Shown here in pieces: positions 1 to 64,000 of a stretch of DNA of 64,000 nt. The notes under the pieces are model-generated. The model had not been told where the DNA came from. It ran no database searches and saw nothing but the letters and a program-made list of their open reading frames with translations. The stretch covers positions 124,001 to 188,000 of the forward strand of contig CALXMP010000003.1 in NCBI GenBank assembly GCA_944389505.1. Direction: 5' to 3'. Position 1 is the stretch's first letter; every line of letters starts with the position of its first letter. The translations under genes and the position numbers were made by a program. Source of the stretch: an uncultured Spirochaetaceae bacterium. GTDB lineage: Bacteria; Spirochaetota; Spirochaetia; Sphaerochaetales; Sphaerochaetaceae.

Positions 1-77
1 CTTCCTTGGCCTGTACGTGCTAAAGTACCAGAAAACGGTCTGTTCCGGCAAATGCTTCATGATAGAGGAGGCCAGCT

Positions 78-1379
78 ATGGTAAGGGAAAAAGATGCCGC
101 TCTCATAAGGTTGTCAGGTGGAAAGGAATACCATGCGGATATCATCACGGATAGCATGGGTGAGAAATCTGTTGATATCACGACACTCAGGAAAGAGACT
201 GGATACATTACGTATGATCCAGGGTATGTGAATACCGGTTCATGCATGTCATCCATATGCTATATCAACGGGGAGAAGGGAATCCTGAGATACCGTGGAT
301 ATGATATCGCGGATCTTGTTGCCAGCTGCGATTTCATAGAGGTCGCATACCTTCTCATAAAAGGAAGGCTTCCTACGGCAGAGGAGCGTATCGGATACCA
401 GAAGCTCTTGAATGAGAACTCATTGCTCCATGTGAATATGAGGAATTTCTTCAGGGCATATCCCCATGATGGGCATCCGATGGGAATCTTAGCTGCTATG
501 GTCGCTTCTCTTTCGGCTTTCTATCCCGAGCTTGATGACAGGGATCCCGAGGAGAATCTCGACCTGACCGTGACAAGGCTTCTGTCTAAGATGAGAACCA
601 TTGCGGCGTTCACATACAGGCAGATGGAGGGCCTTGATTTCGTCGAGCCTCAGTACAGCTACTCGTACTGCGCAAATTTCCTCAATATGATGTTCCACAC
701 ATCGGTCAATAACTATCTGCCGAATCCTGTCCACGTCAATGCGCTCAACAAGCTTCTGATTCTCCATGCCGATCATGAGCAGAACTGCTCCACAAGCGCT
801 GTCCGTCTTGTAGGTTCGTCAGATGCGAATCTCTATGCATCAGTGACGGCTGGCGTATGCGCGCTCTGGGGATCAAAGCATGGAGGAGCGAATCAGGCTG
901 TCATGGATATGCTGCAGAAGATAAAGAATGAGGGACTCTCCATCGATTCCGTAATAGAGAAGGCCAAATCGAAGGATGAGCCATTCCGCCTCTTCGGATT
1001 CGGCCACAGGGTATATAAGACATTCGATCCAAGGGCAAAGATCGCAAAGGAGCTTTCAAAGTCCGTTATGGAGGCTACAGGTGTCAAGGATGATCTTCTC
1101 GATATAGCTCTTGAGCTGGAGGAGAGGGCAACGCATGATGATTACTTCATTGAGCGCAATCTCTATCCGAATGTCGATTTCTATACAGGCATAACATTCC
1201 ATATGATGGGAATCCCCGTATCGATGTTCACCGTGCTGTTCGCAATGGGACGGCTTCCGGGATGGATTGCCCATTACCTTGAGTGGAGACATGATCCTTA
1301 TCAGAAGATAGGAAGGCCGAGGCAGGTCTATTCGGGACCGGAGAAGATGACGGTCGTGCCTATCGCTGAAAGGCGCTGA
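78..1379 (+). CDS. gltA: Citrate synthase, 433 aa
   Basis: Condenses oxaloacetate and acetyl-CoA to citrate, the entry to the TCA branch whose next two enzymes lie convergently just downstream. The catalytic triad is visible: His268 in SKHGG, His310 in GFGHRVY and Asp367 in NVDFYTG, spaced as in E. coli GltA (264/305/362). The C-terminal motif GRPRQVYSGP is typical of the family, and the length fits the hexameric-type bacterial enzymes. The start ATG follows GAGGAGG with about 6 nt spacing. The gene converges with icd across a 32-nt gap that holds a GC-rich hairpin. 2-Methylcitrate synthase is an alternative, but there are no prp genes nearby. Confidence 0.96.
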   Translation: MVREKDAALIRLSGGKEYHADIITDSMGEKSVDITTLRKETGYITYDPGYVNTGSCMSSICYINGEKGILRYRGYDIADLVASCDFIEVAYLLIKGRLPTAEERIGYQKLLNENSLLHVNMRNFFRAYPHDGHPMGILAAMVASLSAFYPELDDRDPEENLDLTVTRLLSKMRTIAAFTYRQMEGLDFVEPQYSYSYCANFLNMMFHTSVNNYLPNPVHVNALNKLLILHADHEQNCSTSAVRLVGSSDANLYASVTAGVCALWGSKHGGANQAVMDMLQKIKNEGLSIDSVIEKAKSKDEPFRLFGFGHRVYKTFDPRAKIAKELSKSVMEATGVKDDLLDIALELEERATHDDYFIERNLYPNVDFYTGITFHMMGIPVSMFTVLFAMGRLPGWIAHYLEWRHDPYQKIGRPRQVYSGPEKMTVVPIAERR

Positions 1380-1387
1380 TGGACTAT

Positions 1388-1408
1388 CCTGCCGCGCTTT
1401 GCGGCAGG
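1388..1408. terminator. Hairpin between convergent gltA and icd
   Basis: CCTGCCGC and GCGGCAGG form an 8-bp perfect stem with a 5-nt loop in the 32-nt gap between two convergent genes. Neither side has a good T-tract, so termination is inferred from position rather than from a full intrinsic-terminator signature. Confidence 0.45.
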
Positions 1409-1411
1409 GTG

Positions 1412-2629
1412 TCAGAGCAGGGCGATGAGATTATCGGTGAACGCCGATGTGGAGAGACACTCTCCAGAGCGGCCTTCCTTCTCAAGAAGCGTATAGAAGT
1501 CCTTTGTGACCTTCCCTGAGGCAATGGCTTTGCGTACAGCTATGCGTATCATCTCTGCAGCTTCTATCCATCCGATGTACTCCAGCATCATCACGCCTGA
1601 GAGTATTATTGATAGGGGATTCACTATATCCTTGCCTGCAATATCGGGCGCAGTGCCATGGGTTGCCTCGAATACGGCAGCACCTGTGGAGTAGTTGATG
1701 TTCCCTCCAGGAGCTATTCCTATTCCTCCGACCTCAGCAGCAAGAGCATCTGAGACATAATCGCCATTGAGGTTCAGGGTTGCAATGACATCATAGTCCT
1801 CCGGGCGCAGAAGGATATTCTGCAGGAATGCGTCACAGATGCAGTCCTTCAGTTCTATCTCCCCGGAAGCAGATGGAATGTATGTCCTGCCATCCTTTCT
1901 GTATGCACCATATTCCTCTTCCGCAAGCTCATAACCCCAGCTTCTGAAACCGCCTTCGGTGAATTTCATGATGTTGCCTTTATGCACCAGTGTTACCGAG
2001 CGGCGTTTATGGGCTATTGCGTAGTCGATAGCAGCCTTGATAAGTCTCTTTGAGCCATCGGGCGATACAGGCTTCACGCCTATTGCGGAGGTTTCGGGGA
2101 ATCTTATCTTCCGTACGCCCATATCGTTCTGCAGGAATGCGATTACCTTCTCAGCATCCTCAGTGCCTGATGCCCATTCGATTCCTGCATAGATATCCTC
2201 TGTGTTCTCCCTGAATACCACCATGTCGACCTTCTCTGGATGGCGCACCGGAGATGGAACGCCTTCGAAATACTCGACAGGGCGGAGGCAGACATAGAGA
2301 TCAAGCTGCTGCCGCAGTGCGACATTTATGGATCTTGCACCTTTCCCTACAGGCGTCATAAGCGGGCCTTTGATAGCTACAAGAGCGCTTCTGATCGCGT
2401 CGAGGGTGTCATCCGGAAGATTCGTTCCTGCAAGCTTCTCAGCCTTGCCGCCTGCAAGCGCTTCCTTCCATTCGATTCTGTGCTTACCACCGTATGCCTT
2501 TGCGATGGCTGCATCGAGGACATGCCTCATCTTATCGGTTATCTCCTGGCCGACACCATCGCCCTCGATATATACGATCTCTGGATTATCCGGGACAATA
2601 AGCTTCCCGTCTTCCATTCTTATTCTCAT
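1412..2629 (-). CDS. icd: Isocitrate dehydrogenase, predicted NAD-type, 405 aa
   Basis: Oxidatively decarboxylates isocitrate to 2-oxoglutarate. The substrate loop [14 protein letters not shown] with Ser100 (Ser113 in E. coli) and the following CLRP and SPVRHPE motifs place it with the homodimeric E. coli-type enzymes rather than isopropylmalate dehydrogenases. The cofactor pocket differs from NADP enzymes. E. coli Lys344-Tyr345 are Asp329-Ile330 here (HGTAPDIAG), and Tyr391/Arg395 align with Lys376/Thr380 (VTKDFYT). Asp-Ile at that site is the published hallmark of NAD preference, so NAD is inferred. The start codon overlaps the aconitase stop by 4 nt, implying translational coupling. Confidence 0.94.
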
Positions 2630-4545
2630 GCTTTCACCTCGTTCAGCCTTCCTCCGGCAAGGAGTGTTCTCCTCTGATCCTCAGAAGCAAATAGATCCAT
2701 AGGAATTTCCAGTCCTTTTGTGATGTCATGGAGGATGAACTTTCCTGACACAACCGCATCACGGGGGTTCAGGAGCTCAAGCTCATCGCCCTGATCGATC
2801 TTCTCATAGTCCTCCTCATTTCTGAAGAGCAGAGGGAGAATGCCGAAATTGCAGAGATTGGCCTGATGTATTCGCTCTATCGATACAGCGCATACTGCAC
2901 GTATCCCAAGATACATTGGACAGATAGCGGCATGCTCTCTCGAGGATCCCTGTCCATATGATGCACCTGCGATTATGAACCCGCATTCGCCCTTGTCTCT
3001 GTACGCTGCTGCCCTGGCAGGGAATGATGGATCGACCGACTCGAATACGAATTCCGAGTATCTTGGTATATTCGATCTGTACTTGAGACGTGCTCCAGCA
3101 GGCATGATATGGTCTGTTGTGATCTTCTCTCCAACCTTTATCACAGCATGGCCCTTTACCTTTTCCGGAAGCGGGGTATTCACAGGTGGCTCTCCGATAT
3201 TCGGTCCTCTCTTTATCTCCTCCGAGAATGCAGGCTTTATGAACATCGAATCATCGATGATAAAACTGCTGGGCATCGTTATCCCTGAAAGATCTGCATC
3301 CGATTCCCTCGGATCGGAGAAGACTCCTGTTATCGCGGAGAAGGCCGCTGTCTCCGGTGATACCAGATAGACATTGGCTGAAGGTGTTCCTGATCGCGCG
3401 TAGAAGTTGCGGTTGCTGGTTCTGAGCGATACACTTTCCGTTCCCGGACTCTGATGGTTGCCGATGCAGAAGCCGCAGGCAGACTCAAGAATCCTGGCTC
3501 CGGCTTTTATGAGGGTGTCGAGGGTACCATCCTCTGTGATCATGAGAAGGACCTCCCTCGATCCGGGAGCTACTCCGAGCGATACCGATGGAGCGATATG
3601 ATGACCTCTGAGTATAGTTGCAGCTTTTTTCAGGTCCATATAGCTTGAATTCGTGCATGATCCTATGAGAACCTGGTTCACCGCCATTCCAGACAGCTCG
3701 CGTACTGTCTTTATATTCCCTGGGCTATGAGGACATGCGGCAAGAGGTTCGATGGAGGAGAGATCCAGCTCGAAGATCTCATCGTAGACAGCATCCGGAT
3801 CGGCTGATAACTCTACGAATCCTTCCTCGCGCCCCTGTGCTTTAAGGAAGGCAAGCGTGTTCTCATCTGATGGGAAGAGTGAGGTTGTGACTCCGCATTC
3901 TGCGCCCATGTTCGCGATGGTTGCCCTTTCAGGGACGGAAAGTGTCTTCACGCCATCACCGTAGTATTCGAATACGGTATTAACATTGCCCTTTACGCCG
4001 AATCTCTCAAGGACTTTGAGGATCACGTCCTTCGCAGAGACAAATGGTTTCAGAGCGCCTGTAAGATGTATGCCGACAACGCGTGGAGCGATGATTGAGA
4101 AGGGGATTCCTGCCATAGCGAGAGCGACATCCAGACCGCCAGCCCCGGCAGCGAATGATCCAATTCCTCCTGCGGTAGGAGTATGTGAATCCGAACCCAG
4201 GAGCGTCTTGCCTGGCAGAGCGAAACGCTCAAGATGGACCTGATGGCAGATTCCATTCCCTGCGCGGGAGTAGATTACTCCCTTTTTATCTGCAACGGTC
4301 CTGAGATACTCATGGTCATCTGCATTCTCAAAGCCGACCTGCACGGTATTGTGGTCGACATAGCTGAGTGCGAGTTCGTTCCTGACCTTGTCTATTCCCA
4401 TCGATTCGAACTCGAGGTATGCCATCGTGCCAGTTGCATCCTGCGTGAGTGTCTGGTCGATTCCTATCTTTATGCTTTCGCCTGTTCTCAGCTCCCCGTC
4501 CACAAGATGGGCGGAGAGTATCTTATAGCATTGTGTCAGTCCCAT
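2626..4545 (-). CDS. acn: Aconitate hydratase, 639 aa
   Basis: Isomerises citrate to isocitrate with a [4Fe-4S] cluster. Cluster ligands are visible as Cys297 in GSCTNSS and Cys357/Cys360 in [18 protein letters not shown] lies near residues 118-127, and the C-terminal swivel domain carries [12 protein letters not shown] with the catalytic SRE. About 640 residues is the short clostridial/mitochondrial-like type, not the 860-900 aa AcnA or AcnB. It is first of a two-gene unit with icd. The start follows AGGAGAG with good spacing. The annotation as aconitase rather than homoaconitase rests on the coupled isocitrate dehydrogenase and nearby citrate synthase. Confidence 0.93.
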
Positions 4546-4562
4546 AAGCTCTCCTGCTGGAT

Positions 4563-4568
4563 ATTATA
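4563..4568 (-). promoter_or_regulatory. Candidate -10 for acn-icd
   Basis: A perfect TATAAT on the minus strand sits 18 nt before the aconitase start, so the leader would be very short. The -35 position (ATGAAG) is poor. It may serve acn-icd independently of the upstream ferredoxin gene, 73 nt away. Confidence 0.35.
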
Positions 4569-4618
4569 TGGAAAGCAGGAGAATTCTTCATCGTGTCCAA
4601 TGCCATTTTCCTGAATGT

Positions 4619-5305
4619 TCAGCCGATAATATTTCCCTCTGCTGATATCGTGATGACGGCAAGAGGTATCGGTCTGCCGCTTGCCTTGACTGCATTCCGT
4701 GCAGCAATCTCGATTCCTCCGCAGCATGGCACCTCCATCCGCAGGACTGTCACGCTCCTGATATCATTCTGTGAGAGTATGGCAGAGAGCTTCTCGGAGT
4801 AATCTACGCCATCGAGCTTCGGACAGCCTATGAGCGTGATGCGTCCTTTGATGAAATCCTCATGGATATTCCCATAGGCGTATGCCGTGCAGTCGGCTGC
4901 AATCAGGAGATCGGCTCCATCGAAGTATGGTGCATTCACAGGAACAAGCTTTATCTGCACAGGCCACTGTGACAGTCTGCTTGCAGCTTCAGACCTGCAG
5001 CAGCTGTTTTCCTTCTCAGCCTTCCTCAGCACCTTCGACTGTGTTCCCGGGCATCCGCATGGAAGTTTTTCCTCCTTTGACTTCTTTACAGCCTCCTCAT
5101 TATACGCAGGAGCTTCTCTCTCCTCGAATGAGATTGCCCCGGTAGGACAGGCGGGGAGGCAGTCTCCAAGACCATCGCAGTAGTCCTCCCTCTGTAGCTT
5201 TGCCTTGCCATTTACCATTGCGATAGCGCCCTCATGGCATGCATCTGCGCATGCTCCGCATCCATTGCATTTCTCTTCATCTATCCTGATTATCCTTCTG
5301 ATCAT
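4619..5305 (-). CDS. Dicluster ferredoxin-like Fe-S protein, 228 aa
   Basis: The N-terminal 60 residues carry two 4Fe-4S ferredoxin motifs: a complete CNGCGACADAC set and a second set ending CLPACP, after which comes a PCGCPG segment. The remaining 140 residues resemble uncharacterised ferredoxin-like proteins of anaerobes and have further Cys pairs (IGCPK, VPCCGG) that could hold a third centre. Likely a cytosolic electron carrier or redox-maturation factor; the partner is unknown. I chose ATG 5305 because AGAAGG lies 8 nt upstream. ATG 5311 is also possible but sits too close to it. The gene is divergent from a CRP/FNR-type regulator, with a palindrome placed as an activator site between them. 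Confidence 0.8.
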   Translation of the reverse strand: MIRRIIRIDEEKCNGCGACADACHEGAIAMVNGKAKLQREDYCDGLGDCLPACPTGAISFEEREAPAYNEEAVKKSKEEKLPCGCPGTQSKVLRKAEKENSCCRSEAASRLSQWPVQIKLVPVNAPYFDGADLLIAADCTAYAYGNIHEDFIKGRITLIGCPKLDGVDYSEKLSAILSQNDIRSVTVLRMEVPCCGGIEIAARNAVKASGRPIPLAVITISAEGNIIG

Positions 5306-5345
5306 TTTCATATCCTTCTGCAGGATTTGACCTGCATCTGCTATG

Positions 5346-5388
5346 ATAGTACCCTCTGTCTAAGAAAGAATATGTTGTTTTTGCAACA
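5346..5388 (-). promoter_or_regulatory. FNR/CRP-type class II promoter for the Fe-S gene
   Basis: A 16-bp dyad TGTTG-N6-CAACA spans 5373-5388. On the minus strand a -10 TACTAT lies at 5351-5346 with no recognisable -35. The predicted start near 5339 puts the dyad centre at about -41.5, the classic class II position for CRP/FNR-family activation. On the plus strand the same dyad abuts the ribosome-binding site of the regulator gene, so binding could also repress it. Confidence 0.5.
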
Positions 5389-5399
5389 GAAGGAGCTTT

Positions 5400-6080
5400 A
5401 TGGAAGAATATCTGGATATATTCAGGAAGAATTTCCTCTTCTCAGGACTTTCTGATGAAGAGATATCAAGAATGCTGGTATGCACTGACGCCCGGGAGAA
5501 GAGCTATGCCTCTGGGGAATATGTCCTGAGGCGAGGGGATACGGTTAGTGAGATTTCGATTCTTGCAGAAGGCAGGCTGCATATCCAGAGGGAGGATTAT
5601 TGGGGAAACCGGAGCATCGTCAGCGATGTAAGGATAGGGGAGGTGTTCGGAGAATCCTATGCGCTTCCAGAGTCCGGAGTACTTATGAATGATGTTGTGG
5701 CAGCGGAGAATAGCATTGTAATCTCCCTCGATTGCCATAGATTGCTTTCACCTTGTTCTTCATCGTGTCCATTCCATAGCAGGGCAATCATGAACCTTAT
5801 CTCCATTCTTGCAGGCAAGAATAGAATGCTTGTCAGGAAGATAGGGCATCTTTCTGAGCGTACGACACGCGAGAAGCTTATATCATATCTCTCTGATGAG
5901 GCTTTAAGGCAGAAAAGCGGTTCGATTGACATACCATTCAGCAGGCAGCAGCTCGCTGATTATCTTGCTGTCGATCGCAGTGCCATGTCCAAGGAACTGG
6001 GGAAAATGAGGGATGAGAGATTGCTTGAGACGCATAAGAACCATTTCGAACTTTTCAGCGTGTTCCAGGAATTTTCATAA
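5400..6080 (+). CDS. CRP/FNR-family transcriptional regulator, 226 aa
   Basis: An N-terminal cyclic-nucleotide-binding-like beta barrel (about residues 10-125) is followed by a long helix and a winged helix (FSRQQLADYLAVDRSAMSKE, near residues 180-200). There is no N-terminal Cys cluster like that of FNR, so a [4Fe-4S] oxygen sensor of the FNR type is unlikely. The HcpR/DNR-like branches that sense NO or redox through haem or by other means fit better; that is inference. The start ATG follows AGAAGGAGC. It sits divergent from the ferredoxin gene across a palindrome, suggesting local regulation of that gene and of itself. Confidence 0.85.
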   Translation: MEEYLDIFRKNFLFSGLSDEEISRMLVCTDAREKSYASGEYVLRRGDTVSEISILAEGRLHIQREDYWGNRSIVSDVRIGEVFGESYALPESGVLMNDVVAAENSIVISLDCHRLLSPCSSSCPFHSRAIMNLISILAGKNRMLVRKIGHLSERTTREKLISYLSDEALRQKSGSIDIPFSRQQLADYLAVDRSAMSKELGKMRDERLLETHKNHFELFSVFQEFS

Positions 6081-6135
6081 AGATATTGACGCATAGTCTG
6101 CTTTCTGCTAAATTCCTATCCGTTACGCAAGTAAT

Positions 6136-6208
6136 GCCGCTTTAGCTCAGTTGGTAGAGCAAAGGACTGAAAATCCTTGTGTCCCTGGTTCGATTCCTGG
6201 AGGCGGCA
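6136..6208 (+). tRNA. tRNA-Phe (GAA)
   Basis: Complete 73-nt cloverleaf. The acceptor GCCGCTT pairs with AGGCGGC (with one T-G), the D-arm contains TAGCTCAGTTGGTAGAGC, and the anticodon stem AAGGA/TCCTT encloses loop CTGAAAA with GAA at 6169-6171. The T-loop is GGTTCGATTCC and the discriminator is A6208. CCA is not encoded. A terminator hairpin follows 5 nt later. Confidence 0.97.
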
Positions 6209-6212
6209 GCAG

Positions 6213-6235
6213 AAGGCTCCCCAAAAGGGAGCTTT
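6213..6235 (+). terminator. Intrinsic terminator after tRNA-Phe
   Basis: GCTCCC and GGGAGC form the core stem around a CAAAA loop, extended by A-T/G-T pairs, ending in a short TTT run directly behind the tRNA gene. Confidence 0.7.
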
Positions 6236-6437
6236 CGTCGTCTATGATGGTTTCATCTGCCAGCTGGCCGAGCCTGCTGTGTATGCAATCCATTAATATT
6301 CTCAGTTGCGTTCATTTTTACTAACAGTAATATCAATTGCAGCTTTTTCAGAGACAATCATAATTTCTTCAGGAGATTATCCATAGTTCGGATTTGGGAC
6401 CCTATGCAAAAAGCGGGGGCTCCATCACTATACTTTG

Positions 6438-6465
6438 GTGCTTATTTAGCTTATAATATAAGCAC
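6438..6465 (+). promoter_or_regulatory. AbiE promoter with overlapping inverted-repeat operator
   Basis: GTGCTTAT (6438-6445) and ATAAGCAC (6458-6465) form a perfect 8-bp inverted repeat around a 12-bp spacer that contains a consensus -10, TATAAT (6452-6457). No good -35 is visible. AbiEi antitoxins are known to bind inverted repeats in their own promoter, so this is the likely autoregulatory site. It lies 18 nt before abiEi. Confidence 0.6.
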
Positions 6466-6482
6466 AATAGGATGATTAGAGG

Positions 6483-7067
6483 ATGAATGAAATCAGAAAG
6501 TTATCTTTAAATGATGATTATCTTATTCCGGAAATAGCCAGACAAAATGGCGTTTCCAAATACAGTTTTTACAAATTCGTTCATGAGAATGGGCTTGAAA
6601 GAATCGGGAAGGGCATATATTCCAAAGAGGATGTTCTGGTTGATGATCTCTTTGTCATAAGCCAGAGATGTTCTAAAGCAGTATTCTCTCATGATGAAGC
6701 GTTCTATTATCACGGCCTGTCTGATAGAGAACCTCTAATCCACACTATTACGATATACAGCGGCTATAATGCCCACCGCCTTAAATCAGACAGTAAGTGC
6801 AAAGTCTATTATGTCAAGGAAGAGCTGCTGGATGTCGGTAAGACAATAGTAAAGGATAACTTTGGCAATGACATTCCGATGTATGATCTTGAAAGGACGA
6901 TCTGTGACCTTGTCAGAAGCCGGAACTCGATAGAGATGCAGGAGTTCAGTTCTGTCATGAAAGCTTACATTGCCCGAAAGGATAAGAATCTTAATCTTCT
7001 CATGGAATATGCACGGAAATTCCGGATAGATAATGTTATCCGCAGATATGTGGAGGTGCTGTTATAA
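6483..7067 (+). CDS. abiEi: AbiEi-type antitoxin/repressor of a type IV TA system, 194 aa
   Basis: The N-terminal winged helix (about residues 13-50; RQNGVSKYSFYKFVHENG) is followed by the segment GKGIYSKEDVLVDDLFVISQ and a C-terminal helical domain with PMYDLERTICDLVRSR, the pattern of AbiEi (COG5340, annotated as regulator of viral defence). It would neutralise AbiEii without direct binding and repress the operon. The AGAGG run directly abuts the chosen ATG 6483; no better start exists upstream because of a stop. The stop and the next start overlap by 1 nt, so the two genes are coupled. The AT content is higher than in flanking genes, suggesting acquisition. Confidence 0.85.
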   Translation: MNEIRKLSLNDDYLIPEIARQNGVSKYSFYKFVHENGLERIGKGIYSKEDVLVDDLFVISQRCSKAVFSHDEAFYYHGLSDREPLIHTITIYSGYNAHRLKSDSKCKVYYVKEELLDVGKTIVKDNFGNDIPMYDLERTICDLVRSRNSIEMQEFSSVMKAYIARKDKNLNLLMEYARKFRIDNVIRRYVEVLL

Positions 7068-7912
7068 TGCCACTTACCCCAGAACAAATTAAGGAACGTA
7101 TCAAGAATATCGCAAAAGATAACAATGCAGATGCAAGGATCCTGCTGAGGATCCATATGATGGAACGACTGCTTGAACGTATTTCTGTTTCAAACTACAG
7201 AAATAATTTCCTTATAAAAGGAGGACTGCTTGTAACGGCTCTTGTTGGAGTATCTCTCCGTTCTACGATGGATATAGATACAAGCCTCAAAAACTTCAAT
7301 CTTTCCGAGAATGATGCAAAACGGATCATCACGGAAATCAAGGATATAGATATCGGAGATGGTGTCACATTTGAGATCAAGGACTCATTAAACATCATGG
7401 ATGAAATGGAGTATCCGGGAATACGGATTACAATGAATGCCATCATGGGAAAACTTGTCACTCCCATCAAGATTGACATCTCCACAGGTGACATAGTAAC
7501 TCCCCATCCTATTGAGCACAGATACAAACTGCTTCTTGAAGATCGCTATATCAATCTACAGTCATACAATCTGGAAACGGTATTGGCTGAGAAGATTCAG
7601 ACTGTCCTTGCAAGAGGAGTATTGAATACACGGATGAGGGATTTTTACGATATCAGGACTCTTTTCCTGATGTATGGAGACCAGATTGATACAGATACAC
7701 TGAAGAGCGCCTTTAATGCGACATGTACAAATAGAGGAACACATAATCTAGTGCAGAATGCTACTGAAATAATTTCTAATATTGAGTCTGACGAACACCT
7801 CAGGTCTTTGTGGGTATCATACCAGAGAAAGTTTCCGTATGCATCTGACATGAGCTATGGATCCGTCATTGATAGCCTGAAGGTTCTGCGCGAGAAAATG
7901 ATTCTGGAGTAA
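7067..7912 (+). CDS. abiEii: AbiEii-type nucleotidyltransferase toxin, 281 aa
   Basis: Nucleotidyltransferase of the AbiEii/AbiGii family, which adds nucleotides to tRNA or another acceptor and stops growth during phage infection. The active-site block is visible: KGG at 51-53 followed by the R-S-T-M-D-I-D segment with Asp69 and Asp71 as metal ligands. The later LAEKIQTVLARG and RMRDFYDI (about residues 169-190) match the conserved E-x-K and R-x-x-D-x-Y-D motifs. Length is close to the usual 280-300. It directly follows the antitoxin gene, and all catalytic motifs are present, so the module looks functional. Confidence 0.88.
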   Translation: MPLTPEQIKERIKNIAKDNNADARILLRIHMMERLLERISVSNYRNNFLIKGGLLVTALVGVSLRSTMDIDTSLKNFNLSENDAKRIITEIKDIDIGDGVTFEIKDSLNIMDEMEYPGIRITMNAIMGKLVTPIKIDISTGDIVTPHPIEHRYKLLLEDRYINLQSYNLETVLAEKIQTVLARGVLNTRMRDFYDIRTLFLMYGDQIDTDTLKSAFNATCTNRGTHNLVQNATEIISNIESDEHLRSLWVSYQRKFPYASDMSYGSVIDSLKVLREKMILE

Positions 7913-7965
7913 TTTCTGTCCGCCTATTACAATCGAATGATTGAAAAACAGACTAGATCCCTTCT

Positions 7966-8676
7966 TTAGAACCAGATCCATGCCATTGATATAGCTATCA
8001 TGAAGATAGCCCAGACAAAGTCTTGATACCTGACATGGAGGTTAAGGTAGTAAGTCCTGTCTGCTTTTCCGTCAAAGCCCTTTGATTCCATTGCCATAGC
8101 GACATTCTCAGCCCAATGCAGGGAATTCACTAAGGCTGTGGACAGGGGTTTCAGTGACCATGGCCATAGCTTTAGCCCTCTGACTTCAATAGCCAGCTTT
8201 GTCTGGCTGTATTCCCTTCTGATCATAGGCAGAAGATTCCAGGCCGCCAGTACTCCATAAGCGAATTCTGCACTGAGATGGCATTGCTGCATCAGACTAT
8301 AGACAAAAGCCTGAGGATCTGTGGTGAATGAGAAGAGCATGCCCAGGAATGCATAAGCATATATTCTGAGCGCTACCGCGGCCGCATCTCCGATATCTGA
8401 GGCGCTTGAGGCTGAAACGAGGAAATTGCCAGAGCTTTCAAAGACTTCTTTTCCGCTGCTTCCACGCAGCAGAAGTGCCATGAATATGCTCAGTGATGCC
8501 AATGTTGCTGGTAGCAGCACATTGAGGACTTTCCTGCTCATGCATCCAGATATAAGCAATGATGCAAAGCATACCACGACGATGGCAGCATTCCAGAACA
8601 CAGAAGGACTGAAGGAGATTATGAGGGCCGAAGCAAGGATTGCAATGACCTTAACCGATGGATTTATCTGTCTCAT
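7966..8676 (-). CDS. ykoC: ECF transporter transmembrane subunit (EcfT/YkoC), 236 aa
   Basis: Energy-coupling T component that links the ATPases to the substrate-binding S subunit. It has about five hydrophobic segments and the family coupling motifs, seen as AAWNLLPMIRREY and AIEVRGLK near residues 150-175 and MAMESKGFDG near 205. I chose ATG 8676 (MRQINPSVKV) because GGGAGG lies 5 nt upstream; ATG 8688 is also plausible. It overlaps the end of the ATPase gene by 26 nt. Last gene of a four-gene operon led by a TPP riboswitch, so the substrate is thiamine or its pyrimidine precursor. Confidence 0.88.
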   Translation of the reverse strand: MRQINPSVKVIAILASALIISFSPSVFWNAAIVVVCFASLLISGCMSRKVLNVLLPATLASLSIFMALLLRGSSGKEVFESSGNFLVSASSASDIGDAAAVALRIYAYAFLGMLFSFTTDPQAFVYSLMQQCHLSAEFAYGVLAAWNLLPMIRREYSQTKLAIEVRGLKLWPWSLKPLSTALVNSLHWAENVAMAMESKGFDGKADRTYYLNLHVRYQDFVWAIFMIAISMAWIWF

Positions 8677-10045
8677 ATATCCTCCCATTCCTGATCCTCC
8701 AGATCTTATTTGCATATAAAGATGCCAGCTCCTCATCATGTGTTGAGAAGATAACGGAAAGTCCTTTCCCTGTCCGCTCCGCAAGGCACTTCATGATTGC
8801 GGCAGTGGATGGCGTATCCTGCCCATATGTTGGTTCATCAAGAAGCAGCAGTCTCTGCTTGCCGGCTATCATAGAGATGACTCCTAGCTTTCTCTGCTGG
8901 CCTTGGCTGAGCATGTAAGGTGAGTATCTGGAGTAATTGGCAAGGCCGAAGGACGCCAGAAGCTCAATATCTGCAGGTTTTGCCTCGTCCAGGACAGTAG
9001 AAGCGATGAACTGGTTTGCGGGATTCTGGAAGACAATCCCTATGTCCCTGTAGATATCTTTCTTTTTCTGTTTCCTGAGTTCTTTATCATCAATCGTGAT
9101 TGAACCTTCATAAGGTTTTATCCCAAGCAATGTCAGGAACAGGGTGGTCTTTCCGCTGCCTGATGGGCCAAGAAGAACAATCATGTCTCCAGGTTTCACA
9201 GATAAGTCCGTAGCTTCAAGAATAGCTTTCTCCTTCTTTCCAGGTTTTATCAGTGTTCCTCTGAATTTCAGGAAAGAATCTGCATCAGACAGTGTTGGAG
9301 CAGGGACTGGTGTGAAATATGCACTATATGTCTTGAGGTGAGGGAATGATGTCCCATCTGATATTATCTTTCCTTTATCTCCCAGGACCACCCATCTAGG
9401 AGAAAGACCGGTCCAGTTCCCAGCTCTATGATCGATTGCTATGATTGTTGTCTCTGGATTTTTGAGGCGCTTCTGCTTCAGCAGATCAAGGAACGGATCC
9501 CTGGAGGCTGTATCCAGATTGGCAAATGGCTCATCAAGTACAAGAACCTTGCTTTCCTGTATCATTGCCACACACAGGCTTGCCTTCTGTTTCTCTCCTC
9601 CGGAAAGTGTCTGGAAAGGTCTGTCGAGAAGAGACGAAATTGAGTATGCAGCCGCAAATGCCTCAATCCTCCGATCCATCTCCTTCGCTTCAACGGCAGC
9701 ATTCTCAAGGCAGAATCTCAGTTCATCCCTTAGGTTGCTCATGCAGAATTGCAGGTCAGGATTCTGGAAGACTATGGAAATCTTCTCTCTTCTCTTACGG
9801 GGAGGAAGATTCTTTATCTCTATACCATCGACTTTCACCGATCCATTTATGAGGAAACCGCCGTTTTCAGGGTAAAGACCGCAGATGAGATTTGCCAGTG
9901 TGCTCTTCCCGCATCCGCTATCGCCTAGTATTACAACGGTTTCCCCTTCTTTGATGCTGAGGCTGAAATGCTCCAGTATATTCCTCTCGCTCTTTTCGAA
10001 GTAACGGAAGGTGACATCATCAATCAGACAGGCATTATTTCCCAT
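8651..10045 (-). CDS. ykoD: Duplicated ECF ATPase (YkoD-like), 464 aa
   Basis: Two ABC ATPase domains in one chain, replacing the usual EcfA/EcfA' pair. The N-terminal domain shows Walker A GDSGCGKST (residues 41-49), signature LSGGEKQK and Walker B VLVLDEPFANLD. The C-terminal domain shows Walker A GPSGSGKTT (about 290), a divergent signature LSQGQQRK and Walker B LLLLDEPTYGQD. It would energise uptake with YkoC and YkoE. The likely start is ATG 10045 (MGNNACLIDD), overlapping ykoE by 11 nt, although the ribosome site is weak. An in-frame ATG at 10075 preceded by AAAGGA is the alternative. Confidence 0.9.
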   Translation of the reverse strand: MGNNACLIDDVTFRYFEKSERNILEHFSLSIKEGETVVILGDSGCGKSTLANLICGLYPENGGFLINGSVKVDGIEIKNLPPRKRREKISIVFQNPDLQFCMSNLRDELRFCLENAAVEAKEMDRRIEAFAAAYSISSLLDRPFQTLSGGEKQKASLCVAMIQESKVLVLDEPFANLDTASRDPFLDLLKQKRLKNPETTIIAIDHRAGNWTGLSPRWVVLGDKGKIISDGTSFPHLKTYSAYFTPVPAPTLSDADSFLKFRGTLIKPGKKEKAILEATDLSVKPGDMIVLLGPSGSGKTTLFLTLLGIKPYEGSITIDDKELRKQKKKDIYRDIGIVFQNPANQFIASTVLDEAKPADIELLASFGLANYSRYSPYMLSQGQQRKLGVISMIAGKQRLLLLDEPTYGQDTPSTAAIMKCLAERTGKGLSVIFSTHDEELASLYANKIWRIRNGRIYETDKSIG

Positions 10046-10625
10046 AGCTGTCTTCTGAATCAGCAGAGATGGCATATCCTTTAAGTACACCAGCCTTTGC
10101 CAGACCTTCAGCAAGCAGCCTGCTTCCGAATCCGCAGAATATGATTGCGCTTATCGTCCTGATGACCAGGATAAACAGCACAACGCCTATGCTCATATTC
10201 CAGTAGCTTTGCCTTATGCCTGTCCATATGAAGCTTAGGAAAGAGGCTCCGATTGCAGAGAATATCATTGTTGTCTGGTCATATTTCCTGTATTTGGTAA
10301 AGAAAAATGCCATTTCGCATCCGACTCCCTGGATAAAGCCGCTTATGAATATTATCGGGCCGAACATATTGCCCATCAGGACTTCAAGAAGCGCAGCCAG
10401 CATCTCTGCAATGATTCCTATGCCGGGTTTGCGGATCACATAGGTGATGAAGGATGCGGCCATGAACCACACACCATAGATTGGCTCATATCCCAATATT
10501 CCCCATCCGCTGGGAGTGAGGATACCTGTCAGGGCTGCTCCAAGATATACCATGCCAAGATAAGCGACACCGAAAACCGCGGCACAGATTGCCATGAAAA
10601 GAATTTCCTTGAGTTTCCATTTCAT
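10035..10625 (-). CDS. ykoE: ECF substrate-binding subunit YkoE, 196 aa
   Basis: Membrane S component of an ECF transporter, about six transmembrane segments. The conserved YkoE-type stretch GYEPIYGVWFMAA followed by RKPGIGIIAEMLAAL (about residues 45-80) and GFIQGVGCEMAFF match proteins found in TPP-regulated ykoFEDC operons, for which the substrate is the pyrimidine moiety HMP or thiamine. ATG 10625 is preferred over GTG 10634 because GAGGTGAT lies 6 nt upstream. It follows ykoF by 10 nt and overlaps the ATPase gene. Confidence 0.88.
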   Translation of the reverse strand: MKWKLKEILFMAICAAVFGVAYLGMVYLGAALTGILTPSGWGILGYEPIYGVWFMAASFITYVIRKPGIGIIAEMLAALLEVLMGNMFGPIIFISGFIQGVGCEMAFFFTKYRKYDQTTMIFSAIGASFLSFIWTGIRQSYWNMSIGVVLFILVIRTISAIIFCGFGSRLLAEGLAKAGVLKGYAISADSEDSYGK

Positions 10626-10635
10626 AAGGATCACC

Positions 10636-11259
10636 TCACTCTGCAGTAGGGCTGTTTACAGCCAGTGTGATTTCAAAAACATAGTGGGAAAGTCTCTCTT
10701 CGCAGTACTTTGCTACCCAGCTGAAGTAGGAGAACAAATCCTGCACATCACCCCTGAGGATTGTTGCGTAATGCGATGAACAATCATAAATGCCAAGGTC
10801 AATGGCTTTATTCACTACATCTGCTATGTATTGCATATAGTTGCTGATTCCCATTGGATAGAGCGCTATTTTTGAATCCACTGGGAAATGGATGTCTGCG
10901 ATATTGCTTTCATTGAGCAGGATATCATCATCTGCAAGATGGCTTTCGGCATCGGTATCGCCAGGGCAGCCCTTTGACAGCGTGATTTCCATTGTGCTAT
11001 GCACATCCTTCCTGTATGAGTAGACAAAGCAGGCTTTGAGCGCATCGATCACATGGCATCTTTTGCCACGGTAGATTGTCGAGAGCCGGTCTGTCTTGCT
11101 CCAGATCTTGGATGTATCAACCTTGGAAATGGATGAAAGGATGATATCAATGAAGTCATCTGACATCGGAGAGAGGCTGAACCGGCATCCTGTTATATCC
11201 TTCGATGCCCCGCAGCTGCCTGCACAGCAGGAACCGTAACTGACATAATGTTTGTCCAT
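10636..11259 (-). CDS. ykoF: YkoF-family thiamine/HMP-binding protein, 207 aa
   Basis: Matches the YkoF family, a duplicated ferredoxin-like fold in Bacillus subtilis YkoF that binds thiamine. The domain begins at GCRFSLSPMSDDFIDII (about 24-40), with a second repeat-like half around KIALYPMGISNYMQYI (130-145). A Cys-rich head (SCCAGSCG, residues 10-17) precedes it. It is first gene behind the TPP riboswitch, and the start ATG has AGGAGG 9 nt upstream. Role: soluble carrier or chaperone of the pyrimidine or thiamine brought in by YkoEDC. Confidence 0.85.
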   Translation of the reverse strand: MDKHYVSYGSCCAGSCGASKDITGCRFSLSPMSDDFIDIILSSISKVDTSKIWSKTDRLSTIYRGKRCHVIDALKACFVYSYRKDVHSTMEITLSKGCPGDTDAESHLADDDILLNESNIADIHFPVDSKIALYPMGISNYMQYIADVVNKAIDLGIYDCSSHYATILRGDVQDLFSYFSWVAKYCEERLSHYVFEITLAVNSPTAE

Positions 11260-11308
11260 GGTAATGAACCTCCTGATTCTGATTCAAAGAGATTCATGCC
11301 GAGTTGTC

Positions 11309-11395
11309 AGCGATTGCTCCCTACGCTGGTATTATCCAGATCAGGTCTTGGGTCAGGGCGTGCCTTTCTCAGCTTTACAGCTCCCCAGAATCACT
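11309..11395 (-). ncRNA. TPP riboswitch (thi-box)
   Basis: On the minus strand all hallmarks are present. P1 is AGTGATT (11395-11389) pairing with AATCGCT (11315-11309). The GGGGAGC opening is followed by CTGAGA (11372-11367). The second arm reads ACCTGATCTGGAT, then AATACCAGCGTAGGGA. It ends about 50 nt before ykoF. No run of T follows a terminator hairpin, so control may act on translation: AGGAGG of ykoF lies in the expression platform. Confidence 0.96.
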
Positions 11396-11417
11396 TTGAT
11401 TATCCTGACTGACTTTA

Positions 11418-11446
11418 GCAAAAGCTATGAAAACATGCAATGTCAA
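11418..11446 (-). promoter_or_regulatory. Candidate promoter for the ykoFEDC operon
   Basis: A perfect TTGACA lies at 11446-11441 on the minus strand, 45 nt ahead of the riboswitch. Seventeen nt downstream is only TTTTGC, so the -10 is weak. Confidence 0.4.
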
Positions 11447-11486
11447 ATACAAAAAGACACATGCAAGAGTGTATCCCAGCTGAACA

Positions 11487-11574
11487 GGCTTGGGTTTCTC
11501 GTGTGAGGCATGGAAGCGTTCTGTGATGAAGCCGGAAGTTCTATCCTCAAGTGTAAGCTAAGATGGATGGTTCA
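11487..11574 (+). mobile_element. Orphan TnpB right end / omega-RNA scaffold remnant
   Basis: This non-coding stretch is strongly similar to the 3' end of the intact tnpB at 38 kb (minus strand). Both share TGAGGCATGGAAGCGTTCTG, then GATGAAGCCGGAAG, then an AAGCTAAGATGG / TAGCTAGGATGG block and GGT-T/C-CA. The match begins about CAGGCTT near 11490 and ends at GGTTCA (11569-11574). No tnpB coding remains upstream. By analogy the next bases, from 11575, would be the guide segment if it is transcribed. It may be a decayed IS or a trans-acting guide RNA; I cannot tell which. Confidence 0.7.
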
Positions 11575-11636
11575 TCCTTCAAGATACACAATCATCTGAT
11601 ATCGTGTCGTCCATAATTATCATGCCCGAAGTACTT

Positions 11637-12345
11637 TTAAAGCGTATTTTCACTGAAGCGGTATTTCCCTTTCCCGTGTCCTTTAACCTCTACAATCAGA
11701 CCTGAATCTTTTAATTTAACAATCAAGTCTCCTGCAGATGAATATGATGCTGCAGTCACCGTAGCAATATCACTTCGTCCAAAAATACCTTCATTGCCAT
11801 ATGTCTTGAATAGCGCCATTACTTTACTTCTTGTATTTTTGCTTACATTCATTGTATTGATGGCTGTCTCAATAGCCTGATTTTTGGATTCAATAGCCGG
11901 GTTTTCAGCTTTAATAGCTTGGTTTTTCGAAATAAACACCAGATTTTCAATGGTTTTTCCATAATTCAGATTCTTGAGAATTACAGAGAACTGGGAAGAG
12001 TAAGAGAAGAACGCTGGCTTTTGTCAGTCCGTTCCATCTTACACAGAAGACTCTTGACTGCCTGAGAGGGCAATCATTTGCTATGAGAACGACAGCATTA
12101 GTAAGTTTGTCTGTGCCTTCTTCAACGAGTCCGAAAGAAACAAGGAAGCTATTGTCAAAACTCTTTCCTGTCCATTTTCTGTATCGTGCTCTAAGAGAGG
12201 AAAATGCAAAGTCTTTTGCATCATACTTTAAGATAAGTGAATCAAAAGATTCATTCCATCGAGGATAAGTTCATGAAGTATGGTCTGGAGCTACGATATT
12301 TTCATCATCCAGCCTGATGTATGCTTCTCTCTGGCCTGTCATATC
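11637..12345 (-). pseudogene. Decayed AlbA_2/Schlafen-like ATP-binding regulator (copy B)
   Basis: A remnant of a gene like the one at 12969-14431. The C-terminal 100 residues remain open (11637-11939), with a charged linker of repeated SKNQAI-like units and a winged helix around FGRSDIATVTAASYSSAGDLI. Upstream, DNA at 12060-12340 is closely similar to 13830-14100 of the other copy. The part matching roughly 13340-13790 is missing, so an internal deletion of about 440 bp has joined the ends, and the N-terminal domain beyond 12345 is lost. The winged-helix regions of the two copies have diverged far more than the cores. Confidence 0.7.
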
Positions 12346-12350
12346 AATAT

Positions 12351-12379
12351 TTGACTTTCTTTGGCTTCATGGCAATAAT
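12351..12379 (+). promoter_or_regulatory. Promoter of the putative antisense RNA
   Basis: TTGACT (12351-12356) and AATAAT (12374-12379) with a 17-bp spacer, each one mismatch from consensus. Predicted start is near 12386. No coding region follows in this direction; the transcript would end at the hairpin at 12430-12459. Confidence 0.6.
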
Positions 12380-12385
12380 GTAAAT

Positions 12386-12468
12386 AGAAAAGGTCGCCAG
12401 CAAGACGGTGGCCTCAGAAGAACAGTATACCCCGCTTCTCACTGGTCATGACGGCGGGGCTGTTTTAT
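12386..12468 (+). ncRNA. Putative antisense RNA (antitoxin) of a type I TA locus
   Basis: Runs from the predicted start to an intrinsic terminator: CCCCGC (12430-12435) with GCGGGG (12454-12459), then CTGTTTTAT. About 83 nt long and wholly complementary to the 3' part of the opposing toxin mRNA, covering its last 10 codons and 3' UTR. Its first 25 nt repeat the 5' end of the toxin mRNA. Convergent, 3'-overlapping geometry as in txpA-ratA or the pAD1 par locus. Expression is inferred only from sequence. Confidence 0.55.
12392..12411. repeat. Inverted repeat, left copy, of the TA locus
   Basis: GGTCGCCAGCA-AGAC-GGTGG. Its inverted partner lies at 12607-12628. The left copy encodes the 3' end of the toxin mRNA and the 5' end of the antisense RNA. 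Confidence 0.8.
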
Positions 12469-12543
12469 ATCCCTTGCAAGGCCGAGAATCTCTCTCAAGA
12501 TCCGCAGGAGCATCAGAGCAAGCTCTAATACCACTTTAAGCAT
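12439..12543 (-). CDS. 34-aa hydrophobic peptide, putative type I toxin
   Basis: MLKVVLELALMLLRILREIL, then GLARDIKQPRRHDQ. The first 22 residues form a strongly hydrophobic amphipathic helix; the tail is basic. This is the size and build of small membrane toxins (Fst, TxpA, Ldr), though I see no clear sequence match to a named family. The start is supported by a near-perfect Shine-Dalgarno, AAGGGAGGTGAT, 9 nt from ATG. Behind it are a consensus -10 and a strong 5' UTR stem; opposite it is an antisense RNA. Too short for routine gene callers. The alternative is a spurious ORF, but the combined signals argue against that. Confidence 0.65.
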   Translation of the reverse strand: MLKVVLELALMLLRILREILGLARDIKQPRRHDQ

Positions 12544-12560
12544 ATTCCATCACCTCCCTT

Positions 12561-12598
12561 ATCACGCTGGTTTCGGGAGGATAATCCTCCCGCGTGAT
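12561..12598 (-). promoter_or_regulatory. Double stem in the toxin mRNA leader
   Basis: On the minus strand ATCACGC pairs with GCGTGAT (outer 7 bp) around CGGGAGG-ATTAT-CCTCCCG (inner 7 bp). The stem ends directly before the Shine-Dalgarno at 12560-12551. The CCTCCC arm is also complementary to the GGGAGG of the Shine-Dalgarno, so alternative folding could sequester ribosome entry. Confidence 0.6.
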
Positions 12599-12606
12599 GC
12601 GAGAGA

Positions 12607-12628
12607 CCACCGCCTGTCTGCTGGCGAC
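12607..12628. repeat. Inverted repeat, right copy, of the TA locus
   Basis: Read on the minus strand: GTCGCCAGCA-GACAGGC-GGTGG, starting at the predicted transcription start. It can pair with the 3' end of the same mRNA (12411-12394), giving about 15 bp plus a bulge and followed by TTTTCTATTT, so it may act both as foldback and as terminator. Confidence 0.75.
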
Positions 12629-12634
12629 GGTTGC

Positions 12635-12662
12635 ATTATATCATGGCTTGGATTTATGGAAA
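12635..12662 (-). promoter_or_regulatory. Promoter of the putative toxin mRNA
   Basis: Minus-strand TTTCCA (12662-12657), 16-bp spacer, perfect TATAAT (12640-12635). Predicted start near 12628, exactly at the edge of the right inverted repeat. Confidence 0.6.
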
Positions 12663-12799
12663 GCCATTTGTCAGTACAGGAAGACAAAGGGTGAAGGCAT
12701 TTCTATGATAGGTTTCATTCGCAGGCTGATTGGGCTTGCTGTTCGAAGAAATCGATGTAAAACTCAGCAAGGGAGAAAATGTCTGGATTCTGGATAGTA

Positions 12800-12890
12800 G
12801 TCTCCATAGCCGATTTTTTCAGACTCAATAGCTTGTTTTTCGAGTTAATCACTAGATTCTCAATAGATTTCCCATAATTTGGTTCATCTT
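12800..12890 (-). pseudogene. Third AlbA_2-type linker remnant (copy C)
   Basis: This stretch resembles 11871-11965 of copy B: AATAGCTTG, TTTTTCGA, AGATTCTCAATAG and TTCCCATAATT occur in the same order, encoding the charged repeat linker just before the winged helix. Nothing else of the gene is recognisable. Between the TA locus (ends 12662) and 12968 I see no intact gene; an open frame at 12594-12797 has no family features. Confidence 0.5.
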
Positions 12891-12968
12891 TTCGTTCAAG
12901 GTAATGTCGAGATCTTCTAGAATCTTATAACCTTTGATAATTAGACGTTCTATATACATGATTTTCTT

Positions 12969-14431
12969 TTACCTTTGCTCCAGATCTTGAAATATATACT
13001 GTCCGTATCCTTTATTGGCAGGAATGATTAGATTAAACCGTTTCATTAAATTTAAGAGAGAGCTTGCGGGAGATTTGGTTATGCCACAGACTGATACGAT
13101 ATCGCTTCTTGTAAACGGTTCTGAAAATCCAAATTGATTAAATAGTGCCATTATGTTGTTATGTGTTGGTGTAGTGAGTGACAAGGTATTAAGCAGGTCT
13201 TCATAGTCCTGTTTTTTGGTTGAGAGTCCTGTTTTTTCTATATCAGAGTCCTGTTTTTTCTCAGAAAGTACTGTTTTATTGCCATAATTCAGGTTTGGAA
13301 GCGTTACGATGAATTGTGAAGAAGTAGAGGAGAATGTAGGCATTTTCTCCTCTGTATAGTTCGCACAGACTTGATACCACTCGATGATCTTTTCAAGTCC
13401 GCTTCCTTGGCGTTCCATGTAACCAAGTCTAGAAAATACATCAGCAAGTACAGGGTTGCGTCTTTTCGATGACACTTCATTAAGTTTCTGGTTTTGTATG
13501 ATGCTTCCATCGGCCATTCCACCGGGGGAATAGATGGTCATTCGATCATCGAATATATCGATGTGAATCTCACTTCCAAGCTCTAAATATGAGCGATGAA
13601 CGAGAGCATTGACGAGTGCTTCCAGGCAACTTCGATCAGCATACTCTGGCATCTCGATTCTTGAAGTAGGAGCCTTCCTCCACATCATCTTTGTGTTTCT
13701 CTTGATGAAGGACATTCCGTCTTCAAGCAGTTTGATGATGCTCCCTGTGAATTCTGAGCTGTCAAACGCATCCATAAGACCACCGGCCTTTGTGAGGCCA
13801 TTCCAACGGACGCAGAAGAGTCTTGATTGCCTCAGCGGACACACATCTGCAAAAAGAACTCCAGCATTTGTCAGCTTCCTGGTTTCTTCATCTACAAGGC
13901 CAAACGAGACAAGATATTTGTCATCAAAGCTATTCCCTGTCCAGACTTTGTATCGTTCCCTAAGCTTTGTGAACGCATAATCCTTCGCATCATACTTTGA
14001 GACAAGTGAATCAAAGGATTCATTCCATCGAGGATAAGCTCATGAAGGATATGATCAGGAGCCACGATGCTTTCATCACCAAGCCTGATGTATGCTTCCC
14101 TGATTCCATCGGCTTTGTAGTAATAGGGAGTATGAGTTCCTTTTGGAATCGAAAGAACGAGTACAGCTTTTCCATATTCCTGTTCTGCGGTGAGGATGAA
14201 CCGAGGAATAGGAGAAATCCTCTCCTTAATGAGTCTGCTTATGTTTTCAGCATCCGTCTGTGGATCGGATAGCCCGACTACATTGTGAGCATTATCAACA
14301 CCAAAGAAGAGAGTTCCACCAGCTGTGTTTGCAAAAGCACTGACACTTTTGAGCCAGCTTTTTGGCTTTTTCACTTCAAGTGCTTCTTTGAAATCACAGA
14401 CAGTTGCTTCCGATATTAATGTACTTATCAT
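12969..14431 (-). pseudogene. AlbA_2 (Schlafen-like) ATP-binding regulator, frameshifted (copy A)
   Basis: The N-terminal AlbA_2 domain (from 14431; SWLKSVSAFANTAGGTLFFG) is followed by an ATPase-C-like region (ALVNALVHRSYLELG, YSPGGMADG) and a C-terminal winged helix (FTRSDIVSVCGITKSPASSL). The frame shifts at about 14027, just after LILDGMN; continuation as SFDSLVSKYDAKDYAF lies in the -1 frame. Otherwise the reading frame is open and well conserved. A linker of imperfect KKQD-containing repeats (DNA unit GAGTCCTGTTTTTT, 13205-13280) precedes the winged helix. Family members are often near toxin or defence loci, but function is not established. A programmed frameshift is an alternative to a mutation. 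Confidence 0.75.
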
Positions 14432-14695
14432 CAGACTCTCCTCTGGGTTATTAAATTATCGGGAAGAAAACATTCCTTATCAATATTTTTCTACCAACAG
14501 TAAGTACAGGAAACTGATTTCGGTATTCTACCTTTTCATTTGTCCTAGGTTTTGATTCTCAGCACATGGATAACTGCGGAAGTCAGAAACTACGAAACAT
14601 TCCTGAATGTATTCACTCTGCATTCCGGTGTGAGGATTGCAGCAGTGTCCTGCAACACATGGAGAGTGTTCACTTTGCCTTATATAATATGATAT

Positions 14696-15067
14696 ATGCG
14701 GCAGGTTCCTGATAGATTCATAGGAAGGTGGGTGTCAGAGCTTTGTGCTTCCGATGTAATAGAGATCTCTTATTCGTCCATTATCTGGAAGCACTTAGAT
14801 GATGATGCAATCGATATGCTTGATCCTGAATCTCTCAGGAAGAAGTATCCGGGAACCTATGAGTTTAATATTACCGACTATGCTGTATGCATTATATTCA
14901 GCGGCGTCGAAAGTGATTCCTTGTCGCACATCAGCGGGTTCTATCAATTTATGCTGGATGAAGAGGGTAAGCTGCATATGCATTACCTGTATGAGCTTGA
15001 AGATCCTGAGGCCGATCCAGAGAAAGACAGTTTCTGGCAAGAGTGCTATGTCTATGTTCATAGCTGA
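14696..15067 (+). CDS. Conserved-looking hypothetical protein, 123 aa
   Basis: I do not recognise the family. Acidic soluble protein, no signal peptide or membrane segment, beginning MRQVPDRFIGRWVSE. The pattern (short beta-rich chain, WKHLDDD, FYQFMLDEEGKLHMHY) would suit a small lipocalin-like or DUF domain, but this is a guess. A perfect TATAAT (14683-14688) lies only 8 nt before the ATG and there is no Shine-Dalgarno, so the mRNA may be leaderless. It stands alone between the AlbA_2 gene and the biotin operator. Codon use is similar to its neighbours. Confidence 0.6.
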   Translation: MRQVPDRFIGRWVSELCASDVIEISYSSIIWKHLDDDAIDMLDPESLRKKYPGTYEFNITDYAVCIIFSGVESDSLSHISGFYQFMLDEEGKLHMHYLYELEDPEADPEKDSFWQECYVYVHS

Positions 15068-15108
15068 TCTTAATCCATCATTCGTTGAGATATCTTTCCG
15101 TGATCTTA

Positions 15109-15140
15109 TTGTAAACCAAATCAGTTGAAATAGTTTACAA
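15109..15140 (+). promoter_or_regulatory. BirA-type biotin operator
   Basis: TTGTAAACC-N14-AGTTTACAA, matching the known BirA site (TTGTAAACC-N14/15-GGTTTACAA) at all but one base. A candidate -10, TACAAT (15136-15141), overlaps the right half-site, so biotinyl-AMP-bound BirA would block transcription. It sits 30 nt before bioM. Confidence 0.88.
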
Positions 15141-15169
15141 TATTATTGATAAATGCTAATCTCCGCTCC

Positions 15170-15910
15170 ATGGATAATGCGCTGCAGATTGAGAATCTTT
15201 CCTTAAGCCTGAGTGGGCGCAAGGTGCTTGATGATATATCTCTGACACTGGAGAAAGGTTCTCTTGCTGCAATGTGTGGCCGTAATGGGGCAGGGAAGAG
15301 TCAGCTCCTGCGCTGCATAAAAGGCCTCTGCCGCCCTGATAGCGGCAGGATACTCATTGATGGCCGGGAGATGGATGCGAAGGCGAGGATGAAGGGCATT
15401 GCTCTTGTCTTTCAGAACGCGGAGATGCAGATCGTCAGCCAGAGCGTGGAGAAGGATATCGCATTCGGGCCTGAGAATATGGGGCTTCCAAAGGATGAGG
15501 TCCGGAGAAGAGTGGATTATGCTCTCCAGCTCATGGGTCTTGAGGATAAGGCGAAGCAGCGCCCGCAGACACTTTCAGGGGGAGAACTCAGGAAGTGTGC
15601 TATCGCGGGGATCCTTGCGATGGAACCCGATGCAATACTCCTTGATGAGCCTTTCGCGAATCTTGATTATCCTTCAACGCTTACAGTGATGCGCGCTCTC
15701 GATGCACTTCATGAGAAGGGCTATTCGATTATTGTCGTATCCCATGAGGCGGAGAAGTTCCTTGCGCATACCGATACGCTTTTCATCATGGAGGAAGGAC
15801 ATATCGTTGAGGCTGGCAGGTCCAGTGAGCTTTTCGGAAAGCTCCCTGATTACGATATCTACATTCCTGCAGGAGCTTCCTTCGGAGATCTCACATGGCT
15901 GAAGCGATGA
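15170..15910 (+). CDS. bioM: Biotin ECF transporter ATPase BioM, 246 aa
   Basis: ABC ATPase that powers biotin uptake with BioN and BioY. Walker A is GRNGAGKS (about 34-41), signature LSGGELRK (about 130), Walker B AILLDEPFANLD and H-loop VVSHEAEKF. I start at ATG 15170 (MDNALQIENL), which gives the normal family N-terminus; the frame is open to a TTG at 15146 but nothing there looks conserved. There is no clear Shine-Dalgarno. Overlaps bioN by 16 nt. Assignment to biotin, not another vitamin, rests on bioY and the BirA operator. Confidence 0.92.
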   Translation: MDNALQIENLSLSLSGRKVLDDISLTLEKGSLAAMCGRNGAGKSQLLRCIKGLCRPDSGRILIDGREMDAKARMKGIALVFQNAEMQIVSQSVEKDIAFGPENMGLPKDEVRRRVDYALQLMGLEDKAKQRPQTLSGGELRKCAIAGILAMEPDAILLDEPFANLDYPSTLTVMRALDALHEKGYSIIVVSHEAEKFLAHTDTLFIMEEGHIVEAGRSSELFGKLPDYDIYIPAGASFGDLTWLKR

Positions 15911-16626
15911 TCTTCCATTACAGGGAGGATGATAACTTCCTTGTGCATTTCAATCCCGCTGCAAAACTTATTGCGCTTCTTTCATATTCGGTCATTGTCT
16001 CATCCGTATCGTCTAGAGTGGTATTCGTACTGGCGCTTCTTCCTATAGTGGCAGCATCCGCAATACATCTTCCCTGGAGGCAGTATCTGAAGGAGAGTGC
16101 GTTCTTCATCGTGCTTGCTGCTATCATGTGCGCTGCATCATATGCATCCGACCACGATGCTGTTGAGAGCGCGGCATCAGCGGTTGCTTTCCTTTCAATG
16201 GTTCTTTCTTCGATATTGCTTATGGATACGACGATGCCTGATGAGCTCTCTCGTTCGCTTGGCTCCGCTCTCTCCCATGTGATAGGAAGGAGGGCATATG
16301 CTCTATCCTCGCTTGTGGAGATAACACTCTCTATGATTCCTCTGATAATCGATGGTTCTGTATGCATGTTCGAAGCGATGAAGGCAAGAGGTGCATCGCC
16401 TCTCTCCCATCCTCTGCGCTTTGTATGCCAGCTTTCGGTCGGCATCCTCTCAGGCCTTCTCGATAAAGCCGAGATCTATATCGATGCCCTGTATAGCAGG
16501 GGCTACGATGCATCGATGCGCCGTGATTGCGCCTCTTATAGCTTCTGGGATTATCTGATGATAGCGATAAGCATAGCCGCGATTGCAGCGGTAATAGCCA
16601 TGAATATACTTAAAGGAGTTCTCTGA
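15895..16626 (+). CDS. bioN: Biotin ECF transporter transmembrane subunit BioN, 243 aa
   Basis: EcfT/CbiQ-family integral membrane coupling protein. It begins MAEAMIFHYREDDNFLVHFN, has about five membrane segments, and carries the cytoplasmic coupling motifs EAMKARGAS (about 161-169) and ALYSRGYDA (about 198-206). GGAG lies 8 nt before the start. Sandwiched between bioM and bioY in one transcription unit. Confidence 0.92.
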   Translation: MAEAMIFHYREDDNFLVHFNPAAKLIALLSYSVIVSSVSSRVVFVLALLPIVAASAIHLPWRQYLKESAFFIVLAAIMCAASYASDHDAVESAASAVAFLSMVLSSILLMDTTMPDELSRSLGSALSHVIGRRAYALSSLVEITLSMIPLIIDGSVCMFEAMKARGASPLSHPLRFVCQLSVGILSGLLDKAEIYIDALYSRGYDASMRRDCASYSFWDYLMIAISIAAIAAVIAMNILKGVL

Positions 16627-17169
16627 ATGGAAAGAAAGCAGATTACAAAGACCGTACTCGTCGCTCTTTTTGCAGCTCTCGTGGCAGCAGGAGCATTCAT
16701 AAAGATTCCGTTTGTTCCTGTTCCGATGACACTGCAGACATTGTTTGCGCTTCTTGCTGCAGCATGCCTGCCACCATCCATGGCTGTATCCAGCATCGTT
16801 ATCTATATCTTCCTTGGCGCAATAGGACTTCCTATCCTCACCGCAGGAGGAGGGCTTGCAGCTGTTCTTGGACCTACCGGAGGCTATCTTTTTGGCATGA
16901 TACCTGGAGTGCTTGCAGGTTCTGCTTTGATGAAAGCCATTGGGAGCAGGATCAGGCTTGCTTCATTGCTTTCCGCCATTGTCACAACGGTATTCATCTA
17001 TCTCGTCGGCTTACCATGGCTTTCCTGGCAGATGGAACTCTCATTTGCTTCTGTTCTTGCAGCAGGGCTTGTTCCATTCATCCCTGGAGATATCCTGAAG
17101 ATTGTTGTCGTATTCTTCATAGCTCCTGTGATCCAGCCACGTGTGAAGGAACTCCTTGAGAGGGAATGA
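16627..17169 (+). CDS. bioY: Biotin-binding S subunit BioY, 180 aa
   Basis: Six-helix substrate-binding membrane protein. The BioY signature is clear: FIKIPFVPVPMTLQTLFALL (about 22-41), followed by YIFLGAIGLPIL and GPTGGYLFG (about 80-88). AAAGGAG lies 8 nt before ATG. It is the last gene of bioMNY. No biotin synthesis genes are seen in the window, consistent with salvage. Confidence 0.96.
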   Translation: MERKQITKTVLVALFAALVAAGAFIKIPFVPVPMTLQTLFALLAAACLPPSMAVSSIVIYIFLGAIGLPILTAGGGLAAVLGPTGGYLFGMIPGVLAGSALMKAIGSRIRLASLLSAIVTTVFIYLVGLPWLSWQMELSFASVLAAGLVPFIPGDILKIVVVFFIAPVIQPRVKELLERE

Positions 17170-17201
17170 TTCCCATTAGGTTTTTACAGTGATTGAATCA
17201 A

Positions 17202-18473
17202 TCAGGCCTGCCGCTTCTGCCTCGGGCCTGTGTATGGAGACAGGCTTCTGTCAGGAGCATACTTGAAATGGAAATCCCAGAGGAAGAGCGATTCCGCATT
17301 CTCCTCGTCATCATAGGATATATCCTTGCACCATGGCACTATGAAATCGGAGTAGGTTATAGGCAGCTTCGTGCCTGTGATCTCCAGATTCTCCTCGAAC
17401 GATGAGAACCGGTAGCCGCTCTTCGCGTATCCCTCCGTCTCTGCCCTTGCTATCCTCATCGCCTGATCTTCCGAGAATGCAGGAATGACGAGTTTGTCGG
17501 ATGAGATGACCTTCTTTGAGCCCTTGCCATTCTTCACAATGAAGGAGACAGGAGCAAAGGTATATGCCTCCATCTCATCGACAAGGCTCTTCACGCTTCC
17601 GACAGCTCCGCTCTGCTTTGCATACTGCTGATACCCCTTGAGCTTCTTCGTCTCCTTCTTCAGCTCTGCTGGAGTCAGGGCCAGAAGCTCTTTATGCTTC
17701 TTGGCAAGAGCCTGGTATTCAGGAGCTGATGGCGTGTCTGCGCTCCTTATTATCCCCTGGACCTTGAGCTCATGCTCAAGCTTCTCAGCTCTCTCCTTGA
17801 GCTCCAGATTCTCCTTCTCTGTCTCCGTCTCAACAGGCTTTACCTTGCTCAGCTTCTCTATGGATTCGCTGAGCTCGGCGATTGTTCTTTCCCTTATGGC
17901 AATCTCATTGTTCAGACGGGCGCATTCCGCTTCCGCTCTGTCGTATTCCTCTTTCATATCAGGGGCTTCAAGAAGATACTGCTTATCGCGGCCTATCATC
18001 TTCCTGCCGCTATCGAGATCCCTTTTGGGCGCCGGACGGAGCGTCATTACAGCCCTGATTGCTATCGTTATGAGCAGGGAGATTATCACAGGGATTGCTG
18101 GAAGCTTTCCTAGAAGCGACCCTATTGCGGCAGGTATGAGGCCCTCAGATGGATGCAGGGCCGATACGACAAGGAAGAAGGGAACGAACAGCCAGAGCGA
18201 ATACAGGATTACCGATATGCCTTTGTGGGTGAAGAGTGAGAATCCCTGGAAGATCAGCATTATGCTCAGAGCAAGTGTCACATCCCCTGTGAAGATAAGG
18301 CCTCCGCCTATGACGGATGCTATCGCATTCTGGACCTTGTACAGCATAGTATTCTCACCGAATGCCCCGCTCGAGAACAGCATCGAAATGATGAAAAGGA
18401 ATACGCCGAGGCCTATGAAGATAAGGGCTGCTGCCAGTCCTGATAGCTCATTTCCTGTTTCCCTATCGTCCAT
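17202..18473 (-). CDS. Membrane protein with coiled coil, unknown function, 423 aa
   Basis: I do not recognise a named family. About four hydrophobic segments occupy residues 10-145. Then comes a charged coiled coil (about 175-245; repeated E/K-rich heptads such as ELSESIEKLSKV) and a C-terminal globular region of about 150 residues. A basic, Pro-rich tail closes the protein. Its N-terminus overlaps the stop of the GHKL kinase gene by 11 nt, so the two are translationally coupled and may work together, for instance as sensor and effector. Converges with bioY. Confidence 0.7.
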   Translation of the reverse strand: MDDRETGNELSGLAAALIFIGLGVFLFIISMLFSSGAFGENTMLYKVQNAIASVIGGGLIFTGDVTLALSIMLIFQGFSLFTHKGISVILYSLWLFVPFFLVVSALHPSEGLIPAAIGSLLGKLPAIPVIISLLITIAIRAVMTLRPAPKRDLDSGRKMIGRDKQYLLEAPDMKEEYDRAEAECARLNNEIAIRERTIAELSESIEKLSKVKPVETETEKENLELKERAEKLEHELKVQGIIRSADTPSAPEYQALAKKHKELLALTPAELKKETKKLKGYQQYAKQSGAVGSVKSLVDEMEAYTFAPVSFIVKNGKGSKKVISSDKLVIPAFSEDQAMRIARAETEGYAKSGYRFSSFEENLEITGTKLPITYSDFIVPWCKDISYDDEENAESLFLWDFHFKYAPDRSLSPYTGPRQKRQA

Positions 18474-19725
18474 TCCTTCCCCCTAAAGGTATCGATGCAG
18501 CTACGGTGAAGATAGAACCATCTGCTGTGAATGACACCGTTCCTCCCATGCTGCGCACAGCATCCTTTATATTGTTTATGCCAAGGCCGTGGTTGCGGCT
18601 GTCATCCTTATGCGTGATGAATGAACCATCCTCTGCCTGCCTTATTTCACCACTGTAGCTATTCTGGCAGATGAATGTAAACACATCGTCCTTCTCCACA
18701 AGGCTTGCTTTGATTGTTCTGTCTGGTGGATCCGCTTCCAGTGCATTGTCCAGGGAGTTCGCTATAAGAGTGCATAGCTCTGTCTCGTCCAGTGTGATAT
18801 TGTGGATATCAACGGTAATGTCCATATTTATTCCCTGGATTCTTGCCATCTGGTATTTCGAGTTCAGCACCGCATTTATAAGCGTGTTGTCTGTGAATGT
18901 CCTTGTAAGGGAGGAGAACTCCGTCCCAAGCTCCTTGAAGTATGCTATTGCCTTGTCATTCTCCCCAAGGTCAAGATATGTCGCGATTACAGTGAACTGG
19001 TTCATGAGGTCATGCTTGAACTTCCTGAAGCTCAGCTGCTGGTTCTCGACCTCCTGATAGTATCCCGTGCGTTCCTTGAGCTTCGAATTCTCCTCGGCAA
19101 GCTTTGTGCTCTTCCCCGCCTGATAAAGCAGCGGGAACATCGCAGTGGATGCGCACATTGAGAACAATGTCATCATTATCGTGATGGTCAGATGCATCGG
19201 AGGGCTCGATACGAGCATGAGGATCAGGAGAGGAGGGCAGAGCGCTATGAATGCGATATAGCCCCAGGTGCCTTCGGTAAGCGAATCCAGCGCGGACTTG
19301 TCCGCGAACCTTTTGATGTACTCCCGGAAGATGGAGAAATAGGTGAGGCACAGCGCGATGATCAGGAACAGCACGATGACATGGAATATCCTTGCGATAT
19401 GGTAATTGAGCAGGATATCCAGCCAGCTTATCGTGAAGAATGACCATGATCCGATTATCGAGAAGAACAGCGAGCAGAATGCCGCCATCCTTACAAGCGC
19501 TCCCTTATAGAAGATCACCATATAGAGAGCAAAGAGTGCGAATGAAAGGATGAATGACGGCACGAAATCAGGGATAATCGGGAAGAGGCATATAATGCAC
19601 AGCATTGCCCAGGATATGGTCTGGGCGCACTTGTTGGCATATCTTTCCTGCAGGAATTCCGGGATTGCCCTGCTGATGCTCGACGCGATTATGATCGAGA
19701 GTATGAAGTGAAGTGCCGCATGCAT
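18463..19725 (-). CDS. GHKL-type sensor histidine kinase, 420 aa
   Basis: Seven or so hydrophobic segments fill residues 1-205, followed by a short coiled coil and a kinase core of the AgrC/ComD (HPK10, GHKL) type. The phospho-acceptor block is FRKFKHDLMNQFTVI (His near 243), the N box LCTLIANSLDNALEA (about 320) and the G box NHGLGINNI (about 385). Peptide-sensing kinases of this group normally sit beside a LytTR response regulator, but none is adjacent. It is coupled to the coiled-coil membrane protein downstream. The ligand is unknown. Confidence 0.83.
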   Translation of the reverse strand: MHAALHFILSIIIASSISRAIPEFLQERYANKCAQTISWAMLCIICLFPIIPDFVPSFILSFALFALYMVIFYKGALVRMAAFCSLFFSIIGSWSFFTISWLDILLNYHIARIFHVIVLFLIIALCLTYFSIFREYIKRFADKSALDSLTEGTWGYIAFIALCPPLLILMLVSSPPMHLTITIMMTLFSMCASTAMFPLLYQAGKSTKLAEENSKLKERTGYYQEVENQQLSFRKFKHDLMNQFTVIATYLDLGENDKAIAYFKELGTEFSSLTRTFTDNTLINAVLNSKYQMARIQGINMDITVDIHNITLDETELCTLIANSLDNALEADPPDRTIKASLVEKDDVFTFICQNSYSGEIRQAEDGSFITHKDDSRNHGLGINNIKDAVRSMGGTVSFTADGSIFTVAASIPLGGRNGR

Positions 19726-19802
19726 GTCTAAGACAATAGCACATTGCCGCGATTAACAGAAGTTTCCTTGCATGTGTCCCCTCCGATGAATACAATCGAG
19801 CT

Positions 19803-20705
19803 ATGTTTGTCAGGATAGTAGGAGCAGGAGCTGTCGGCATAGTCGTTGCTGATAAGCTCTCGGCAGTTGCGGATACGGCGTTCATCATCAATGAGGAAAG
19901 ACGGGAAAGATATAAGAGCGGGGTCATGCTGAATGGCCGTAAGCTTTCCATTCCCTGCATTACGTCTGGCGATGCCTCTCCTGCGGATCTCCTGATATTC
20001 GCAGTCAAGAACTTCTCACTTGAGGAGGCTATTGAGGAGGCGCGTCCTTTCGTCGGCCCTGATACGCTCATCATGCCTCTTCTGAATGGCATCGAGGCTG
20101 AAGATGTTCTTTCTGCTGCATTCGGAGAGGAGAAGGTTGTCTATGCATTCATATCCGATCTCTCATCTGTTCATTCAGGACTCAGCACTACATGCTTTTC
20201 CGAAGGCGGGAATATCGTATTCGGAGAGAGGGATGGATCGGCATCTGAGCGTATCCTTAAGCTGAAGGAGCTCTTCGAGGCAGCAGGACAGAGGTATACG
20301 GTACCTGATGATATCCTCCATGAGAAATGGTGGAAGTTCATGCTGAATACCTGTTTCAATACCCTCTCTGCGATAATCGATGCAGATTATGCTACGATTT
20401 CCTCAAGCAGGGACTTCATCCGTGCAGTGAGGCTTGTTGCGCGCGAGGTCCAGACAGTTGCTGCTGCGGAGGGGATAAAGCTCACCCAGTCCGATGTCGA
20501 GGAGATGATAGCCCGTGTGACATCGCTCCGCGATCATGGGAAGACTTCGATGCTTCAGGATGTGGAGGCAGCGAGGGAGACTGAGAATAGGTATTTCGCC
20601 GGAGCTGTATCGAGGCTGGGGAAGAAGCATTCCATTGCTGTTCCTCTCTGTGATTTCATTCAGATTCTGCTGGAGGCTAGGCGCGATGTCATCAGGAGCA
20701 TGTGA
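19803..20705 (+). CDS. panE: Ketopantoate reductase family (PanE/ApbA), 300 aa
   Basis: Reduces 2-dehydropantoate to pantoate with NADPH in pantothenate and CoA synthesis. The Rossmann motif VGAGAVG is at residues 6-12, VKNFSLEEA near 69 replaces the usual VK-x-x-x-T region, and PLLNGIEAED (about 92) and HEKWWKFMLNTCFN (about 170-185, containing the catalytic Lys) are typical. Length is normal. Other pan genes are not in the window, and paralogues of this family act on other 2-keto acids, so the substrate is probable rather than certain. Overlaps the DprA-like gene by 20 nt. Confidence 0.85.
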   Translation: MFVRIVGAGAVGIVVADKLSAVADTAFIINEERRERYKSGVMLNGRKLSIPCITSGDASPADLLIFAVKNFSLEEAIEEARPFVGPDTLIMPLLNGIEAEDVLSAAFGEEKVVYAFISDLSSVHSGLSTTCFSEGGNIVFGERDGSASERILKLKELFEAAGQRYTVPDDILHEKWWKFMLNTCFNTLSAIIDADYATISSSRDFIRAVRLVAREVQTVAAAEGIKLTQSDVEEMIARVTSLRDHGKTSMLQDVEAARETENRYFAGAVSRLGKKHSIAVPLCDFIQILLEARRDVIRSM

Positions 20706-21582
20706 AGAGGCAAAATGCTACGAGACCCTTCTCTGCCTCTATGGATGGGACAGGAAGAAGGCTTATCAGGTATATTCGGAGCTTGCGCACAGGACCGATA
20801 CCGCAGAACCATTCGCATCGTATGCAGAAAGGTATGGCGGGATCATTGGGAATACGGAGGAGGCCCTCGGTATATGGAGGACCGTCCGCGATGCGTTCGA
20901 CAGCCAGTCCTTTCCTTTCACGGTTCTTACTCCGGAATCAGTATATTTCCCACGCATGAAAGGAGAGTTCTTCCCGTTCATATATGCCTCTGGCGATATC
21001 TCCCTCCTGCAGAGGAAGATCGTCACGATGACAGGCATGCCCCATCCATCGATACAGGGCCGGAGCGATATGCTGGGAGCTGCAGGTGCGTTGATGAAGG
21101 AGGATGGTGTTGTGATGGCACCGCTTGATGCAGGGCTTCCATCATTTGCACTTCAGGTTGCGCTCCGTTTCCGCGGAAGCGCTATCGGAGTTCTCTCGAC
21201 TTCGCTCTCGAAATGCCAGTCCGAGCAGCTTGTGCCGCTGCAGAAAGAGCTGATGGAGAAAGCGCTTGTGCTTACCGTATTCGCCCCATCGAGAAAGACC
21301 GAGAGATGGTTCGGAAAAATAAGGAACAGCTTCATAGCCTCGATCTCCGATTCTGTCTTCGTCGCGGAGGAGAAGGATGGTGGTCCCTCCTGGTCGATTG
21401 CCGATCCTGCTGTCGAGCATGGAGCTAAGCTTATGGTCCCTATTTTTGCATCTTCCAACCCTGAGTATCAGTGGACGAAGAAGAGGGTTGAGGATGGCGC
21501 TCTCGTATACAGCAGGGAAAAGGATATAAAGAAGCTTCTCCCGAAGAAGGAAAGGGAAATCCTCCCCGATCTATTCTCTTGA
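20686..21582 (+). CDS. dprA: Divergent DprA/Smf-family protein, 298 aa
   Basis: DprA loads RecA onto incoming single-stranded DNA. This protein keeps the overall plan: helical N-terminus and a Rossmann-like core from KIVTMTGMPHPS (about 111) through RNSFIASISDSVFVAEEKDG, which parallels the RNRIIAGLS signature, to a C-terminal tail. The usual GSR and SGLARGID motifs are replaced, so nucleic-acid binding may be altered. Start ATG 20686 has GGAGG 9 nt upstream and overlaps panE. Could be a spirochaete-specific offshoot of the family; topA, its usual neighbour, is 34 kb away. Confidence 0.72.
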   Translation: MSSGACEEAKCYETLLCLYGWDRKKAYQVYSELAHRTDTAEPFASYAERYGGIIGNTEEALGIWRTVRDAFDSQSFPFTVLTPESVYFPRMKGEFFPFIYASGDISLLQRKIVTMTGMPHPSIQGRSDMLGAAGALMKEDGVVMAPLDAGLPSFALQVALRFRGSAIGVLSTSLSKCQSEQLVPLQKELMEKALVLTVFAPSRKTERWFGKIRNSFIASISDSVFVAEEKDGGPSWSIADPAVEHGAKLMVPIFASSNPEYQWTKKRVEDGALVYSREKDIKKLLPKKEREILPDLFS

Positions 21583-21633
21583 CCATATATTCTGACGTGA
21601 ATAGGATATACGCGGAAAATAAAAGGTGTTTTT

Positions 21634-23427
21634 ATGAAAGATATTACAGCTGACCAGCTTAGAAAGCTCTACATTGATTTCTTTGTCTCGAAAGGGCATA
21701 AGCAGATATCAGGGGCATCATTGATTCCTGAGAATGATCCTACTGTCCTCTTTACTACAGCAGGAATGCATCCTCTTGTTCCATATATCCTCGGAGCAGA
21801 GCATCCGGCAGGCACAAGGCTTACGGATTACCAGAAGTGCATCCGTACCGGCGATATCGATAGCGTAGGCGATCCGCATCATCTCACATTCTTCGAGATG
21901 CTTGGCAACTGGTCGCTCGGCGATTACTTCAAGAAGGAGATGATAGGCTATAGCTTTGAGTTCCTCACGAAGGTCCTCGGGATTCCTGTCGACCGTCTTT
22001 CTGTCACTGTCTTCGAGGGCGATGCGGAGGTACCTCGCGATGAGGAGGCTGCTGCAAGATGGATAGAGCTCGGGATCGATCCTTCCCATGTCTATTTCAT
22101 GCCACGTGAGGATAACTGGTGGGGACCTGCAGGCGAGACCGGTCCTTGCGGCCCTGATTCTGAGATGTTCTTCGATACGGGACGCCCCGCATGCGGTCCG
22201 GACTGCAAGCCAGGATGCAAGTGCGGCAAGTACTTCGAGATCTGGAATGATGTATTCATGCAGTACAGGAAGGAAGCCGATGGCACCTACCATGAGATGG
22301 CAAGGAAGTGCATCGATACTGGAATGGGAATCGAGAGAACCGTTGCTGTCCTCCAGGGAAAGAAGAGCGTCTATGAGACCGAGGTATTCCAGCCCATCAT
22401 CCGCAGGATTGAGGAGCTTTCCGGAAGGAAATATGGTGAGAATGAGGATGATGATATCTCAATAAGGATTATCTCCGACCATATCAGAACATCTGTCTTC
22501 ATCCTCGGCGATCAGAAGGCAATCGCTCCATCCAACGTTGGCCAGGGCTATATCCTCAGAAGGCTCATCAGAAGGGCAGTGCGCCATGGTAAGAAGATCG
22601 GAATCGACCATGCATTCCTTTCCGGACTTGCAGATGTCGTGCTCTCCCTCTATTCAGCTCCGTATCCAGAGCTTGAGGAGCACAGGGAGTTCATCCATGA
22701 GGAGCTCCTTAAGGAAGAGGAGAAGTTCTCCCAGACCCTTACTAAGGGTGAGAAGGAGTTTGAGAAGATGCTCCCCAATCTGATGAAGGGCAACAGCCGT
22801 GTCATCTCCGGACGTCTTGCATTCAAGCTCTATGATACCTATGGATTCCCGATCGAGCTTACGACCGAGCTTGCCGCAGAGCATGGCTTCACTGTTGATA
22901 TCGATGGATTCCATACAGCATTCGAGAAGCATCAGGAGCTCTCAAGGGCAGGTGCTGAGCAGCAGTTCAAGGGTGGTCTTGCAGACCATAGCGAGCAGAC
23001 GACTGCTCTCCATACAGCAACTCATCTTCTCCATGCAGCGCTCCGCCGCGTTCTGGGAACGCACGTCGGACAGAAGGGCTCGAACATTACTGCAGAAAGA
23101 CTCAGATTCGACTTCACCCATCCTGAGCCGATGACAAAGGAGCAGGTGCAGGAGGTTGAGGATCTTGTCAATGATGCTATAAAGAGAGATCTTCCTGTAA
23201 CATGCGAGACGATGTCGCTCGAGGATGCCAAGAATTCCGGAGCTATCGCTTTCTTCGATTCAAAGTACGGCGAGATGGTCAAGGTCTATACGATCGGTGA
23301 TTTCTCCAAGGAGGTATGCGGAGGCCCGCATGTGACGCATACTGGCGATATGGGGCATTTCCATATCCTCAAGGAGCAGTCCTCCTCAGCTGGTGTAAGA
23401 AGAATAAAGGCTGTGCTTGAGAAGTAG
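21634..23427 (+). CDS. alaS: Alanyl-tRNA synthetase, short form, 597 aa
   Basis: Charges tRNA-Ala. The class II catalytic core opens at DQLRKLYIDFFVSKGHKQIS; ISDHIRTSVFILGDQ and QGYILRRLIRRAVRHG lie in the tRNA-recognition part. The editing domain has HTATH (His460, His464) and CGGPHVTHTG. The chain stops right after editing: the C-Ala domain of about 280 residues found in most bacteria is missing. The ORF ends cleanly and the same short form is known in Borrelia and Treponema, so this is natural rather than a truncation. AGGTG precedes the ATG. Confidence 0.96.
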   Translation: MKDITADQLRKLYIDFFVSKGHKQISGASLIPENDPTVLFTTAGMHPLVPYILGAEHPAGTRLTDYQKCIRTGDIDSVGDPHHLTFFEMLGNWSLGDYFKKEMIGYSFEFLTKVLGIPVDRLSVTVFEGDAEVPRDEEAAARWIELGIDPSHVYFMPREDNWWGPAGETGPCGPDSEMFFDTGRPACGPDCKPGCKCGKYFEIWNDVFMQYRKEADGTYHEMARKCIDTGMGIERTVAVLQGKKSVYETEVFQPIIRRIEELSGRKYGENEDDDISIRIISDHIRTSVFILGDQKAIAPSNVGQGYILRRLIRRAVRHGKKIGIDHAFLSGLADVVLSLYSAPYPELEEHREFIHEELLKEEEKFSQTLTKGEKEFEKMLPNLMKGNSRVISGRLAFKLYDTYGFPIELTTELAAEHGFTVDIDGFHTAFEKHQELSRAGAEQQFKGGLADHSEQTTALHTATHLLHAALRRVLGTHVGQKGSNITAERLRFDFTHPEPMTKEQVQEVEDLVNDAIKRDLPVTCETMSLEDAKNSGAIAFFDSKYGEMVKVYTIGDFSKEVCGGPHVTHTGDMGHFHILKEQSSSAGVRRIKAVLEK

Positions 23428-23457
23428 CACAGCCATGGAAATGGAATGCAGGCTCTG

Positions 23458-23994
23458 TCAGGCGTTGTCCGATGGGGCCTGTTTCTTTCCTTCTGCGATT
23501 ATCCGCTCAAGCTCCGCATGGAATTCCTCTGTCGTGTCGTAGACAACCTTTCCAAGCGGACCTTTTGGCCTGAATGGCCTTGAGCCTATCGTATACTCGT
23601 ATTTCGTCCCTGATATAACAGCATAGACGCGCGAGCCGAGAAGCTTTCCCTTCTCTCCCTGTAGGTACTCCTTTCCTGCGCTTTCGAGGTCCTCGAACGA
23701 GAAGAGCTCGATGTCTCCGCGCATTCCGATCGCTGCTTTCCTTTTATCTGGATCCGTGACGACGATTATGCCTTCGCCCTTGTCATTCATGAGACGCTTC
23801 ACTGTTGTGAAGTTGAGAGCTCTTTCCTTCATAAGCTTCAGGAGATTGTTCTCGATGGTTCCCATCTCCTGCTGATAGCTTGCAGCGGAGCGGGCCCTGC
23901 GCTTTTTCGAAGTAATCATGGCATAGAAATTGAAGAGCGTAACCGCTATGAGAACCATTAGGAGTATATACATTAGAATGTCTTTGATATTCAT
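23458..23994 (-). CDS. Membrane-anchored hypothetical protein, 178 aa
   Basis: No family recognised. One N-terminal membrane segment (MNIKDILMYILLMVLIAVTL) followed by a basic stop-transfer (KKRRAR) and a cytosolic domain of about 140 residues with VTDPDKRKAAIGMRGDIELF. Start ATG 23994 puts the membrane segment at the N-terminus; the open frame extends to a TTG at 24030 without support. Convergent with alaS and divergent from the sigma-54 activator. Confidence 0.65.
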   Translation of the reverse strand: MNIKDILMYILLMVLIAVTLFNFYAMITSKKRRARSAASYQQEMGTIENNLLKLMKERALNFTTVKRLMNDKGEGIIVVTDPDKRKAAIGMRGDIELFSFEDLESAGKEYLQGEKGKLLGSRVYAVISGTKYEYTIGSRPFRPKGPLGKVVYDTTEEFHAELERIIAEGKKQAPSDNA

Positions 23995-24030
23995 ATCATC
24001 AATGATAGCAGGGAAGCTACCTTGGCACAA

Positions 24031-24059
24031 TTGCGATACATGGCCAGCTAAATTATAAT
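24031..24059 (+). promoter_or_regulatory. Promoter of the sigma-54 activator gene
   Basis: TTGCGA (24031-24036), 17-bp spacer, perfect TATAAT (24054-24059). Predicted transcription start falls at about 24066, the A of the start codon, so the mRNA may be leaderless, although AAGGA touches the ATG. Confidence 0.6.
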
Positions 24060-24065
24060 CAAGGA

Positions 24066-25973
24066 ATGGTCAGAGTCTTGGTTATCATTCCATATGAGGA
24101 TCTCATACCGGATTGCGAGCAGATGATAGATGCCGTCAGGGATGAGGGAATCAGTTTTTCGACAGCCTGCCTTTATGGCACGGACTCCGATCTATTAGAC
24201 AAGCTGCGCACCTTTGATATCATCGTCGCAAGGGGAATGACATGCCATGCGCTTCGCCGTGTGCATCCCGACAGGCATATCATCGAGATCATGATGACCA
24301 GCTCCGATATCCTCGATGCACTCTGCGTCGTCAAGGATAAATATGGAAAGGATACGAAGGTCGGGATAATCCTCTCATCAGATGAAAGCTATTCCCTTGT
24401 ATCGATGAAAACGCTTACCGGAATGGATATCTCCATGGCGGTCGCGAATGATGAGAAAGAGCTTGAAGATGCGGTCAGGAAGTTCCAGGATGATGGTATA
24501 ACCGTGTTCATTGGTGGTCTGACGCTGAATGCATATGCCTCAGCCCACTCCATAGATTACATTCAGCTTCGTACAAGCCATGATACGATGGAGAAGGCTA
24601 TCTCCGATGCGGTTCTTACCGCAAAGTCGCTGGACAGGGAGAGGCTCAGGTCAGATCTTCTGAAGAAGGCGATAGACAGCTTCCCGTACTGCGTCCTTGC
24701 TGTTAGCCAGGACAGAACGATAGTCCTTGCGAATGGACTTTCCGAGGAGTTCTATTCAGGAAGGGAGCTTATCGGGAAATCGATAGATTCCTTCTATCCT
24801 GCGGCCCTCTTCGATATGGCCCAGGCCGGAAAGACTACAGAGATAGTCCAGACGGTAAACGGGCAGGAGATGTACATACAGCAGCAGTGCATCGGGGACA
24901 GCGGTACAGTCCTCATAACGATGCAGAAGCTTACAAGCTTCTTTGAGACTGGCGGCAAGATTGTTCGTTCGAACCTCAGGGAGAAGGGCTTGATCGCCCG
25001 GTATCATTTCTCAGATATAATCGCCGACTCACTCAGCATGAGGCAGCTTATAGCTAAGGCTATGAGGTATGCCCAGGCAGATGGGAATGTGCTTGTCACA
25101 GGTGAGACAGGTACTGGGAAGGAGCTTTTTGTCCAGTCGATGCATAATGCCAGCAACCGTGCTGACGGTCCATTCGTTGCAGTAAACTGCGCAGCTCTCT
25201 CCGGTGAACTTCTCGAGTCAGAGCTCTTCGGCTACTCAGATGGTGCATTCACCGGGGCAAGAAAAGGAGGCAAGGTCGGTCTTTTCGAGCTTGCTCATCA
25301 TGGCACGATCTTCCTTGATGAGATAGGGGAGATGCCTATCCAGCTTCAGGCAAAGCTATTGAGGGTCCTCCAGGAGAAGCAGATAATGCGCGTCGGAGGC
25401 GATGATGTCATCCCTGTCGATGTCCGTGTAATGTGTGCGACGAATCAGAATATTCCGGAGCTGATCGAAAAAGGGCTGTTCCGGAGGGATCTCTACTATA
25501 GGATCAACCTTCTCATGATCCATATCCCTCCGCTGAGGGACAGGGGCAATGATATAGGGCTTCTCTTCCGCCATTTCGTGAAGCTCTATGCCGAGAGGCT
25601 ATCAATCCTTCCTCCTCCTGTGGACAATGCCGCGATTGCCGAGCTGCAGCGTTACAGATGGCAGGGGAATATAAGGGAGCTGAGGAATGTCGCGGAGCGC
25701 ATTGTTGTTCTCAATGGTCACGACCGTATCACAGCCCAGAGCATAAGGAATATAGATATACCTGAAAGCGAGTTCATCATCCCCGTATCTGCCGATAGTG
25801 GAAACGATGTTGCAAAGGTTATGAAATGGAAGAGGGGCGGTGATACGACAGAGCTTTACAGCGATTATATCTCATCAGGGCTGTCCCTCTCAGATTTTGC
25901 TTCACGGGTCGGAGTCTCCCGCACAACGCTCTGGCGTAGATTCAGATCGCTCAATGGGAATACTGTGGACTGA
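24066..25973 (+). CDS. PrpR-type sigma-54-dependent activator, 635 aa
   Basis: Enhancer-binding protein. Residues 1-185 form a PrpR_N sensory domain (VARGMTCHALRR, IGGLTLNAYASAHS), which in relatives binds a small-molecule inducer. A PAS-like region follows (about 205-305). The AAA+ core has Walker A GETGTGKE (about 345), the sigma-54-contacting GAFTGA loop (395), Walker B and the arginine finger region WQGNIRELRNVAERI. The C-terminal helix-turn-helix is SLSDFASRVGVSRTTLWRR. It lies 0.8 kb ahead of a near-consensus -24/-12 promoter with paired upstream repeats, so the pdxA2-tct operon is its likely target. Confidence 0.92.
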   Translation: MVRVLVIIPYEDLIPDCEQMIDAVRDEGISFSTACLYGTDSDLLDKLRTFDIIVARGMTCHALRRVHPDRHIIEIMMTSSDILDALCVVKDKYGKDTKVGIILSSDESYSLVSMKTLTGMDISMAVANDEKELEDAVRKFQDDGITVFIGGLTLNAYASAHSIDYIQLRTSHDTMEKAISDAVLTAKSLDRERLRSDLLKKAIDSFPYCVLAVSQDRTIVLANGLSEEFYSGRELIGKSIDSFYPAALFDMAQAGKTTEIVQTVNGQEMYIQQQCIGDSGTVLITMQKLTSFFETGGKIVRSNLREKGLIARYHFSDIIADSLSMRQLIAKAMRYAQADGNVLVTGETGTGKELFVQSMHNASNRADGPFVAVNCAALSGELLESELFGYSDGAFTGARKGGKVGLFELAHHGTIFLDEIGEMPIQLQAKLLRVLQEKQIMRVGGDDVIPVDVRVMCATNQNIPELIEKGLFRRDLYYRINLLMIHIPPLRDRGNDIGLLFRHFVKLYAERLSILPPPVDNAAIAELQRYRWQGNIRELRNVAERIVVLNGHDRITAQSIRNIDIPESEFIIPVSADSGNDVAKVMKWKRGGDTTELYSDYISSGLSLSDFASRVGVSRTTLWRRFRSLNGNTVD

Positions 25974-26057
25974 AATTCCTCTTGCTTATTCTTCCTTTGT
26001 GCTTATCATGTGACTTATGCGGCATTTATGACAAAGCTGCAGATAGAGAGGTAAGCG

Positions 26058-26468
26058 ATGTATTTCAAGTATGATAAAAGCAGATCGATAGAGGTTCCTT
26101 ATCCATTCTCGCGCATTATGACGCCATTCATGACGAGCGACAGCGCTACAGGCAAGATTGATTTCTCCGTGCATATGACGGAGTGGCTGCCAGGTACCAA
26201 GGTCGATGACCATAAGCATGATGATGCTACCGAGGTGATGTTCTGCATATCGGGCCATGGCAAGGCTAGCGTCAATGGTGTTGAGTATGATTTCTGCCCT
26301 GATTCCATGATTGCAGCACTCCCGGGTGAGATGCACCAGATTATCAATACCGGCGATGAGCTTCTCCGCGTAGTCTGCGTTTTCTCCCCTCCGGTATCGG
26401 CTAAGGGACTCAAGGAAAGAGCTGATAAAGCGGTAGAGGAGTACAGGAAAGCCCAGGGCGGCAACTGA
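26058..26468 (+). CDS. Cupin-domain protein, 136 aa
   Basis: Small single-domain cupin. Motif 1 metal ligands are visible in HKHDDATEVMFCISGHG (about residues 53-69) and motif 2 in PGEMHQIINTGDELLR (about 93-108). GAGAGG precedes the ATG. It lies between the sigma-54 activator and the operon it probably controls, and ends at a strong terminator, so it may be cotranscribed with the activator. Substrate or binding role unknown; an isomerase or metal-dependent sensor of the imported acid is possible. Confidence 0.78.
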   Translation: MYFKYDKSRSIEVPYPFSRIMTPFMTSDSATGKIDFSVHMTEWLPGTKVDDHKHDDATEVMFCISGHGKASVNGVEYDFCPDSMIAALPGEMHQIINTGDELLRVVCVFSPPVSAKGLKERADKAVEEYRKAQGGN

Positions 26469-26491
26469 TTGTTTCATATTCTGTCACACAG

Positions 26492-26512
26492 GGAGGCTTC
26501 GGCCTCCTTTTT
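26492..26512 (+). terminator. Intrinsic terminator after the cupin gene
   Basis: GGAGGC-TTCG-GCCTCC, a 6-bp stem closed by a UUCG tetraloop, followed by five T. This separates the activator/cupin unit from the sigma-54 promoter. Confidence 0.9.
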
Positions 26513-26553
26513 GCTTCACAGTTGTCCATAACTGTGTAGAAAAAATGTTAACT

Positions 26554-26601
26554 TGAAACAACTGAAACATAATGCATCACAATAATGAAACAAATGAAAC
26601 A
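26554..26601 (+). promoter_or_regulatory. Paired TGAAACA repeats, likely activator-binding UAS
   Basis: TGAAACA occurs at 26554, 26563, 26586 and 26595: two pairs with 9-bp spacing inside each pair and 32 bp (about three helical turns) between pairs. The block is 125-200 bp upstream of the -24/-12 promoter, a normal enhancer distance. Binding by the adjacent PrpR-type activator is inferred. Confidence 0.6.
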
Positions 26602-26725
26602 TTTAGAACACTCATGTAGTTTCAAAGGCAAAACAGCAATTATTCAAAACATTTATTTTTTATTTTCTTGTTAATGAAGATTATATCCAGATTAAAAGTC
26701 ACTATTACGGAAAAATACCGCATTG

Positions 26726-26743
26726 TTGGCACGCCTCCTGCAT
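26726..26743 (+). promoter_or_regulatory. Sigma-54 (-24/-12) promoter
   Basis: TTGGCACG-CCTC-CTGCAT against consensus TTGGCACG-N4-TTGCAT: one mismatch, with the diagnostic GG and GC spaced 10 bp apart. Predicted start about 26753; the operon's first ATG is at 26773 behind AAAGGAGG. Confidence 0.85.
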
Positions 26744-26772
26744 TAATGTCTGTGCAAAAGGAGGACATCGAT

Positions 26773-27789
26773 ATGATGGAAAGAAAGCCTGTTCTGGGCA
26801 TTCTGCTCGGAGATGGGGCTGGTGTTGGCCCTGAAATTGTTGCAAAACTCACTGTTAACCGTTTTTTTGATGACTACTGCCGTCCTGTTCTTATTGGAGA
26901 CAGAAGGATCCTCGACCGCGCGCTTGGCATAATCGGCGGGAAGATTGACGTAAAGGAAATCAATGACATTTCCGAGGCAACCTGGGATGGTGGCGTATAT
27001 CCTATGTTCAACAGGAACAACCTCGACCCAGCGGACGCTCCTATCGGCAAGCTTACAGTAGCTGCAGGAAGCGCTAACCTCGATATGCTCACATTCGGCG
27101 TTAAGCTCTGGAGGGAGAAGGCTATAGAGGGTTTCTGCTTCGCTCCTCTCAACAAGGCTGGAATGAAGGAAGCCGGATGCCCGTTTGAGTCAGAGCATCA
27201 TCTTCTTGCCCATGAGTTCAACCACACAGCTCCTTTTGGAGAGATCAATGTTCTTGGAGATCTCTGGACAACCAGGACAACAAGCCATATTCCAATCAAG
27301 GAAGTAAGCAACCATATTACGGTTGATTCGATCATGAGAGCTATCACTCTTGCGAATGTCTCGCTGAAGAACAGCGGAATCGCAAAGCCAAGGCTCGCTC
27401 TTGCTGCTCTCAATCCGCATGCTGGAGAGAATGGACTCTGCGGCCGCGAGGAGATCGATGTTATCAAGCCTGCAATCGAGAAGGCCAGAAGCCAGGGAAT
27501 CGATGCCAACGGACCTTTCCCGTCGGATATCCTCTTTATCCGCGCATTCAATGGCGATTTTGATGCAGTTGTAACGATGTACCATGATCAGGGACAGATT
27601 GCTCTCAAGCTCAAGGGCTTCGATCAGGGTATCACTATCGCTGGAGGACTTCCGGCTCCAATTGTTACTTGTGCTCACGGAACAGCTTATGACATCGCGG
27701 GCAAGGGTATAGTAAAAACAAGTGCGTTCGAGAACGCAGTAAAGATGGCAAGCCGCATGGCAAATCATCTTTATCAGGAGGGAAAATGA
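26773..27789 (+). CDS. PdxA2-like 4-phosphate-acid dehydrogenase, 338 aa
   Basis: PdxA family: metal-dependent oxidative decarboxylation of 4-phosphohydroxy-L-threonine or, in the PdxA2 branch, of 4-phosphorylated four-carbon acids such as erythronate or threonate phosphate. Seen: GILLGDGAGVGPEIVAKL at the N-terminus, SEHHLLAHEF (metal-binding His), ALNPHAGENGLCG, and TMYHDQGQIALKLKGFDQG. The start ATG has AAAGGAGG 9 nt upstream; the frame continues upstream to a TTG without support. Stop overlaps tctB by 4 nt. Linkage to a carboxylate transporter and not to vitamin B6 genes favours a catabolic role. Confidence 0.85.
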   Translation: MMERKPVLGILLGDGAGVGPEIVAKLTVNRFFDDYCRPVLIGDRRILDRALGIIGGKIDVKEINDISEATWDGGVYPMFNRNNLDPADAPIGKLTVAAGSANLDMLTFGVKLWREKAIEGFCFAPLNKAGMKEAGCPFESEHHLLAHEFNHTAPFGEINVLGDLWTTRTTSHIPIKEVSNHITVDSIMRAITLANVSLKNSGIAKPRLALAALNPHAGENGLCGREEIDVIKPAIEKARSQGIDANGPFPSDILFIRAFNGDFDAVVTMYHDQGQIALKLKGFDQGITIAGGLPAPIVTCAHGTAYDIAGKGIVKTSAFENAVKMASRMANHLYQEGK

Positions 27790-28259
27790 ACGGTAAAAAG
27801 GTTGTGAAGATTCCTACGCTGCAGATAATCCCTGTAATCGGGTTTATCATCGGTCTGGTATTCTTCATGGTCGGCATGGGCGATTTCGGTTTCTGGAATC
27901 ACGATACCAATACGCCGACTGAGGGTTTCTTTCCGATTATCATTGCAACAGGTCTGATGATTTTCAGTGTTATGGCATTCCTGCAGAACATCAGGAAGGG
28001 CGGAGTGGAGTATAGACTGCTCAACTGGTATGTCCCACTCGGATTCGTAGGCCTTCTTGCAGGTATCATGGTTATCGGAACTGTTCCTGCTGTAATCGTA
28101 TTCGAGATTCTCTGGTGCAGATTCTATGAGAAGCTCAGCTGGAAGGTGACAATAATCGCGACGATATTCTGTCTGATCATGGTCGTGCCTATCTTCACAT
28201 GGTGGCTGACTGTTGATTTCCCGATCGGAATCATCGGCAACCTTATCATGGGTTATTAA
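27786..28259 (+). CDS. tctB: TctB-family small membrane subunit, 157 aa
   Basis: Small four-helix membrane subunit of a tripartite tricarboxylate transporter. Hydrophobic segments at about 15-30, 55-70, 85-110 and 120-150, with low sequence conservation as is usual for TctB. Overlaps pdxA2 by 4 nt and precedes the large subunit by 17 nt, the standard gene order inside these operons. Identification leans on context. Confidence 0.85.
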   Translation: MNGKKVVKIPTLQIIPVIGFIIGLVFFMVGMGDFGFWNHDTNTPTEGFFPIIIATGLMIFSVMAFLQNIRKGGVEYRLLNWYVPLGFVGLLAGIMVIGTVPAVIVFEILWCRFYEKLSWKVTIIATIFCLIMVVPIFTWWLTVDFPIGIIGNLIMGY

Positions 28260-28276
28260 GGAAAGGAGGTTAAGCT

Positions 28277-29800
28277 ATGGAAAATTTTGCAATGCTTTTC
28301 CATGGATTCAGCGTTGTATTCTCACTGCAGAATCTCGGTGCTTGTCTCCTTGGATCTATTCTCGGTCTTATCGTAGGCGCTATGCCTGGCATCGGCTCTC
28401 TCGCTGGTGTTGCGCTCCTGCTGCCGCTCACATATAAGTTCGACCCGACGACTGCTATCATCATGCTCGGAGCTCTCTATTACTCCAACATGTACGGCGG
28501 TGCGTTCTCGGCTATCCTGCTCAACATCCCTGGTGACTCACCTGCTGTTCTCACCGCTGTTGACGGCTATCCGATGGCAACCGTGAAGAAGCGCCCTGGA
28601 CAGGCTCTGATGACCGCAAACGCATCATCGTGTATCGGTGGTATCATCGGTATGCTCATCTTGGTCATCCTTGGACCAGCTCTTGCTGAGCTCGGCCTCA
28701 AGTTCGGACCTGCTGAGATGACAGTGCTTCTTCTTGTCGCTATGACAAGTATCGGCTGGCTCGTAGGCGGAAACCCGGTACAGGGACTTCTCCTCTCCTT
28801 CATCGGTATTCTTGTTGCATCAATCGGAATGGATGTCCAGACAGGACGCCCACGCTTCGATTTCGGCAACATCTACCTCCTCGGTGGAGTAGAGTTCATC
28901 CCATTCGTTATCGGTACTGTAGGATTCGCCCAGCTCATGCAGCTCATGGATGAGAAGGATGATGTCGTCCACGCCGTAACAGATAAGCTCACAATCCGCG
29001 GGTCTATGCTCACAGCACATGACTGGAAGAGACTTACTCCTCCATCAATCAGAGCTGGTGTCATGGGTACATTCGTAGGTGTTCTTCCTGGCGCAGGTGC
29101 TACAGCAGCTTCCTTCCTCGCATATGCTATGCAGAAGGCATTCAAGAGCGAAGAGCCGCTTGGAACCGGTGCTATCGAAGGTATTGCCGCATCTGAGTCA
29201 GCAAACAACGCTGCAGCAGCCGGAAGCTTCGCTCCGCTCCTTGCTCTCGGTATCCCGGGATCAGGAACAGGTGCTGTTCTCCTTGGCGGTCTCATGATGT
29301 GGGGCCTCAACCCTGGACCACTCCTCTTCCAGAACGAGCCTGATTTCGCATGGGGTCTCATCGCATCGCTCTTCATCTCGAATATCGTTGCGCTTGCTAT
29401 CTCCCTTGGAATCATCCCGGTTCTTCTGAAGATCCTCAAGGTTCCTGTAAGGGTTATGATCCCTGTCATCATGATTGTATGTTTCCTCGGAGCATATGCT
29501 TCCACATACTCGATGTTCGGCGTTATCGTCATGCTCATCTCAGGTGTCTGCGGATACATCTTCGAGAAGAACGATTACTCGACAGCTCCTATGCTTCTCG
29601 CATTCGTTCTCGCTCCGCTGCTTGAGGACAATATGAGAAAGGCATTCATCGCAACAGCTGGAGATATCAGCGAGGTATTCTTCTCAAGCGGAATCTCCAT
29701 CGTGCTCACAACAGTGCTTATCGTTATCTGCGCATTCCCAGTCGTAAGGACGATACTCATCAAGACCGGCAAGTATACGCCGAAGAAGAAGTCTGCTTAA
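28277..29800 (+). CDS. tctA: TctA-family large membrane subunit, 507 aa
   Basis: The transport pore of a tripartite tricarboxylate transporter. About 12 membrane segments and the conserved TctA blocks: GLIVGAMPGIGSLAGVALLL (about 35-54), YGGAFSAILLNIPGDSPAV (about 74-92), and the second half copy GVLPGAGATAASFLAYA, then ESANNAAAAGSFAPLLALG. Length is typical. AAGGAGG lies before the start. Family members carry citrate, tartrate, other di- and tricarboxylates or aromatic acids, driven by an ion gradient. Confidence 0.96.
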   Translation: MENFAMLFHGFSVVFSLQNLGACLLGSILGLIVGAMPGIGSLAGVALLLPLTYKFDPTTAIIMLGALYYSNMYGGAFSAILLNIPGDSPAVLTAVDGYPMATVKKRPGQALMTANASSCIGGIIGMLILVILGPALAELGLKFGPAEMTVLLLVAMTSIGWLVGGNPVQGLLLSFIGILVASIGMDVQTGRPRFDFGNIYLLGGVEFIPFVIGTVGFAQLMQLMDEKDDVVHAVTDKLTIRGSMLTAHDWKRLTPPSIRAGVMGTFVGVLPGAGATAASFLAYAMQKAFKSEEPLGTGAIEGIAASESANNAAAAGSFAPLLALGIPGSGTGAVLLGGLMMWGLNPGPLLFQNEPDFAWGLIASLFISNIVALAISLGIIPVLLKILKVPVRVMIPVIMIVCFLGAYASTYSMFGVIVMLISGVCGYIFEKNDYSTAPMLLAFVLAPLLEDNMRKAFIATAGDISEVFFSSGISIVLTTVLIVICAFPVVRTILIKTGKYTPKKKSA

Positions 29801-29818
29801 TCAAAGGAGGACATATAA

Positions 29819-30802
29819 ATGAAAAGGAGAATCGCAATTGTCATAATGCTCGTAGCAGCATTGGCAGTATACGCTGGTGGATCCAGCGAGGGCGGAGATG
29901 GAGCATTCACTCCATCGAGAGACGTAACATGGACATGTACATCCAACCCAGGCGGTGGTTCTGATATCTTCACACAGGAGATCAAGGACATCATCATGAC
30001 CCACGGAATCTCCGATGCCAACATCGTTATCGACTATGTAACTGATGGTGGTGGTGAGGTAGGAAGACTCAACGTCTCAAGGACAACCGGACCAAGAGCT
30101 AACCATACGCTTCTTACATTCAACTCCGGTGACCTCATGCCGATGTGTCTCAATACAGACAACCGCCTCGAGAACTTCACTCCGATCGCTCTCATGGCTG
30201 TTGATAACCACCTCATCCTCACAGGCGACCTTTCCAAGTACAAGACATTCCAGGATGTTCTTGATGCACTCGCAGCTGGAGAGAGAATCGTTATCGCAGG
30301 ATCCAAGGGTGATGATATCGAGACATACAATGAGCTCATCGCTGAGCTTGGCGTAACAGCAAACCAGTTTGCATACACGACTAACGACTCAACATCAACA
30401 GCTATCACAGCTCTTCTCGGCGGACACGTTGACCTCGTTCTCGGAAAGCCAGCTGCATGTGAGCAGTACATTCTCGCAGGACGCATGACTCCGATCGTGG
30501 CTCTCGCTGAAGAGAGATTCGATACCGATCTCCTGAAGGACACTCCGTCCATCACAGAGTTCGGCTATGAGGCAGTCGATGTTCCTAACTGGCGCGGTGT
30601 TGTAGCTCCGAAGGCTATGAGCGATGCAGCAGCTGATTTCTGGTCAGAGGTTCTCAGACAGGTTTCCGAGACAGAGGATTGGCTCGTAGGTTATGTAGAG
30701 CGCAACGGTCTTGTTCCTCAGTATCTTGATAGAGAGGCCACAGTACAGTACATGGCTGACTTCCAGGCTGACTATCTCCAGAAGATCGGCAAGGACAAGT
30801 AA
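29819..30802 (+). CDS. tctC: TctC-family solute-binding protein, 327 aa
   Basis: Periplasmic receptor of the transporter. A signal peptide (KRRIAIVIMLVAALAVYA) ends in AGGSSEGG without a lipobox Cys, a spirochaete-style junction. The TTT-receptor features follow: TCTSNPGGGSDIFTQEI (ligand cradle), GGEVGRLNVSRT, ALMAVDNHLILTG and WRGVVAPKAMSDAA. AAGGAGG precedes ATG. Last of the three transporter genes; a stable hairpin follows at once. Such proteins fix specificity, but the ligand cannot be read from sequence. Confidence 0.94.
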   Translation: MKRRIAIVIMLVAALAVYAGGSSEGGDGAFTPSRDVTWTCTSNPGGGSDIFTQEIKDIIMTHGISDANIVIDYVTDGGGEVGRLNVSRTTGPRANHTLLTFNSGDLMPMCLNTDNRLENFTPIALMAVDNHLILTGDLSKYKTFQDVLDALAAGERIVIAGSKGDDIETYNELIAELGVTANQFAYTTNDSTSTAITALLGGHVDLVLGKPAACEQYILAGRMTPIVALAEERFDTDLLKDTPSITEFGYEAVDVPNWRGVVAPKAMSDAAADFWSEVLRQVSETEDWLVGYVERNGLVPQYLDREATVQYMADFQADYLQKIGKDK

Positions 30803-30812
30803 GTAACCATAT

Positions 30813-30831
30813 GAGGGGCCATGTGCCCCTC
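30813..30831 (+). promoter_or_regulatory. Intercistronic hairpin behind tctC
   Basis: GAGGGGC-CATGT-GCCCCTC, a perfect 7-bp GC-rich stem without a T-tract, between tctC and the next gene. Typical of stems that protect the 3' end of binding-protein messages or attenuate downstream expression. Confidence 0.6.
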
Positions 30832-30854
30832 GTATTGCAAAGGGAGGAGGAAAG

Positions 30855-31505
30855 ATGAAGAAAATCGCATTGCTGCATACTGTGAAGAGCGTTTATGCAT
30901 CCTTCCAGGCTATGCTTGAGAAAGAGATCAAGGATATTTCCGTTACGAACATGGTTGATGAGTTCCTTGTCACCAATGCAAGGGAAAAGGGATATTTCCC
31001 TCCTGAGAACAGGAGGAAGCTCTATCTTGATCTTCTGTCGCTTGCTGAAGGGCAGCCCGATGTGATTGCTGTTACATGTTCCTCCCTTACTCCTTTTGCT
31101 GAAGAGCTGAGATCCTCATTCTCCATGCCGATAATCGTAATAGATGAGAGAATGTGCAGGGATGCGGCCGCAATAGGCGGCAACATCGCAGTGCTTGCCA
31201 CGGCTCCTACGACAGTAGATCCTACTGTATCGAGGATAAAGATGGAGTCCGAGAAGCTCGGTGTGGCGTCCACAGTCCGTTCTTACCTTGATACGAAGGC
31301 GATGGATATGCTTAATTTAGGTGATGTGCAGGGTCATGATGCCCGTCTTGCTGCTCTTGCCCGTACGGCAACTGCCGATGTCATCGTTCTTGCTCAGGCA
31401 AGCATGGCAACAGCTGCCAATCTTGTAAGGGAGGCAACGGGAAAGAAGGTCCTGACTTCGCCGGGAAGCTGCATAGAGGATATAAAGGCAGCTCTGAAAG
31501 GATAA
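30855..31505 (+). CDS. Asp/Glu/hydantoin racemase-superfamily protein, 216 aa
   Basis: Matches the superfamily that includes aspartate/glutamate racemase, maleate isomerase and arylmalonate decarboxylase. Two catalytic Cys are expected: the first fits VTCSSLTPF (about residue 75), while the second, normally in GCT, appears as SPGSCIED (about 206) or is replaced by LAQASMA (about 175). The second site is therefore unclear. Good Shine-Dalgarno GGGAGGAGG. Fifth gene of the sigma-54-type operon, so likely an isomerase or decarboxylase of the imported acid. Confidence 0.75.
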   Translation: MKKIALLHTVKSVYASFQAMLEKEIKDISVTNMVDEFLVTNAREKGYFPPENRRKLYLDLLSLAEGQPDVIAVTCSSLTPFAEELRSSFSMPIIVIDERMCRDAAAIGGNIAVLATAPTTVDPTVSRIKMESEKLGVASTVRSYLDTKAMDMLNLGDVQGHDARLAALARTATADVIVLAQASMATAANLVREATGKKVLTSPGSCIEDIKAALKG

Positions 31506-31519
31506 TAAGGAGGATTGCT

Positions 31520-31834
31520 ATGGATCATGTTGCGATCAATGTGAATGATCTCGAATGGAATATAAAGTTCTTTGAGGATGTTTTCGGGATGACCGTGACT
31601 AAAGAGGGAACTGCTGACAACGGTAAGCGCCAGGTATGGCTTTCCGGTGGAATACAGCTGGTTCCTTATGACGGGCAGCTTGAGCAGGGCACGATGAACC
31701 ATCTCGGCATTGCCGTTGATGATGTCGATGCAGTTCTCGCCAAGGCTGACAAGTACAATGTGGTTCATCTCGAGAAAGGCTGGAACTGGATCGTGATTCC
31801 GACAGGACTTCTTATTGAGGTTCTCGGAGCCTGA
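31520..31834 (+). CDS. VOC-family (glyoxalase-fold) protein, 104 aa
   Basis: A short, single vicinal-oxygen-chelate domain: MDHVAINVNDLEWNIKFFED opens with the first metal His (His3), MNHLGIAVDDVDAVL (about 70-84) supplies the second half, and a Glu in LIEVLGA ends it. The usual length is 120-140, so this is compact. AAGGAGG precedes ATG. Last gene of the operon; its stop abuts the stop of the convergent GntR gene. May be an epimerase, lyase or dioxygenase; not decided. Confidence 0.75.
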   Translation: MDHVAINVNDLEWNIKFFEDVFGMTVTKEGTADNGKRQVWLSGGIQLVPYDGQLEQGTMNHLGIAVDDVDAVLAKADKYNVVHLEKGWNWIVIPTGLLIEVLGA

Positions 31835-32455
31835 TCACTGTTCGTGAAGAACGTGGAATCGGATGAGGTCCTTCGCTTCCTGATTCCTGCCGGCTTTGAG
31901 CAGCGCAAGAAGCTCTCCATGCTGGCTGATGAAGGGAATCAGCGTTTTCTCATCCAGTCCCTGCTTTACCCTGAGAAGCTGGATGCGGGCATCGAGATGT
32001 CTGTAAAGCTCTGAGAGCGTGGAGTTGCCTGCAATCTCCGTGAGCGTAATATGGAAGAGGCTGTCGAGCTCGAATGATTTGTCTCTTTCGCCGACGGAGA
32101 GCGAGTACTGGCAGGCTGCCGCATAATGCGATAGGAGTGGAAGCTTCTCTGCAAATAGAGCGGGGATCATATGGTCGATGGCGAATGATTCGAGGTTTAT
32201 GCGGATTTCCGCGATGTCGCGGGCTTCGCTTTCTTCGATTCTTGCTATTGCCGCATGGCTTCTTGGAGCTATCTTCACCAGGCCATACTCGGCAAGCCGC
32301 CGTATCGCTTCCCTGACGGGAGTCCTGGAGACACCGAATCTTGCGGCGAGATCATCCTCGCGGATCTTCTCTCCGAAGGCAAGATCGCCTCTGAGGATTT
32401 CGCCCTTGATGAGTGAGTATACCTGGTCAGCCAGAGACTGGGTGGAAGATACCAT
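31835..32455 (-). CDS. GntR/FadR-family repressor, 206 aa
   Basis: N-terminal winged helix (ADQVYSLIKGEILRGDLAFG, then LAARFGVSRTPVREAIRRL, about 44-62) and a C-terminal FCD ligand domain (about 75-206) with the metal-binding Asp/His positions DSLFHITLTEIAG and QHGELLALL. Relatives bind sugar acids or other carboxylates. Good promoter and GGAGG. Divergent from the transketolase operon, with ATTGTATACAAT-type palindromes beside both promoters, so it probably represses that operon and itself. Confidence 0.9.
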   Translation of the reverse strand: MVSSTQSLADQVYSLIKGEILRGDLAFGEKIREDDLAARFGVSRTPVREAIRRLAEYGLVKIAPRSHAAIARIEESEARDIAEIRINLESFAIDHMIPALFAEKLPLLSHYAAACQYSLSVGERDKSFELDSLFHITLTEIAGNSTLSELYRHLDARIQLLRVKQGLDEKTLIPFISQHGELLALLKAGRNQEAKDLIRFHVLHEQ

Positions 32456-32472
32456 TTTCCCTCCTTTCTCTG

Positions 32473-32501
32473 ATTCTAGGATACATTTCCAGAGGGGTCA
32501 A
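32473..32501 (-). promoter_or_regulatory. Promoter of the GntR gene
   Basis: Minus strand TTGACC (32501-32496), 17-bp spacer, TAGAAT (32478-32473). The operator at 32507-32518 lies directly upstream of the -35. Confidence 0.75.
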
Positions 32502-32506
32502 TGTTG

Positions 32507-32518
32507 ATTGTATACAAT
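32507..32518. promoter_or_regulatory. GntR operator 1
   Basis: ATTGTATACAAT, a perfect 12-bp palindrome of the FadR-subfamily type, between the divergent promoters. Confidence 0.75.
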
Positions 32519-32566
32519 GTTGGGCCAAAGATGGCCTTTCATTGATGGTTATGCAGGCTTTTTATC

Positions 32567-32595
32567 TTGCATAGATAGAAATACGATGTTATAAG
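32567..32595 (+). promoter_or_regulatory. Promoter of the transketolase operon
   Basis: TTGCAT (32567-32572), 17-bp spacer, TATAAG (32590-32595). Predicted start near 32602, inside operator 2. Confidence 0.75.
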
Positions 32596-32596
32596 A

Positions 32597-32606
32597 ATTG
32601 TATACA
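32597..32606. promoter_or_regulatory. GntR operator 2
   Basis: ATTGTATACA repeats ten bases of operator 1, 90 bp away centre to centre. It covers the predicted +1 of the operon, a position suited to repression; two sites may allow looping. Confidence 0.7.
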
Positions 32607-32628
32607 GAACTACAATTTGGAGGATAAT

Positions 32629-33519
32629 ATGGACGCAAAGCTTAAGGCGCTGCTTGCAGATCCCTCGAAGAAGATGGATGCAGCAGAGCTTTCGTATCTT
32701 GCAGCATGCTTCAGAAGAACCATGTTCAGCGTTCTTCATGAAAGGGGCACAGGGCACTGGGGTGGAGCCGCTTCCGCTGCTGAGCTTGTGACATCACTCT
32801 ATTTCAATAGACTCAGGATCAATCCTGCAGACCCGCAGTGGGCTGACAGGGATCGCTTCATACTCTCAAAGGGCCATGCAAGCGTGAATCTCTATACGGT
32901 TCTCGCAGCACGCGGATTCTTCTCAGAGGATCTTCTTCCTTCCTTCAGAACACTGGGAAGCATTCTCCAGGGCCATCCTGCAATGCTCAAGGTTCCTGGT
33001 GTCGATATGTCCACAGGTGCTCTCGGACATGGACTTTCAGTCGGCCTCGGTATGGCTATGGCTGCAAAGCTCTCCGGTAAGAAGTACTGGACATATGTCA
33101 TGACAGGTGAGGGATGTCTCGATGAGGGTTCTTCCTGGGAGGCTATGCTTGCAGCTGCCAAGTACAAGCCGGAAGGACTTGTCCTGATGATTGACTACAA
33201 CAAGGTCCAGCTCGATGGAACAGAGGACCAGATCCTCTCTCTCGAGCCTCTCCGCGATAAGCTCACAGCATTTGGCTGGCATGTTGCTGATGCCAAGTAT
33301 GATGGCAATAACACTGCAGATATCCTTAAATCCTTCGAGTGGATGGATAGCGACAACGTATGGCCGAAGGCTGTCATCTATGACACGATCAAGGGCAAGG
33401 GCGTTGATTTCTCTGAGGGTAAGAACACATGGCATGGAGCCAAGATCGATGACGAGCACTACAATATCGGAATCGTCCAGCTCGAAGAGGATGTAAAGAA
33501 GAAGGAGGCACTTATATGA
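32629..33519 (+). CDS. Transketolase, N-terminal (TPP-binding) subunit, 296 aa
   Basis: Half-size transketolase. HWGGAASAAELVTSLYF, then SKGHASVNLYTVLAA and DMSTGALGHGLSVGLGMA are the substrate/TPP regions, and MTGEGCLDEGSSWEAMLAA followed by IDYNKVQLDG contains the GDG-like Mg-TPP motif (here GEG). ATG 32629 has GGAGG 6 nt upstream. The partner subunit overlaps by 4 nt. Split transketolases occur in sugar- and sulfosugar-breakdown clusters, transferring two-carbon units; in this operon the donor is unknown. Confidence 0.92.
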   Translation: MDAKLKALLADPSKKMDAAELSYLAACFRRTMFSVLHERGTGHWGGAASAAELVTSLYFNRLRINPADPQWADRDRFILSKGHASVNLYTVLAARGFFSEDLLPSFRTLGSILQGHPAMLKVPGVDMSTGALGHGLSVGLGMAMAAKLSGKKYWTYVMTGEGCLDEGSSWEAMLAAAKYKPEGLVLMIDYNKVQLDGTEDQILSLEPLRDKLTAFGWHVADAKYDGNNTADILKSFEWMDSDNVWPKAVIYDTIKGKGVDFSEGKNTWHGAKIDDEHYNIGIVQLEEDVKKKEALI

Positions 33520-34445
33520 GCAAGGCTATGCGTGACGCGTTCGGCGATCATCTTCTGGCACTTGGAAAGGATCATCCAGAGCTTGTTGTTCTTGATGCGG
33601 ATGTCTCCAGCTCCACAAAGAGCGCTAAGTTCGGAAAAGAGTATCCAGACAGATTCTTCAATGTCGGTGTTGCTGAGGGTAACCTCGCAGGCATGGCTGC
33701 CGGTCTTGCCACATGCGGCTATCATCCGGTAATCAATGCATTCGCCATCTTCCTCTCTCTGAAGAGCCTCGACCAGATCAGGAATGATATGTGCTACAAC
33801 AGCCTTCCTGTCGTGATCGCAGGTGCATATGGCGGACTTTCCGACAGCTTCGATGGAGCCAGCCATCAGGCTATCGAGGATATTGCTATATTCCGCTCCA
33901 TTCCGAATATGGAAGTCATCGTTCCTTCTGATGCCCGCCAGGCAGAGCTTGCTCTTGAGTATGCTCTCGGAAGGAAGAACCCTGTTTATATCAGGCTCAA
34001 CAGGAATGAGATGCCTGATATCGATACCGATAAGGATGCTTTCTTCGCAGGAAAGGCTGTCAAGGTCAGGGAAGGCAAGGATGTGACGATCGCTGCAAAC
34101 GGCATCACAGCATCCATGGCTGTCTCTGCTGCAGATCTTCTTGCTGCAAAGGGTATCAGCGCTGAGGTTTTCTCCGTACCTTTCGTAAAGCCGATCGATA
34201 CAGCTTCCATCTTCGAATCAGTAAAGAAGACGGGTGCTCTCGTTACGGTCGAGGAAGCAGTCCTCAATGGCAGCTTCTACTCCGCAATCGCAGAGAAGGC
34301 TTTCGCGGAGGGTGTCAGTGCCAAGGTCTGCCCGATCGGAATCGATGACAAGTTCGGTGAGACAGGTCCTTATATTGAGCTCCTGGCCCATTATGGTCTT
34401 TCTGCTGAGGCTATTGCTGAGAAGGCAGAGAAGCTTATAAAGTAA
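33516..34445 (+). CDS. Transketolase, C-terminal subunit, 309 aa
   Basis: Pyrimidine-binding and C-terminal domains. LDADVSSSTKSAKF and FFNVGVAEGNLAGMAAGLAT (containing the conserved Glu that activates TPP), then GAYGGLSDSFDGASHQAIED and VIVPSDARQAE. A transketolase C-domain follows (about 190-309; VEEAVLNGSFYSAIAE). Pairs with the preceding gene, coupled by ATGA. Confidence 0.93.
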   Translation: MSKAMRDAFGDHLLALGKDHPELVVLDADVSSSTKSAKFGKEYPDRFFNVGVAEGNLAGMAAGLATCGYHPVINAFAIFLSLKSLDQIRNDMCYNSLPVVIAGAYGGLSDSFDGASHQAIEDIAIFRSIPNMEVIVPSDARQAELALEYALGRKNPVYIRLNRNEMPDIDTDKDAFFAGKAVKVREGKDVTIAANGITASMAVSAADLLAAKGISAEVFSVPFVKPIDTASIFESVKKTGALVTVEEAVLNGSFYSAIAEKAFAEGVSAKVCPIGIDDKFGETGPYIELLAHYGLSAEAIAEKAEKLIK

Positions 34446-34477
34446 TTTCCGGCTTTAAAGCCAAAGGAGATAAAACG

Positions 34478-35761
34478 ATGGATTATTTTGCAAAAGCGTA
34501 TGAGCTTCTGAAAGCTTGGAAGGGTGACGCCTATACATTCGGTGTAGGTTGCCTTGATAAGGTTGGCAGCATTGCTGCCGGATTCGGAAAGAAGGCTCTC
34601 CTTGTATCCAACACAACATACATGAAGGCTGTTGCCGATGAGGTCGAGGCATCTCTCAAGGCAGCTGGCGTTGAGATTGTCGGAGGAAAGATTGCTCCGG
34701 ATGCAAAGCCGAATGCACCAAGGGAAGACGTATACAGACTCACGACATATGTCCTCCAGTTCCAGCCTGATGTAATCGTAGCTGTCGGCGGCGGTTCGAC
34801 AATCGATGCATGCAAAGCAGCAAGCATGCTTGCAACACTCGGCGCGAAGATCTCTCCTGAGATCGATGAGTATTTCGGTACAGGAAAGGTCACGGATTAC
34901 CTCGCATCGACAGGCGCAAAGCTTGTTCCTGTATTCGCTATCGAGACAAGCGCATCAAGCGGCGCTCATCTCACGAAGTACTCCAACATCACAGATCCTG
35001 TAGCAGGACAGAAGAAGCTCATTGTCGATCCGGCAATCATCCCGGCTGCTTCTCTCTTCGACTATAAGGTCACATGCACGATGCCTGTAAAGGTCACCAT
35101 CGACGGTGCTATGGACGCTATTGCCCATACATTCGAGGTATTCTGCATGGCTAAGGGTGATGCTTATGACAAGGCACGCGAGCTTGCAGAGGCTGCAATC
35201 GGTCTTGTTGTCGATAACGCTGGCGAGATCATCAAGAATCCTGGCGATATCAAGGCAAGAGAGGCTATCGGTCTCGCAACAGACCTCGGTGGCTATGCAA
35301 TCATGGTTGGCGGAACATCCGGCCCGCACCTCACATCCTTCAGCCTCGTTGATATCGTAGGTCATGGAACAGCATGCGGACTTATGAACCCGTACTACCT
35401 CGTATTCTACAGCAAGGCTATCCAGCCTCAGCTCAAGATCGTCGGCAACATCTTCAAGAAGCACGGCTACACCGATGCTGATATCGACAAGCTTGAGGGT
35501 AGAGCTCTTGCAGAGGCAGTTGCAAATGCAATGATCGCATTCTGGAAGTCAATCGGCGCTCCTACAACGCTTGCTGATATCCCGGGCTTCAAGAAGGATG
35601 TGCATATCCCGAGAGCTCTCAAGGCTGCAAAGGATCCTGATCTCAAGATGAAGCTGCAGAATATGCCTGTATCGATGACAGCTGATGATGTCGATGAGTA
35701 TATGGCTCCGATTCTCGAAGCTGCTGCAACTGGTGATCTTTCACTGATCAAGGAAATGTAA
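34478..35761 (+). CDS. Iron-containing alcohol dehydrogenase, 427 aa
   Basis: Group III metal-dependent alcohol dehydrogenase. NAD-binding GGGSTIDACKAASML (about 107-121). Metal ligands are expected from DGAMDAIAHTFE (Asp/His near 208-215) and from the FSLVDIVGHGTACG block (about 290, His). Length slightly above the common 385 because of inserts. Clear Shine-Dalgarno AAAGGAG. In this operon it probably interconverts an aldehyde or ketone released by the transketolase and its alcohol. Confidence 0.88.
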   Translation: MDYFAKAYELLKAWKGDAYTFGVGCLDKVGSIAAGFGKKALLVSNTTYMKAVADEVEASLKAAGVEIVGGKIAPDAKPNAPREDVYRLTTYVLQFQPDVIVAVGGGSTIDACKAASMLATLGAKISPEIDEYFGTGKVTDYLASTGAKLVPVFAIETSASSGAHLTKYSNITDPVAGQKKLIVDPAIIPAASLFDYKVTCTMPVKVTIDGAMDAIAHTFEVFCMAKGDAYDKARELAEAAIGLVVDNAGEIIKNPGDIKAREAIGLATDLGGYAIMVGGTSGPHLTSFSLVDIVGHGTACGLMNPYYLVFYSKAIQPQLKIVGNIFKKHGYTDADIDKLEGRALAEAVANAMIAFWKSIGAPTTLADIPGFKKDVHIPRALKAAKDPDLKMKLQNMPVSMTADDVDEYMAPILEAAATGDLSLIKEM

Positions 35762-35773
35762 CGGAGGAAAAGC

Positions 35774-37150
35774 ATGCTGGCTGCGAATCCATTTGGTCCA
35801 TCATTCGGGGATCTGCAGATTCCTGATAACACATTCATAGCGCATATGGAGGGGGCTTCCCCCATGGCCAATCCTGGCAAGGCGATCCTTGAGTCGCTTT
35901 CCGCTCCTATCGCATCTGAGAGCCTGGCTAAGATAGCCAAAGGCAAGAAGGATGCAAAGAAGGCGGCCAAGGCTGTCATTGTCGTATCGGACAATACGCG
36001 CCCTGTCCCGTACAAGGGGGAAGAAGGGATCCTGATGCCTGTAATAGACACACTTATGGATGCAGGATTCAAAGCTGATGAGATCACGGTGCTTATCGCA
36101 ACCGGCATGCATCGCCCCATGGCTGAGGGCGAGATCCGCTCGATGCTGGATAGCCGCGTATTCGATCTCGGCATAAAGGTTGTGAACCATGAGCCGAAGA
36201 ATGATGCGAGGCTGTCCTTCCTCGGCATGACAAAGCGCGGTACGAAGGTCATGATTGATTCGGTCTACACCGAAGCCGATCTCAAGATCGCGACCGGTCT
36301 TGTCGAGAGCCATTTCATGGCTGGTGCCTCAGGTGGCAGGAAGGCTATCTGCCCGGGCATCATAGGCGAGGAATCGACATTCATATTCCATGGTCCAGCT
36401 CTTATGGATGATGAGAATTCGCGTGATCTTGTGATTGAGGGCAACCCCGTGCATGAGGAGAGCCTTGAGGTCGCAAAGATGGCCGGTGTCGATTTCATAG
36501 TCAATGTTACGCTTGACCACAGCTTCCATGTGACAGGAGTTTTCTCCGGAGATCTGGAGAAGGCCCATCTGGCAGCGGTTGAGCATATAAGGAAGGATGT
36601 AGAGGTTGCTATCCCTGCCCAGGCCGATATAGTGATCACACATGCAGGATTCGTAGGAATCAACCACTACCAGGCTGCAAAGTGCGGTGTGGCATCGCTG
36701 GGCGCGCTCAAGAAGGATGGCTATCTCATAACAATCGCTAACTGCACAGATCAGGGCAATGTGATTGGAAGCGCCAATTACCGCACAGCGCTTGCGCTTC
36801 TCCACCTTGATGGCCCTGATAAATTCAATAAGCTTCTCAGAAGCCCCGACTGGGTGTTCCTCCCGGAGCAGTGGCAGGTACAGGAGTGGGCGAAGGTATT
36901 CAGAAGGATTCCTGAGAACCATTACTATTTCTTCGCTCCCCAGATTCCTCATCGTGAGTTCGATCTTCTGCCCGGAATCGATATCAGGACACTCGGCAAT
37001 GAGGATGAGAAGGATAAGAATGTCTATTCCAGAATGGTCGAGCTCGCCATCTCGGATATAGAGAAGAGGACAGGAAAGAAGAGGGAGGATATGAAGATCA
37101 TCTATATCGCGGATGGTCCATATGAGATTCCTGTTGTCAAGGAGGGATGA
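35774..37150 (+). CDS. LarA-like nickel-pincer racemase/epimerase, 458 aa
   Basis: DUF2088/LarA family, 2-hydroxyacid racemases that use the nickel pincer nucleotide (NPN). Seen: VSDNTRPVPY (about 72-81, DxTRP motif), IATGMHRP (about 111-118, catalytic His), VVNHEPKNDA, and VESHFMAGASGGRKAICPG (about 178-196), whose Lys forms the covalent cofactor link. C-terminal domain follows. GGAGG precedes ATG. Cofactor-making larB, larC and larE are not in the window. Characterised relatives epimerise lactate, malate, phenyllactate or aldonates; in this operon a sugar acid is likely. Confidence 0.85.
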   Translation: MLAANPFGPSFGDLQIPDNTFIAHMEGASPMANPGKAILESLSAPIASESLAKIAKGKKDAKKAAKAVIVVSDNTRPVPYKGEEGILMPVIDTLMDAGFKADEITVLIATGMHRPMAEGEIRSMLDSRVFDLGIKVVNHEPKNDARLSFLGMTKRGTKVMIDSVYTEADLKIATGLVESHFMAGASGGRKAICPGIIGEESTFIFHGPALMDDENSRDLVIEGNPVHEESLEVAKMAGVDFIVNVTLDHSFHVTGVFSGDLEKAHLAAVEHIRKDVEVAIPAQADIVITHAGFVGINHYQAAKCGVASLGALKKDGYLITIANCTDQGNVIGSANYRTALALLHLDGPDKFNKLLRSPDWVFLPEQWQVQEWAKVFRRIPENHYYFFAPQIPHREFDLLPGIDIRTLGNEDEKDKNVYSRMVELAISDIEKRTGKKREDMKIIYIADGPYEIPVVKEG

Positions 37151-37152
37151 TA

Positions 37153-37962
37153 ATGAAGCTCGGAGTTGCTATTGCAAGTGACAATGCTCTTCCATCGGCG
37201 TTTGTCGTGATGAGGGGCCTTGAGAAATCAATAAAGCTGGCGCATGAATTCGGCTATGACGGTGTCGAGCTTGCGCTTAAGGAACCAGATGAGATGCCTG
37301 CAAAAGAGCTGCTTGATCTTCTGAAGAAGAATTCAATGGAAGTATCAGCAATCTCATCAGGGCAGGTGTTTGCTGCCAGAGGACTGATGTTCACCGATCC
37401 TGATAAGGAGAAGAGGGCGGAGCTCTTCAAGAGCTTCTGCGGGTTCATCGATCTTGCATCTGCATCAGGCTGTGGACTTGTGAATATCGGAAGAGTCCGC
37501 GGTTCAATCGGAACACGTGATAAGAACGAAGCTGAGAAGCTTTTCCTTGATATGGCCAACACTCTCTGTGACTATGCTGAGAAGCAGGGTGTCACAATGA
37601 TACTTGAGCCAGTCAACCGCTATGAGATTGATTACATCAACAGCACGGATGAGGGAGCTGAGCTTGTACGCAAGGTGAACAGACCCAACTTCACGATGAT
37701 GCCTGATGTATTCCATATGAATATCGAGGATGACCACATCGGCGAGGCGCTGATAAGGAATCGCGAATTTGTCAGATACATCCATCTCGCTGATTCCAAC
37801 AGGCATGCTCCTGGCGACGGACATCTCGATTTCGACGATATCTTCAGTGCCCTTGGAAAGATCGGATATGACGGATGGTGCACAGTAGAATGCCTGCCAT
37901 TCCCTGATCCGGAGACAGCGGCAAAGAGAGCCGTTGCTTTCCTCAGACATAGATATATCTGA
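37153..37962 (+). CDS. Sugar isomerase/epimerase, TIM barrel, 269 aa
   Basis: AP_endonuc_2 / xylose-isomerase-like barrel. MKLGVAIAS opens strand 1, EFGYDGVELALKEPDEMP carries the first conserved Glu (about 36-38), ILEPVNRYEID the second metal ligand Glu (about 149), and MMPDVFHMNIEDD and YIHLADSNRHAPGDGHLDF (about 212-230) the His/Asp set. ATG 37153 is chosen because AAGGAGG lies 6 nt upstream; ATG 37147 abuts it. Overlaps nothing but follows the larA-like stop by 2 nt. Ends the operon at a terminator. Substrate unknown. Confidence 0.85.
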   Translation: MKLGVAIASDNALPSAFVVMRGLEKSIKLAHEFGYDGVELALKEPDEMPAKELLDLLKKNSMEVSAISSGQVFAARGLMFTDPDKEKRAELFKSFCGFIDLASASGCGLVNIGRVRGSIGTRDKNEAEKLFLDMANTLCDYAEKQGVTMILEPVNRYEIDYINSTDEGAELVRKVNRPNFTMMPDVFHMNIEDDHIGEALIRNREFVRYIHLADSNRHAPGDGHLDFDDIFSALGKIGYDGWCTVECLPFPDPETAAKRAVAFLRHRYI

Positions 37963-37989
37963 TAATTTCAGTGGTAGACCTCCATGCTT

Positions 37990-38013
37990 GCTCCCGGGGA
38001 CGGGAGCTTTTCT
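37990..38013 (+). terminator. Intrinsic terminator of the transketolase operon
   Basis: GCTCCC-GGGGAC-GGGAGC followed by TTTTCTTT. Confidence 0.88.
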
Positions 38014-38374
38014 TTCGGCTTATACTGGTTGCTACGGAGAATAGCCACTGGATTCTCAGTACAATCAAGCGAAATTTACTGAGAATATGTTGTTGATCCG
38101 CATCCTGTGTATTATTATTCGGACATGTACTTGTATGAGAATCCCGATTGGCCGAAGTTCATTATCGATAAAAGCATAATAAAGCCTGCGGGAGGAATGC
38201 TGCTCAGAGTGCGGTGCTTTCTCGATGGGATAATGAGTATAGTACCAGGGAAGGGAGAATATGCTCAGGCGCTTGCCGAATCCCTTGAGGCTTCGTGGGC
38301 AATTGAGGGAATCAGTCTCTCCGATGAAGATATCTTCTCATCTATTGCAAAGAGGTTGGGAATTCCTTATCCCG

Positions 38375-38500
38375 TGGACCACTCCATCCTAGCTAACGCT
38401 TAGAGGCTGGAGCTTCCGGCTTCATCGCAGAACGCTTCCATGCCTCATATGAGGCATCAAAGCCTGACATCCGCTCCACCGGAGTAGGTGTCTGTCCCGG
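38375..38500 (-). ncRNA. Predicted omega-RNA (guide scaffold) at the TnpB right end
   Basis: In IS605 elements the 3' end of tnpB plus the right end is processed into the guide RNA. The last 90 bases here are conserved in the non-coding orphan copy at 11487-11574, although the orphan no longer encodes protein, which supports an RNA role. The guide would be the adjoining fic sequence, minus strand, starting CGGGATAAGG at 38374. The 5' limit is approximate. Confidence 0.6.
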
Positions 38501-39724
38501 ACACCTGCAGGCTATCTCATGCTTGCCTGCAAGAAGCAATGCCTTAGCACTTTTCACATCACGGTCCTCAGTGTACCCGCATGCAGGGCATGCGAATGTC
38601 CTGTCCGAGAGCGTAATGTCATTGTGTATATGCCCGCATATAGGGCACATCCTCGTCGATGGGAAGAATCTGTCTATCAGAAGGACATTGGGGTTGGACA
38701 TGAGCTTCCTCCTCAGCGTGCCTAGCGCAGAGCTCTGCACCTGCTTCCCGAAGAGCCCCTTGTGCCATCCCTTGATGTTCTCATCCTGCATGACGATGAG
38801 CTTCCTTCCTGTGACTATATCATGGTATGCCTGGTTCGCTATCGCCTTCCTCCTGTTGGAAAGCCTCTCGTACTCCCTCTGGATGCGCCTCTTCGTGTCA
38901 CGCCAGCCCCTGGAGCCCTTCTTCTGCCTTGCGAGCTTCCGCTGAAGCCCTTTGAGGCGTTCCGGTTCTCGGACCGATATATCATATTTCTCTCCATCGG
39001 AGGTCGTTATCGCTGTCTTTATCCCGAAGTCGATGCCGAGATCAGGCTTCGTCTCTGATTCCTTGCTGTCTTCATGCTTCTGTATATAGCATGTCAGCAT
39101 GAGGTATATGCCCGAAGGCTTCTTCACAAGCCTTGCGTTGGCGTATTCAGCTCCGGCAGGTATCTGCTCCATGCCGAATACGCGTATGGGTCTCTTTATC
39201 CCTGCTATATGGATGGTGTTCCTATACTTCCCGTTCTTATTGCCATCAGGGCCATAGCATATCCAGTGGGTGTTGCCATACTGGTTGAGCTCGATTGAAT
39301 CATATGATGACCTGAACTTCAGCTTCCCGTTCCTCTTCCCTGTCTTCCTGCGCTTCGCGGCAAGGGATGCCATGTCCTGCTTCAGGGATGTGTATACCGT
39401 CTGTATGAACTTTGCTGGCATCGTCAGTTTCCTTGCGACAGCATTGCCATCCTTATCAAGGGAAGTGATGCATCGTGTCCTGGTATCGAAGTCCCTGAAC
39501 ATATCATTGCTGAGGCCAAGGAGATAGTTGCAGAGCCATCTGCATTCAGCGAAGAAGAGAAAGAGCTTATTGCGTTCTGCGTTGTTCAGGCACTTCAGAT
39601 CCAGCTTGAGCTCCACTGTGAGAGGGCGCATAGAGGCATGGCGGAGGCGGGTATCCTCGCCCTTTTCCCTTATCCTTCTGCTCTTGTTTTCCCTCTCCTC
39701 TTTTGTCATATCATATTTTACCAT
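38393..39724 (-). CDS. tnpB: TnpB RNA-guided nuclease, 443 aa
   Basis: Ancestor-type of Cas12. The RuvC-like triad is intact: Asp in DLGIDFGIKTA (about 230), Glu in VMQDENIKGWH (about 313) and Asp in GYTEDRDVKSAKAL (about 390). The zinc finger CPICGH...CPACGY lies between the last two. The N-terminal OrfB_IS605 helical domain is complete. The start at 39724 abuts the left end; an internal ATG (39709, MTKEEREN) is an alternative. The C-terminal 40 residues overlap the predicted omega-RNA. All catalytic motifs are present, so it may still cleave an empty fic allele next to CTGAT. Confidence 0.93.
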   Translation of the reverse strand: MVKYDMTKEERENKSRRIREKGEDTRLRHASMRPLTVELKLDLKCLNNAERNKLFLFFAECRWLCNYLLGLSNDMFRDFDTRTRCITSLDKDGNAVARKLTMPAKFIQTVYTSLKQDMASLAAKRRKTGKRNGKLKFRSSYDSIELNQYGNTHWICYGPDGNKNGKYRNTIHIAGIKRPIRVFGMEQIPAGAEYANARLVKKPSGIYLMLTCYIQKHEDSKESETKPDLGIDFGIKTAITTSDGEKYDISVREPERLKGLQRKLARQKKGSRGWRDTKRRIQREYERLSNRRKAIANQAYHDIVTGRKLIVMQDENIKGWHKGLFGKQVQSSALGTLRRKLMSNPNVLLIDRFFPSTRMCPICGHIHNDITLSDRTFACPACGYTEDRDVKSAKALLLAGKHEIACRCPGQTPTPVERMSGFDASYEAWKRSAMKPEAPASKR

Positions 39725-40592
39725 GGATCAGGATATTATGCAAAAGGAATATGCGATATCCCATGATTCATCTCATCGCTTATGGAAGCGGGAGTCTTCT
39801 CGCGGAGTAGGGATAAAACGGGGACTGTTCAGGGATGATAGCGTCTATATAATGTCTGGCAGATACAAGAACAGTGAGATCATCTATGAAGCCCCTCCTG
39901 CCTCTAAGGTGGGAATGATGATGGATGAATTCATAAGCTTCGTGAACAGCGGACTCTATTCCGATCCTGTCATGGCTGCGATAGCCCATTATTACCTTGC
40001 AGCAATCCATCCTTTCGAGGATGGGAATGGCAGGGTTGCAAGGATTGTAAGCGACTATGTGATGAATAGGAGCAATGAAGGTTTCCCATCGGTGTTCGTT
40101 TCGTCTGAAATCAAGAAGAAGCAGAGTGAGTGCTATTCTATTCTGAACAGGATCTCTGCAGGTTCTTCGATGGACATTACAGAATGGGTGGTATGGTTCC
40201 TTGAAAGGATGATTGATTCCTATGTCGCCGCCATAGCCAGAATCCAGGATTCTTTCAGGATGAAAGCATTCAGGGAAAGAGCCAGAGAGCATAATCTCAA
40301 TGCAAGGCAGCTTAAATTCCTCGGGAAAGTACTCGATGAAGACTGGAAGGGAGCGATTACAGCAAAGAAGTATGCAGCTATCACAGAGTGCCATCCCGAT
40401 ACGGCGAACCGCGATCTCAGGAAGCTTGTAGGATACGGACTGATTGTAAAAGAAGAAGGGGGAAGCAAGAATACCCATTATTCAGTTCTGATTGATCCAT
40501 GCTGATTTCCTGAAAAATCTTTTCTTTCTCATTTTCTTTTAATTTTCGTTTGTTATCGTTTAGTCATGGAAAAGATAAAGGAGAAAAGAAAT

Positions 40593-41330
40593 ATGAAGAA
40601 AAACATCAAGAGAACTCTTATGGCGGCTCTGCTTATCATGATTGTTCCTGGAATGCTGTTTGCTGCTATATCACGTACAGAGGCAGAGGATATTGCTCTC
40701 AGGGATGCAGGTGTTGAGAGGACGGAGTTCCTCCATACGGAGCGTGGCAGGGAAGATGGCAGGACTGTCTACGATGTTGAGTTCTATGCGGATGGTACTG
40801 AATACGACTATGAGATAGATGCTGAGACCGGTGCGATAATCTCGAAGGACTTTGAAGCTGAGCGCTACAGAGGCGGCAATTCAGGCGAGATGATTGATGA
40901 GATAGAGGCGGAGGAGATCGCGCTTGCTGATGCAGGGCTTTCCTGGGAGGATGCCGAGTACTTCCGCACGAAGATGGACAGGGATCATGGCATGATTGTC
41001 TATGAGGTGGAATTCTCTGATGGACATCATAAATATGAGTACAGCATAGCAGCTGATGGCGGAAGGATTCTGGAGTATTCGGAGGAGGTCGTCAGGTCAT
41101 ACAGAGGCGGGGATACGATATCTATCGAAGAGGCTTCGAGAATTGCTCTCGATCGCGTGCCGGGTGCAACCGATAAGGATATCATGATCCGTGCTGAGCG
41201 CGATGATGGCAGAAGAATCTACGAAGGTTCCATCTGGTTCGACAGGACAGAGTATGAGTTCGAGATCGATGCTGCGACAGGCCGCATAATCGAATGGGAC
41301 CGCGACAGGGAGCGCGATGGCTTCTTCTGA
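40593..41330 (+). CDS. Secreted three-PepSY-domain protein, 245 aa
   Basis: Signal peptide (KRTLMAALLIMIVPGMLFAA) followed by three PepSY repeats of about 70 residues. Each opens with A-x-x-I-A-L-x-D-A/R-V-like (AEDIALRDAGVE, AEEIALADAGLS, ASRIALDRVPGA) and closes with YEFEIDAATGRIIEWD-like strands. PepSY domains are often periplasmic peptidase inhibitors or regulatory modules. Very acidic. ATG 40593 follows AAAGGAG. Stands alone downstream of fic. Confidence 0.82.
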   Translation: MKKNIKRTLMAALLIMIVPGMLFAAISRTEAEDIALRDAGVERTEFLHTERGREDGRTVYDVEFYADGTEYDYEIDAETGAIISKDFEAERYRGGNSGEMIDEIEAEEIALADAGLSWEDAEYFRTKMDRDHGMIVYEVEFSDGHHKYEYSIAADGGRILEYSEEVVRSYRGGDTISIEEASRIALDRVPGATDKDIMIRAERDDGRRIYEGSIWFDRTEYEFEIDAATGRIIEWDRDRERDGFF

Positions 41331-41433
41331 TAGCTGTTAATCATTGTCGCTCTCATGCTAGAATCATGGCATGAGAAGCGACTGGAGAAGACCGGAGGAG
41401 TATGATCTTCCAAAAGAGGGGGAGAGACGCATC

Positions 41434-42222
41434 ATGATGTTCGTATCATATGATGGCTCTCCCTATCATGGATGGCAGGCACAGGGCAATGCCATATCCG
41501 TACAGTCGGTTATCTCCGAAACGCTTTCCGCTGTACTGGGCAGAGAGACTACTGTATATGCTTCAGGCCGTACCGATCAGGGTGTGCATGCGCTCAGGCA
41601 GGGCTGCCACTTCGATACCTCATCATCGATAGATCCTGGTAAGTTTGCCCTTATACTCAACACAAAGCTTCCTAAAAGCATCAGAGTTCTCTCATCTTCA
41701 GAGGCACCTGCTGGTTTCCATGCCAGATTCTCAACGATGTCCCGGGAGTACTGGTATCTAATAAAATCCGCACAGGATATGCTCCCTTTTGATGATAAAC
41801 GTATAACACCAATGAAACGTATGCCTGGATTAGACCTGCTGAATGAGTATGCCTCATGCATCCAGGGCACCCATGATTTCACGACGTTTGCATCTGCCCG
41901 CGATCCCTCTCCTTCGAAGTTCAGGGATATCTATATCTCACAGTGGGATGCCATAAATGACTTATATGGTTATCCTGTTCTCAGATACAGAGTGGCGGGC
42001 AATGCGTTCCTGTACCATCAGGTGAGGAGCATGGTAGGAACCATGCTGGAGGCAGCTATGTCAGGTGAGAGCCAGGAGGATTTCAGAACCAGGCTGGAAT
42101 CCAGGGACAGGAAGAATGCGCTGAGGACAGCATCTTCCGAGGGTCTGTATCTTGCTGATGTGAGCTACGACAGCCAGAAGTATCAATGGTTTGAGGATGG
42201 GTATGAGCGGGAACAGCACTAA
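41434..42222 (+). CDS. truA: tRNA pseudouridine(38-40) synthase TruA, 262 aa
   Basis: Makes pseudouridine at tRNA positions 38-40. The catalytic Asp is in ASGRTDQGVHA (Asp48 from this start). MMFVSYDGSPYHGWQAQG is the usual family N-terminus, and VAGNAFLYHQVRSMVGTML is the conserved C-terminal block. I chose ATG 41434 because GGGGGAG lies about 9 nt upstream; the frame is open to ATG 41371, which lacks a ribosome site. Overlaps the UDG-like gene by 20 nt, heading a run ending at the fumarase genes. Confidence 0.93.
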   Translation: MMFVSYDGSPYHGWQAQGNAISVQSVISETLSAVLGRETTVYASGRTDQGVHALRQGCHFDTSSSIDPGKFALILNTKLPKSIRVLSSSEAPAGFHARFSTMSREYWYLIKSAQDMLPFDDKRITPMKRMPGLDLLNEYASCIQGTHDFTTFASARDPSPSKFRDIYISQWDAINDLYGYPVLRYRVAGNAFLYHQVRSMVGTMLEAAMSGESQEDFRTRLESRDRKNALRTASSEGLYLADVSYDSQKYQWFEDGYEREQH

Positions 42223-42871
42223 GGAATATCTGATGACGCTTCTTGATGAGGCGGAGCGATGCATCATAGACGATAAACTTGGCGAGGTCATTGAACCGTG
42301 CTCGTATTCTATTGAAGATAATGCATCCAGAGATAACGCCCCTGCTGATTTCTATGCTGCCTGCGCTTCCTGTCATAGCTGCCAGATGTTCAGCAGGAGA
42401 GAGGTCTTCGCTCGTCCGCTGATGAAGAGAGGAAATGTCATGTTCATCCTTCCTTATCCTGAGGGGAATATGCTTCTCGATGGTGATGATATCCAGCTGT
42501 TCCGCTCATGGTGGAAGGATTCGATTCTGCTGAGGGAAGGGGAATGGTCCCTGACATCGCTGATCAAATGCCCTGCAGGGACATGGAGCAGGGAGGCTGC
42601 CGATGCATGCAGAGGGTATCTCAGGCATGAGATGATGGCTTTCAGACCATCTGCCATGGTAATCCTTTCCTCAGAGGCTTCTCGCTATATGCTCAGATCT
42701 TCCTGCAGCTTTGCGGATATGCTGGGCCATGAATATAAGGTCAACGGCATCAGGACATTCGTCTCCTATTCCCCGTCGGAGTACAGGGCAGATCCATCCC
42801 TGCGCGTTCCGCTATGGAAGAACTTCCTGTTCATAAGGAAAGCCCTTGGGCTTGAAGGCAGGAACGCTTGA
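42203..42871 (+). CDS. Degenerate family-4-like uracil-DNA glycosylase, 222 aa
   Basis: Retains the layout and Fe-S-type Cys of family 4 enzymes: CASCHSC near residue 55 and the LIKCPAG ... ADACRGYL pair near 120-140. The C-terminal motif SYSPSEYRADPSLR matches the usual HPS loop but lacks its His. The motif A expected as GEAPG-x-x-E is LPYPEGNM here. Loss of both catalytic motifs suggests it binds but may not excise uracil. ATG 42203 follows GAGG; stop overlaps the priA start. Confidence 0.7.
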   Translation: MSGNSTKEYLMTLLDEAERCIIDDKLGEVIEPCSYSIEDNASRDNAPADFYAACASCHSCQMFSRREVFARPLMKRGNVMFILPYPEGNMLLDGDDIQLFRSWWKDSILLREGEWSLTSLIKCPAGTWSREAADACRGYLRHEMMAFRPSAMVILSSEASRYMLRSSCSFADMLGHEYKVNGIRTFVSYSPSEYRADPSLRVPLWKNFLFIRKALGLEGRNA

Positions 42872-44829
42872 AATACGCAACCGTGCTCCTCTCCGTTCCT
42901 TATGAGGCAAGCTATGCATACATCATCCCGGAGAAGCTTGAGAATGAAGCCGAGCCCGGGAAACGTGCCATCGTGCCATTCGGGCGGAGGAAGATGACCG
43001 GTTTCATAATCTCCATTTCCGGAGAGAAGCCCGAGGGGGATTTCGAGCTCAGAGAGATCGAACGCGTCATCGATAAGGAGCCTGTATTCAATGATGAGCT
43101 TGTAAGTCTTGCCCGTTGGATGGCATCGATGTACTTCTCTGCTGCAGGCTTATGTCTTTCCGCAATGATTCCCTCTGGGCGCAGGGAGAGTGAGCTGAGC
43201 CCATTTTATGAACCTTCATCGTTCAGCCCGGTTGAAGTCCTGTCTGCCGGCCAGGAGCATGCTCTTTCAGTGCTCAGGGAAGAGAAGAGCAGGATGTACT
43301 ACATCTTCGGTATAACGGGATCCGGAAAGAGTGAGGTCTATCTCAGGCGTGCCGAGGATATCATACGGAAGGGGAAGCAGGTGCTGTACCTTGTGCCTGA
43401 GATAACACTCTCCGAGCAGCTTTCCGATGAGGTCTATTCAAGGTTTTCCGGACGTGTTGCGATTCTACACTCTGAGCTTACCCCATCCCAGAGGCTGAAG
43501 TCCTGGCATGATATCATGAGGGGGGATGTCGATCTCGTGATAGGGGCGAGAAGCAGCGTCTTCGCTCCATTCAGATCGCTTGGGCTGATAATCCTCGATG
43601 AGGAGCATGAGACATCCTATAAATCGGGCAATGCACCACGCTACCATGCAAGGCAGGTTGCACAGCATAGGGCCGCTGAATGCGGCGCTGAGTTCATCAT
43701 GGGATCTGCTACACCATCGCTTGAGGCGTGGAAGCTAATGAGGGAGCAGCGGATACGGCGCATCGATATGCCAGAGCGTGTCGGAGCTGGACGATATCCC
43801 AGGATCAGGGTCATAAACACAATCGGCGAGAAGAGGAATATATCTGGAGAGCTGGAGGAGGAGATACGGAAAGCGCTGAGGAATAAGCGCGGTGTCCTTC
43901 TTTTCCTCAACCGGAGGGGATATACATACGGTTATGCCTGCAACACATGCGGTGCGCCAGTGACCTGTCCGAACTGCTCCGTATCCCTTACATACCACAA
44001 GAAGGAGAATAGGCTGTTCTGCCATACATGCGGATACTCCTCTCCTCCTGTCACTGTATGCCCGGAGTGCGGTTCCGTTGATCTCTCCCCACATGGCTAT
44101 GGTACCGAGAATATCGAGGAGGAGGCTGCAGCGCTGTTCCCATCTGCAAGGATAAGCCGCCTTGATTCCGATACGAAGGGAAGAACCCGGGGAGAGATGC
44201 AGAGGATACTCCATGATTTCAGGGATGGGAAGATCGATATCCTCCTTGGTACCCAGATGATAGCGAAAGGACTGAACTTTCCTTCCGTATCGCTTGTCGG
44301 AGTGCTCAATGCCGACTCATCCCTTTCTGTTCCAGATTTCCGTGCGGCGGAGAGGACATTCGATCTCCTGCATCAGGTTGCAGGGAGGGCAGGGCGCTAT
44401 GGCGATGATGGCACGGTGCTGATCCAGACGCACCAGCCTCTGGCTCCTGCTATACGGTATGCGGCTGAGAATGATATAGAGTCATTCATCCGGACTGAGA
44501 TGGATATGAGGAAGAAGACCGGCTTCCCGCCGTTTTCACGGCTTGTGAACATCGCAATAAGGGGAAAGAACGAGGAACGTACGGAGGCGGAGGCTATGGA
44601 GATAGAGCGGATCGCCTGTTCCCTTGAGCCCGATTTCCCCGAGGCTGAGGTCTTCTCCGCATCTCCCTGCCTTGTTGAGAAGAGGTCTGGATATTATAGA
44701 TTCCATGTGCTTCTGCGCTCAGAATCGATGCATCAGCTTCTCATGTTCGCTTCAGCAGTCCTCAGGAATTACCATGCACCATCATCGATGTACCTTGAGG
44801 TCGATACCGATCCTGCATCGCTGATGTAG
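42868..44829 (+). CDS. priA: Primosomal replication-restart helicase PriA, 653 aa
   Basis: Restarts collapsed forks. The 3' DNA-binding domain occupies about 1-100 (VPFGRRKMTGFI), then superfamily 2 helicase motifs: Walker A GITGSGKSEVY (about 150), DEEH (about 247), GSATPS. A zinc region with four CxxC-like pairs (CNTCGAPVTCPNC, CHTCG, CPECG; about 353-405) follows, then IDILLGTQMIAKGLNFP and QVAGRAGR. Start is TTG at 42868, overlapping the previous stop (TTGA) with AGGA upstream; no nearby ATG. Slightly short for PriA (usually 700-750). Confidence 0.95.
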   Translation: MKYATVLLSVPYEASYAYIIPEKLENEAEPGKRAIVPFGRRKMTGFIISISGEKPEGDFELREIERVIDKEPVFNDELVSLARWMASMYFSAAGLCLSAMIPSGRRESELSPFYEPSSFSPVEVLSAGQEHALSVLREEKSRMYYIFGITGSGKSEVYLRRAEDIIRKGKQVLYLVPEITLSEQLSDEVYSRFSGRVAILHSELTPSQRLKSWHDIMRGDVDLVIGARSSVFAPFRSLGLIILDEEHETSYKSGNAPRYHARQVAQHRAAECGAEFIMGSATPSLEAWKLMREQRIRRIDMPERVGAGRYPRIRVINTIGEKRNISGELEEEIRKALRNKRGVLLFLNRRGYTYGYACNTCGAPVTCPNCSVSLTYHKKENRLFCHTCGYSSPPVTVCPECGSVDLSPHGYGTENIEEEAAALFPSARISRLDSDTKGRTRGEMQRILHDFRDGKIDILLGTQMIAKGLNFPSVSLVGVLNADSSLSVPDFRAAERTFDLLHQVAGRAGRYGDDGTVLIQTHQPLAPAIRYAAENDIESFIRTEMDMRKKTGFPPFSRLVNIAIRGKNEERTEAEAMEIERIACSLEPDFPEAEVFSASPCLVEKRSGYYRFHVLLRSESMHQLLMFASAVLRNYHAPSSMYLEVDTDPASLM

Positions 44830-44871
44830 GATGCTGACATTCTTCGATATATGTCGTAAATTTATATCAAT

Positions 44872-45381
44872 ATGCTGGATATATATACACTTGGAGAGGA
44901 TGTTCTCCGCAAGGAATGCAGTGAAGTCAAGGTTTTCGATTCGGCCCTCAAGATGCTTGCAGATGCAATGCTTGAGACTCTGGAGGAAGCTGATGGTGTC
45001 GGGCTCGCAGGCCCGCAGGTCGGTGTTTCGGAGAGGATCTTCGTCATCCATATACCTGATAACCCACCTATTGTGTTCGTCAATCCTGAGATCATCCAGA
45101 CGAGTATCGAGACATCCCCGTATGAGGAAGGATGCCTTTCCATCCCTGGCGTGTACTGCAACGTCATAAGGCCATCTGCCGTCACAATCCAGGCACAGGA
45201 TGTTACGGGAAAGCCGTTCACGCTTGAGGCAACTGGTCTTCTTGCGAGGGCAATACAGCATGAGAATGACCATCTTCATGGTAAGCTTTATATAGATCTT
45301 CTCTCGGAGAAGGACAGGGAGAAGGCTGTCAGGGAGTATGAGCGCAGGAACAGGCGCCATGGAGGAAGAAGAAGGAAATGA
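44872..45381 (+). CDS. def: Peptide deformylase, 169 aa
   Basis: Removes the formyl group from new proteins. Three family motifs: GVGLAGPQVG (42-51), EGCLSIPG (Cys88 metal ligand) and QHENDHLHG (His130, Glu131, His134). Basic tail. Stop overlaps fmt by 4 nt, the classic def-fmt pair. Confidence 0.97.
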   Translation: MLDIYTLGEDVLRKECSEVKVFDSALKMLADAMLETLEEADGVGLAGPQVGVSERIFVIHIPDNPPIVFVNPEIIQTSIETSPYEEGCLSIPGVYCNVIRPSAVTIQAQDVTGKPFTLEATGLLARAIQHENDHLHGKLYIDLLSEKDREKAVREYERRNRRHGGRRRK

Positions 45382-46304
45382 GGATTCTCTATGCTGCAAC
45401 GGGGGAGATAGCTGTCCCGCTTCTCAGGGCTCTGGCCCAGCGGGGAGATATCGCAGCAGTGCTTACAGCTCCGGATGCTCCGGGAAAGAGGGGAAAGACA
45501 CTTATCCCTTCTCCGGTGAAGGTCGCTGCATTGGAGCTTGGACTCGATGTCTGGCAGCCTGAGACGCTAAGGAAGGAGGCTAGGGCCCATGTCCGCAGTC
45601 TTATGCCTGATGCCCTGATGTCCTTCTGCTATGGCAAGATATTCGGGCCGATGTTCCTATCGCTTTTCAGGTACACATTCAATGTCCATCCATCACTGCT
45701 GCCAAAATACAGGGGCTGTGCTCCTTTATATGCGGCGATACGCAATCTGGACAGGGAGAGCGGCATAACGCTTCAGGAAATCGCTCCTGGAATCGATGAG
45801 GGAAGGATATACAGGACGGTGTCCTTTGCGCTTGATGGTACTGAGGATATCCCAAAGGCAGAGAGCATCGCGGCAGAGCTTGCTCCCTCTCTTGTGCTTC
45901 CTGTCCTTGATGATCTGGACAATATAGAGCTTTCGGAGCAGACCGGAGAGCCTTCATATACGGAGATGGTGAAGAAGGAGGATGGCAGGATAGATTTCTC
46001 AAGGCCTGCTGCAGAGGTGCATGCCCTGATCAGGGCATCGTATCCCTGGCCAAAGGCATACTGCATGCTTGATGGCAGTCCTCTTTACATTACGGGGGTC
46101 TATGGTTCTGCTTTCGATACGCTGGAACCGGTCTCAGAGGCTCCAGGTACGGTTGTCGGTATCGTGAAGGGAAAGGGACTGAAGATTGCTGCCGGTGATG
46201 GTTATATCTACGCATCCCGTGTTCTTCCTCCGATGAAGAAGGAGATGGATGCCCTTGCCTTTGCAAATGGATGCAGAGGAATCTGCGGGAGAGTGCTTCA
46301 ATGA
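45378..46304 (+). CDS. fmt: Methionyl-tRNA formyltransferase, 308 aa
   Basis: Formylates initiator Met-tRNA with 10-formyl-THF. N-terminal Rossmann-type domain with the SLLPKYRG loop (HPSLLPKYRGCAP, about 106-118, His108-like catalytic residue) and GITLQEIAPGIDEG with the conserved Asp. C-terminal OB domain begins near 205 (EDGRIDFSRPAAEV). The usual YRGAAP reads YRGCAP. Coupled to def upstream and patatin-barrel gene downstream (4-nt overlap). Confidence 0.95.
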   Translation: MRILYAATGEIAVPLLRALAQRGDIAAVLTAPDAPGKRGKTLIPSPVKVAALELGLDVWQPETLRKEARAHVRSLMPDALMSFCYGKIFGPMFLSLFRYTFNVHPSLLPKYRGCAPLYAAIRNLDRESGITLQEIAPGIDEGRIYRTVSFALDGTEDIPKAESIAAELAPSLVLPVLDDLDNIELSEQTGEPSYTEMVKKEDGRIDFSRPAAEVHALIRASYPWPKAYCMLDGSPLYITGVYGSAFDTLEPVSEAPGTVVGIVKGKGLKIAAGDGYIYASRVLPPMKKEMDALAFANGCRGICGRVLQ

Positions 46305-48481
46305 GAAAGCTGCTGGCCGTTCTTGCTGCTATGATGGTATTTATTTCAGGGCTTTCCGCTGCTGATCGTCCCGTGTTTGCACTTGTCCTCTCAGGCGGAG
46401 GTGCAAAGGGCGTTGCCCATGTCCCGATTCTCCAGGAGCTGGACAGGCGGGGTATCGTCCCGGATATGGTTCTTGGTACCAGCATGGGTGCCTTGATAGG
46501 TGGGTTCTATGCGGCAGGGTATACCGGCGATGATTTGGAGACCATCATAAATGAGAATGACTTCATGGGGATGATCTTCCAGCTCTATGCGGTCAGGGAA
46601 GCAACTACGGTCAGCAATCCTTTCCTGGGGTATGATACGAACCTTCTTACAGTGGAGTTCGGAACGGATGGCATCGGGGCTGCCAGCGGTCTCCTTGATG
46701 ACCAGTATGTGAATGCATTCATGAGGCGCTACCTGTCTAAGGTGCTCTCCGTTACGGATTTTGATGATCTCCCGATTCCCTATAGATGCATCGGAGCAGA
46801 TGTCACCAACAGCAGACGCATTGTGTTCGATTCCGGTTCATTGTTCGATGCAATGCGCGCATCGATGGCAATCCCTATTGTATTTGCGCCTGTACAGCTT
46901 GCTGATGGAAGCTATGTGATGGATGGCGGTCTTGAGGATAATCTGCCGATCGATCTTGCCAGATCGATGGGTGCTGATATCGTTCTTGCTGTCGATGTAG
47001 GCGATGTAATGGGGCTGTATGCCGCGGAGAATAAGGCTGATACGCTCTCAGGAGCATTCACCGAGTTCACAGATTATCTTACAAGACCCAATACGATAAG
47101 GCAGTACGGGAATGCTGACTGGGTCATCGTTCCCGACCTCACAGCATACTCGACGATGGATTTCGGAAAGCTTCAGGGCATAATGGAGAAGGGCCAGGAA
47201 GCTGTCGATGCACGCATCGGCGTATTCGATGAACTTGAGACGATGCTGGCTCCATACAAGGAGGAGATGGCAGCGGAGCGCATCCTGTACAGGGATATCG
47301 AAGCACCTCTGATCGAAGGAATCGTGCATGATGTCGCATCTGCGTACGATGATGACTTCGAGGCTTTCATCGGCCGCCCGATGGACTACAGGACGATAAC
47401 GGAGTTCGAGAGACTCCTGTCAGAGATAAGAGAGCATGAAAGGCTTAAAAGCGTGACCTATGATATCGAGGCAGGAATCATCACCGTTTCCTCCGTGCCG
47501 TATCCACCGCTTTCCGGTGATATCTCCATCGGGCTCAATGGTGGTATCGGTGTCAGATATGACGGCACAAGCACATATTTTGTATATAATCCTGAGTTTA
47601 CTCTCTCTGGAAGGATGTCCCTTATCCCATCGCTCTATCTTACCTATGGCATAATAATCGATGAGGGGATAACACTCGATGCAGGGCTTTCGTATCCCTT
47701 CTTCGATACTGCATTCCTCTATGGTGATATAGGAATCAAGTATGGGCAGCTTTCATATATGTCCATCCCCGGAACCAAGAACTACAACTTCGGAAATGAT
47801 GCCGGTGTCTTCGCCAAGTTCGGCATAGGGTATCTTTACAGGAATGATCTCCGCTTAGATTTCATAATCGGTGCAGATTACAGCTACATAGCAGGAATGT
47901 CCTCAGGCGGGCAGGAGATACTTAAGCAGAGCCATAATGTCTATCCATATGGCGGCATAGGGTTCGTCTATGATGGATACAGAGGGGAGCGGGCATCCGA
48001 TGATGGGTTCGAAGGCAAGCTTGTATTCACCGCCGGCTGTGATATCCCGGACATGGTTCCGGCCTATTCCTTCGTTCTTGATTTCTTCGGTTCATTCGGC
48101 CCTACGCCTTCATTCAAGTTCATCTTCGAGGGTGAGGCATCAACTGTGAGAAGGGCAAGGAATCTTGCAGCTGCATACAGAGTGATGCATACAGGACCGA
48201 TAACCTATGACTATGCCTACATCATGGGAGGAATAAGGCTTCCATTGCCGGCTTCGGCCTTCATCGATGCAGGTGTGTATGCAGAAGGCTATGATAAGGA
48301 TGCATCCGATCTCGGCATTCAGCCATGGCGCATGGATGAGCTTGTTCCATTCGCTACGATGGATGATATAGATATCGGAGGATACATAGCAGGGGGAATC
48401 ATCACCTCATTCGGCAAGATCGCTGCGGAGGTGTATATATCAGGAGAGCCCAGATTCTCCTTCATGGTAACCATAGAGTAA
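46301..48481 (+). CDS. Patatin phospholipase fused to outer-membrane barrel, 726 aa
   Basis: Signal peptide (about residues 1-21), then a patatin domain: oxyanion hole SGGGAKG, nucleophile GTSMG (about 64) and catalytic Asp in MDGGLEDN (about 207). A POTRA-like segment follows near 340-400 and then about 300 residues of alternating aromatic beta strands ending in Phe-rich FSFMVTIE, as in PlpD-type and Omp85-linked lipases. ATG 46301 overlaps fmt by 4 nt and puts the signal peptide first. Would be exported and inserted in the outer membrane; lipase substrate unknown. Confidence 0.88.
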   Translation: MRKLLAVLAAMMVFISGLSAADRPVFALVLSGGGAKGVAHVPILQELDRRGIVPDMVLGTSMGALIGGFYAAGYTGDDLETIINENDFMGMIFQLYAVREATTVSNPFLGYDTNLLTVEFGTDGIGAASGLLDDQYVNAFMRRYLSKVLSVTDFDDLPIPYRCIGADVTNSRRIVFDSGSLFDAMRASMAIPIVFAPVQLADGSYVMDGGLEDNLPIDLARSMGADIVLAVDVGDVMGLYAAENKADTLSGAFTEFTDYLTRPNTIRQYGNADWVIVPDLTAYSTMDFGKLQGIMEKGQEAVDARIGVFDELETMLAPYKEEMAAERILYRDIEAPLIEGIVHDVASAYDDDFEAFIGRPMDYRTITEFERLLSEIREHERLKSVTYDIEAGIITVSSVPYPPLSGDISIGLNGGIGVRYDGTSTYFVYNPEFTLSGRMSLIPSLYLTYGIIIDEGITLDAGLSYPFFDTAFLYGDIGIKYGQLSYMSIPGTKNYNFGNDAGVFAKFGIGYLYRNDLRLDFIIGADYSYIAGMSSGGQEILKQSHNVYPYGGIGFVYDGYRGERASDDGFEGKLVFTAGCDIPDMVPAYSFVLDFFGSFGPTPSFKFIFEGEASTVRRARNLAAAYRVMHTGPITYDYAYIMGGIRLPLPASAFIDAGVYAEGYDKDASDLGIQPWRMDELVPFATMDDIDIGGYIAGGIITSFGKIAAEVYISGEPRFSFMVTIE

Positions 48482-48482
48482 G

Positions 48483-49463
48483 ATGTACAGCCGCTGGAAT
48501 ACCTACAGGGATTATCTTGTCAGGCTCTATGGCAGTCCTGTCTACAGAATCGGGATAGATGGAGGATTTTCCTGCCCGAACAGGGATAAGGAAGGCCGCG
48601 GCGGATGCTCGTTCTGCGATGGTACAGGGGCTGTTGCTGTGTATCAGAGGAAGAGCGAATCGGGCTTTACCCATAGCAGTGCCTTCGATGCTGACGTCTC
48701 CTCATCGCTTCTTCCCAGGCTTCTTTCCATAGAGGAGCAGATAAAAAGGGGGAGGGCCTTCCTCTCTCGGAGGTATGGAGCAGAACAGTTCTCCATCTAC
48801 TTCCAGTCCTATACGAACACCTATGATTCAGTCGACAACCTCAGACGGATCTATGACAGGGCACTCGCGGCTGGTGATTATAGGGAGTTCATAGTCTCAA
48901 CGCGTCCAGACTGCCTTCCAGATGATGTGCTTGATCTGCTTTCCGCCTATGTCTCTGATTCCATGAGGGTATGGGTAGAGCTTGGCCTGCAGAGCGCTAA
49001 TGATAGCACGCTGCTCTCTATCGGACGGGGACATACAAGCGCTGTATGGAAAGATGCTGCAGAACGTGTACACAGACATGGGCTCCTCCTTTCATCTCAT
49101 ATAATCCTTGGTTTTCCCGGAGAGACCCTGGATGATGAGAAGAGAACGGTGGATCTTGTCAATGAAGTTGGGTCTGAGGGAATAAAGATCCATAACCTCC
49201 ACGTACCCGGTGGGACAAGGCTTGCGGATGAGTATCTGGAAGGAACTTTCACGGTTTCCTCCGAAGAACGGTATCTGGAGAGTGCAGAGCTTGCGCTTCG
49301 TCGTCTCTCGCCGGATACTATCATACAGCGCCTGATCTGCGAAACGCCTGCGCACAGGCTTGTTGCGCCTCGGCTGTTTCCGGATAAATCGCTCTTCCTT
49401 TCCCATCTGGAGAAGAGAATGGAGGAGCATGATACAAGGCAGGGAGATCTATATGGATGCTGA
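48483..49463 (+). CDS. YhcC-family radical SAM protein, 326 aa
   Basis: TIGR01212 family. The SAM cluster is held in CPNRDKEGRGGCSFC (about 30-44; C-x7-GG-C-x2-C), and ELGLQSANDSTLLSIGRGH and VHRHGLLLSSHIILGFPGET follow the radical SAM barrel. YhcC relatives have been linked to tRNA or to redox-regulated growth, but no reaction is fixed. Starts 2 nt behind the patatin stop and overlaps the fumarase alpha gene by 11 nt. Confidence 0.88.
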   Translation: MYSRWNTYRDYLVRLYGSPVYRIGIDGGFSCPNRDKEGRGGCSFCDGTGAVAVYQRKSESGFTHSSAFDADVSSSLLPRLLSIEEQIKRGRAFLSRRYGAEQFSIYFQSYTNTYDSVDNLRRIYDRALAAGDYREFIVSTRPDCLPDDVLDLLSAYVSDSMRVWVELGLQSANDSTLLSIGRGHTSAVWKDAAERVHRHGLLLSSHIILGFPGETLDDEKRTVDLVNEVGSEGIKIHNLHVPGGTRLADEYLEGTFTVSSEERYLESAELALRRLSPDTIIQRLICETPAHRLVAPRLFPDKSLFLSHLEKRMEEHDTRQGDLYGC

Positions 49464-50271
49464 ACTCAGGATCAGGGATGCTCTGATTGCTGCTATCAGG
49501 AGATTGCCTGATAAAGCTGAAGGACTCATACATAAAGCGGCTATGGAGGAGAGCCATCCTTCAGGCAGGCTTGTCCTAAATGCCATTGAGGAGAATATCA
49601 GGGTAAGTGCGGAGACAGGACTTCCTCTCTGCCAGGATACAGGGATGTTCTGGTGTCTTGCATCGATCGGACGCGATAGCGGTGTATCCATGGCAAAAGT
49701 TGAGGATGCTGTTGTCAAAGGAGCAGGTATGGCGGCAATCGATGGATTCTACAGGAAGAGCGTTGTCCGCGATCCAGTCTATTCCCGGGTGAATACCGGT
49801 ACTAATCTGCCTCCCGTGATTGTCTTTGAGAATATAGATGGAGGCGATGTTGTTCTCCATTTCCTTCTCAAAGGATTCGGTTCCGAGAACTGCTCTGGCG
49901 TACGCATGCTCAATCCTACAGCCGGGGAAGATGGCGTTGTCGCAGCCGTTGCTGATATTATAAAGACCGCAGGTGGAAAGCCTTGCCCTCCTGTTTTCAT
50001 TGGCGTCGGTATCGGTGGAACGATGGATAGGGCCGCCGTTCTTTCCAAGAAGGCTTTCTTCTCATCATCCGATGATCCATTGGCCATGAAGATTCTTTCC
50101 ACCGTCAATGAGCTTGGAATCGGCCCGGGAGGGCTGGGAGGACGTTTCTCAGCGCTATCTGTTTCTGTCCTAGAGGAGCCTACGCATATTGCAGGGCTTC
50201 CTGTCGCAGTAACAGTCAACTGCTGGGCGGACAGGATGGCTGAGCTTGTGTTCAGAAAGGGGGAGCTATGA
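49453..50271 (+). CDS. Fumarase/tartrate dehydratase class I, alpha subunit, 272 aa
   Basis: Two-subunit Fe-S hydro-lyase. Cluster Cys lie in LPLCQDTGMFW (about 57-67), SENCSGVRMLNP (about 140) and the GIGG...NELGIGPGGLGG block with a third in AVTVNCWADRM. Length and split match the archaeal/anaerobe class I fumarases. ATG 49453 follows GGGAG; upstream extension to 49360 lies inside the previous gene. With citrate synthase, aconitase and IDH in this genome, fumarase is the likelier activity; L-tartrate dehydratase cannot be excluded. Confidence 0.88.
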   Translation: MDAELRIRDALIAAIRRLPDKAEGLIHKAAMEESHPSGRLVLNAIEENIRVSAETGLPLCQDTGMFWCLASIGRDSGVSMAKVEDAVVKGAGMAAIDGFYRKSVVRDPVYSRVNTGTNLPPVIVFENIDGGDVVLHFLLKGFGSENCSGVRMLNPTAGEDGVVAAVADIIKTAGGKPCPPVFIGVGIGGTMDRAAVLSKKAFFSSSDDPLAMKILSTVNELGIGPGGLGGRFSALSVSVLEEPTHIAGLPVAVTVNCWADRMAELVFRKGEL

Positions 50272-50792
50272 GGAGGAAGCTTGATCTGCCATATACTGAG
50301 GATGATCTTCTTGCGATTGAGCCAGGGGATGAGGTAATCCTCTCCGGTACGCTTTATGTCGGACGCGATCAGGTCCATAAGAGACTCTTTGATGCAATAA
50401 ATGAGGGTAGGCCTCTTCCTTTCGATTTCCAGGGGAATGCAATCTACTATATGGGACCATCTCCGGCTCCCGATGGCTTTGTGCTTGGGGCAGCAGGTCC
50501 TACGACGAGCATGAGGATGGATCCATTCACGCCTCTTCTTGCAGATTATGGCCTTAAGGTCATTGTCGGAAAGGGGCCGAGGACAAAGCCTGTTGTGGAG
50601 GCAATCGGCAGGACAGGAGGGCTATATCTTCAGGCATATGGAGGATGCGGTGCGCTCTATTCCTCAAGGATCCTGCAGGCAGAGACTGTGGCATACCCGG
50701 AACTGGGGCCTGAAGCACTTCTCAGGCTGACTATCCATGATTTCCCCGTATTCTGCCTTATCGACAGCAGAGGCCGGGAATATATGCGATAG
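50268..50792 (+). CDS. Fumarase/tartrate dehydratase class I, beta subunit, 174 aa
   Basis: Substrate-binding partner of the alpha subunit. GDEVILSGTLYVGRDQVHKR (about 20-39), FQGNAIYYMGPSPAP (about 54-68) and GAAGPTTSMRMDPFTP (about 74-89) are the family blocks; KGPRTKPVVEAI and AYGGCGALY follow. Coupled by ATGA overlap. Confidence 0.92.
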   Translation: MRRKLDLPYTEDDLLAIEPGDEVILSGTLYVGRDQVHKRLFDAINEGRPLPFDFQGNAIYYMGPSPAPDGFVLGAAGPTTSMRMDPFTPLLADYGLKVIVGKGPRTKPVVEAIGRTGGLYLQAYGGCGALYSSRILQAETVAYPELGPEALLRLTIHDFPVFCLIDSRGREYMR

Positions 50793-50881
50793 AGAAGTAA
50801 TGTTCTTCTTTACAACTGGCTCTCTTTGAGCTAGATTTTTCCTGTACACTGGAAAGGAGATGGAGGAGAGGGGTTTCTTTG

Positions 50882-51628
50882 ATGAAGCGTGCTGTCTTGG
50901 CCATCATCTTTTTCTGTCTTTTCGCTGCGTCGTGTACACGTTTCCTTCCGGAAGAGGATATTCCCGATTCCGGTGATATCCGCGAGCTAGGCATGCCTGA
51001 GAATATAACCGATGAATTCAGCTATGTATTCGGCTATATGCTTGCATCATCCGCTTCGGAGTATGGCCAGAACATAGATTATGAATATATGGCACGTGGT
51101 GTCCTTGATTATTCCAGCGGCAAGGCATTCTATGCGGACAGTGAGATGAACCGCATTCTTACGCTTCATCAGCGCCATATGATAACCATGGATCTTAGAG
51201 CGGAGGAGGAACTCAGCGAATCCAACCGCGAGAGCGCATGGGCGTTCCTTATCGCCAACGGCAAGAGGCGGTCCGTTGTCACGCTTCCTTCAGGGCTTGA
51301 GTATGAGATCCTGAAGGAAGGCGATGGGGAGAGCGCGGAGAATGCGTTGATTGTAGCCGGTGAGTATCAGATGTCCCTTCCAGATGGCAGCATCGCATAT
51401 TCAACATATGAGAATGGCGTTTTGGATGAGATCGTTCTGTCAGAGGTAATCCCCGGGCTTGCCGATGGCTTCAGGGCAATGCATGTAGGGGACAGAATCA
51501 GACTGTGGGTACCGCCAGAGCTTGGTTTCGGCGAAGAGTGGCCCAATGATATTGAACCCAATTCCCTCCTTATATTCGATATGGAGCTAAGCGATATCCC
51601 TCAGAAGAGCAATGAGCTCCGCGTATGA
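50882..51628 (+). CDS. FKBP-type prolyl isomerase lipoprotein, 248 aa
   Basis: Lipobox FAAS-C at residue 19, an N-terminal helical dimerisation region like Mip/FkpA (about 40-110; DEFSYVFGYMLASSASEYGQ), then an FKBP domain (about 135-245; LPSGLEYEILKEGDG, VIPGLADGFRAMHVGDR, VPPELGFGEEWPNDIEPNS). A periplasmic folding catalyst anchored in a membrane. The track frame begins with a TTG; ATG 50882 is used. Its end overlaps the convergent HAD gene by 42 nt. Confidence 0.9.
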   Translation: MKRAVLAIIFFCLFAASCTRFLPEEDIPDSGDIRELGMPENITDEFSYVFGYMLASSASEYGQNIDYEYMARGVLDYSSGKAFYADSEMNRILTLHQRHMITMDLRAEEELSESNRESAWAFLIANGKRRSVVTLPSGLEYEILKEGDGESAENALIVAGEYQMSLPDGSIAYSTYENGVLDEIVLSEVIPGLADGFRAMHVGDRIRLWVPPELGFGEEWPNDIEPNSLLIFDMELSDIPQKSNELRV

Positions 51629-52273
51629 GGATACGCTGTGGTCGGCTTTATCCGAATGCTTGCCATCGAATGATATGAAGATGCTCTCAATGCCTGCGTT
51701 GACAGCTCCCTGGATATCACTGCGTTCAGAGTCGCCGATCACTATAGCGTTTTCTTTTTCTATGCCGATGTCATCAAGGACCTTACGGAAGAAACCGGGA
51801 TCGGGCTTCTGCACACCGAGCTCCTCGCTGATGTAGATTCCATTGAAGTATTTCTCAGTATCCGTTCCTCTGAACCGCATGTGCTGTGTATCGGCAATGC
51901 CGTTAGTTATGATGTACATGGGATAAAGGCCATGGATTTCCTCCAGGAATCCTACAGCTCCGGGGAGCATTATCCCGGCTTCACCTAGAAGCCTTATGTA
52001 TTCTTCACCTGCTTCTACAGGATCGTCATTCTTTCCGATAAGTCCGAAGAATCTCCTGAAGCGTTCGCTCCTCAGCCTGTCCATTGAGAGGACTCCTTCC
52101 TCATATTCCTTCCAGCATCCGCTGTTTGCCCCGTGGTATATATCTATGAATTCATCTGTATATGGAAGCGAAAGCTTAGAGAACAGCGTGCTGAGAGCAG
52201 CATCTTCAGTTGCTTTGAAATCGTAAAGGGTACCGTCTGCATCGAAGAGCAGGTGCTTTGGATTCTTGTTCAT
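51587..52273 (-). CDS. HAD phosphatase, YjjG-like nucleotidase, 228 aa
   Basis: HAD motif I FDADGTLYD (about 10-18), motif II IITNG (about 121), motif III KPDPGFFRKVL and motif IV VIGDSERSDI (about 178-187). YjjG relatives hydrolyse pyrimidine 5'-monophosphates. ATG 52273 has no Shine-Dalgarno, but TACATT lies 7 nt upstream, so it may be leaderless. Coding ends 42 nt inside the opposite-strand FKBP gene. Confidence 0.85.
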   Translation of the reverse strand: MNKNPKHLLFDADGTLYDFKATEDAALSTLFSKLSLPYTDEFIDIYHGANSGCWKEYEEGVLSMDRLRSERFRRFFGLIGKNDDPVEAGEEYIRLLGEAGIMLPGAVGFLEEIHGLYPMYIITNGIADTQHMRFRGTDTEKYFNGIYISEELGVQKPDPGFFRKVLDDIGIEKENAIVIGDSERSDIQGAVNAGIESIFISFDGKHSDKADHSVSSYAELIALLRDIA

Positions 52274-52318
52274 ACATGTAATGTAGCAGAAATCGCATTT
52301 GTGGTGGATAATCTTTCT

Positions 52319-52912
52319 ATGCGGCATTCGATATCCTTATTCGTAATCGGAGCATTGATGCTCTTCATAGGCGTGTATATGATTCTCTGTCCATCATCAT
52401 TCATGGCTGTGACGCTCTCAGTATTCGCTGTCTACATGATATTTGATGGGGTGAGAGGTATTGTATCTTTCTTCAGGTTCCGCGATATGCCCGGCGGGGT
52501 GAGAAGCGCTGTGCTTGGAAAGAGTATCATCACAGCAGGATCCGGGATAACGATAATAGCAATGGCAATCGCAAGACCCGATCTGCTCATGCCTATATTC
52601 GTATACATAGCAGGAGCAGTATTCTTACTGGCTGCAATCATCAATCTCCTGGATTACATCATTCTTTACAAGCGAGGCATAAAGTTCGGATACCTTGGCC
52701 TTGAGGTTGTATTCCTCTTCCTCTTTGCCATTCTGCTCTTCCTTTTCCCTGTCTTCATCGGCAGCACGGTGATAACTCTGTTCGCAGCCCTTATATTCGC
52801 AGCAGGTGCTGTAGCGATAACAAGCGGCATCTATTCGATAATCTTCCAGCAGAGACTTAGGAGTTTCCTCAGGAAGAAGGAAGAGGCGATACCAGGGCAG
52901 TATGATGAATAA
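52319..52912 (+). CDS. HdeD/DUF308-family membrane protein, 197 aa
   Basis: Six hydrophobic segments, the first at MRHSISLFVIGALMLFIGVY; the repeated pattern of G-x-x-x-I-x-x-G and MIFDGVRGI is typical of HdeD-like proteins linked to acid or stress resistance. The open frame extends upstream over the opposite HAD gene, but ATG 52319 gives the normal family N-terminus. Last residues are basic then acidic. Confidence 0.75.
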   Translation: MRHSISLFVIGALMLFIGVYMILCPSSFMAVTLSVFAVYMIFDGVRGIVSFFRFRDMPGGVRSAVLGKSIITAGSGITIIAMAIARPDLLMPIFVYIAGAVFLLAAIINLLDYIILYKRGIKFGYLGLEVVFLFLFAILLFLFPVFIGSTVITLFAALIFAAGAVAITSGIYSIIFQQRLRSFLRKKEEAIPGQYDE

Positions 52913-52987
52913 TGCTGGTTCTGTGGCATTCTTTCTGTATTGAGCTGCAGATAATTATTCAGGTTTTGCCATTTGCACGATGTAAGA

Positions 52988-53017
52988 TTGACATATCCCC
53001 ATCTGCTGCAATATATT
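52988..53017 (+). promoter_or_regulatory. Promoter of rpsD
   Basis: TTGACA (52988-52993), 18-bp spacer, TATATT (53012-53017). The leader of about 53 nt could hold an S4-binding structure, but I do not see a known one. Confidence 0.7.
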
Positions 53018-53076
53018 ATCCTAGCTGTGCTTTGGCATGGCAATAAAACTGACATTGTTACTGGAGGGTAAGATCT

Positions 53077-53670
53077 ATGGCAAGGAATATGGGTCCTAGA
53101 TTTAAGCAGTGCAGAAGACTTGGTGTGAATGTATGTGGACACCCCAAGGCGATGAACAGAGCAAACGATGCAGCGTTTGCAAGAAGGAAGAAGCCTACTG
53201 ATTATAGCAGGCAGCTTACTGAGAAGCAGAAGCTCAAGGCTTACTATGGGATTCTTGAGAAGCAGCTTAGAAGGTACTTCGACAAGGCTCTCAAGTCCAG
53301 CATGGCAACAGGCGATGCTCTTGTCATCTCTCTCGAGAGAAGGCTTGACAACGCTGTTTACCGCATTGGCTTCGGCAACTCGATCAGGCTCGCACGCCAG
53401 CTCGTATCGCATGGCCACATTCTCGTAAACGGCAAGAAGGTTGACATCCCGTCATATCAGATCAAGGTTGGCGACGTTATCTCTCTCAAGGAGAAGTCAA
53501 GAACCAATGAGCACTTCAGGGATTGCTTCCTTGGCCACCCGGCATTCAATCTCCCTTATTTCGAGAGGAATGAGGAGGAGTTCTCCGGAAAGTTCGTAAG
53601 GCTTCCTGAGAGATCAGAGATTCCTGTGCAGGTCAATGACCAGCTCGTTGTCGAGTTCTATTCAAAGTAA
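53077..53670 (+). CDS. rpsD: Ribosomal protein S4, 197 aa
   Basis: Small-subunit assembly protein. [20 protein letters not shown] start, S4 domain [39 protein letters not shown] (about 92-130), C-terminal [20 protein letters not shown]. It stands outside the rpoA operon, with its own promoter, as in Treponema and Borrelia. GGAGG precedes ATG. Confidence 0.98.
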
Positions 53671-53691
53671 AAGTCTTCATTGATAATGCCG

Positions 53692-53810
53692 CCTTTCCGG
53701 GCCACATACCGGGAAGAGAAAGAAGAGGAGCCACATTCCACATCAGCTCCCTTCCGGAAGCGCCTTCTGACGGCTGCCCTCAAAACAGAAGGTGTACAGG
53801 CAGCAAAATG
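53692..53810 (+). ncRNA. Structured RNA with potential H-type pseudoknot behind rpsD
   Basis: The 140 nt between rpsD and its terminator is densely folded by eye. TTTCCGG can pair near CCGGGAA (53692-53715), GGAGC with GCTCC (53727-53750), CTTCCGGAAG is self-complementary (53751-53760). Then CCTTCTG (53763-53769) pairs with CAGAAGG (53786-53792), while GCTGCC (53773-53778) pairs with GGCAGC (53799-53804), giving an H-type pseudoknot. No ORF. Could be a 3'-UTR-derived sRNA or a regulatory domain; no known family matched. Confidence 0.45.
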
Positions 53811-53838
53811 GTCCCGGTCGTTGACCGGGATTCCTTTT
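53811..53838 (+). terminator. Intrinsic terminator after rpsD and the structured RNA
   Basis: GGTCCCGGTC-GTT-GACCGGGATTCC followed by TTTTT. Confidence 0.9.
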
Positions 53839-53856
53839 TGCCGATATGCCTTTGTA

Positions 53857-54555
53857 TCAGGTCCAGCTTGCTGAGAATGACAATGGCTGGGAGAGAAGCA
53901 GGAAAGCTATGACAGGGAAGGAATATGAGATTGTATTCTCCGAGATCGGCTCTGCATTCTCCACAGAAGTTATCGTACCGGGTACTGTTATGTTTATTGT
54001 TACTTCCCCATTTGATATAGCATCTGGTCCTTCTTCTCCAAGAAGGAAGTAGATCATCTCAAGGTAATCTGCTTCGCTCATACCCTGGTTGTATTCAGGA
54101 CCGTATACCTCGAAGTTAGGATCCGCAAGGAATGGAACGATTGTCTTGAGCTCGGGATAGTTGTTTATATCAAGATAGAAGGAGAAGCTGTTCTCCCCGA
54201 TCTTCACGAAGCTCTGGTCAGCAGCTCCGAATGATCCCAGCAGCGTTGTCAGATCATTTGTGGAGAATGCCAGTGTATATTCATTCTCTCCCGTCTTATC
54301 ATATGAGACGGCTTCAGCTCCAGCAGTTTCTCTGAGCTGTCCTGCGAAGCCCTCTATGGAGCTATCCATTATCGATTTGCCATTCTCCGGGAGGAATTCA
54401 GCGAAATCCTCGAGAACAGAGACGAAGAAAGGCTCAGCCTTGATCTCCGAGACACTTCCGAAGCTATTCTGATTGTTTATGGTCATGGATTCTGTCACGG
54501 TGCATGACGCCAGCAGCAGAACAGCCATGAGCAGTATTGATAATGCTTTTCCCAT
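53857..54555 (-). CDS. Predicted lipoprotein, unknown function, 232 aa
   Basis: No family recognised. MGKALSILLMAVLLLASC is a lipoprotein signal with lipobox LLAS-C (Cys18). The mature part is acidic and mostly beta/alpha mixed, with FFVSVLEDFAEFLPENG and YLDINNYPELKTIVPFLADP. ATG 54555 is chosen since the signal peptide begins there. Shares a divergent 76-nt spacer with the FN3-type secreted protein. A hydrophobic tail ends the chain. Confidence 0.72.
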   Translation of the reverse strand: MGKALSILLMAVLLLASCTVTESMTINNQNSFGSVSEIKAEPFFVSVLEDFAEFLPENGKSIMDSSIEGFAGQLRETAGAEAVSYDKTGENEYTLAFSTNDLTTLLGSFGAADQSFVKIGENSFSFYLDINNYPELKTIVPFLADPNFEVYGPEYNQGMSEADYLEMIYFLLGEEGPDAISNGEVTINITVPGTITSVENAEPISENTISYSFPVIAFLLLSQPLSFSASWT

Positions 54556-54631
54556 ATGGACAGGATAAACAATCAAGGCACAGTAGACAACGCTCAACCT
54601 TTGTGATAGTTAACTTAACAAGGTGAGTTAA

Positions 54632-55453
54632 ATGACAAAAAGACTGATTTCTGTATGTTATCTTCTGCTTGCGGCAGCTGCAATGCTATCAGCGGTATCG
54701 CTGAATGCAGAGGCTGAATCGCTTCCGACCTCAATAAAGCTGTCCTGGGATGCCGTTGATGGCGCTGTTTATTATGATATCTACAACGGACAGACATCCG
54801 TCGCCAGACTTCCGTCCGATGTCTATTCATTCACTGTAGAGGATCTTTTCTCCAATGAGAGCTATGACCTCTGCGTTGCGGCAAGGGATGCTGAGAACAG
54901 GGATCTTGATGCTGAATGGGTAACTGCTTCCACAACTAACTGGGATGGTGTGTATCAGTGGGTAAATGAGACCGATAAGGATAACAGAGGCAGGATGAAG
55001 ACCTTCACCCTCCGTCTTGAGACGGTACGCGATGAGGCAATCGGACAGTATCTCAGGATGTTCATGGTCAATGATGACGGATCGGAGCTCAGGATATTCC
55101 CTCTCTTTGATTTCGGCTCGGAGGATGCCGGAAGCTGGGTTGATTACGGTGACGATGGTCCTACGGGAACTGCCTATAGGGAGAATGCGGAAAGGTTCAA
55201 TACCTCTATATTCAAGCCTTCTAAGTGGAGAGTGGACCGTATTGTGATTGACTATGATTCAACTTCTGCGTACATTCAAACAAGCGCCTTCGGGATTATC
55301 GTGGATACTGAGACAACATATAATCTCTATATTGAGGACGGTCTGAGAAAGATGTCCTTCTCAACAACATCGGAGAGCAGCCTTGCGGAGAGTGTGCTGT
55401 TCCATAATCCAAATCCGGGAGAAGAAGACGCATTTATATTGACTGAGATCTAG
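54632..55453 (+). CDS. Secreted protein with FN3-like N-terminal domain, 273 aa
   Basis: Signal peptide (about 1-28), then a fibronectin-III-like domain (about 31-105; IKLSWDAVDGAVYYDIYN, YDLCVAARDAENRDLD). The C-terminal 165 residues are unfamiliar and rich in Asp/Ser, with TFTLRLETVRDEAIGQYLRM and WRVDRIVIDYDSTSAYIQ, looking like a lipocalin or sheet domain. AAGGTGAG precedes ATG. Ends 10 nt before topA. Confidence 0.7.
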   Translation: MTKRLISVCYLLLAAAAMLSAVSLNAEAESLPTSIKLSWDAVDGAVYYDIYNGQTSVARLPSDVYSFTVEDLFSNESYDLCVAARDAENRDLDAEWVTASTTNWDGVYQWVNETDKDNRGRMKTFTLRLETVRDEAIGQYLRMFMVNDDGSELRIFPLFDFGSEDAGSWVDYGDDGPTGTAYRENAERFNTSIFKPSKWRVDRIVIDYDSTSAYIQTSAFGIIVDTETTYNLYIEDGLRKMSFSTTSESSLAESVLFHNPNPGEEDAFILTEI

Positions 55454-55463
55454 GAGGTCCTCT

Positions 55464-58025
55464 TTGATAGCGGATCCTGATAAGAAGACACTTATCATAG
55501 TTGAGTCGCCGACAAAAGCTCGGACGATCGGGAAGTATCTTCCTTCCACCTGCACTGTCATGGCATCCCGTGGACATGTGGTGGAACTTGCTCCTGAGCC
55601 GAAGAACAGCCGGTTCGGTGTTGATATAGATAATGGCTATGAGCTCGAGTACCAGATTGAGGATGACAAGAAGAAGATTCTTGATGAGCTGAAGAAAGCG
55701 CTCAAGGGAAAGGAACAGCTTGTTCTTGCAACCGATGAAGACCGGGAAGGTGAGTCTATATCCTGGCATCTGTATAATCAGCTGAAGCCCAAGTGCCCGG
55801 TGTTCCGCATGGTATTCCATGAGATCACAAAGCAGGCAATAACAAATGCTTTCTCCTCATGCCGCGAGATCGATATGGATCTTGTCCATGCGCAGGAAGC
55901 GCGCCGTGCTGTCGACCGCCTGCAGGGCTATGGTATATCACCGATAATAAGCAGGAAGCTTGGCGGCAAGTATTCCGCAGGCCGCGTTCAGTCTCCAGGG
56001 CTTAAGCTTATTGTAGAGAGAGAGAAGACCAGAAGGCTCTTCTCATCATCCGATTATGCCTCTGTTGAAGCGATGCTTGTATCGGAGGGAGCATCCTTCC
56101 AAGCAACGCTCACCCGTATCGATGATACTCCTGTAGCATCCTCTAAGAGCTTTGACAGCGAGACAGGCAAGATCAAGGGTGATGATATCATCCTGACGCA
56201 TGATGAGGCAGAGAGGATCGCATCGGAGCTTTCCGGCTCGGATGTAAGGATCGAGGGAATAACATATAGGGATATAAGGCAGAATCCCGCGAAGCCTTTC
56301 ACGACATCAACTCTTCAGCAGGATGCTTCGAGGAAGCTGCGCAAGGGAGTCCGCGAGATCATGGCAATCGCGCAGACGCTCTATGAGAATGGATTCATAA
56401 CATATATGCGTACCGATTCTCCAACGCTGTCGCAGGAATGCATAAATGCTTCCCGCATGCAGGTTGAGGAGATGTTCGGGCAGGACTACCTTTCATACAA
56501 GCCTCGCAATTATAAGGCAACCGGAGGAAACGCTCAGGAAGCCCATGAGGCTATAAGGCCAGCAGGTGACAGATTCAGGAGACCTGAGGAGACAGGGCTG
56601 GAAGGCGATCAGCTGAAGCTCTATACGCTCATATGGAGGAGAACGCTTGCAACCCAGATGAGGGAGGCTGAGAAGAGTTCTGTCTCTGCTGTATTCCATT
56701 CTGGAAGGTATACGCTGACGGCATCCGGTACTTCCATAAAGTTCCCTGGTTATCTGAAGCTCTATGAGGTTGCGAAGGATACGGAGGAAGAGGAAGGGGA
56801 GGAAGGCATACTCCCATCACTGGATCCGGAGAAGAGCAGGGTCTCCTGCAGCAGTGCCGGTGTGAAGGATCATACGACTGAGCCTCCTGCGAGATTCAAT
56901 GAGGCTACGCTTGTACAGAAGCTTGAAGGCGAGGGAATAGGGCGTCCTTCGACATACGCTACTATCATCTCCACGCTGATTGACCGCAAGTATGTGATAC
57001 GTAAGAATCAGCAGCTCGTCCCGACATTCACAGGTTTCTTCGTCGATTCATTCCTCGAGAGCATGTTCCCTGTCTATATCGGTTATGGATTCACCTCTGA
57101 GATGGAGTCTGGGCTGGATAAGATTGCCGATGGAACGGAATCAAAGCAGGCATTCCTTGATGGTTTCTGGAAAGGCAGGGATGGATTCCCGGGCCTTGCC
57201 CGCGATCTTGCAAGTGTTACCATGAATGCAAGGCGTTCCGAGGTCAAGAATCTTACGCTCTCAGGGCTGTCATATAAGTTCAGCACAGATGATGGAACAG
57301 CTGTTGCATATGCGATAAAGACAGGAAAGTTCGGCCCGTACCTCTCCTCCGATTCATTCAATGAGGAGACAGGAAAGGACAGGATGGCATCTATCGATCA
57401 GGCGAAGTACTTCCCTGGGACATTCATGGATGAGGATGCCAAGGCAATTCTCTTCCCGCCCCAGCCTGAGCAGATTCCTGTCGTTGATGATATCTTCATC
57501 ATGTCAGGACGCTATGGTGAGTACTTCAGGCGTGAGAGCGATGGAAAGATCGTCAATATAGCGCGAAGGAAGAGTGCTGCATCATATTCTCCTGATATGA
57601 TCCGGTTCCTCTTCACGCTTCCTAAGTCGATTGGTAAGGACAGTGAAGGCAACGATGTGATGCTTGTATCCGGACCATATGGCATCTATGCACAGTACAA
57701 GGGACAGAATATCAATGTGCAGGACCCATTCACGGCCGATGCTGCTGCGATAATCGAGAATGCTGAGGCTGTTGCGAACGGTGCGCCTAAGAATCTTGTC
57801 AGGAAATACGAGGACTACGAAGGCAAGCCTCTGGAGATGCTCAGGGGACGCTATGGCGCCTATATAAAGTGGGGAGATCTTAACTGCGCGCTCTCTGCTG
57901 CCGATAAGCGCGATCTCAATGGTGTCGACCAGGCTAGGGCTGAAGAGATTGCAAAGGCTGCATCGGAGAAACCGCCTGCAGAGAAGAAGAGAAGGACCAC
58001 AAGAAGGACTGCGAAGTCCTCATGA
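55464..58025 (+). CDS. topA: DNA topoisomerase I, 853 aa
   Basis: Type IA topoisomerase that removes negative supercoils. TOPRIM with IVESPTKART (Glu near 14) and LATDEDREGESISWH; the active Tyr is Tyr314 in FITYMRTDS. GIGRPSTYATIISTL and C-terminal topoisomerase repeats follow (about 600-830; GKFGPYLSS, GRYGEYFRR, GPYGIYAQY, GRYGAYIKW). No Cys4 zinc fingers; the Lys/Arg-rich tail replaces them. Start is TTG 55464 with AGGAGG 7 nt upstream, giving MIADPDKKTLIIVESP. Confidence 0.97.
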   Translation: MIADPDKKTLIIVESPTKARTIGKYLPSTCTVMASRGHVVELAPEPKNSRFGVDIDNGYELEYQIEDDKKKILDELKKALKGKEQLVLATDEDREGESISWHLYNQLKPKCPVFRMVFHEITKQAITNAFSSCREIDMDLVHAQEARRAVDRLQGYGISPIISRKLGGKYSAGRVQSPGLKLIVEREKTRRLFSSSDYASVEAMLVSEGASFQATLTRIDDTPVASSKSFDSETGKIKGDDIILTHDEAERIASELSGSDVRIEGITYRDIRQNPAKPFTTSTLQQDASRKLRKGVREIMAIAQTLYENGFITYMRTDSPTLSQECINASRMQVEEMFGQDYLSYKPRNYKATGGNAQEAHEAIRPAGDRFRRPEETGLEGDQLKLYTLIWRRTLATQMREAEKSSVSAVFHSGRYTLTASGTSIKFPGYLKLYEVAKDTEEEEGEEGILPSLDPEKSRVSCSSAGVKDHTTEPPARFNEATLVQKLEGEGIGRPSTYATIISTLIDRKYVIRKNQQLVPTFTGFFVDSFLESMFPVYIGYGFTSEMESGLDKIADGTESKQAFLDGFWKGRDGFPGLARDLASVTMNARRSEVKNLTLSGLSYKFSTDDGTAVAYAIKTGKFGPYLSSDSFNEETGKDRMASIDQAKYFPGTFMDEDAKAILFPPQPEQIPVVDDIFIMSGRYGEYFRRESDGKIVNIARRKSAASYSPDMIRFLFTLPKSIGKDSEGNDVMLVSGPYGIYAQYKGQNINVQDPFTADAAAIIENAEAVANGAPKNLVRKYEDYEGKPLEMLRGRYGAYIKWGDLNCALSAADKRDLNGVDQARAEEIAKAASEKPPAEKKRRTTRRTAKSS

Positions 58026-58030
58026 TGAAG

Positions 58031-58053
58031 CGCCCCTTTGCGGGGCGTTTTTT
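58031..58053 (+). terminator. Intrinsic terminator of topA
   Basis: CGCCCC-TTTGC-GGGGCG followed by six T; also at the end of the convergent DUF1275 gene. Confidence 0.92.
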
Positions 58054-58727
58054 CATACCTGTTCTTTTGGCTTTCTGATCATCATCATGAAAGCAATAAG
58101 GAGAAGGACCGGGGAAATGAGTATCGTGGATTGCCCCATGCTCCTGATTGCGATGCTTCCGATTGCAGCCCCGATGGCGAATATGGCTATGACGAGGAAG
58201 TAGCGGAGAGCTGTGCTGAGATTCTCTCTGTTACCTGTCTGTATGAACAGCGTCAGATGCTCGGTTCCTCCTCTGAGGTTTCCTATGCACATCGTGCTTG
58301 CATAGCTTGTTCCCTTTACTTTCCTGAAGGACTGTACCTGCATGGCGCATGCTGCCGATATTAGCGCATTGGCGATGTGGTTATTCGGTATGAATGCAGA
58401 TGATGCAAGCAGAATCATCTCAGCAAGGAGCACATGCTGACGCCAGTGTATTGTCCTTGGGCTGTTTCCGCAGAGCTTTCTTATGAAGCAGGCAATTGCT
58501 ATGCCGATTATGAATGCTGCCAGAGGTATTGCGTATGAAAGGACATTATTCCACCGTCCTTCCGCTGCCGAGACAGCGAGCAGGACGATGTTGCCTGTCT
58601 GAGCATTTGCGAACACGTGTCCGCGCTCGATATAGGAATAAGCATCCTGAAGCCCTCCGGATACTGTAAGCAGAGCCATTACCGGAAGGCTTTCGGATGG
58701 GAACTCAGTGCTGGATATTCTTCGCAT
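58053..58727 (-). CDS. YoaK/DUF1275-family membrane protein, 224 aa
   Basis: Six-helix membrane family. The conserved head GGLQDAYSYIERGHVFANAQTGNIV (given in part: GGLQDAYSY, then FANAQTGN, about 25-47) and MQVQSFRKV, then SYASTMCIGNLRGGTE (about 140-157) match DUF1275. Function unknown; proposed transporters. ATG 58727 is used; a TTG lies 6 nt upstream. Overlaps the end of glgP by 23 nt, so it is cotranscribed with it. Confidence 0.88.
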   Translation of the reverse strand: MRRISSTEFPSESLPVMALLTVSGGLQDAYSYIERGHVFANAQTGNIVLLAVSAAEGRWNNVLSYAIPLAAFIIGIAIACFIRKLCGNSPRTIHWRQHVLLAEMILLASSAFIPNNHIANALISAACAMQVQSFRKVKGTSYASTMCIGNLRGGTEHLTLFIQTGNRENLSTALRYFLVIAIFAIGAAIGSIAIRSMGQSTILISPVLLLIAFMMMIRKPKEQV

Positions 58728-61224
58728 CCTCAAGCACTGTATCTATGTTGGACTTCCTGACCTTGCATGGCTTGATGTGCCAGATCTCATCGGCATACTG
58801 CTTGATTGTCCTGTCCGATGAGAACTTTGCAGAACCCGCTATATTGAGTATAGCCTTCCTGTTCCAGCCGGCTCTGTCATCCCTGTACATCGAAGTTGCC
58901 TTCTCATGGGTATCGTGGTACATCCTGAGATCTGCAAAGAGGAAGTATCTGTCGCCGTAGTCGAAGAGTGTCCTGCGGAGGTTCTCGAAGATATTCGGCT
59001 CATTGATTGAGAAATAGCCGGAATCCACGAGGGCTACCATGCTTCTGATCTCATCATCAGCATCAACCCACTCGCGTGGCCTGTATGAGCCCTGCAGCTT
59101 GTTGATCTCCTCCTCTGTGTGTCCGAAGATGAAGATATTCTCCATTCCGACCTCTTCAGCCATCTCGACATTGGCTCCATCCAGCGTTCCGATAGTAAGG
59201 GCACCATTTGCCATGAACTTCATGTTTCCCGTGCCTGAAGCCTCTGTTCCTGCAGTTGAGATCTGCTCTGAGATATTCGCTGCAGGGATGACAGCCTCTG
59301 CCATCGTTACCCTGTAGTCAGGCATGAAGTGCACGGCAAGCTTGCGGCTTACTCTGCTGTCTGATGCGATGACCTTCGAGATATTGTTTATGAACTTGAT
59401 GATGAGCTTTGCATTCACGTAGCCAGGAGCAGCTTTGCCTCCGAAGAGGAATGTCGTAGGCGGGAATGCATCGAGATATGCCTGATCATTGCGCATCCTG
59501 TTGTAGATCATGAGGATATTCAGTGCATTGAGAAGCTGCCTCTTATACTCGTGTATTCTCTTCACCTGAACATCGATGAGCGTGTCCGTATTCAGAATGA
59601 ATCCAGAATCCTTCCTGAGGAATGCAGCTGCATACTCCTTGCACTTCTCCTTGACCCTGCCGAAGTCTTCAACGAATCCTGCATCATCTGCGAATGGAGC
59701 AAGCTTCTTTATTTCATCGTAATCGGTGATCCACTTACTGCCGATAGCCTCTGTGATGAGCTTTGCCAGTCCCGGGTTTGCATCGAGAAGCCATCTTCTC
59801 TGTGTTATTCCGTTCGTCTTGTTGTTGAAGCGCTCAGGGAAGATAAGGTTGAACTCAGGGAACATCTCTCTCTTGAGAAGTTCAGAGTGGAGTGCTGCTA
59901 CGCCATTTGTAGAATGGGAACCGATGATTGAGAGATTCGCCATCCTGACCATCTTCGGGTTCGATTCCTCAATGATAGATACGCGGCTGATCTTATCGCC
60001 CTGCATGGGGAAGAATGAGACAGCGTGATCAAGGAAGCGCTGATTGATCTCGAATATGATCTGCATGTGGCGCGGCAGAAGCTTCTCAAGCATCGGGAGC
60101 GACCACTTCTCCAGAGCCTCTGGCATCAGCGTATGGTTGGTGTAGCCCATTGTCTTAACTGTTATATCCCATGCCTCGTCCCATCCAAGCCCTTCGACGT
60201 CAATGAGGATTCTCATCAGCTCAGGGATTGCAAGGGATGGATGTGTATCATTGAGCTGTATAGCGGCCTCTTCTGGGAATGATGCCCAGTTGTATCCTGC
60301 ATTTCTCTTGAATCTTCTGATGATGTCCTGGAGTGAGCATGATACGAAGAAGTACTGCTGCTTGAGCCTGAGCTCCTTGCCCATATAGAGTGTATCGTTC
60401 GGATAGAGAACCTGGGAGAGCGTTTCCGCATTGATCTTGTTCCTTACAGCCTCCGTATAGTCTCCTGAATTGAATTCCTCGAATGAGAACTCCTCAGGTG
60501 ACTGCGCAGACCAAAGACGAAGCGTGTTCACGGTCTTCCCGCCATAGCCGACAATCGGGGTATCGTATGCGATTCCGTTGATTGTCTCTGCCGGCACCCA
60601 TGTGAAGATATCCCTGCCATTCTGGCGGCTCTTCTGGACCTCACCTCCGAAGAGGACAGGGTAGATGAGATCAGGTCTCTTGATTTCCCATGGATTGCCA
60701 TCCTTGAGCCAGTTGTCAGGAGTCTCAACCTGCCAGCCGTTCTTTATCTGCTGGCGGAATATTCCGTAGTTGTACCTGATGCCATAGCCGTATGCCGGGA
60801 GCTCAAGCGTGGCAAGCGAATCGAGGAAGCAGGCTGCGAGACGGCCAAGACCGCCATTTCCGAGCCCTGCATCGGGCTCTACATCCGCAAGCTTCTCATA
60901 TTCATATCCAAGAGAGGAGAGCGCATCCTTTACGCTCTTCTCAAGCCCCATGTTGATGATATTGTTTGTCATTGCTCTTCCCATGAGGAACTCAAGGGAG
61001 AGGTAGTAGACCCTCTTTGAATGCTTTGCTCTCTGTGTTTTCCTTGACAGATCCCACTGGTGGATGATTCTGTCCCTTATTGCATATGCAAGTGCCTGAT
61101 AACGGCCTTCCGGTGTTGTATGGTAGACATCCGCATCGAGCGAATACTTGAGCTGTTCGGCGAAGTCCTGAGCGATAGCCTTGGAATTGCTGCCGAAACG
61201 TGTATTCTCTGTCTTATCAGCCAT
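58705..61224 (-). CDS. glgP: Glycogen/maltodextrin phosphorylase, 839 aa
   Basis: Releases glucose-1-phosphate from alpha-1,4-glucans. The PLP Lys is in GTEASGTGNMKFMANG (about 680); ADVEPDAGLGNGGLGRLAACF (in part, DAGLGNGGLGRLAACF) near 115 and NDTHPSLAIPELMRIL near 330 are family blocks. Full length. GAGGGG precedes ATG. No other glg genes in the window. Confidence 0.98.
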   Translation of the reverse strand: MADKTENTRFGSNSKAIAQDFAEQLKYSLDADVYHTTPEGRYQALAYAIRDRIIHQWDLSRKTQRAKHSKRVYYLSLEFLMGRAMTNNIINMGLEKSVKDALSSLGYEYEKLADVEPDAGLGNGGLGRLAACFLDSLATLELPAYGYGIRYNYGIFRQQIKNGWQVETPDNWLKDGNPWEIKRPDLIYPVLFGGEVQKSRQNGRDIFTWVPAETINGIAYDTPIVGYGGKTVNTLRLWSAQSPEEFSFEEFNSGDYTEAVRNKINAETLSQVLYPNDTLYMGKELRLKQQYFFVSCSLQDIIRRFKRNAGYNWASFPEEAAIQLNDTHPSLAIPELMRILIDVEGLGWDEAWDITVKTMGYTNHTLMPEALEKWSLPMLEKLLPRHMQIIFEINQRFLDHAVSFFPMQGDKISRVSIIEESNPKMVRMANLSIIGSHSTNGVAALHSELLKREMFPEFNLIFPERFNNKTNGITQRRWLLDANPGLAKLITEAIGSKWITDYDEIKKLAPFADDAGFVEDFGRVKEKCKEYAAAFLRKDSGFILNTDTLIDVQVKRIHEYKRQLLNALNILMIYNRMRNDQAYLDAFPPTTFLFGGKAAPGYVNAKLIIKFINNISKVIASDSRVSRKLAVHFMPDYRVTMAEAVIPAANISEQISTAGTEASGTGNMKFMANGALTIGTLDGANVEMAEEVGMENIFIFGHTEEEINKLQGSYRPREWVDADDEIRSMVALVDSGYFSINEPNIFENLRRTLFDYGDRYFLFADLRMYHDTHEKATSMYRDDRAGWNRKAILNIAGSAKFSSDRTIKQYADEIWHIKPCKVRKSNIDTVLEDAKNIQH

Positions 61225-61333
61225 AATCTTCCCCTCTGAAATATTTTGATCCGGACTTATAGTAGATAAATTCCGGCAAGATATTCAATAAGATACAAGG
61301 TTGTGATAATTATTATCTCGTTAAGGACTGGTT

Positions 61334-62245
61334 ATGCTGGATATCATCATAAGGGCATCATACTTCATTCTAATGATTGCTGTATCATACCTGCTGAAGA
61401 GAGCGGGAATCCTTTCAAAGGAGGATGGTGTGGCTATCGCCCGCGTGGTACTCAATCTGACTCTTCCATGCGCAGTTCTTGTCAGCTTCAGGTCATTTGT
61501 CTTCGACTGGAGCTATATGCTGATTCCTCTGATTTCATTCATGTCGAATATCCTCATGCTGTCTGTGGGATTCATGATTTCCCGTGGAAAGAGCCGCGAG
61601 GAGAGGATTTTCTACATGCTTGAGCTTTCCGCATACAATATCGGGAATTTCACGCTTGCTTTCGTCACAGGGCTTTTAAGCACTGCCGGAGTAGTAGCAT
61701 CCTGCCTCTTCGATATGGGCAATTCGCCGATGAGCGTTGCAATCAATGCTGTGATCACCCAGATTGCTGTCGGAGACATGATGTCCCATCGCCGCGCCTT
61801 CCGTTCATTGCTCTCGGTCTTTACCAGACCTGCATTTGATGCATATATAATCATGCTGATATTCTCAGCGCTCCCTGTATCGTTGCCGGACAGGGTATTT
61901 GAGTTTGCAGGGCTCATCAGCCCTGCGAATGGTCCGCTTGCTATGATAATGATCGGCCTGATGCTTGAGTTCAGGCTGGATAAGTCAAAGCTGAAGGAAG
62001 TCGTGGTAGTCAATGTCCTGAGATTGCTGCTCGCGGTTGCCATAGTGTTCCTTTTCTTCAAATTCGCACCATTCCCGTACGAGGTAAGGAAGGCTGTCGC
62101 GATAACCGCCTTCGCTCCGATAAGCTCCGCAAGTCCGGCATTCGTTGCCGAGATGAAGGGCGATGTCGCGCTTGTTGGTTTTGCCTCTACCGTATCGATA
62201 GCTCTGGCTCTTATATTGATGCCATTCCTCTTTGCATTGCTGTAG
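61334..62245 (+). CDS. AEC-family (auxin efflux carrier-like) transporter, 303 aa
   Basis: Ten hydrophobic segments in two halves. LLKRAGILSKEDG (about 18-30), LNLTLPCAVLVSF (about 40-52) and the second-half GPLAMIMIGLMLEF and SPAFVAEMKGD (about 255-270) are typical of AEC permeases, which in bacteria carry malate or similar acids. Divergent from glgP. Weak Shine-Dalgarno. Confidence 0.88.
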   Translation: MLDIIIRASYFILMIAVSYLLKRAGILSKEDGVAIARVVLNLTLPCAVLVSFRSFVFDWSYMLIPLISFMSNILMLSVGFMISRGKSREERIFYMLELSAYNIGNFTLAFVTGLLSTAGVVASCLFDMGNSPMSVAINAVITQIAVGDMMSHRRAFRSLLSVFTRPAFDAYIIMLIFSALPVSLPDRVFEFAGLISPANGPLAMIMIGLMLEFRLDKSKLKEVVVVNVLRLLLAVAIVFLFFKFAPFPYEVRKAVAITAFAPISSASPAFVAEMKGDVALVGFASTVSIALALILMPFLFALL

Positions 62246-62291
62246 TTGATTAGCGTTTCTTCTTCTGATATCTTCCATGCCGGGTGATAGA

Positions 62292-63635
62292 ATGAATAGG
62301 AATCTTTCAGAGGGCAATCCAGCGGGTGTCCTCATCCGTTTCGCGCTGCCTCTTCTCGGGTCGATGCTGTTCCAGCAGCTGTATAATATTGCGGATAGCT
62401 TCGTTGCTGGCAGGTTCATAGGGGAGAATGCCCTTGCTTCTGTAGGGAATTCCTATGAGATAACGCTTATATTCATCGCATTCGCTTTTGGCTGCAATAT
62501 GGGAGCGAGCGTCCTTGTCTCACAGTATTATGGAGCGGGAAGGCTGAGGGAGATGAGAAGCGCCATCACTACATCCGCGATATCTGTGGGAGTCCTTGCC
62601 ATAGCCCTTACCGTTCTTGGGATGCTCTTCACCGATCCGCTCCTTGAGTTGATAAACACACCTCCGGAGATCATGGAGGATAGCGCGGTCTATCTCGATA
62701 TCTACATAATGGGGCTGCTGTTCCTGTTCTTCTACAACCTTGCGACAGGCATATTCACGGCTATGGGAGACAGCCGCACGCCATTCATATTCCTTGCTGT
62801 ATCCAGCACTGCGAATATCTTCGCGGATATTCTCTTCGTAACGGCTCTCGGAATGGGCGTGGATGGCGTTGCCTGGGCTACATTCATCTGCCAGGGACTT
62901 TCATGCATCGCCGCATGCATCGCAATCATCAGGCGGCTCAGGGTAACGGTTCCTGTATCGGATGCGCCTCTCTTCGATACCCATATATTCCGCAGATTCC
63001 TTATCGTGGCGATTCCTTCCGTCATGCAGCAGAGCTTTGTCAGCGTGGGCAATATAATCGTGCAGTCCGTCGTCAACAGCTTCGGAGCTTCTGTTATTGC
63101 AGGCTACTCGGCTGCGATAAAACTCAATAACATGTGCGTTACGAGCATAACGACGCTTGGTAATGCGGTCTCCTCATTCTCTGCGCAGAATGTAGGGGCC
63201 AGGGATTTCGCAAGGGCGAAGAAGGGCTTCAGGATCGGAGTAGCGATGACATATGCTTTCTGCCTTCCTGTCTTCATCCTTTTCTTCTTCTGCTCACGTA
63301 CCGTCCTTCTCCTCTTTCTGGAGAATGGAGGCTCTGAGGCGGCGAGGAGCGGTATGGCATTCCTGCGGATCGTATCTCCGTTCTACTTTGTCGTATCGCT
63401 CAAGATCGTATCGGATGCGGTTATAAGAGGGGCGGGGGATATGACGCCCTTCATGATATCCACATTCTCCGATCTCATACTCCGTGTAGGGCTTGCCATT
63501 ATCTTCTCGGCATTCTGGGGATCTGTAGGCATCTGGTTAAGCTGGCCTGTCGGCTGGGCTGTCGGTGCTATTGTCTCCCTTATATTCCTCAAATCCGGAC
63601 ACTGGATAAGATACGCTGAGAGAAATCGCCTGTAA
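62292..63635 (+). CDS. MATE-family efflux protein, 447 aa
   Basis: Cation-coupled multidrug/organic-solute exporter. Twelve segments; NPAGVLIRFALPLLGSMLFQ, YNIADSFVAGRFIGENALAS and the half-repeat SFGASVIAGYSAAIKLNNMC are standard. ATG 62292 (MNRNLSEGNP) follows GGTGAT; an ATG at 62277 is possible. Follows the AEC gene by 46 nt. Confidence 0.94.
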   Translation: MNRNLSEGNPAGVLIRFALPLLGSMLFQQLYNIADSFVAGRFIGENALASVGNSYEITLIFIAFAFGCNMGASVLVSQYYGAGRLREMRSAITTSAISVGVLAIALTVLGMLFTDPLLELINTPPEIMEDSAVYLDIYIMGLLFLFFYNLATGIFTAMGDSRTPFIFLAVSSTANIFADILFVTALGMGVDGVAWATFICQGLSCIAACIAIIRRLRVTVPVSDAPLFDTHIFRRFLIVAIPSVMQQSFVSVGNIIVQSVVNSFGASVIAGYSAAIKLNNMCVTSITTLGNAVSSFSAQNVGARDFARAKKGFRIGVAMTYAFCLPVFILFFFCSRTVLLLFLENGGSEAARSGMAFLRIVSPFYFVVSLKIVSDAVIRGAGDMTPFMISTFSDLILRVGLAIIFSAFWGSVGIWLSWPVGWAVGAIVSLIFLKSGHWIRYAERNRL

Positions 63636-63667
63636 TGTAGTACAATAGTGGCAAGGGAGGAGTATCT

Positions 63668-64000
63668 ATGAGAAGAACTCTGCTTGCTGCAGCTATGTCG
63701 GTTGTATTATGCGCAGCACCTGTATGGGCCAACTGCACCAGCTTTGCCTGGGAGAATCAGGATGGTTCCCTCCATTTCCTTGGGCGTACCTATGATATGT
63801 TCGGAGATCTTAGCGGGAACAGGATCTCCGTTGCAGGCCGTGGATATGAGATGAGCCTGTCGCTCGATGGATCTAGGACGGAGAAGATGGATTATGGCTT
63901 CGTCGGAATCTCCGTAATCGGGCTTCCATCCCCTATAATCGTCGATGGTATCAATGAGAAAGGCCTCATGGGAGCTCTGCTGAATTTCCCTGGCTATGGT
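63668..64000 (+). CDS. Secreted choloylglycine-hydrolase-family protein (partial)
   Basis: Truncated by the window end; 111 codons visible. A signal peptide (RRTLLAAAMSVVLCAAPVWA) ends at Asn-Cys23, and Cys23 (NCTSFAW) is the expected Ntn nucleophile after processing. GRTYDM (Arg/Asp of the active site, about 40-45) and DGINEKGLMGALLNFPGYG match bile-salt hydrolases and penicillin V acylases. GGAGGAG precedes ATG. Export suggests action in the periplasm or outside. Bile salts, acyl-homoserine lactones or penicillin-like amides are all possible substrates. Confidence 0.88.
   Translation, partial: MRRTLLAAAMSVVLCAAPVWANCTSFAWENQDGSLHFLGRTYDMFGDLSGNRISVAGRGYEMSLSLDGSRTEKMDYGFVGISVIGLPSPIIVDGINEKGLMGALLNFPGYG

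Follow-up and report, generated by a model that had tools for sequence, protein, structure and literature searches.

What is the folded RNA that lies between the stop codon of rpsD, the gene of ribosomal protein S4, and the terminator of its transcript in an uncultured Spirochaetaceae bacterium, and does it amount to more than an ordinary 3' untranslated region (UTR)? The question is raised by a 64,000-nucleotide stretch of DNA (the window; genome G000), in which an earlier note had pointed to a dense fold ahead of a strong terminator, drawn with an H-type pseudoknot and read as either a stable small RNA (sRNA) or a protein-binding site. The analysis describes a new RNA that is strongly supported and of a rare type, belongs to a narrow clade and has a putative function. 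Its tie to a single gene, its covariation and its presence in a named isolate, Bullifex porci, make feedback by a ribosomal protein at the 3' end of an mRNA directly testable, in a clade where the control of S4 may have been rebuilt outside the alpha operon.

Structure of the element

The reading frame of rpsD stops at 53670, the folded segment starts 16 nt later and an intrinsic terminator follows at 53810-53839. The minimum free energy (MFE) of 53671-53845 is -66.5 kcal/mol, corresponding to a z score of -3.66, and none of 200 dinucleotide shuffles folds as low. The dense folding reported in the earlier note is therefore borne out by the MFE, and further by the covariation across relatives described below. 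The element is a four-helix RNA of approximately 53687-53802, composed of a closing stem, P1, and the hairpins P2, P3 and P4. The features of the region, all on the plus strand, are as follows.

53687-53690, plus strand: 5' strand of P1, UGCC (MFE, covariation)
53693-53716, plus strand: hairpin P2, loop GCCACAUA with near-invariant CCACA (MFE, covariation)
53722-53754, plus strand: hairpin P3, two-part stem, loop with invariant CAUUCC (MFE, covariation)
53760-53795, plus strand: hairpin P4, 10 bp, with the 16-nt loop ACGGCUGCCCUCAAAA at 53770-53785 (MFE, covariation)
53799-53802, plus strand: 3' strand of P1, GGCA, the strand assigned to a pseudoknot in the earlier note (MFE, covariation)
53810-53839, plus strand: intrinsic terminator closing the rpsD transcript (sequence)

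Two interlocked helices had originally been proposed here, and only one of them stands. CCTTCTG (53763-53769) and CAGAAGG (53786-53792) do pair, as the inner part of the 10-bp stem P4. The strings of the second helix, GCTGCC (53773-53778) and GGCAGC (53799-53804), both exist in the window, and an H-type pseudoknot with both helices can be drawn in its sequence. The MFE structure, however, pairs GGCA (53799-53802) with TGCC (53687-53690), forming P1, and not with the P4 loop, and across relatives this 3' strand covaries with its partner in P1. A GGYAGY partner at most 45 nt after the loop is found in 2 of 45 UTRs of the genus, the window's own and that of L051, so the interlocking is not conserved, and it is barely credible that the pseudoknot is the functional fold.

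The search of Rfam proposed in the earlier note was run and matched no family. In Rfam 15 there is no match over the element at the gathering cut-off, and none over the cut-off was returned at E <= 10 for 53660-53850 of the window or at E <= 3 for the loci of nine relatives. The only gathering matches in the window are a TPP riboswitch (11300-11397, minus strand) and a tRNA gene (6136-6208, plus strand).

Conservation and covariation

The genus was sampled by 48 genomes, of which 46 have an rpsD match and 45 a readable 3' end of the gene, the match in G005 being only 23 residues at a contig end. The core of the P4 loop and CAUUCC are present in all 45 readable UTRs, 44 of which are distinct; at the DNA level CATTCC is invariant in 44 sequences and CGGCTRCCCTC occurs in all 44 distinct UTRs. 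A sequence-only alignment of the 44 UTRs places the longest invariant or near-invariant runs in the three loops, namely CCACA in P2, CAUUCC in P3 and CGGCU-R-CCCUC(A) in P4, the near-invariant motif of the P4 loop thus reading CGGCURCCCUCA. Under a simple rule, a terminator-like hairpin with a T-run is also present in 45/45 UTRs of the genus.

Covariance models were trained on 11 sequences of one subclade (R1) and on 43 sequences (R2). R1 recovers 44/44 distinct rpsD loci of the genus, its 11 training loci included, with 43 at E <= 6.3e-5 and one at 0.029, while R2 finds the element in 67 of 68 loci at E <= 0.01, sister genus included.

Covariation in relatives, a check suggested in the earlier note, gives strong support to the structure. 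The alignment A6 has 57 distinct rows, sister genus included, and like A5 was fitted to the model, a circumstance in the model's favour. Standard pairs make up 93.2% of its 1317 cells, and all 24 modelled pairs have changed on both sides (5/5 in P1, 4/4 in P2, 7/7 in P3 and 8/8 in P4), compared with a shuffled mean of 20.9 and 5 of 500 shuffles as high. Compensatory cells number 417 against 106 in shuffles, with none of the 500 shuffles reaching 417, and the covariation score in A6 is 0.798 against 0.211 when shuffled and 0.087-0.184 when the partners are slid. The top 22 column pairs by corrected mutual information all belong to the structure. L029:722-809 (E 0.03), L010:922-1027 (E 0.099) and L010 itself were left out of A5, and L085 falls below threshold in A6.

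The sequence-only alignment A3 (11 rows) was not fitted but is the source of the hand-drawn structure, made as a constrained fold of L014; in it seven pairs have changed on both sides, compared with 3.3 for shuffles (one of 500 reaching seven), and 92.7% are paired, a share that drops to 30-54% when partners are slid; further pair types are not above shuffles (9 against 9.9). The folding energies of single relatives are unremarkable, with a mean z of -1.10 and 11 of 45 below -2 (60 shuffles each), and the case for the fold therefore rests on covariation. Plain MAFFT followed by RNAalifold on the 44 UTRs (A1) returned zero pairs, an outcome attributed to misaligned stems of different length.

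A conserved structured RNA at this locus is near certain. The suspicion that the segment goes beyond a plain 3' UTR holds, the covariation marking it as a folded RNA under selection. The earlier note would have given up this view had covariation and a discrete RNA product both been missing; the covariation is strong.

Taxonomic range

Applied to 198 genomes of the class, R2 reaches E <= 1e-5 in ten only, nine from the same genus and one from a second genus of the family. In this sister genus, g29, the element follows rpsD in 4/4 genomes read by eye, three of which were also found by R2. A DNA motif scan over 84,980 species genomes, with a strict motif that misses variants such as L006 and L085, returned 65 matching stretches, 55 of them in Spirochaetales, including the isolate Bullifex porci (L103), Candidatus Ornithospirochaeta and Candidatus Aphodenecus. 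For 54 of the 55, rpsD is on the same strand as the motif, which begins 21-49 nt beyond the point where the match to the gene ends; the remaining match, L125, is cut before rpsD and represents the same place as L084, which follows rpsD.

Several further matches were set aside. The 10 motif matches in unrelated bacteria are taken as chance, having no rpsD in the stretch and a best R2 E value of 0.022, a weak score for stretches that had been selected for the motif. A single viral motif match is also taken as chance, with no rpsD in the stretch and no R2 match at E <= 1. Weak matches in the class were read in genomes G022, G039, G054, G102, G106, G130, G161 and G171. Six weak matches, L218-L223, lie inside long open frames, and another, L067, lacks the loop motifs by eye. 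The match L068:1562-1683 (G039, R1 E 5.9e-4) is away from rpsD, was missed by R2 in G039 and is probably due to chance. L068, which belongs to another family of the class, has a loop, GACAGUGGCCUCAAAAUC, that is vaguely similar to that of the element, and sits between what we take to be an HD-type ORF and an SDR-like ORF. In the window itself, a weak match at 14157-14280 (minus strand, E 0.0042) is without the P4 loop motif.

Genomic setting of rpsD

The gene and its upstream region comprise the following features.

52988-53019, plus strand: rpsD promoter, TTGACA ... TATTAT (conserved ATTGACA-N-TAnAaT)
53062-53070, plus strand: Shine-Dalgarno (SD) region of rpsD, UGGAGGGUA, candidate partner of the P4 loop (leader conservation, complementarity)
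53070-53103, plus strand: predicted start-codon hairpin region, around AUG and codons 7-9, CCU AGA UUU (MFE)
53077-53670, plus strand: rpsD, ribosomal protein S4, 197 aa (ORF; phmmer against solved S4 chains, E down to 9.8e-47)

The promoter pattern ATTGACA-N-TAnAaT is conserved in the 36 usable upstream regions of a 37-row alignment, L029 being wrongly cut and uncounted. Across 77 loci, near-identical copies included, the promoter upstream of rpsD is strong, averaging 2.06 mismatches in 12 positions. In the same 77 loci, copies included, no good promoter-like site occurs in the final 72 nt of the gene and a further 18 nt, where the average is 5.09 of 12. A small hairpin is present at the 5' end of the rpsD leader (53024-53041), and many relatives have a hairpin of changing sequence there. 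This small hairpin of the short 5' leader is different from the conserved element, which lies 3' of rpsD and so does not class as an S4 ribosomal leader.

Downstream, the next long ORF of the window is convergent (53857-54597, minus strand). A crude tally of stop-to-stop frames covered 55 loci, three more being too short for it: in 28 the longest downstream frame runs opposite to rpsD and in 27 along it, with many kinds of protein encoded. Several g29-like loci (e.g. L083, L118 and L128) have a recurrent secreted protein with an STDGSTS motif, co-directional past the terminator, which is presumably a phosphate-binding protein. Attenuators have the same layout, a conserved fold with a terminator behind it, and the element might on that account be a riboswitch or a leader of the next gene acting through terminator read-through. 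Such a role is very unlikely, with a convergent neighbour in the window and downstream frames of unrelated kinds that are so often opposite; their variation in direction and kind means that the element is no leader of one next gene. Considering the promoter before rpsD, the lack of a good site at the end of the gene, the terminator behind it and the varied neighbours, the simplest view is that the element forms the 3' UTR of a short rpsD transcript.

In the genome of the window the alpha operon has rpoA directly after rpsK. The distance from rpsM to rpoA is 794-829 nt in 25/25 readable loci of the genus (a set of 30 loci from 40 matching genomes, five of them incomplete), leaving no room for rpsD, which is thus outside the alpha operon in this genus. 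In other genera of the family rpsD stands just before rpoA in 8/8 sampled genomes (L089, L091, L092 and L094-L098), and these same eight loci give no R2 match at E <= 5. RpsD identity is 74-100% within the genus and 82-84% in g29, compared with approximately 36-51% in the other Spirochaetia searched. This low identity, together with the place outside the alpha operon, makes replacement by a foreign rpsD possible in this clade. For seven other rpsD genes of the class that stand alone (L090, L100, L167, L169, L173, L182 and L186), inspection by eye shows no such tail and R2 gives no match, so a departure from the alpha operon is possible without the element. One family member, G072, has two rpsD genes, L098 before rpoA and L100 solo without the 3' element.

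Alternative explanations

Since the terminator would cap its end and the fold is compact and closed, the element could be a trans-acting sRNA derived from the 3' UTR, cut from the rpsD mRNA and kept by the terminator; a stable sRNA released from that mRNA was one of the two readings of the earlier note. The C-rich loops of the element (CCACA, CAUUCC and RCCCUC) would then act by base pairing with other mRNAs or by binding a partner protein. That three loops are unpaired, near-invariant and C-rich fits this well, as does the terminator-like end in 45/45 UTRs, and one report, in its available part, describes the detection of an RNA, SR79100, that overlaps the L17 downstream element (PMC2864571). 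The final 72 nt of rpsD lack a good promoter-like site, which makes processing out of the rpsD transcript a more likely origin for an sRNA than transcription by itself. Set against it is the strictness of the linkage: the element is never seen away from rpsD, 54/54 checkable Spirochaetales matches following that gene, and no genome of 60 holds a second match better than E 2.2e-4, where a free sRNA gene would be expected to move or duplicate. A trans-acting product is accordingly rather unlikely. The second reading of the earlier note, a protein-binding site, is a live reading for the fold.

The position just before the terminator and the closure of the fold by P1 would also suit a ligand-free element of stability or processing, one that shields the short rpsD message against 3' exonucleases or determines its lifetime. 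Stability alone should have no need of three near-invariant loops, the terminator already caps the end of the message, and the seven other solo rpsD genes do without such a tail; this explanation is unlikely as well.

Proposed role

The element is strictly linked to rpsD, and that gene has lost its alpha-operon setting; control in cis of S4 synthesis, by what may be called an S4 downstream element, is on these grounds the best reading. The element is likely a 3' UTR cis element of rpsD, a view that takes co-transcription and cis-regulation from the arrangement of the locus. The fuller proposal, in which a new clade-specific structured RNA domain forms the rpsD 3' UTR, acts in cis and is most likely autogenous, is one that we hold with evenly divided confidence; likewise, the chances are about even that S4, the likeliest candidate ligand, regulates its own synthesis through the 3' domain. 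Under this proposal, whenever S4 outnumbers 16S rRNA the surplus protein would attach to the 3' domain of its own message and thereby lower the translation or the stability of that message. A resemblance to the S4 site of 16S rRNA (h18), an idea that came from the E. coli sequence, was discarded, the 16S stem of a genus member being unlike P4 by eye. R2 gave no match at E <= 10 against the partial 16S of one genus member, with no visible rRNA mimicry, and no 16S match was found in G000.

One possible read-out would be pairing of the P4 loop with the start region of the same message. The loop sequence URCCCUC is complementary to GAGGGUA of the rpsD SD region over 7 bp, with a predicted energy of -12.4 kcal/mol, about twice that obtained with made-up generic SDs. 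Among 25 distinct loop/leader combinations, 22 have a complement of 7 bp or more and 24 one of 6 bp or more, and the R of the loop is G or A facing U, except in L085, where the pairing is lost. Shuffling gives p of approximately 0.055 (0.047-0.059 with the leader shuffled). Of 51 other ORFs in the window, two outscore rpsD at their first start codon, and at least 10 do so if any of the starts among their first 60 codons may count. The pairing is without covariation because both of its sides are nearly invariant.

On the message side, GGAGGGT precedes the start in 55/55 loci with distinct coding sequences and in 24/24 distinct 22-nt leaders, and GGAGGGU is absent from four control genes. The own SDs of two of these four are equally constant (rpsM AGGAGG in 25/25, rpoA AGGAG in 25/25), so that constancy of the SD alone says little for pairing, and its extreme conservation is weakened as a proof. 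The predicted mean unpaired probability of the rpsD SD is 0.50. Around the start codon, at least four pairs between -9..+1 and codons 7-10 form in the MFE structure of 39 of 50 distinct leaders, and codons 7 (CCU, P7) and 8 (AGA, R8) show zero synonymous variation in 55 distinct coding sequences. The predicted start-codon hairpin may thus be a second sign of possible translational control at rpsD.

From these predictions a closed-loop switch can be sketched, in which the P4 loop would capture the SD and S4, on the 3' domain or on the start-codon hairpin, would lock or release the contact. We regard this version as doubtful; if true, it would represent ribosomal-protein feedback read from the 3' end of an mRNA.

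Comparison with known systems

No mention of such an element was found in the open-licence papers searched, a scope from which no absence from print is claimed, and a term search of a 2024 survey of 50 genomes (PMC11109978) gave no such element for rpsD and Spirochaetes. Known control of S4 synthesis is, in the parts of the sources at hand, exerted from the other end of the message. The rpsD of Bacillus stands alone and is autoregulated through its 5' leader (PMC10931766, PMC7247131), and other S4 leaders are 5' elements also (PMC7247131). The leaders compared are those of the E. coli alpha operon and of Bacillus rpsD, together with the candidates of Bacteroidia, Clostridia, Flavobacteria and Fusobacteriales. 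The present element shares with them S4 as the gene product and, with Bacillus, a solo rpsD; unlike these leaders it is situated 3'. At the thresholds applied, the element has no match among the Rfam families.

Closer in position is the L17 downstream element (RF01708) of Lactobacillales and Listeria. According to the available portions of two reports, this is a structured RNA of a ribosomal protein gene's 3' UTR that frequently has no gene immediately behind it, shows no obvious similarity to rRNA and has a proposed feedback role (PMC2864571, PMC7247131). As far as those portions go, both elements are structured RNAs of a ribosomal protein gene 3' UTR without obvious similarity to rRNA. They differ in the gene, which is rpsD rather than rplQ in 54/54 checkable Spirochaetales matches, in the phylum and in the absence of an Rfam match for the rpsD element, and GNRA tetraloops are reported for the L17 element where large C-rich loops are found here. 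By its covariation, its linkage to rpsD and its terminator-like end in 45/45 UTRs, and with transcription presumed, the element belongs to the kind termed ribosomal protein gene downstream element.

For the putative contact between the two ends of the message, the nearest parallel is the icaR mRNA of Staphylococcus aureus, in which, according to the available part of the report, UCCCCUG of the 3' UTR pairs with the gene's own SD, a pairing backed by compensatory mutations and RNase III assays (PMC3868564). A 5'-3' switch of this type, formed by the P4 loop and the SD, is weakly suggested as possible for rpsD. On that partial view of the source, the two systems would share a short C-rich motif in the 3' UTR complementary to the message's own SD, 7 nt long in icaR and URCCCUC in rpsD; the rpsD pairing differs in being a predicted one, and its motif is set within a conserved multi-helix domain.
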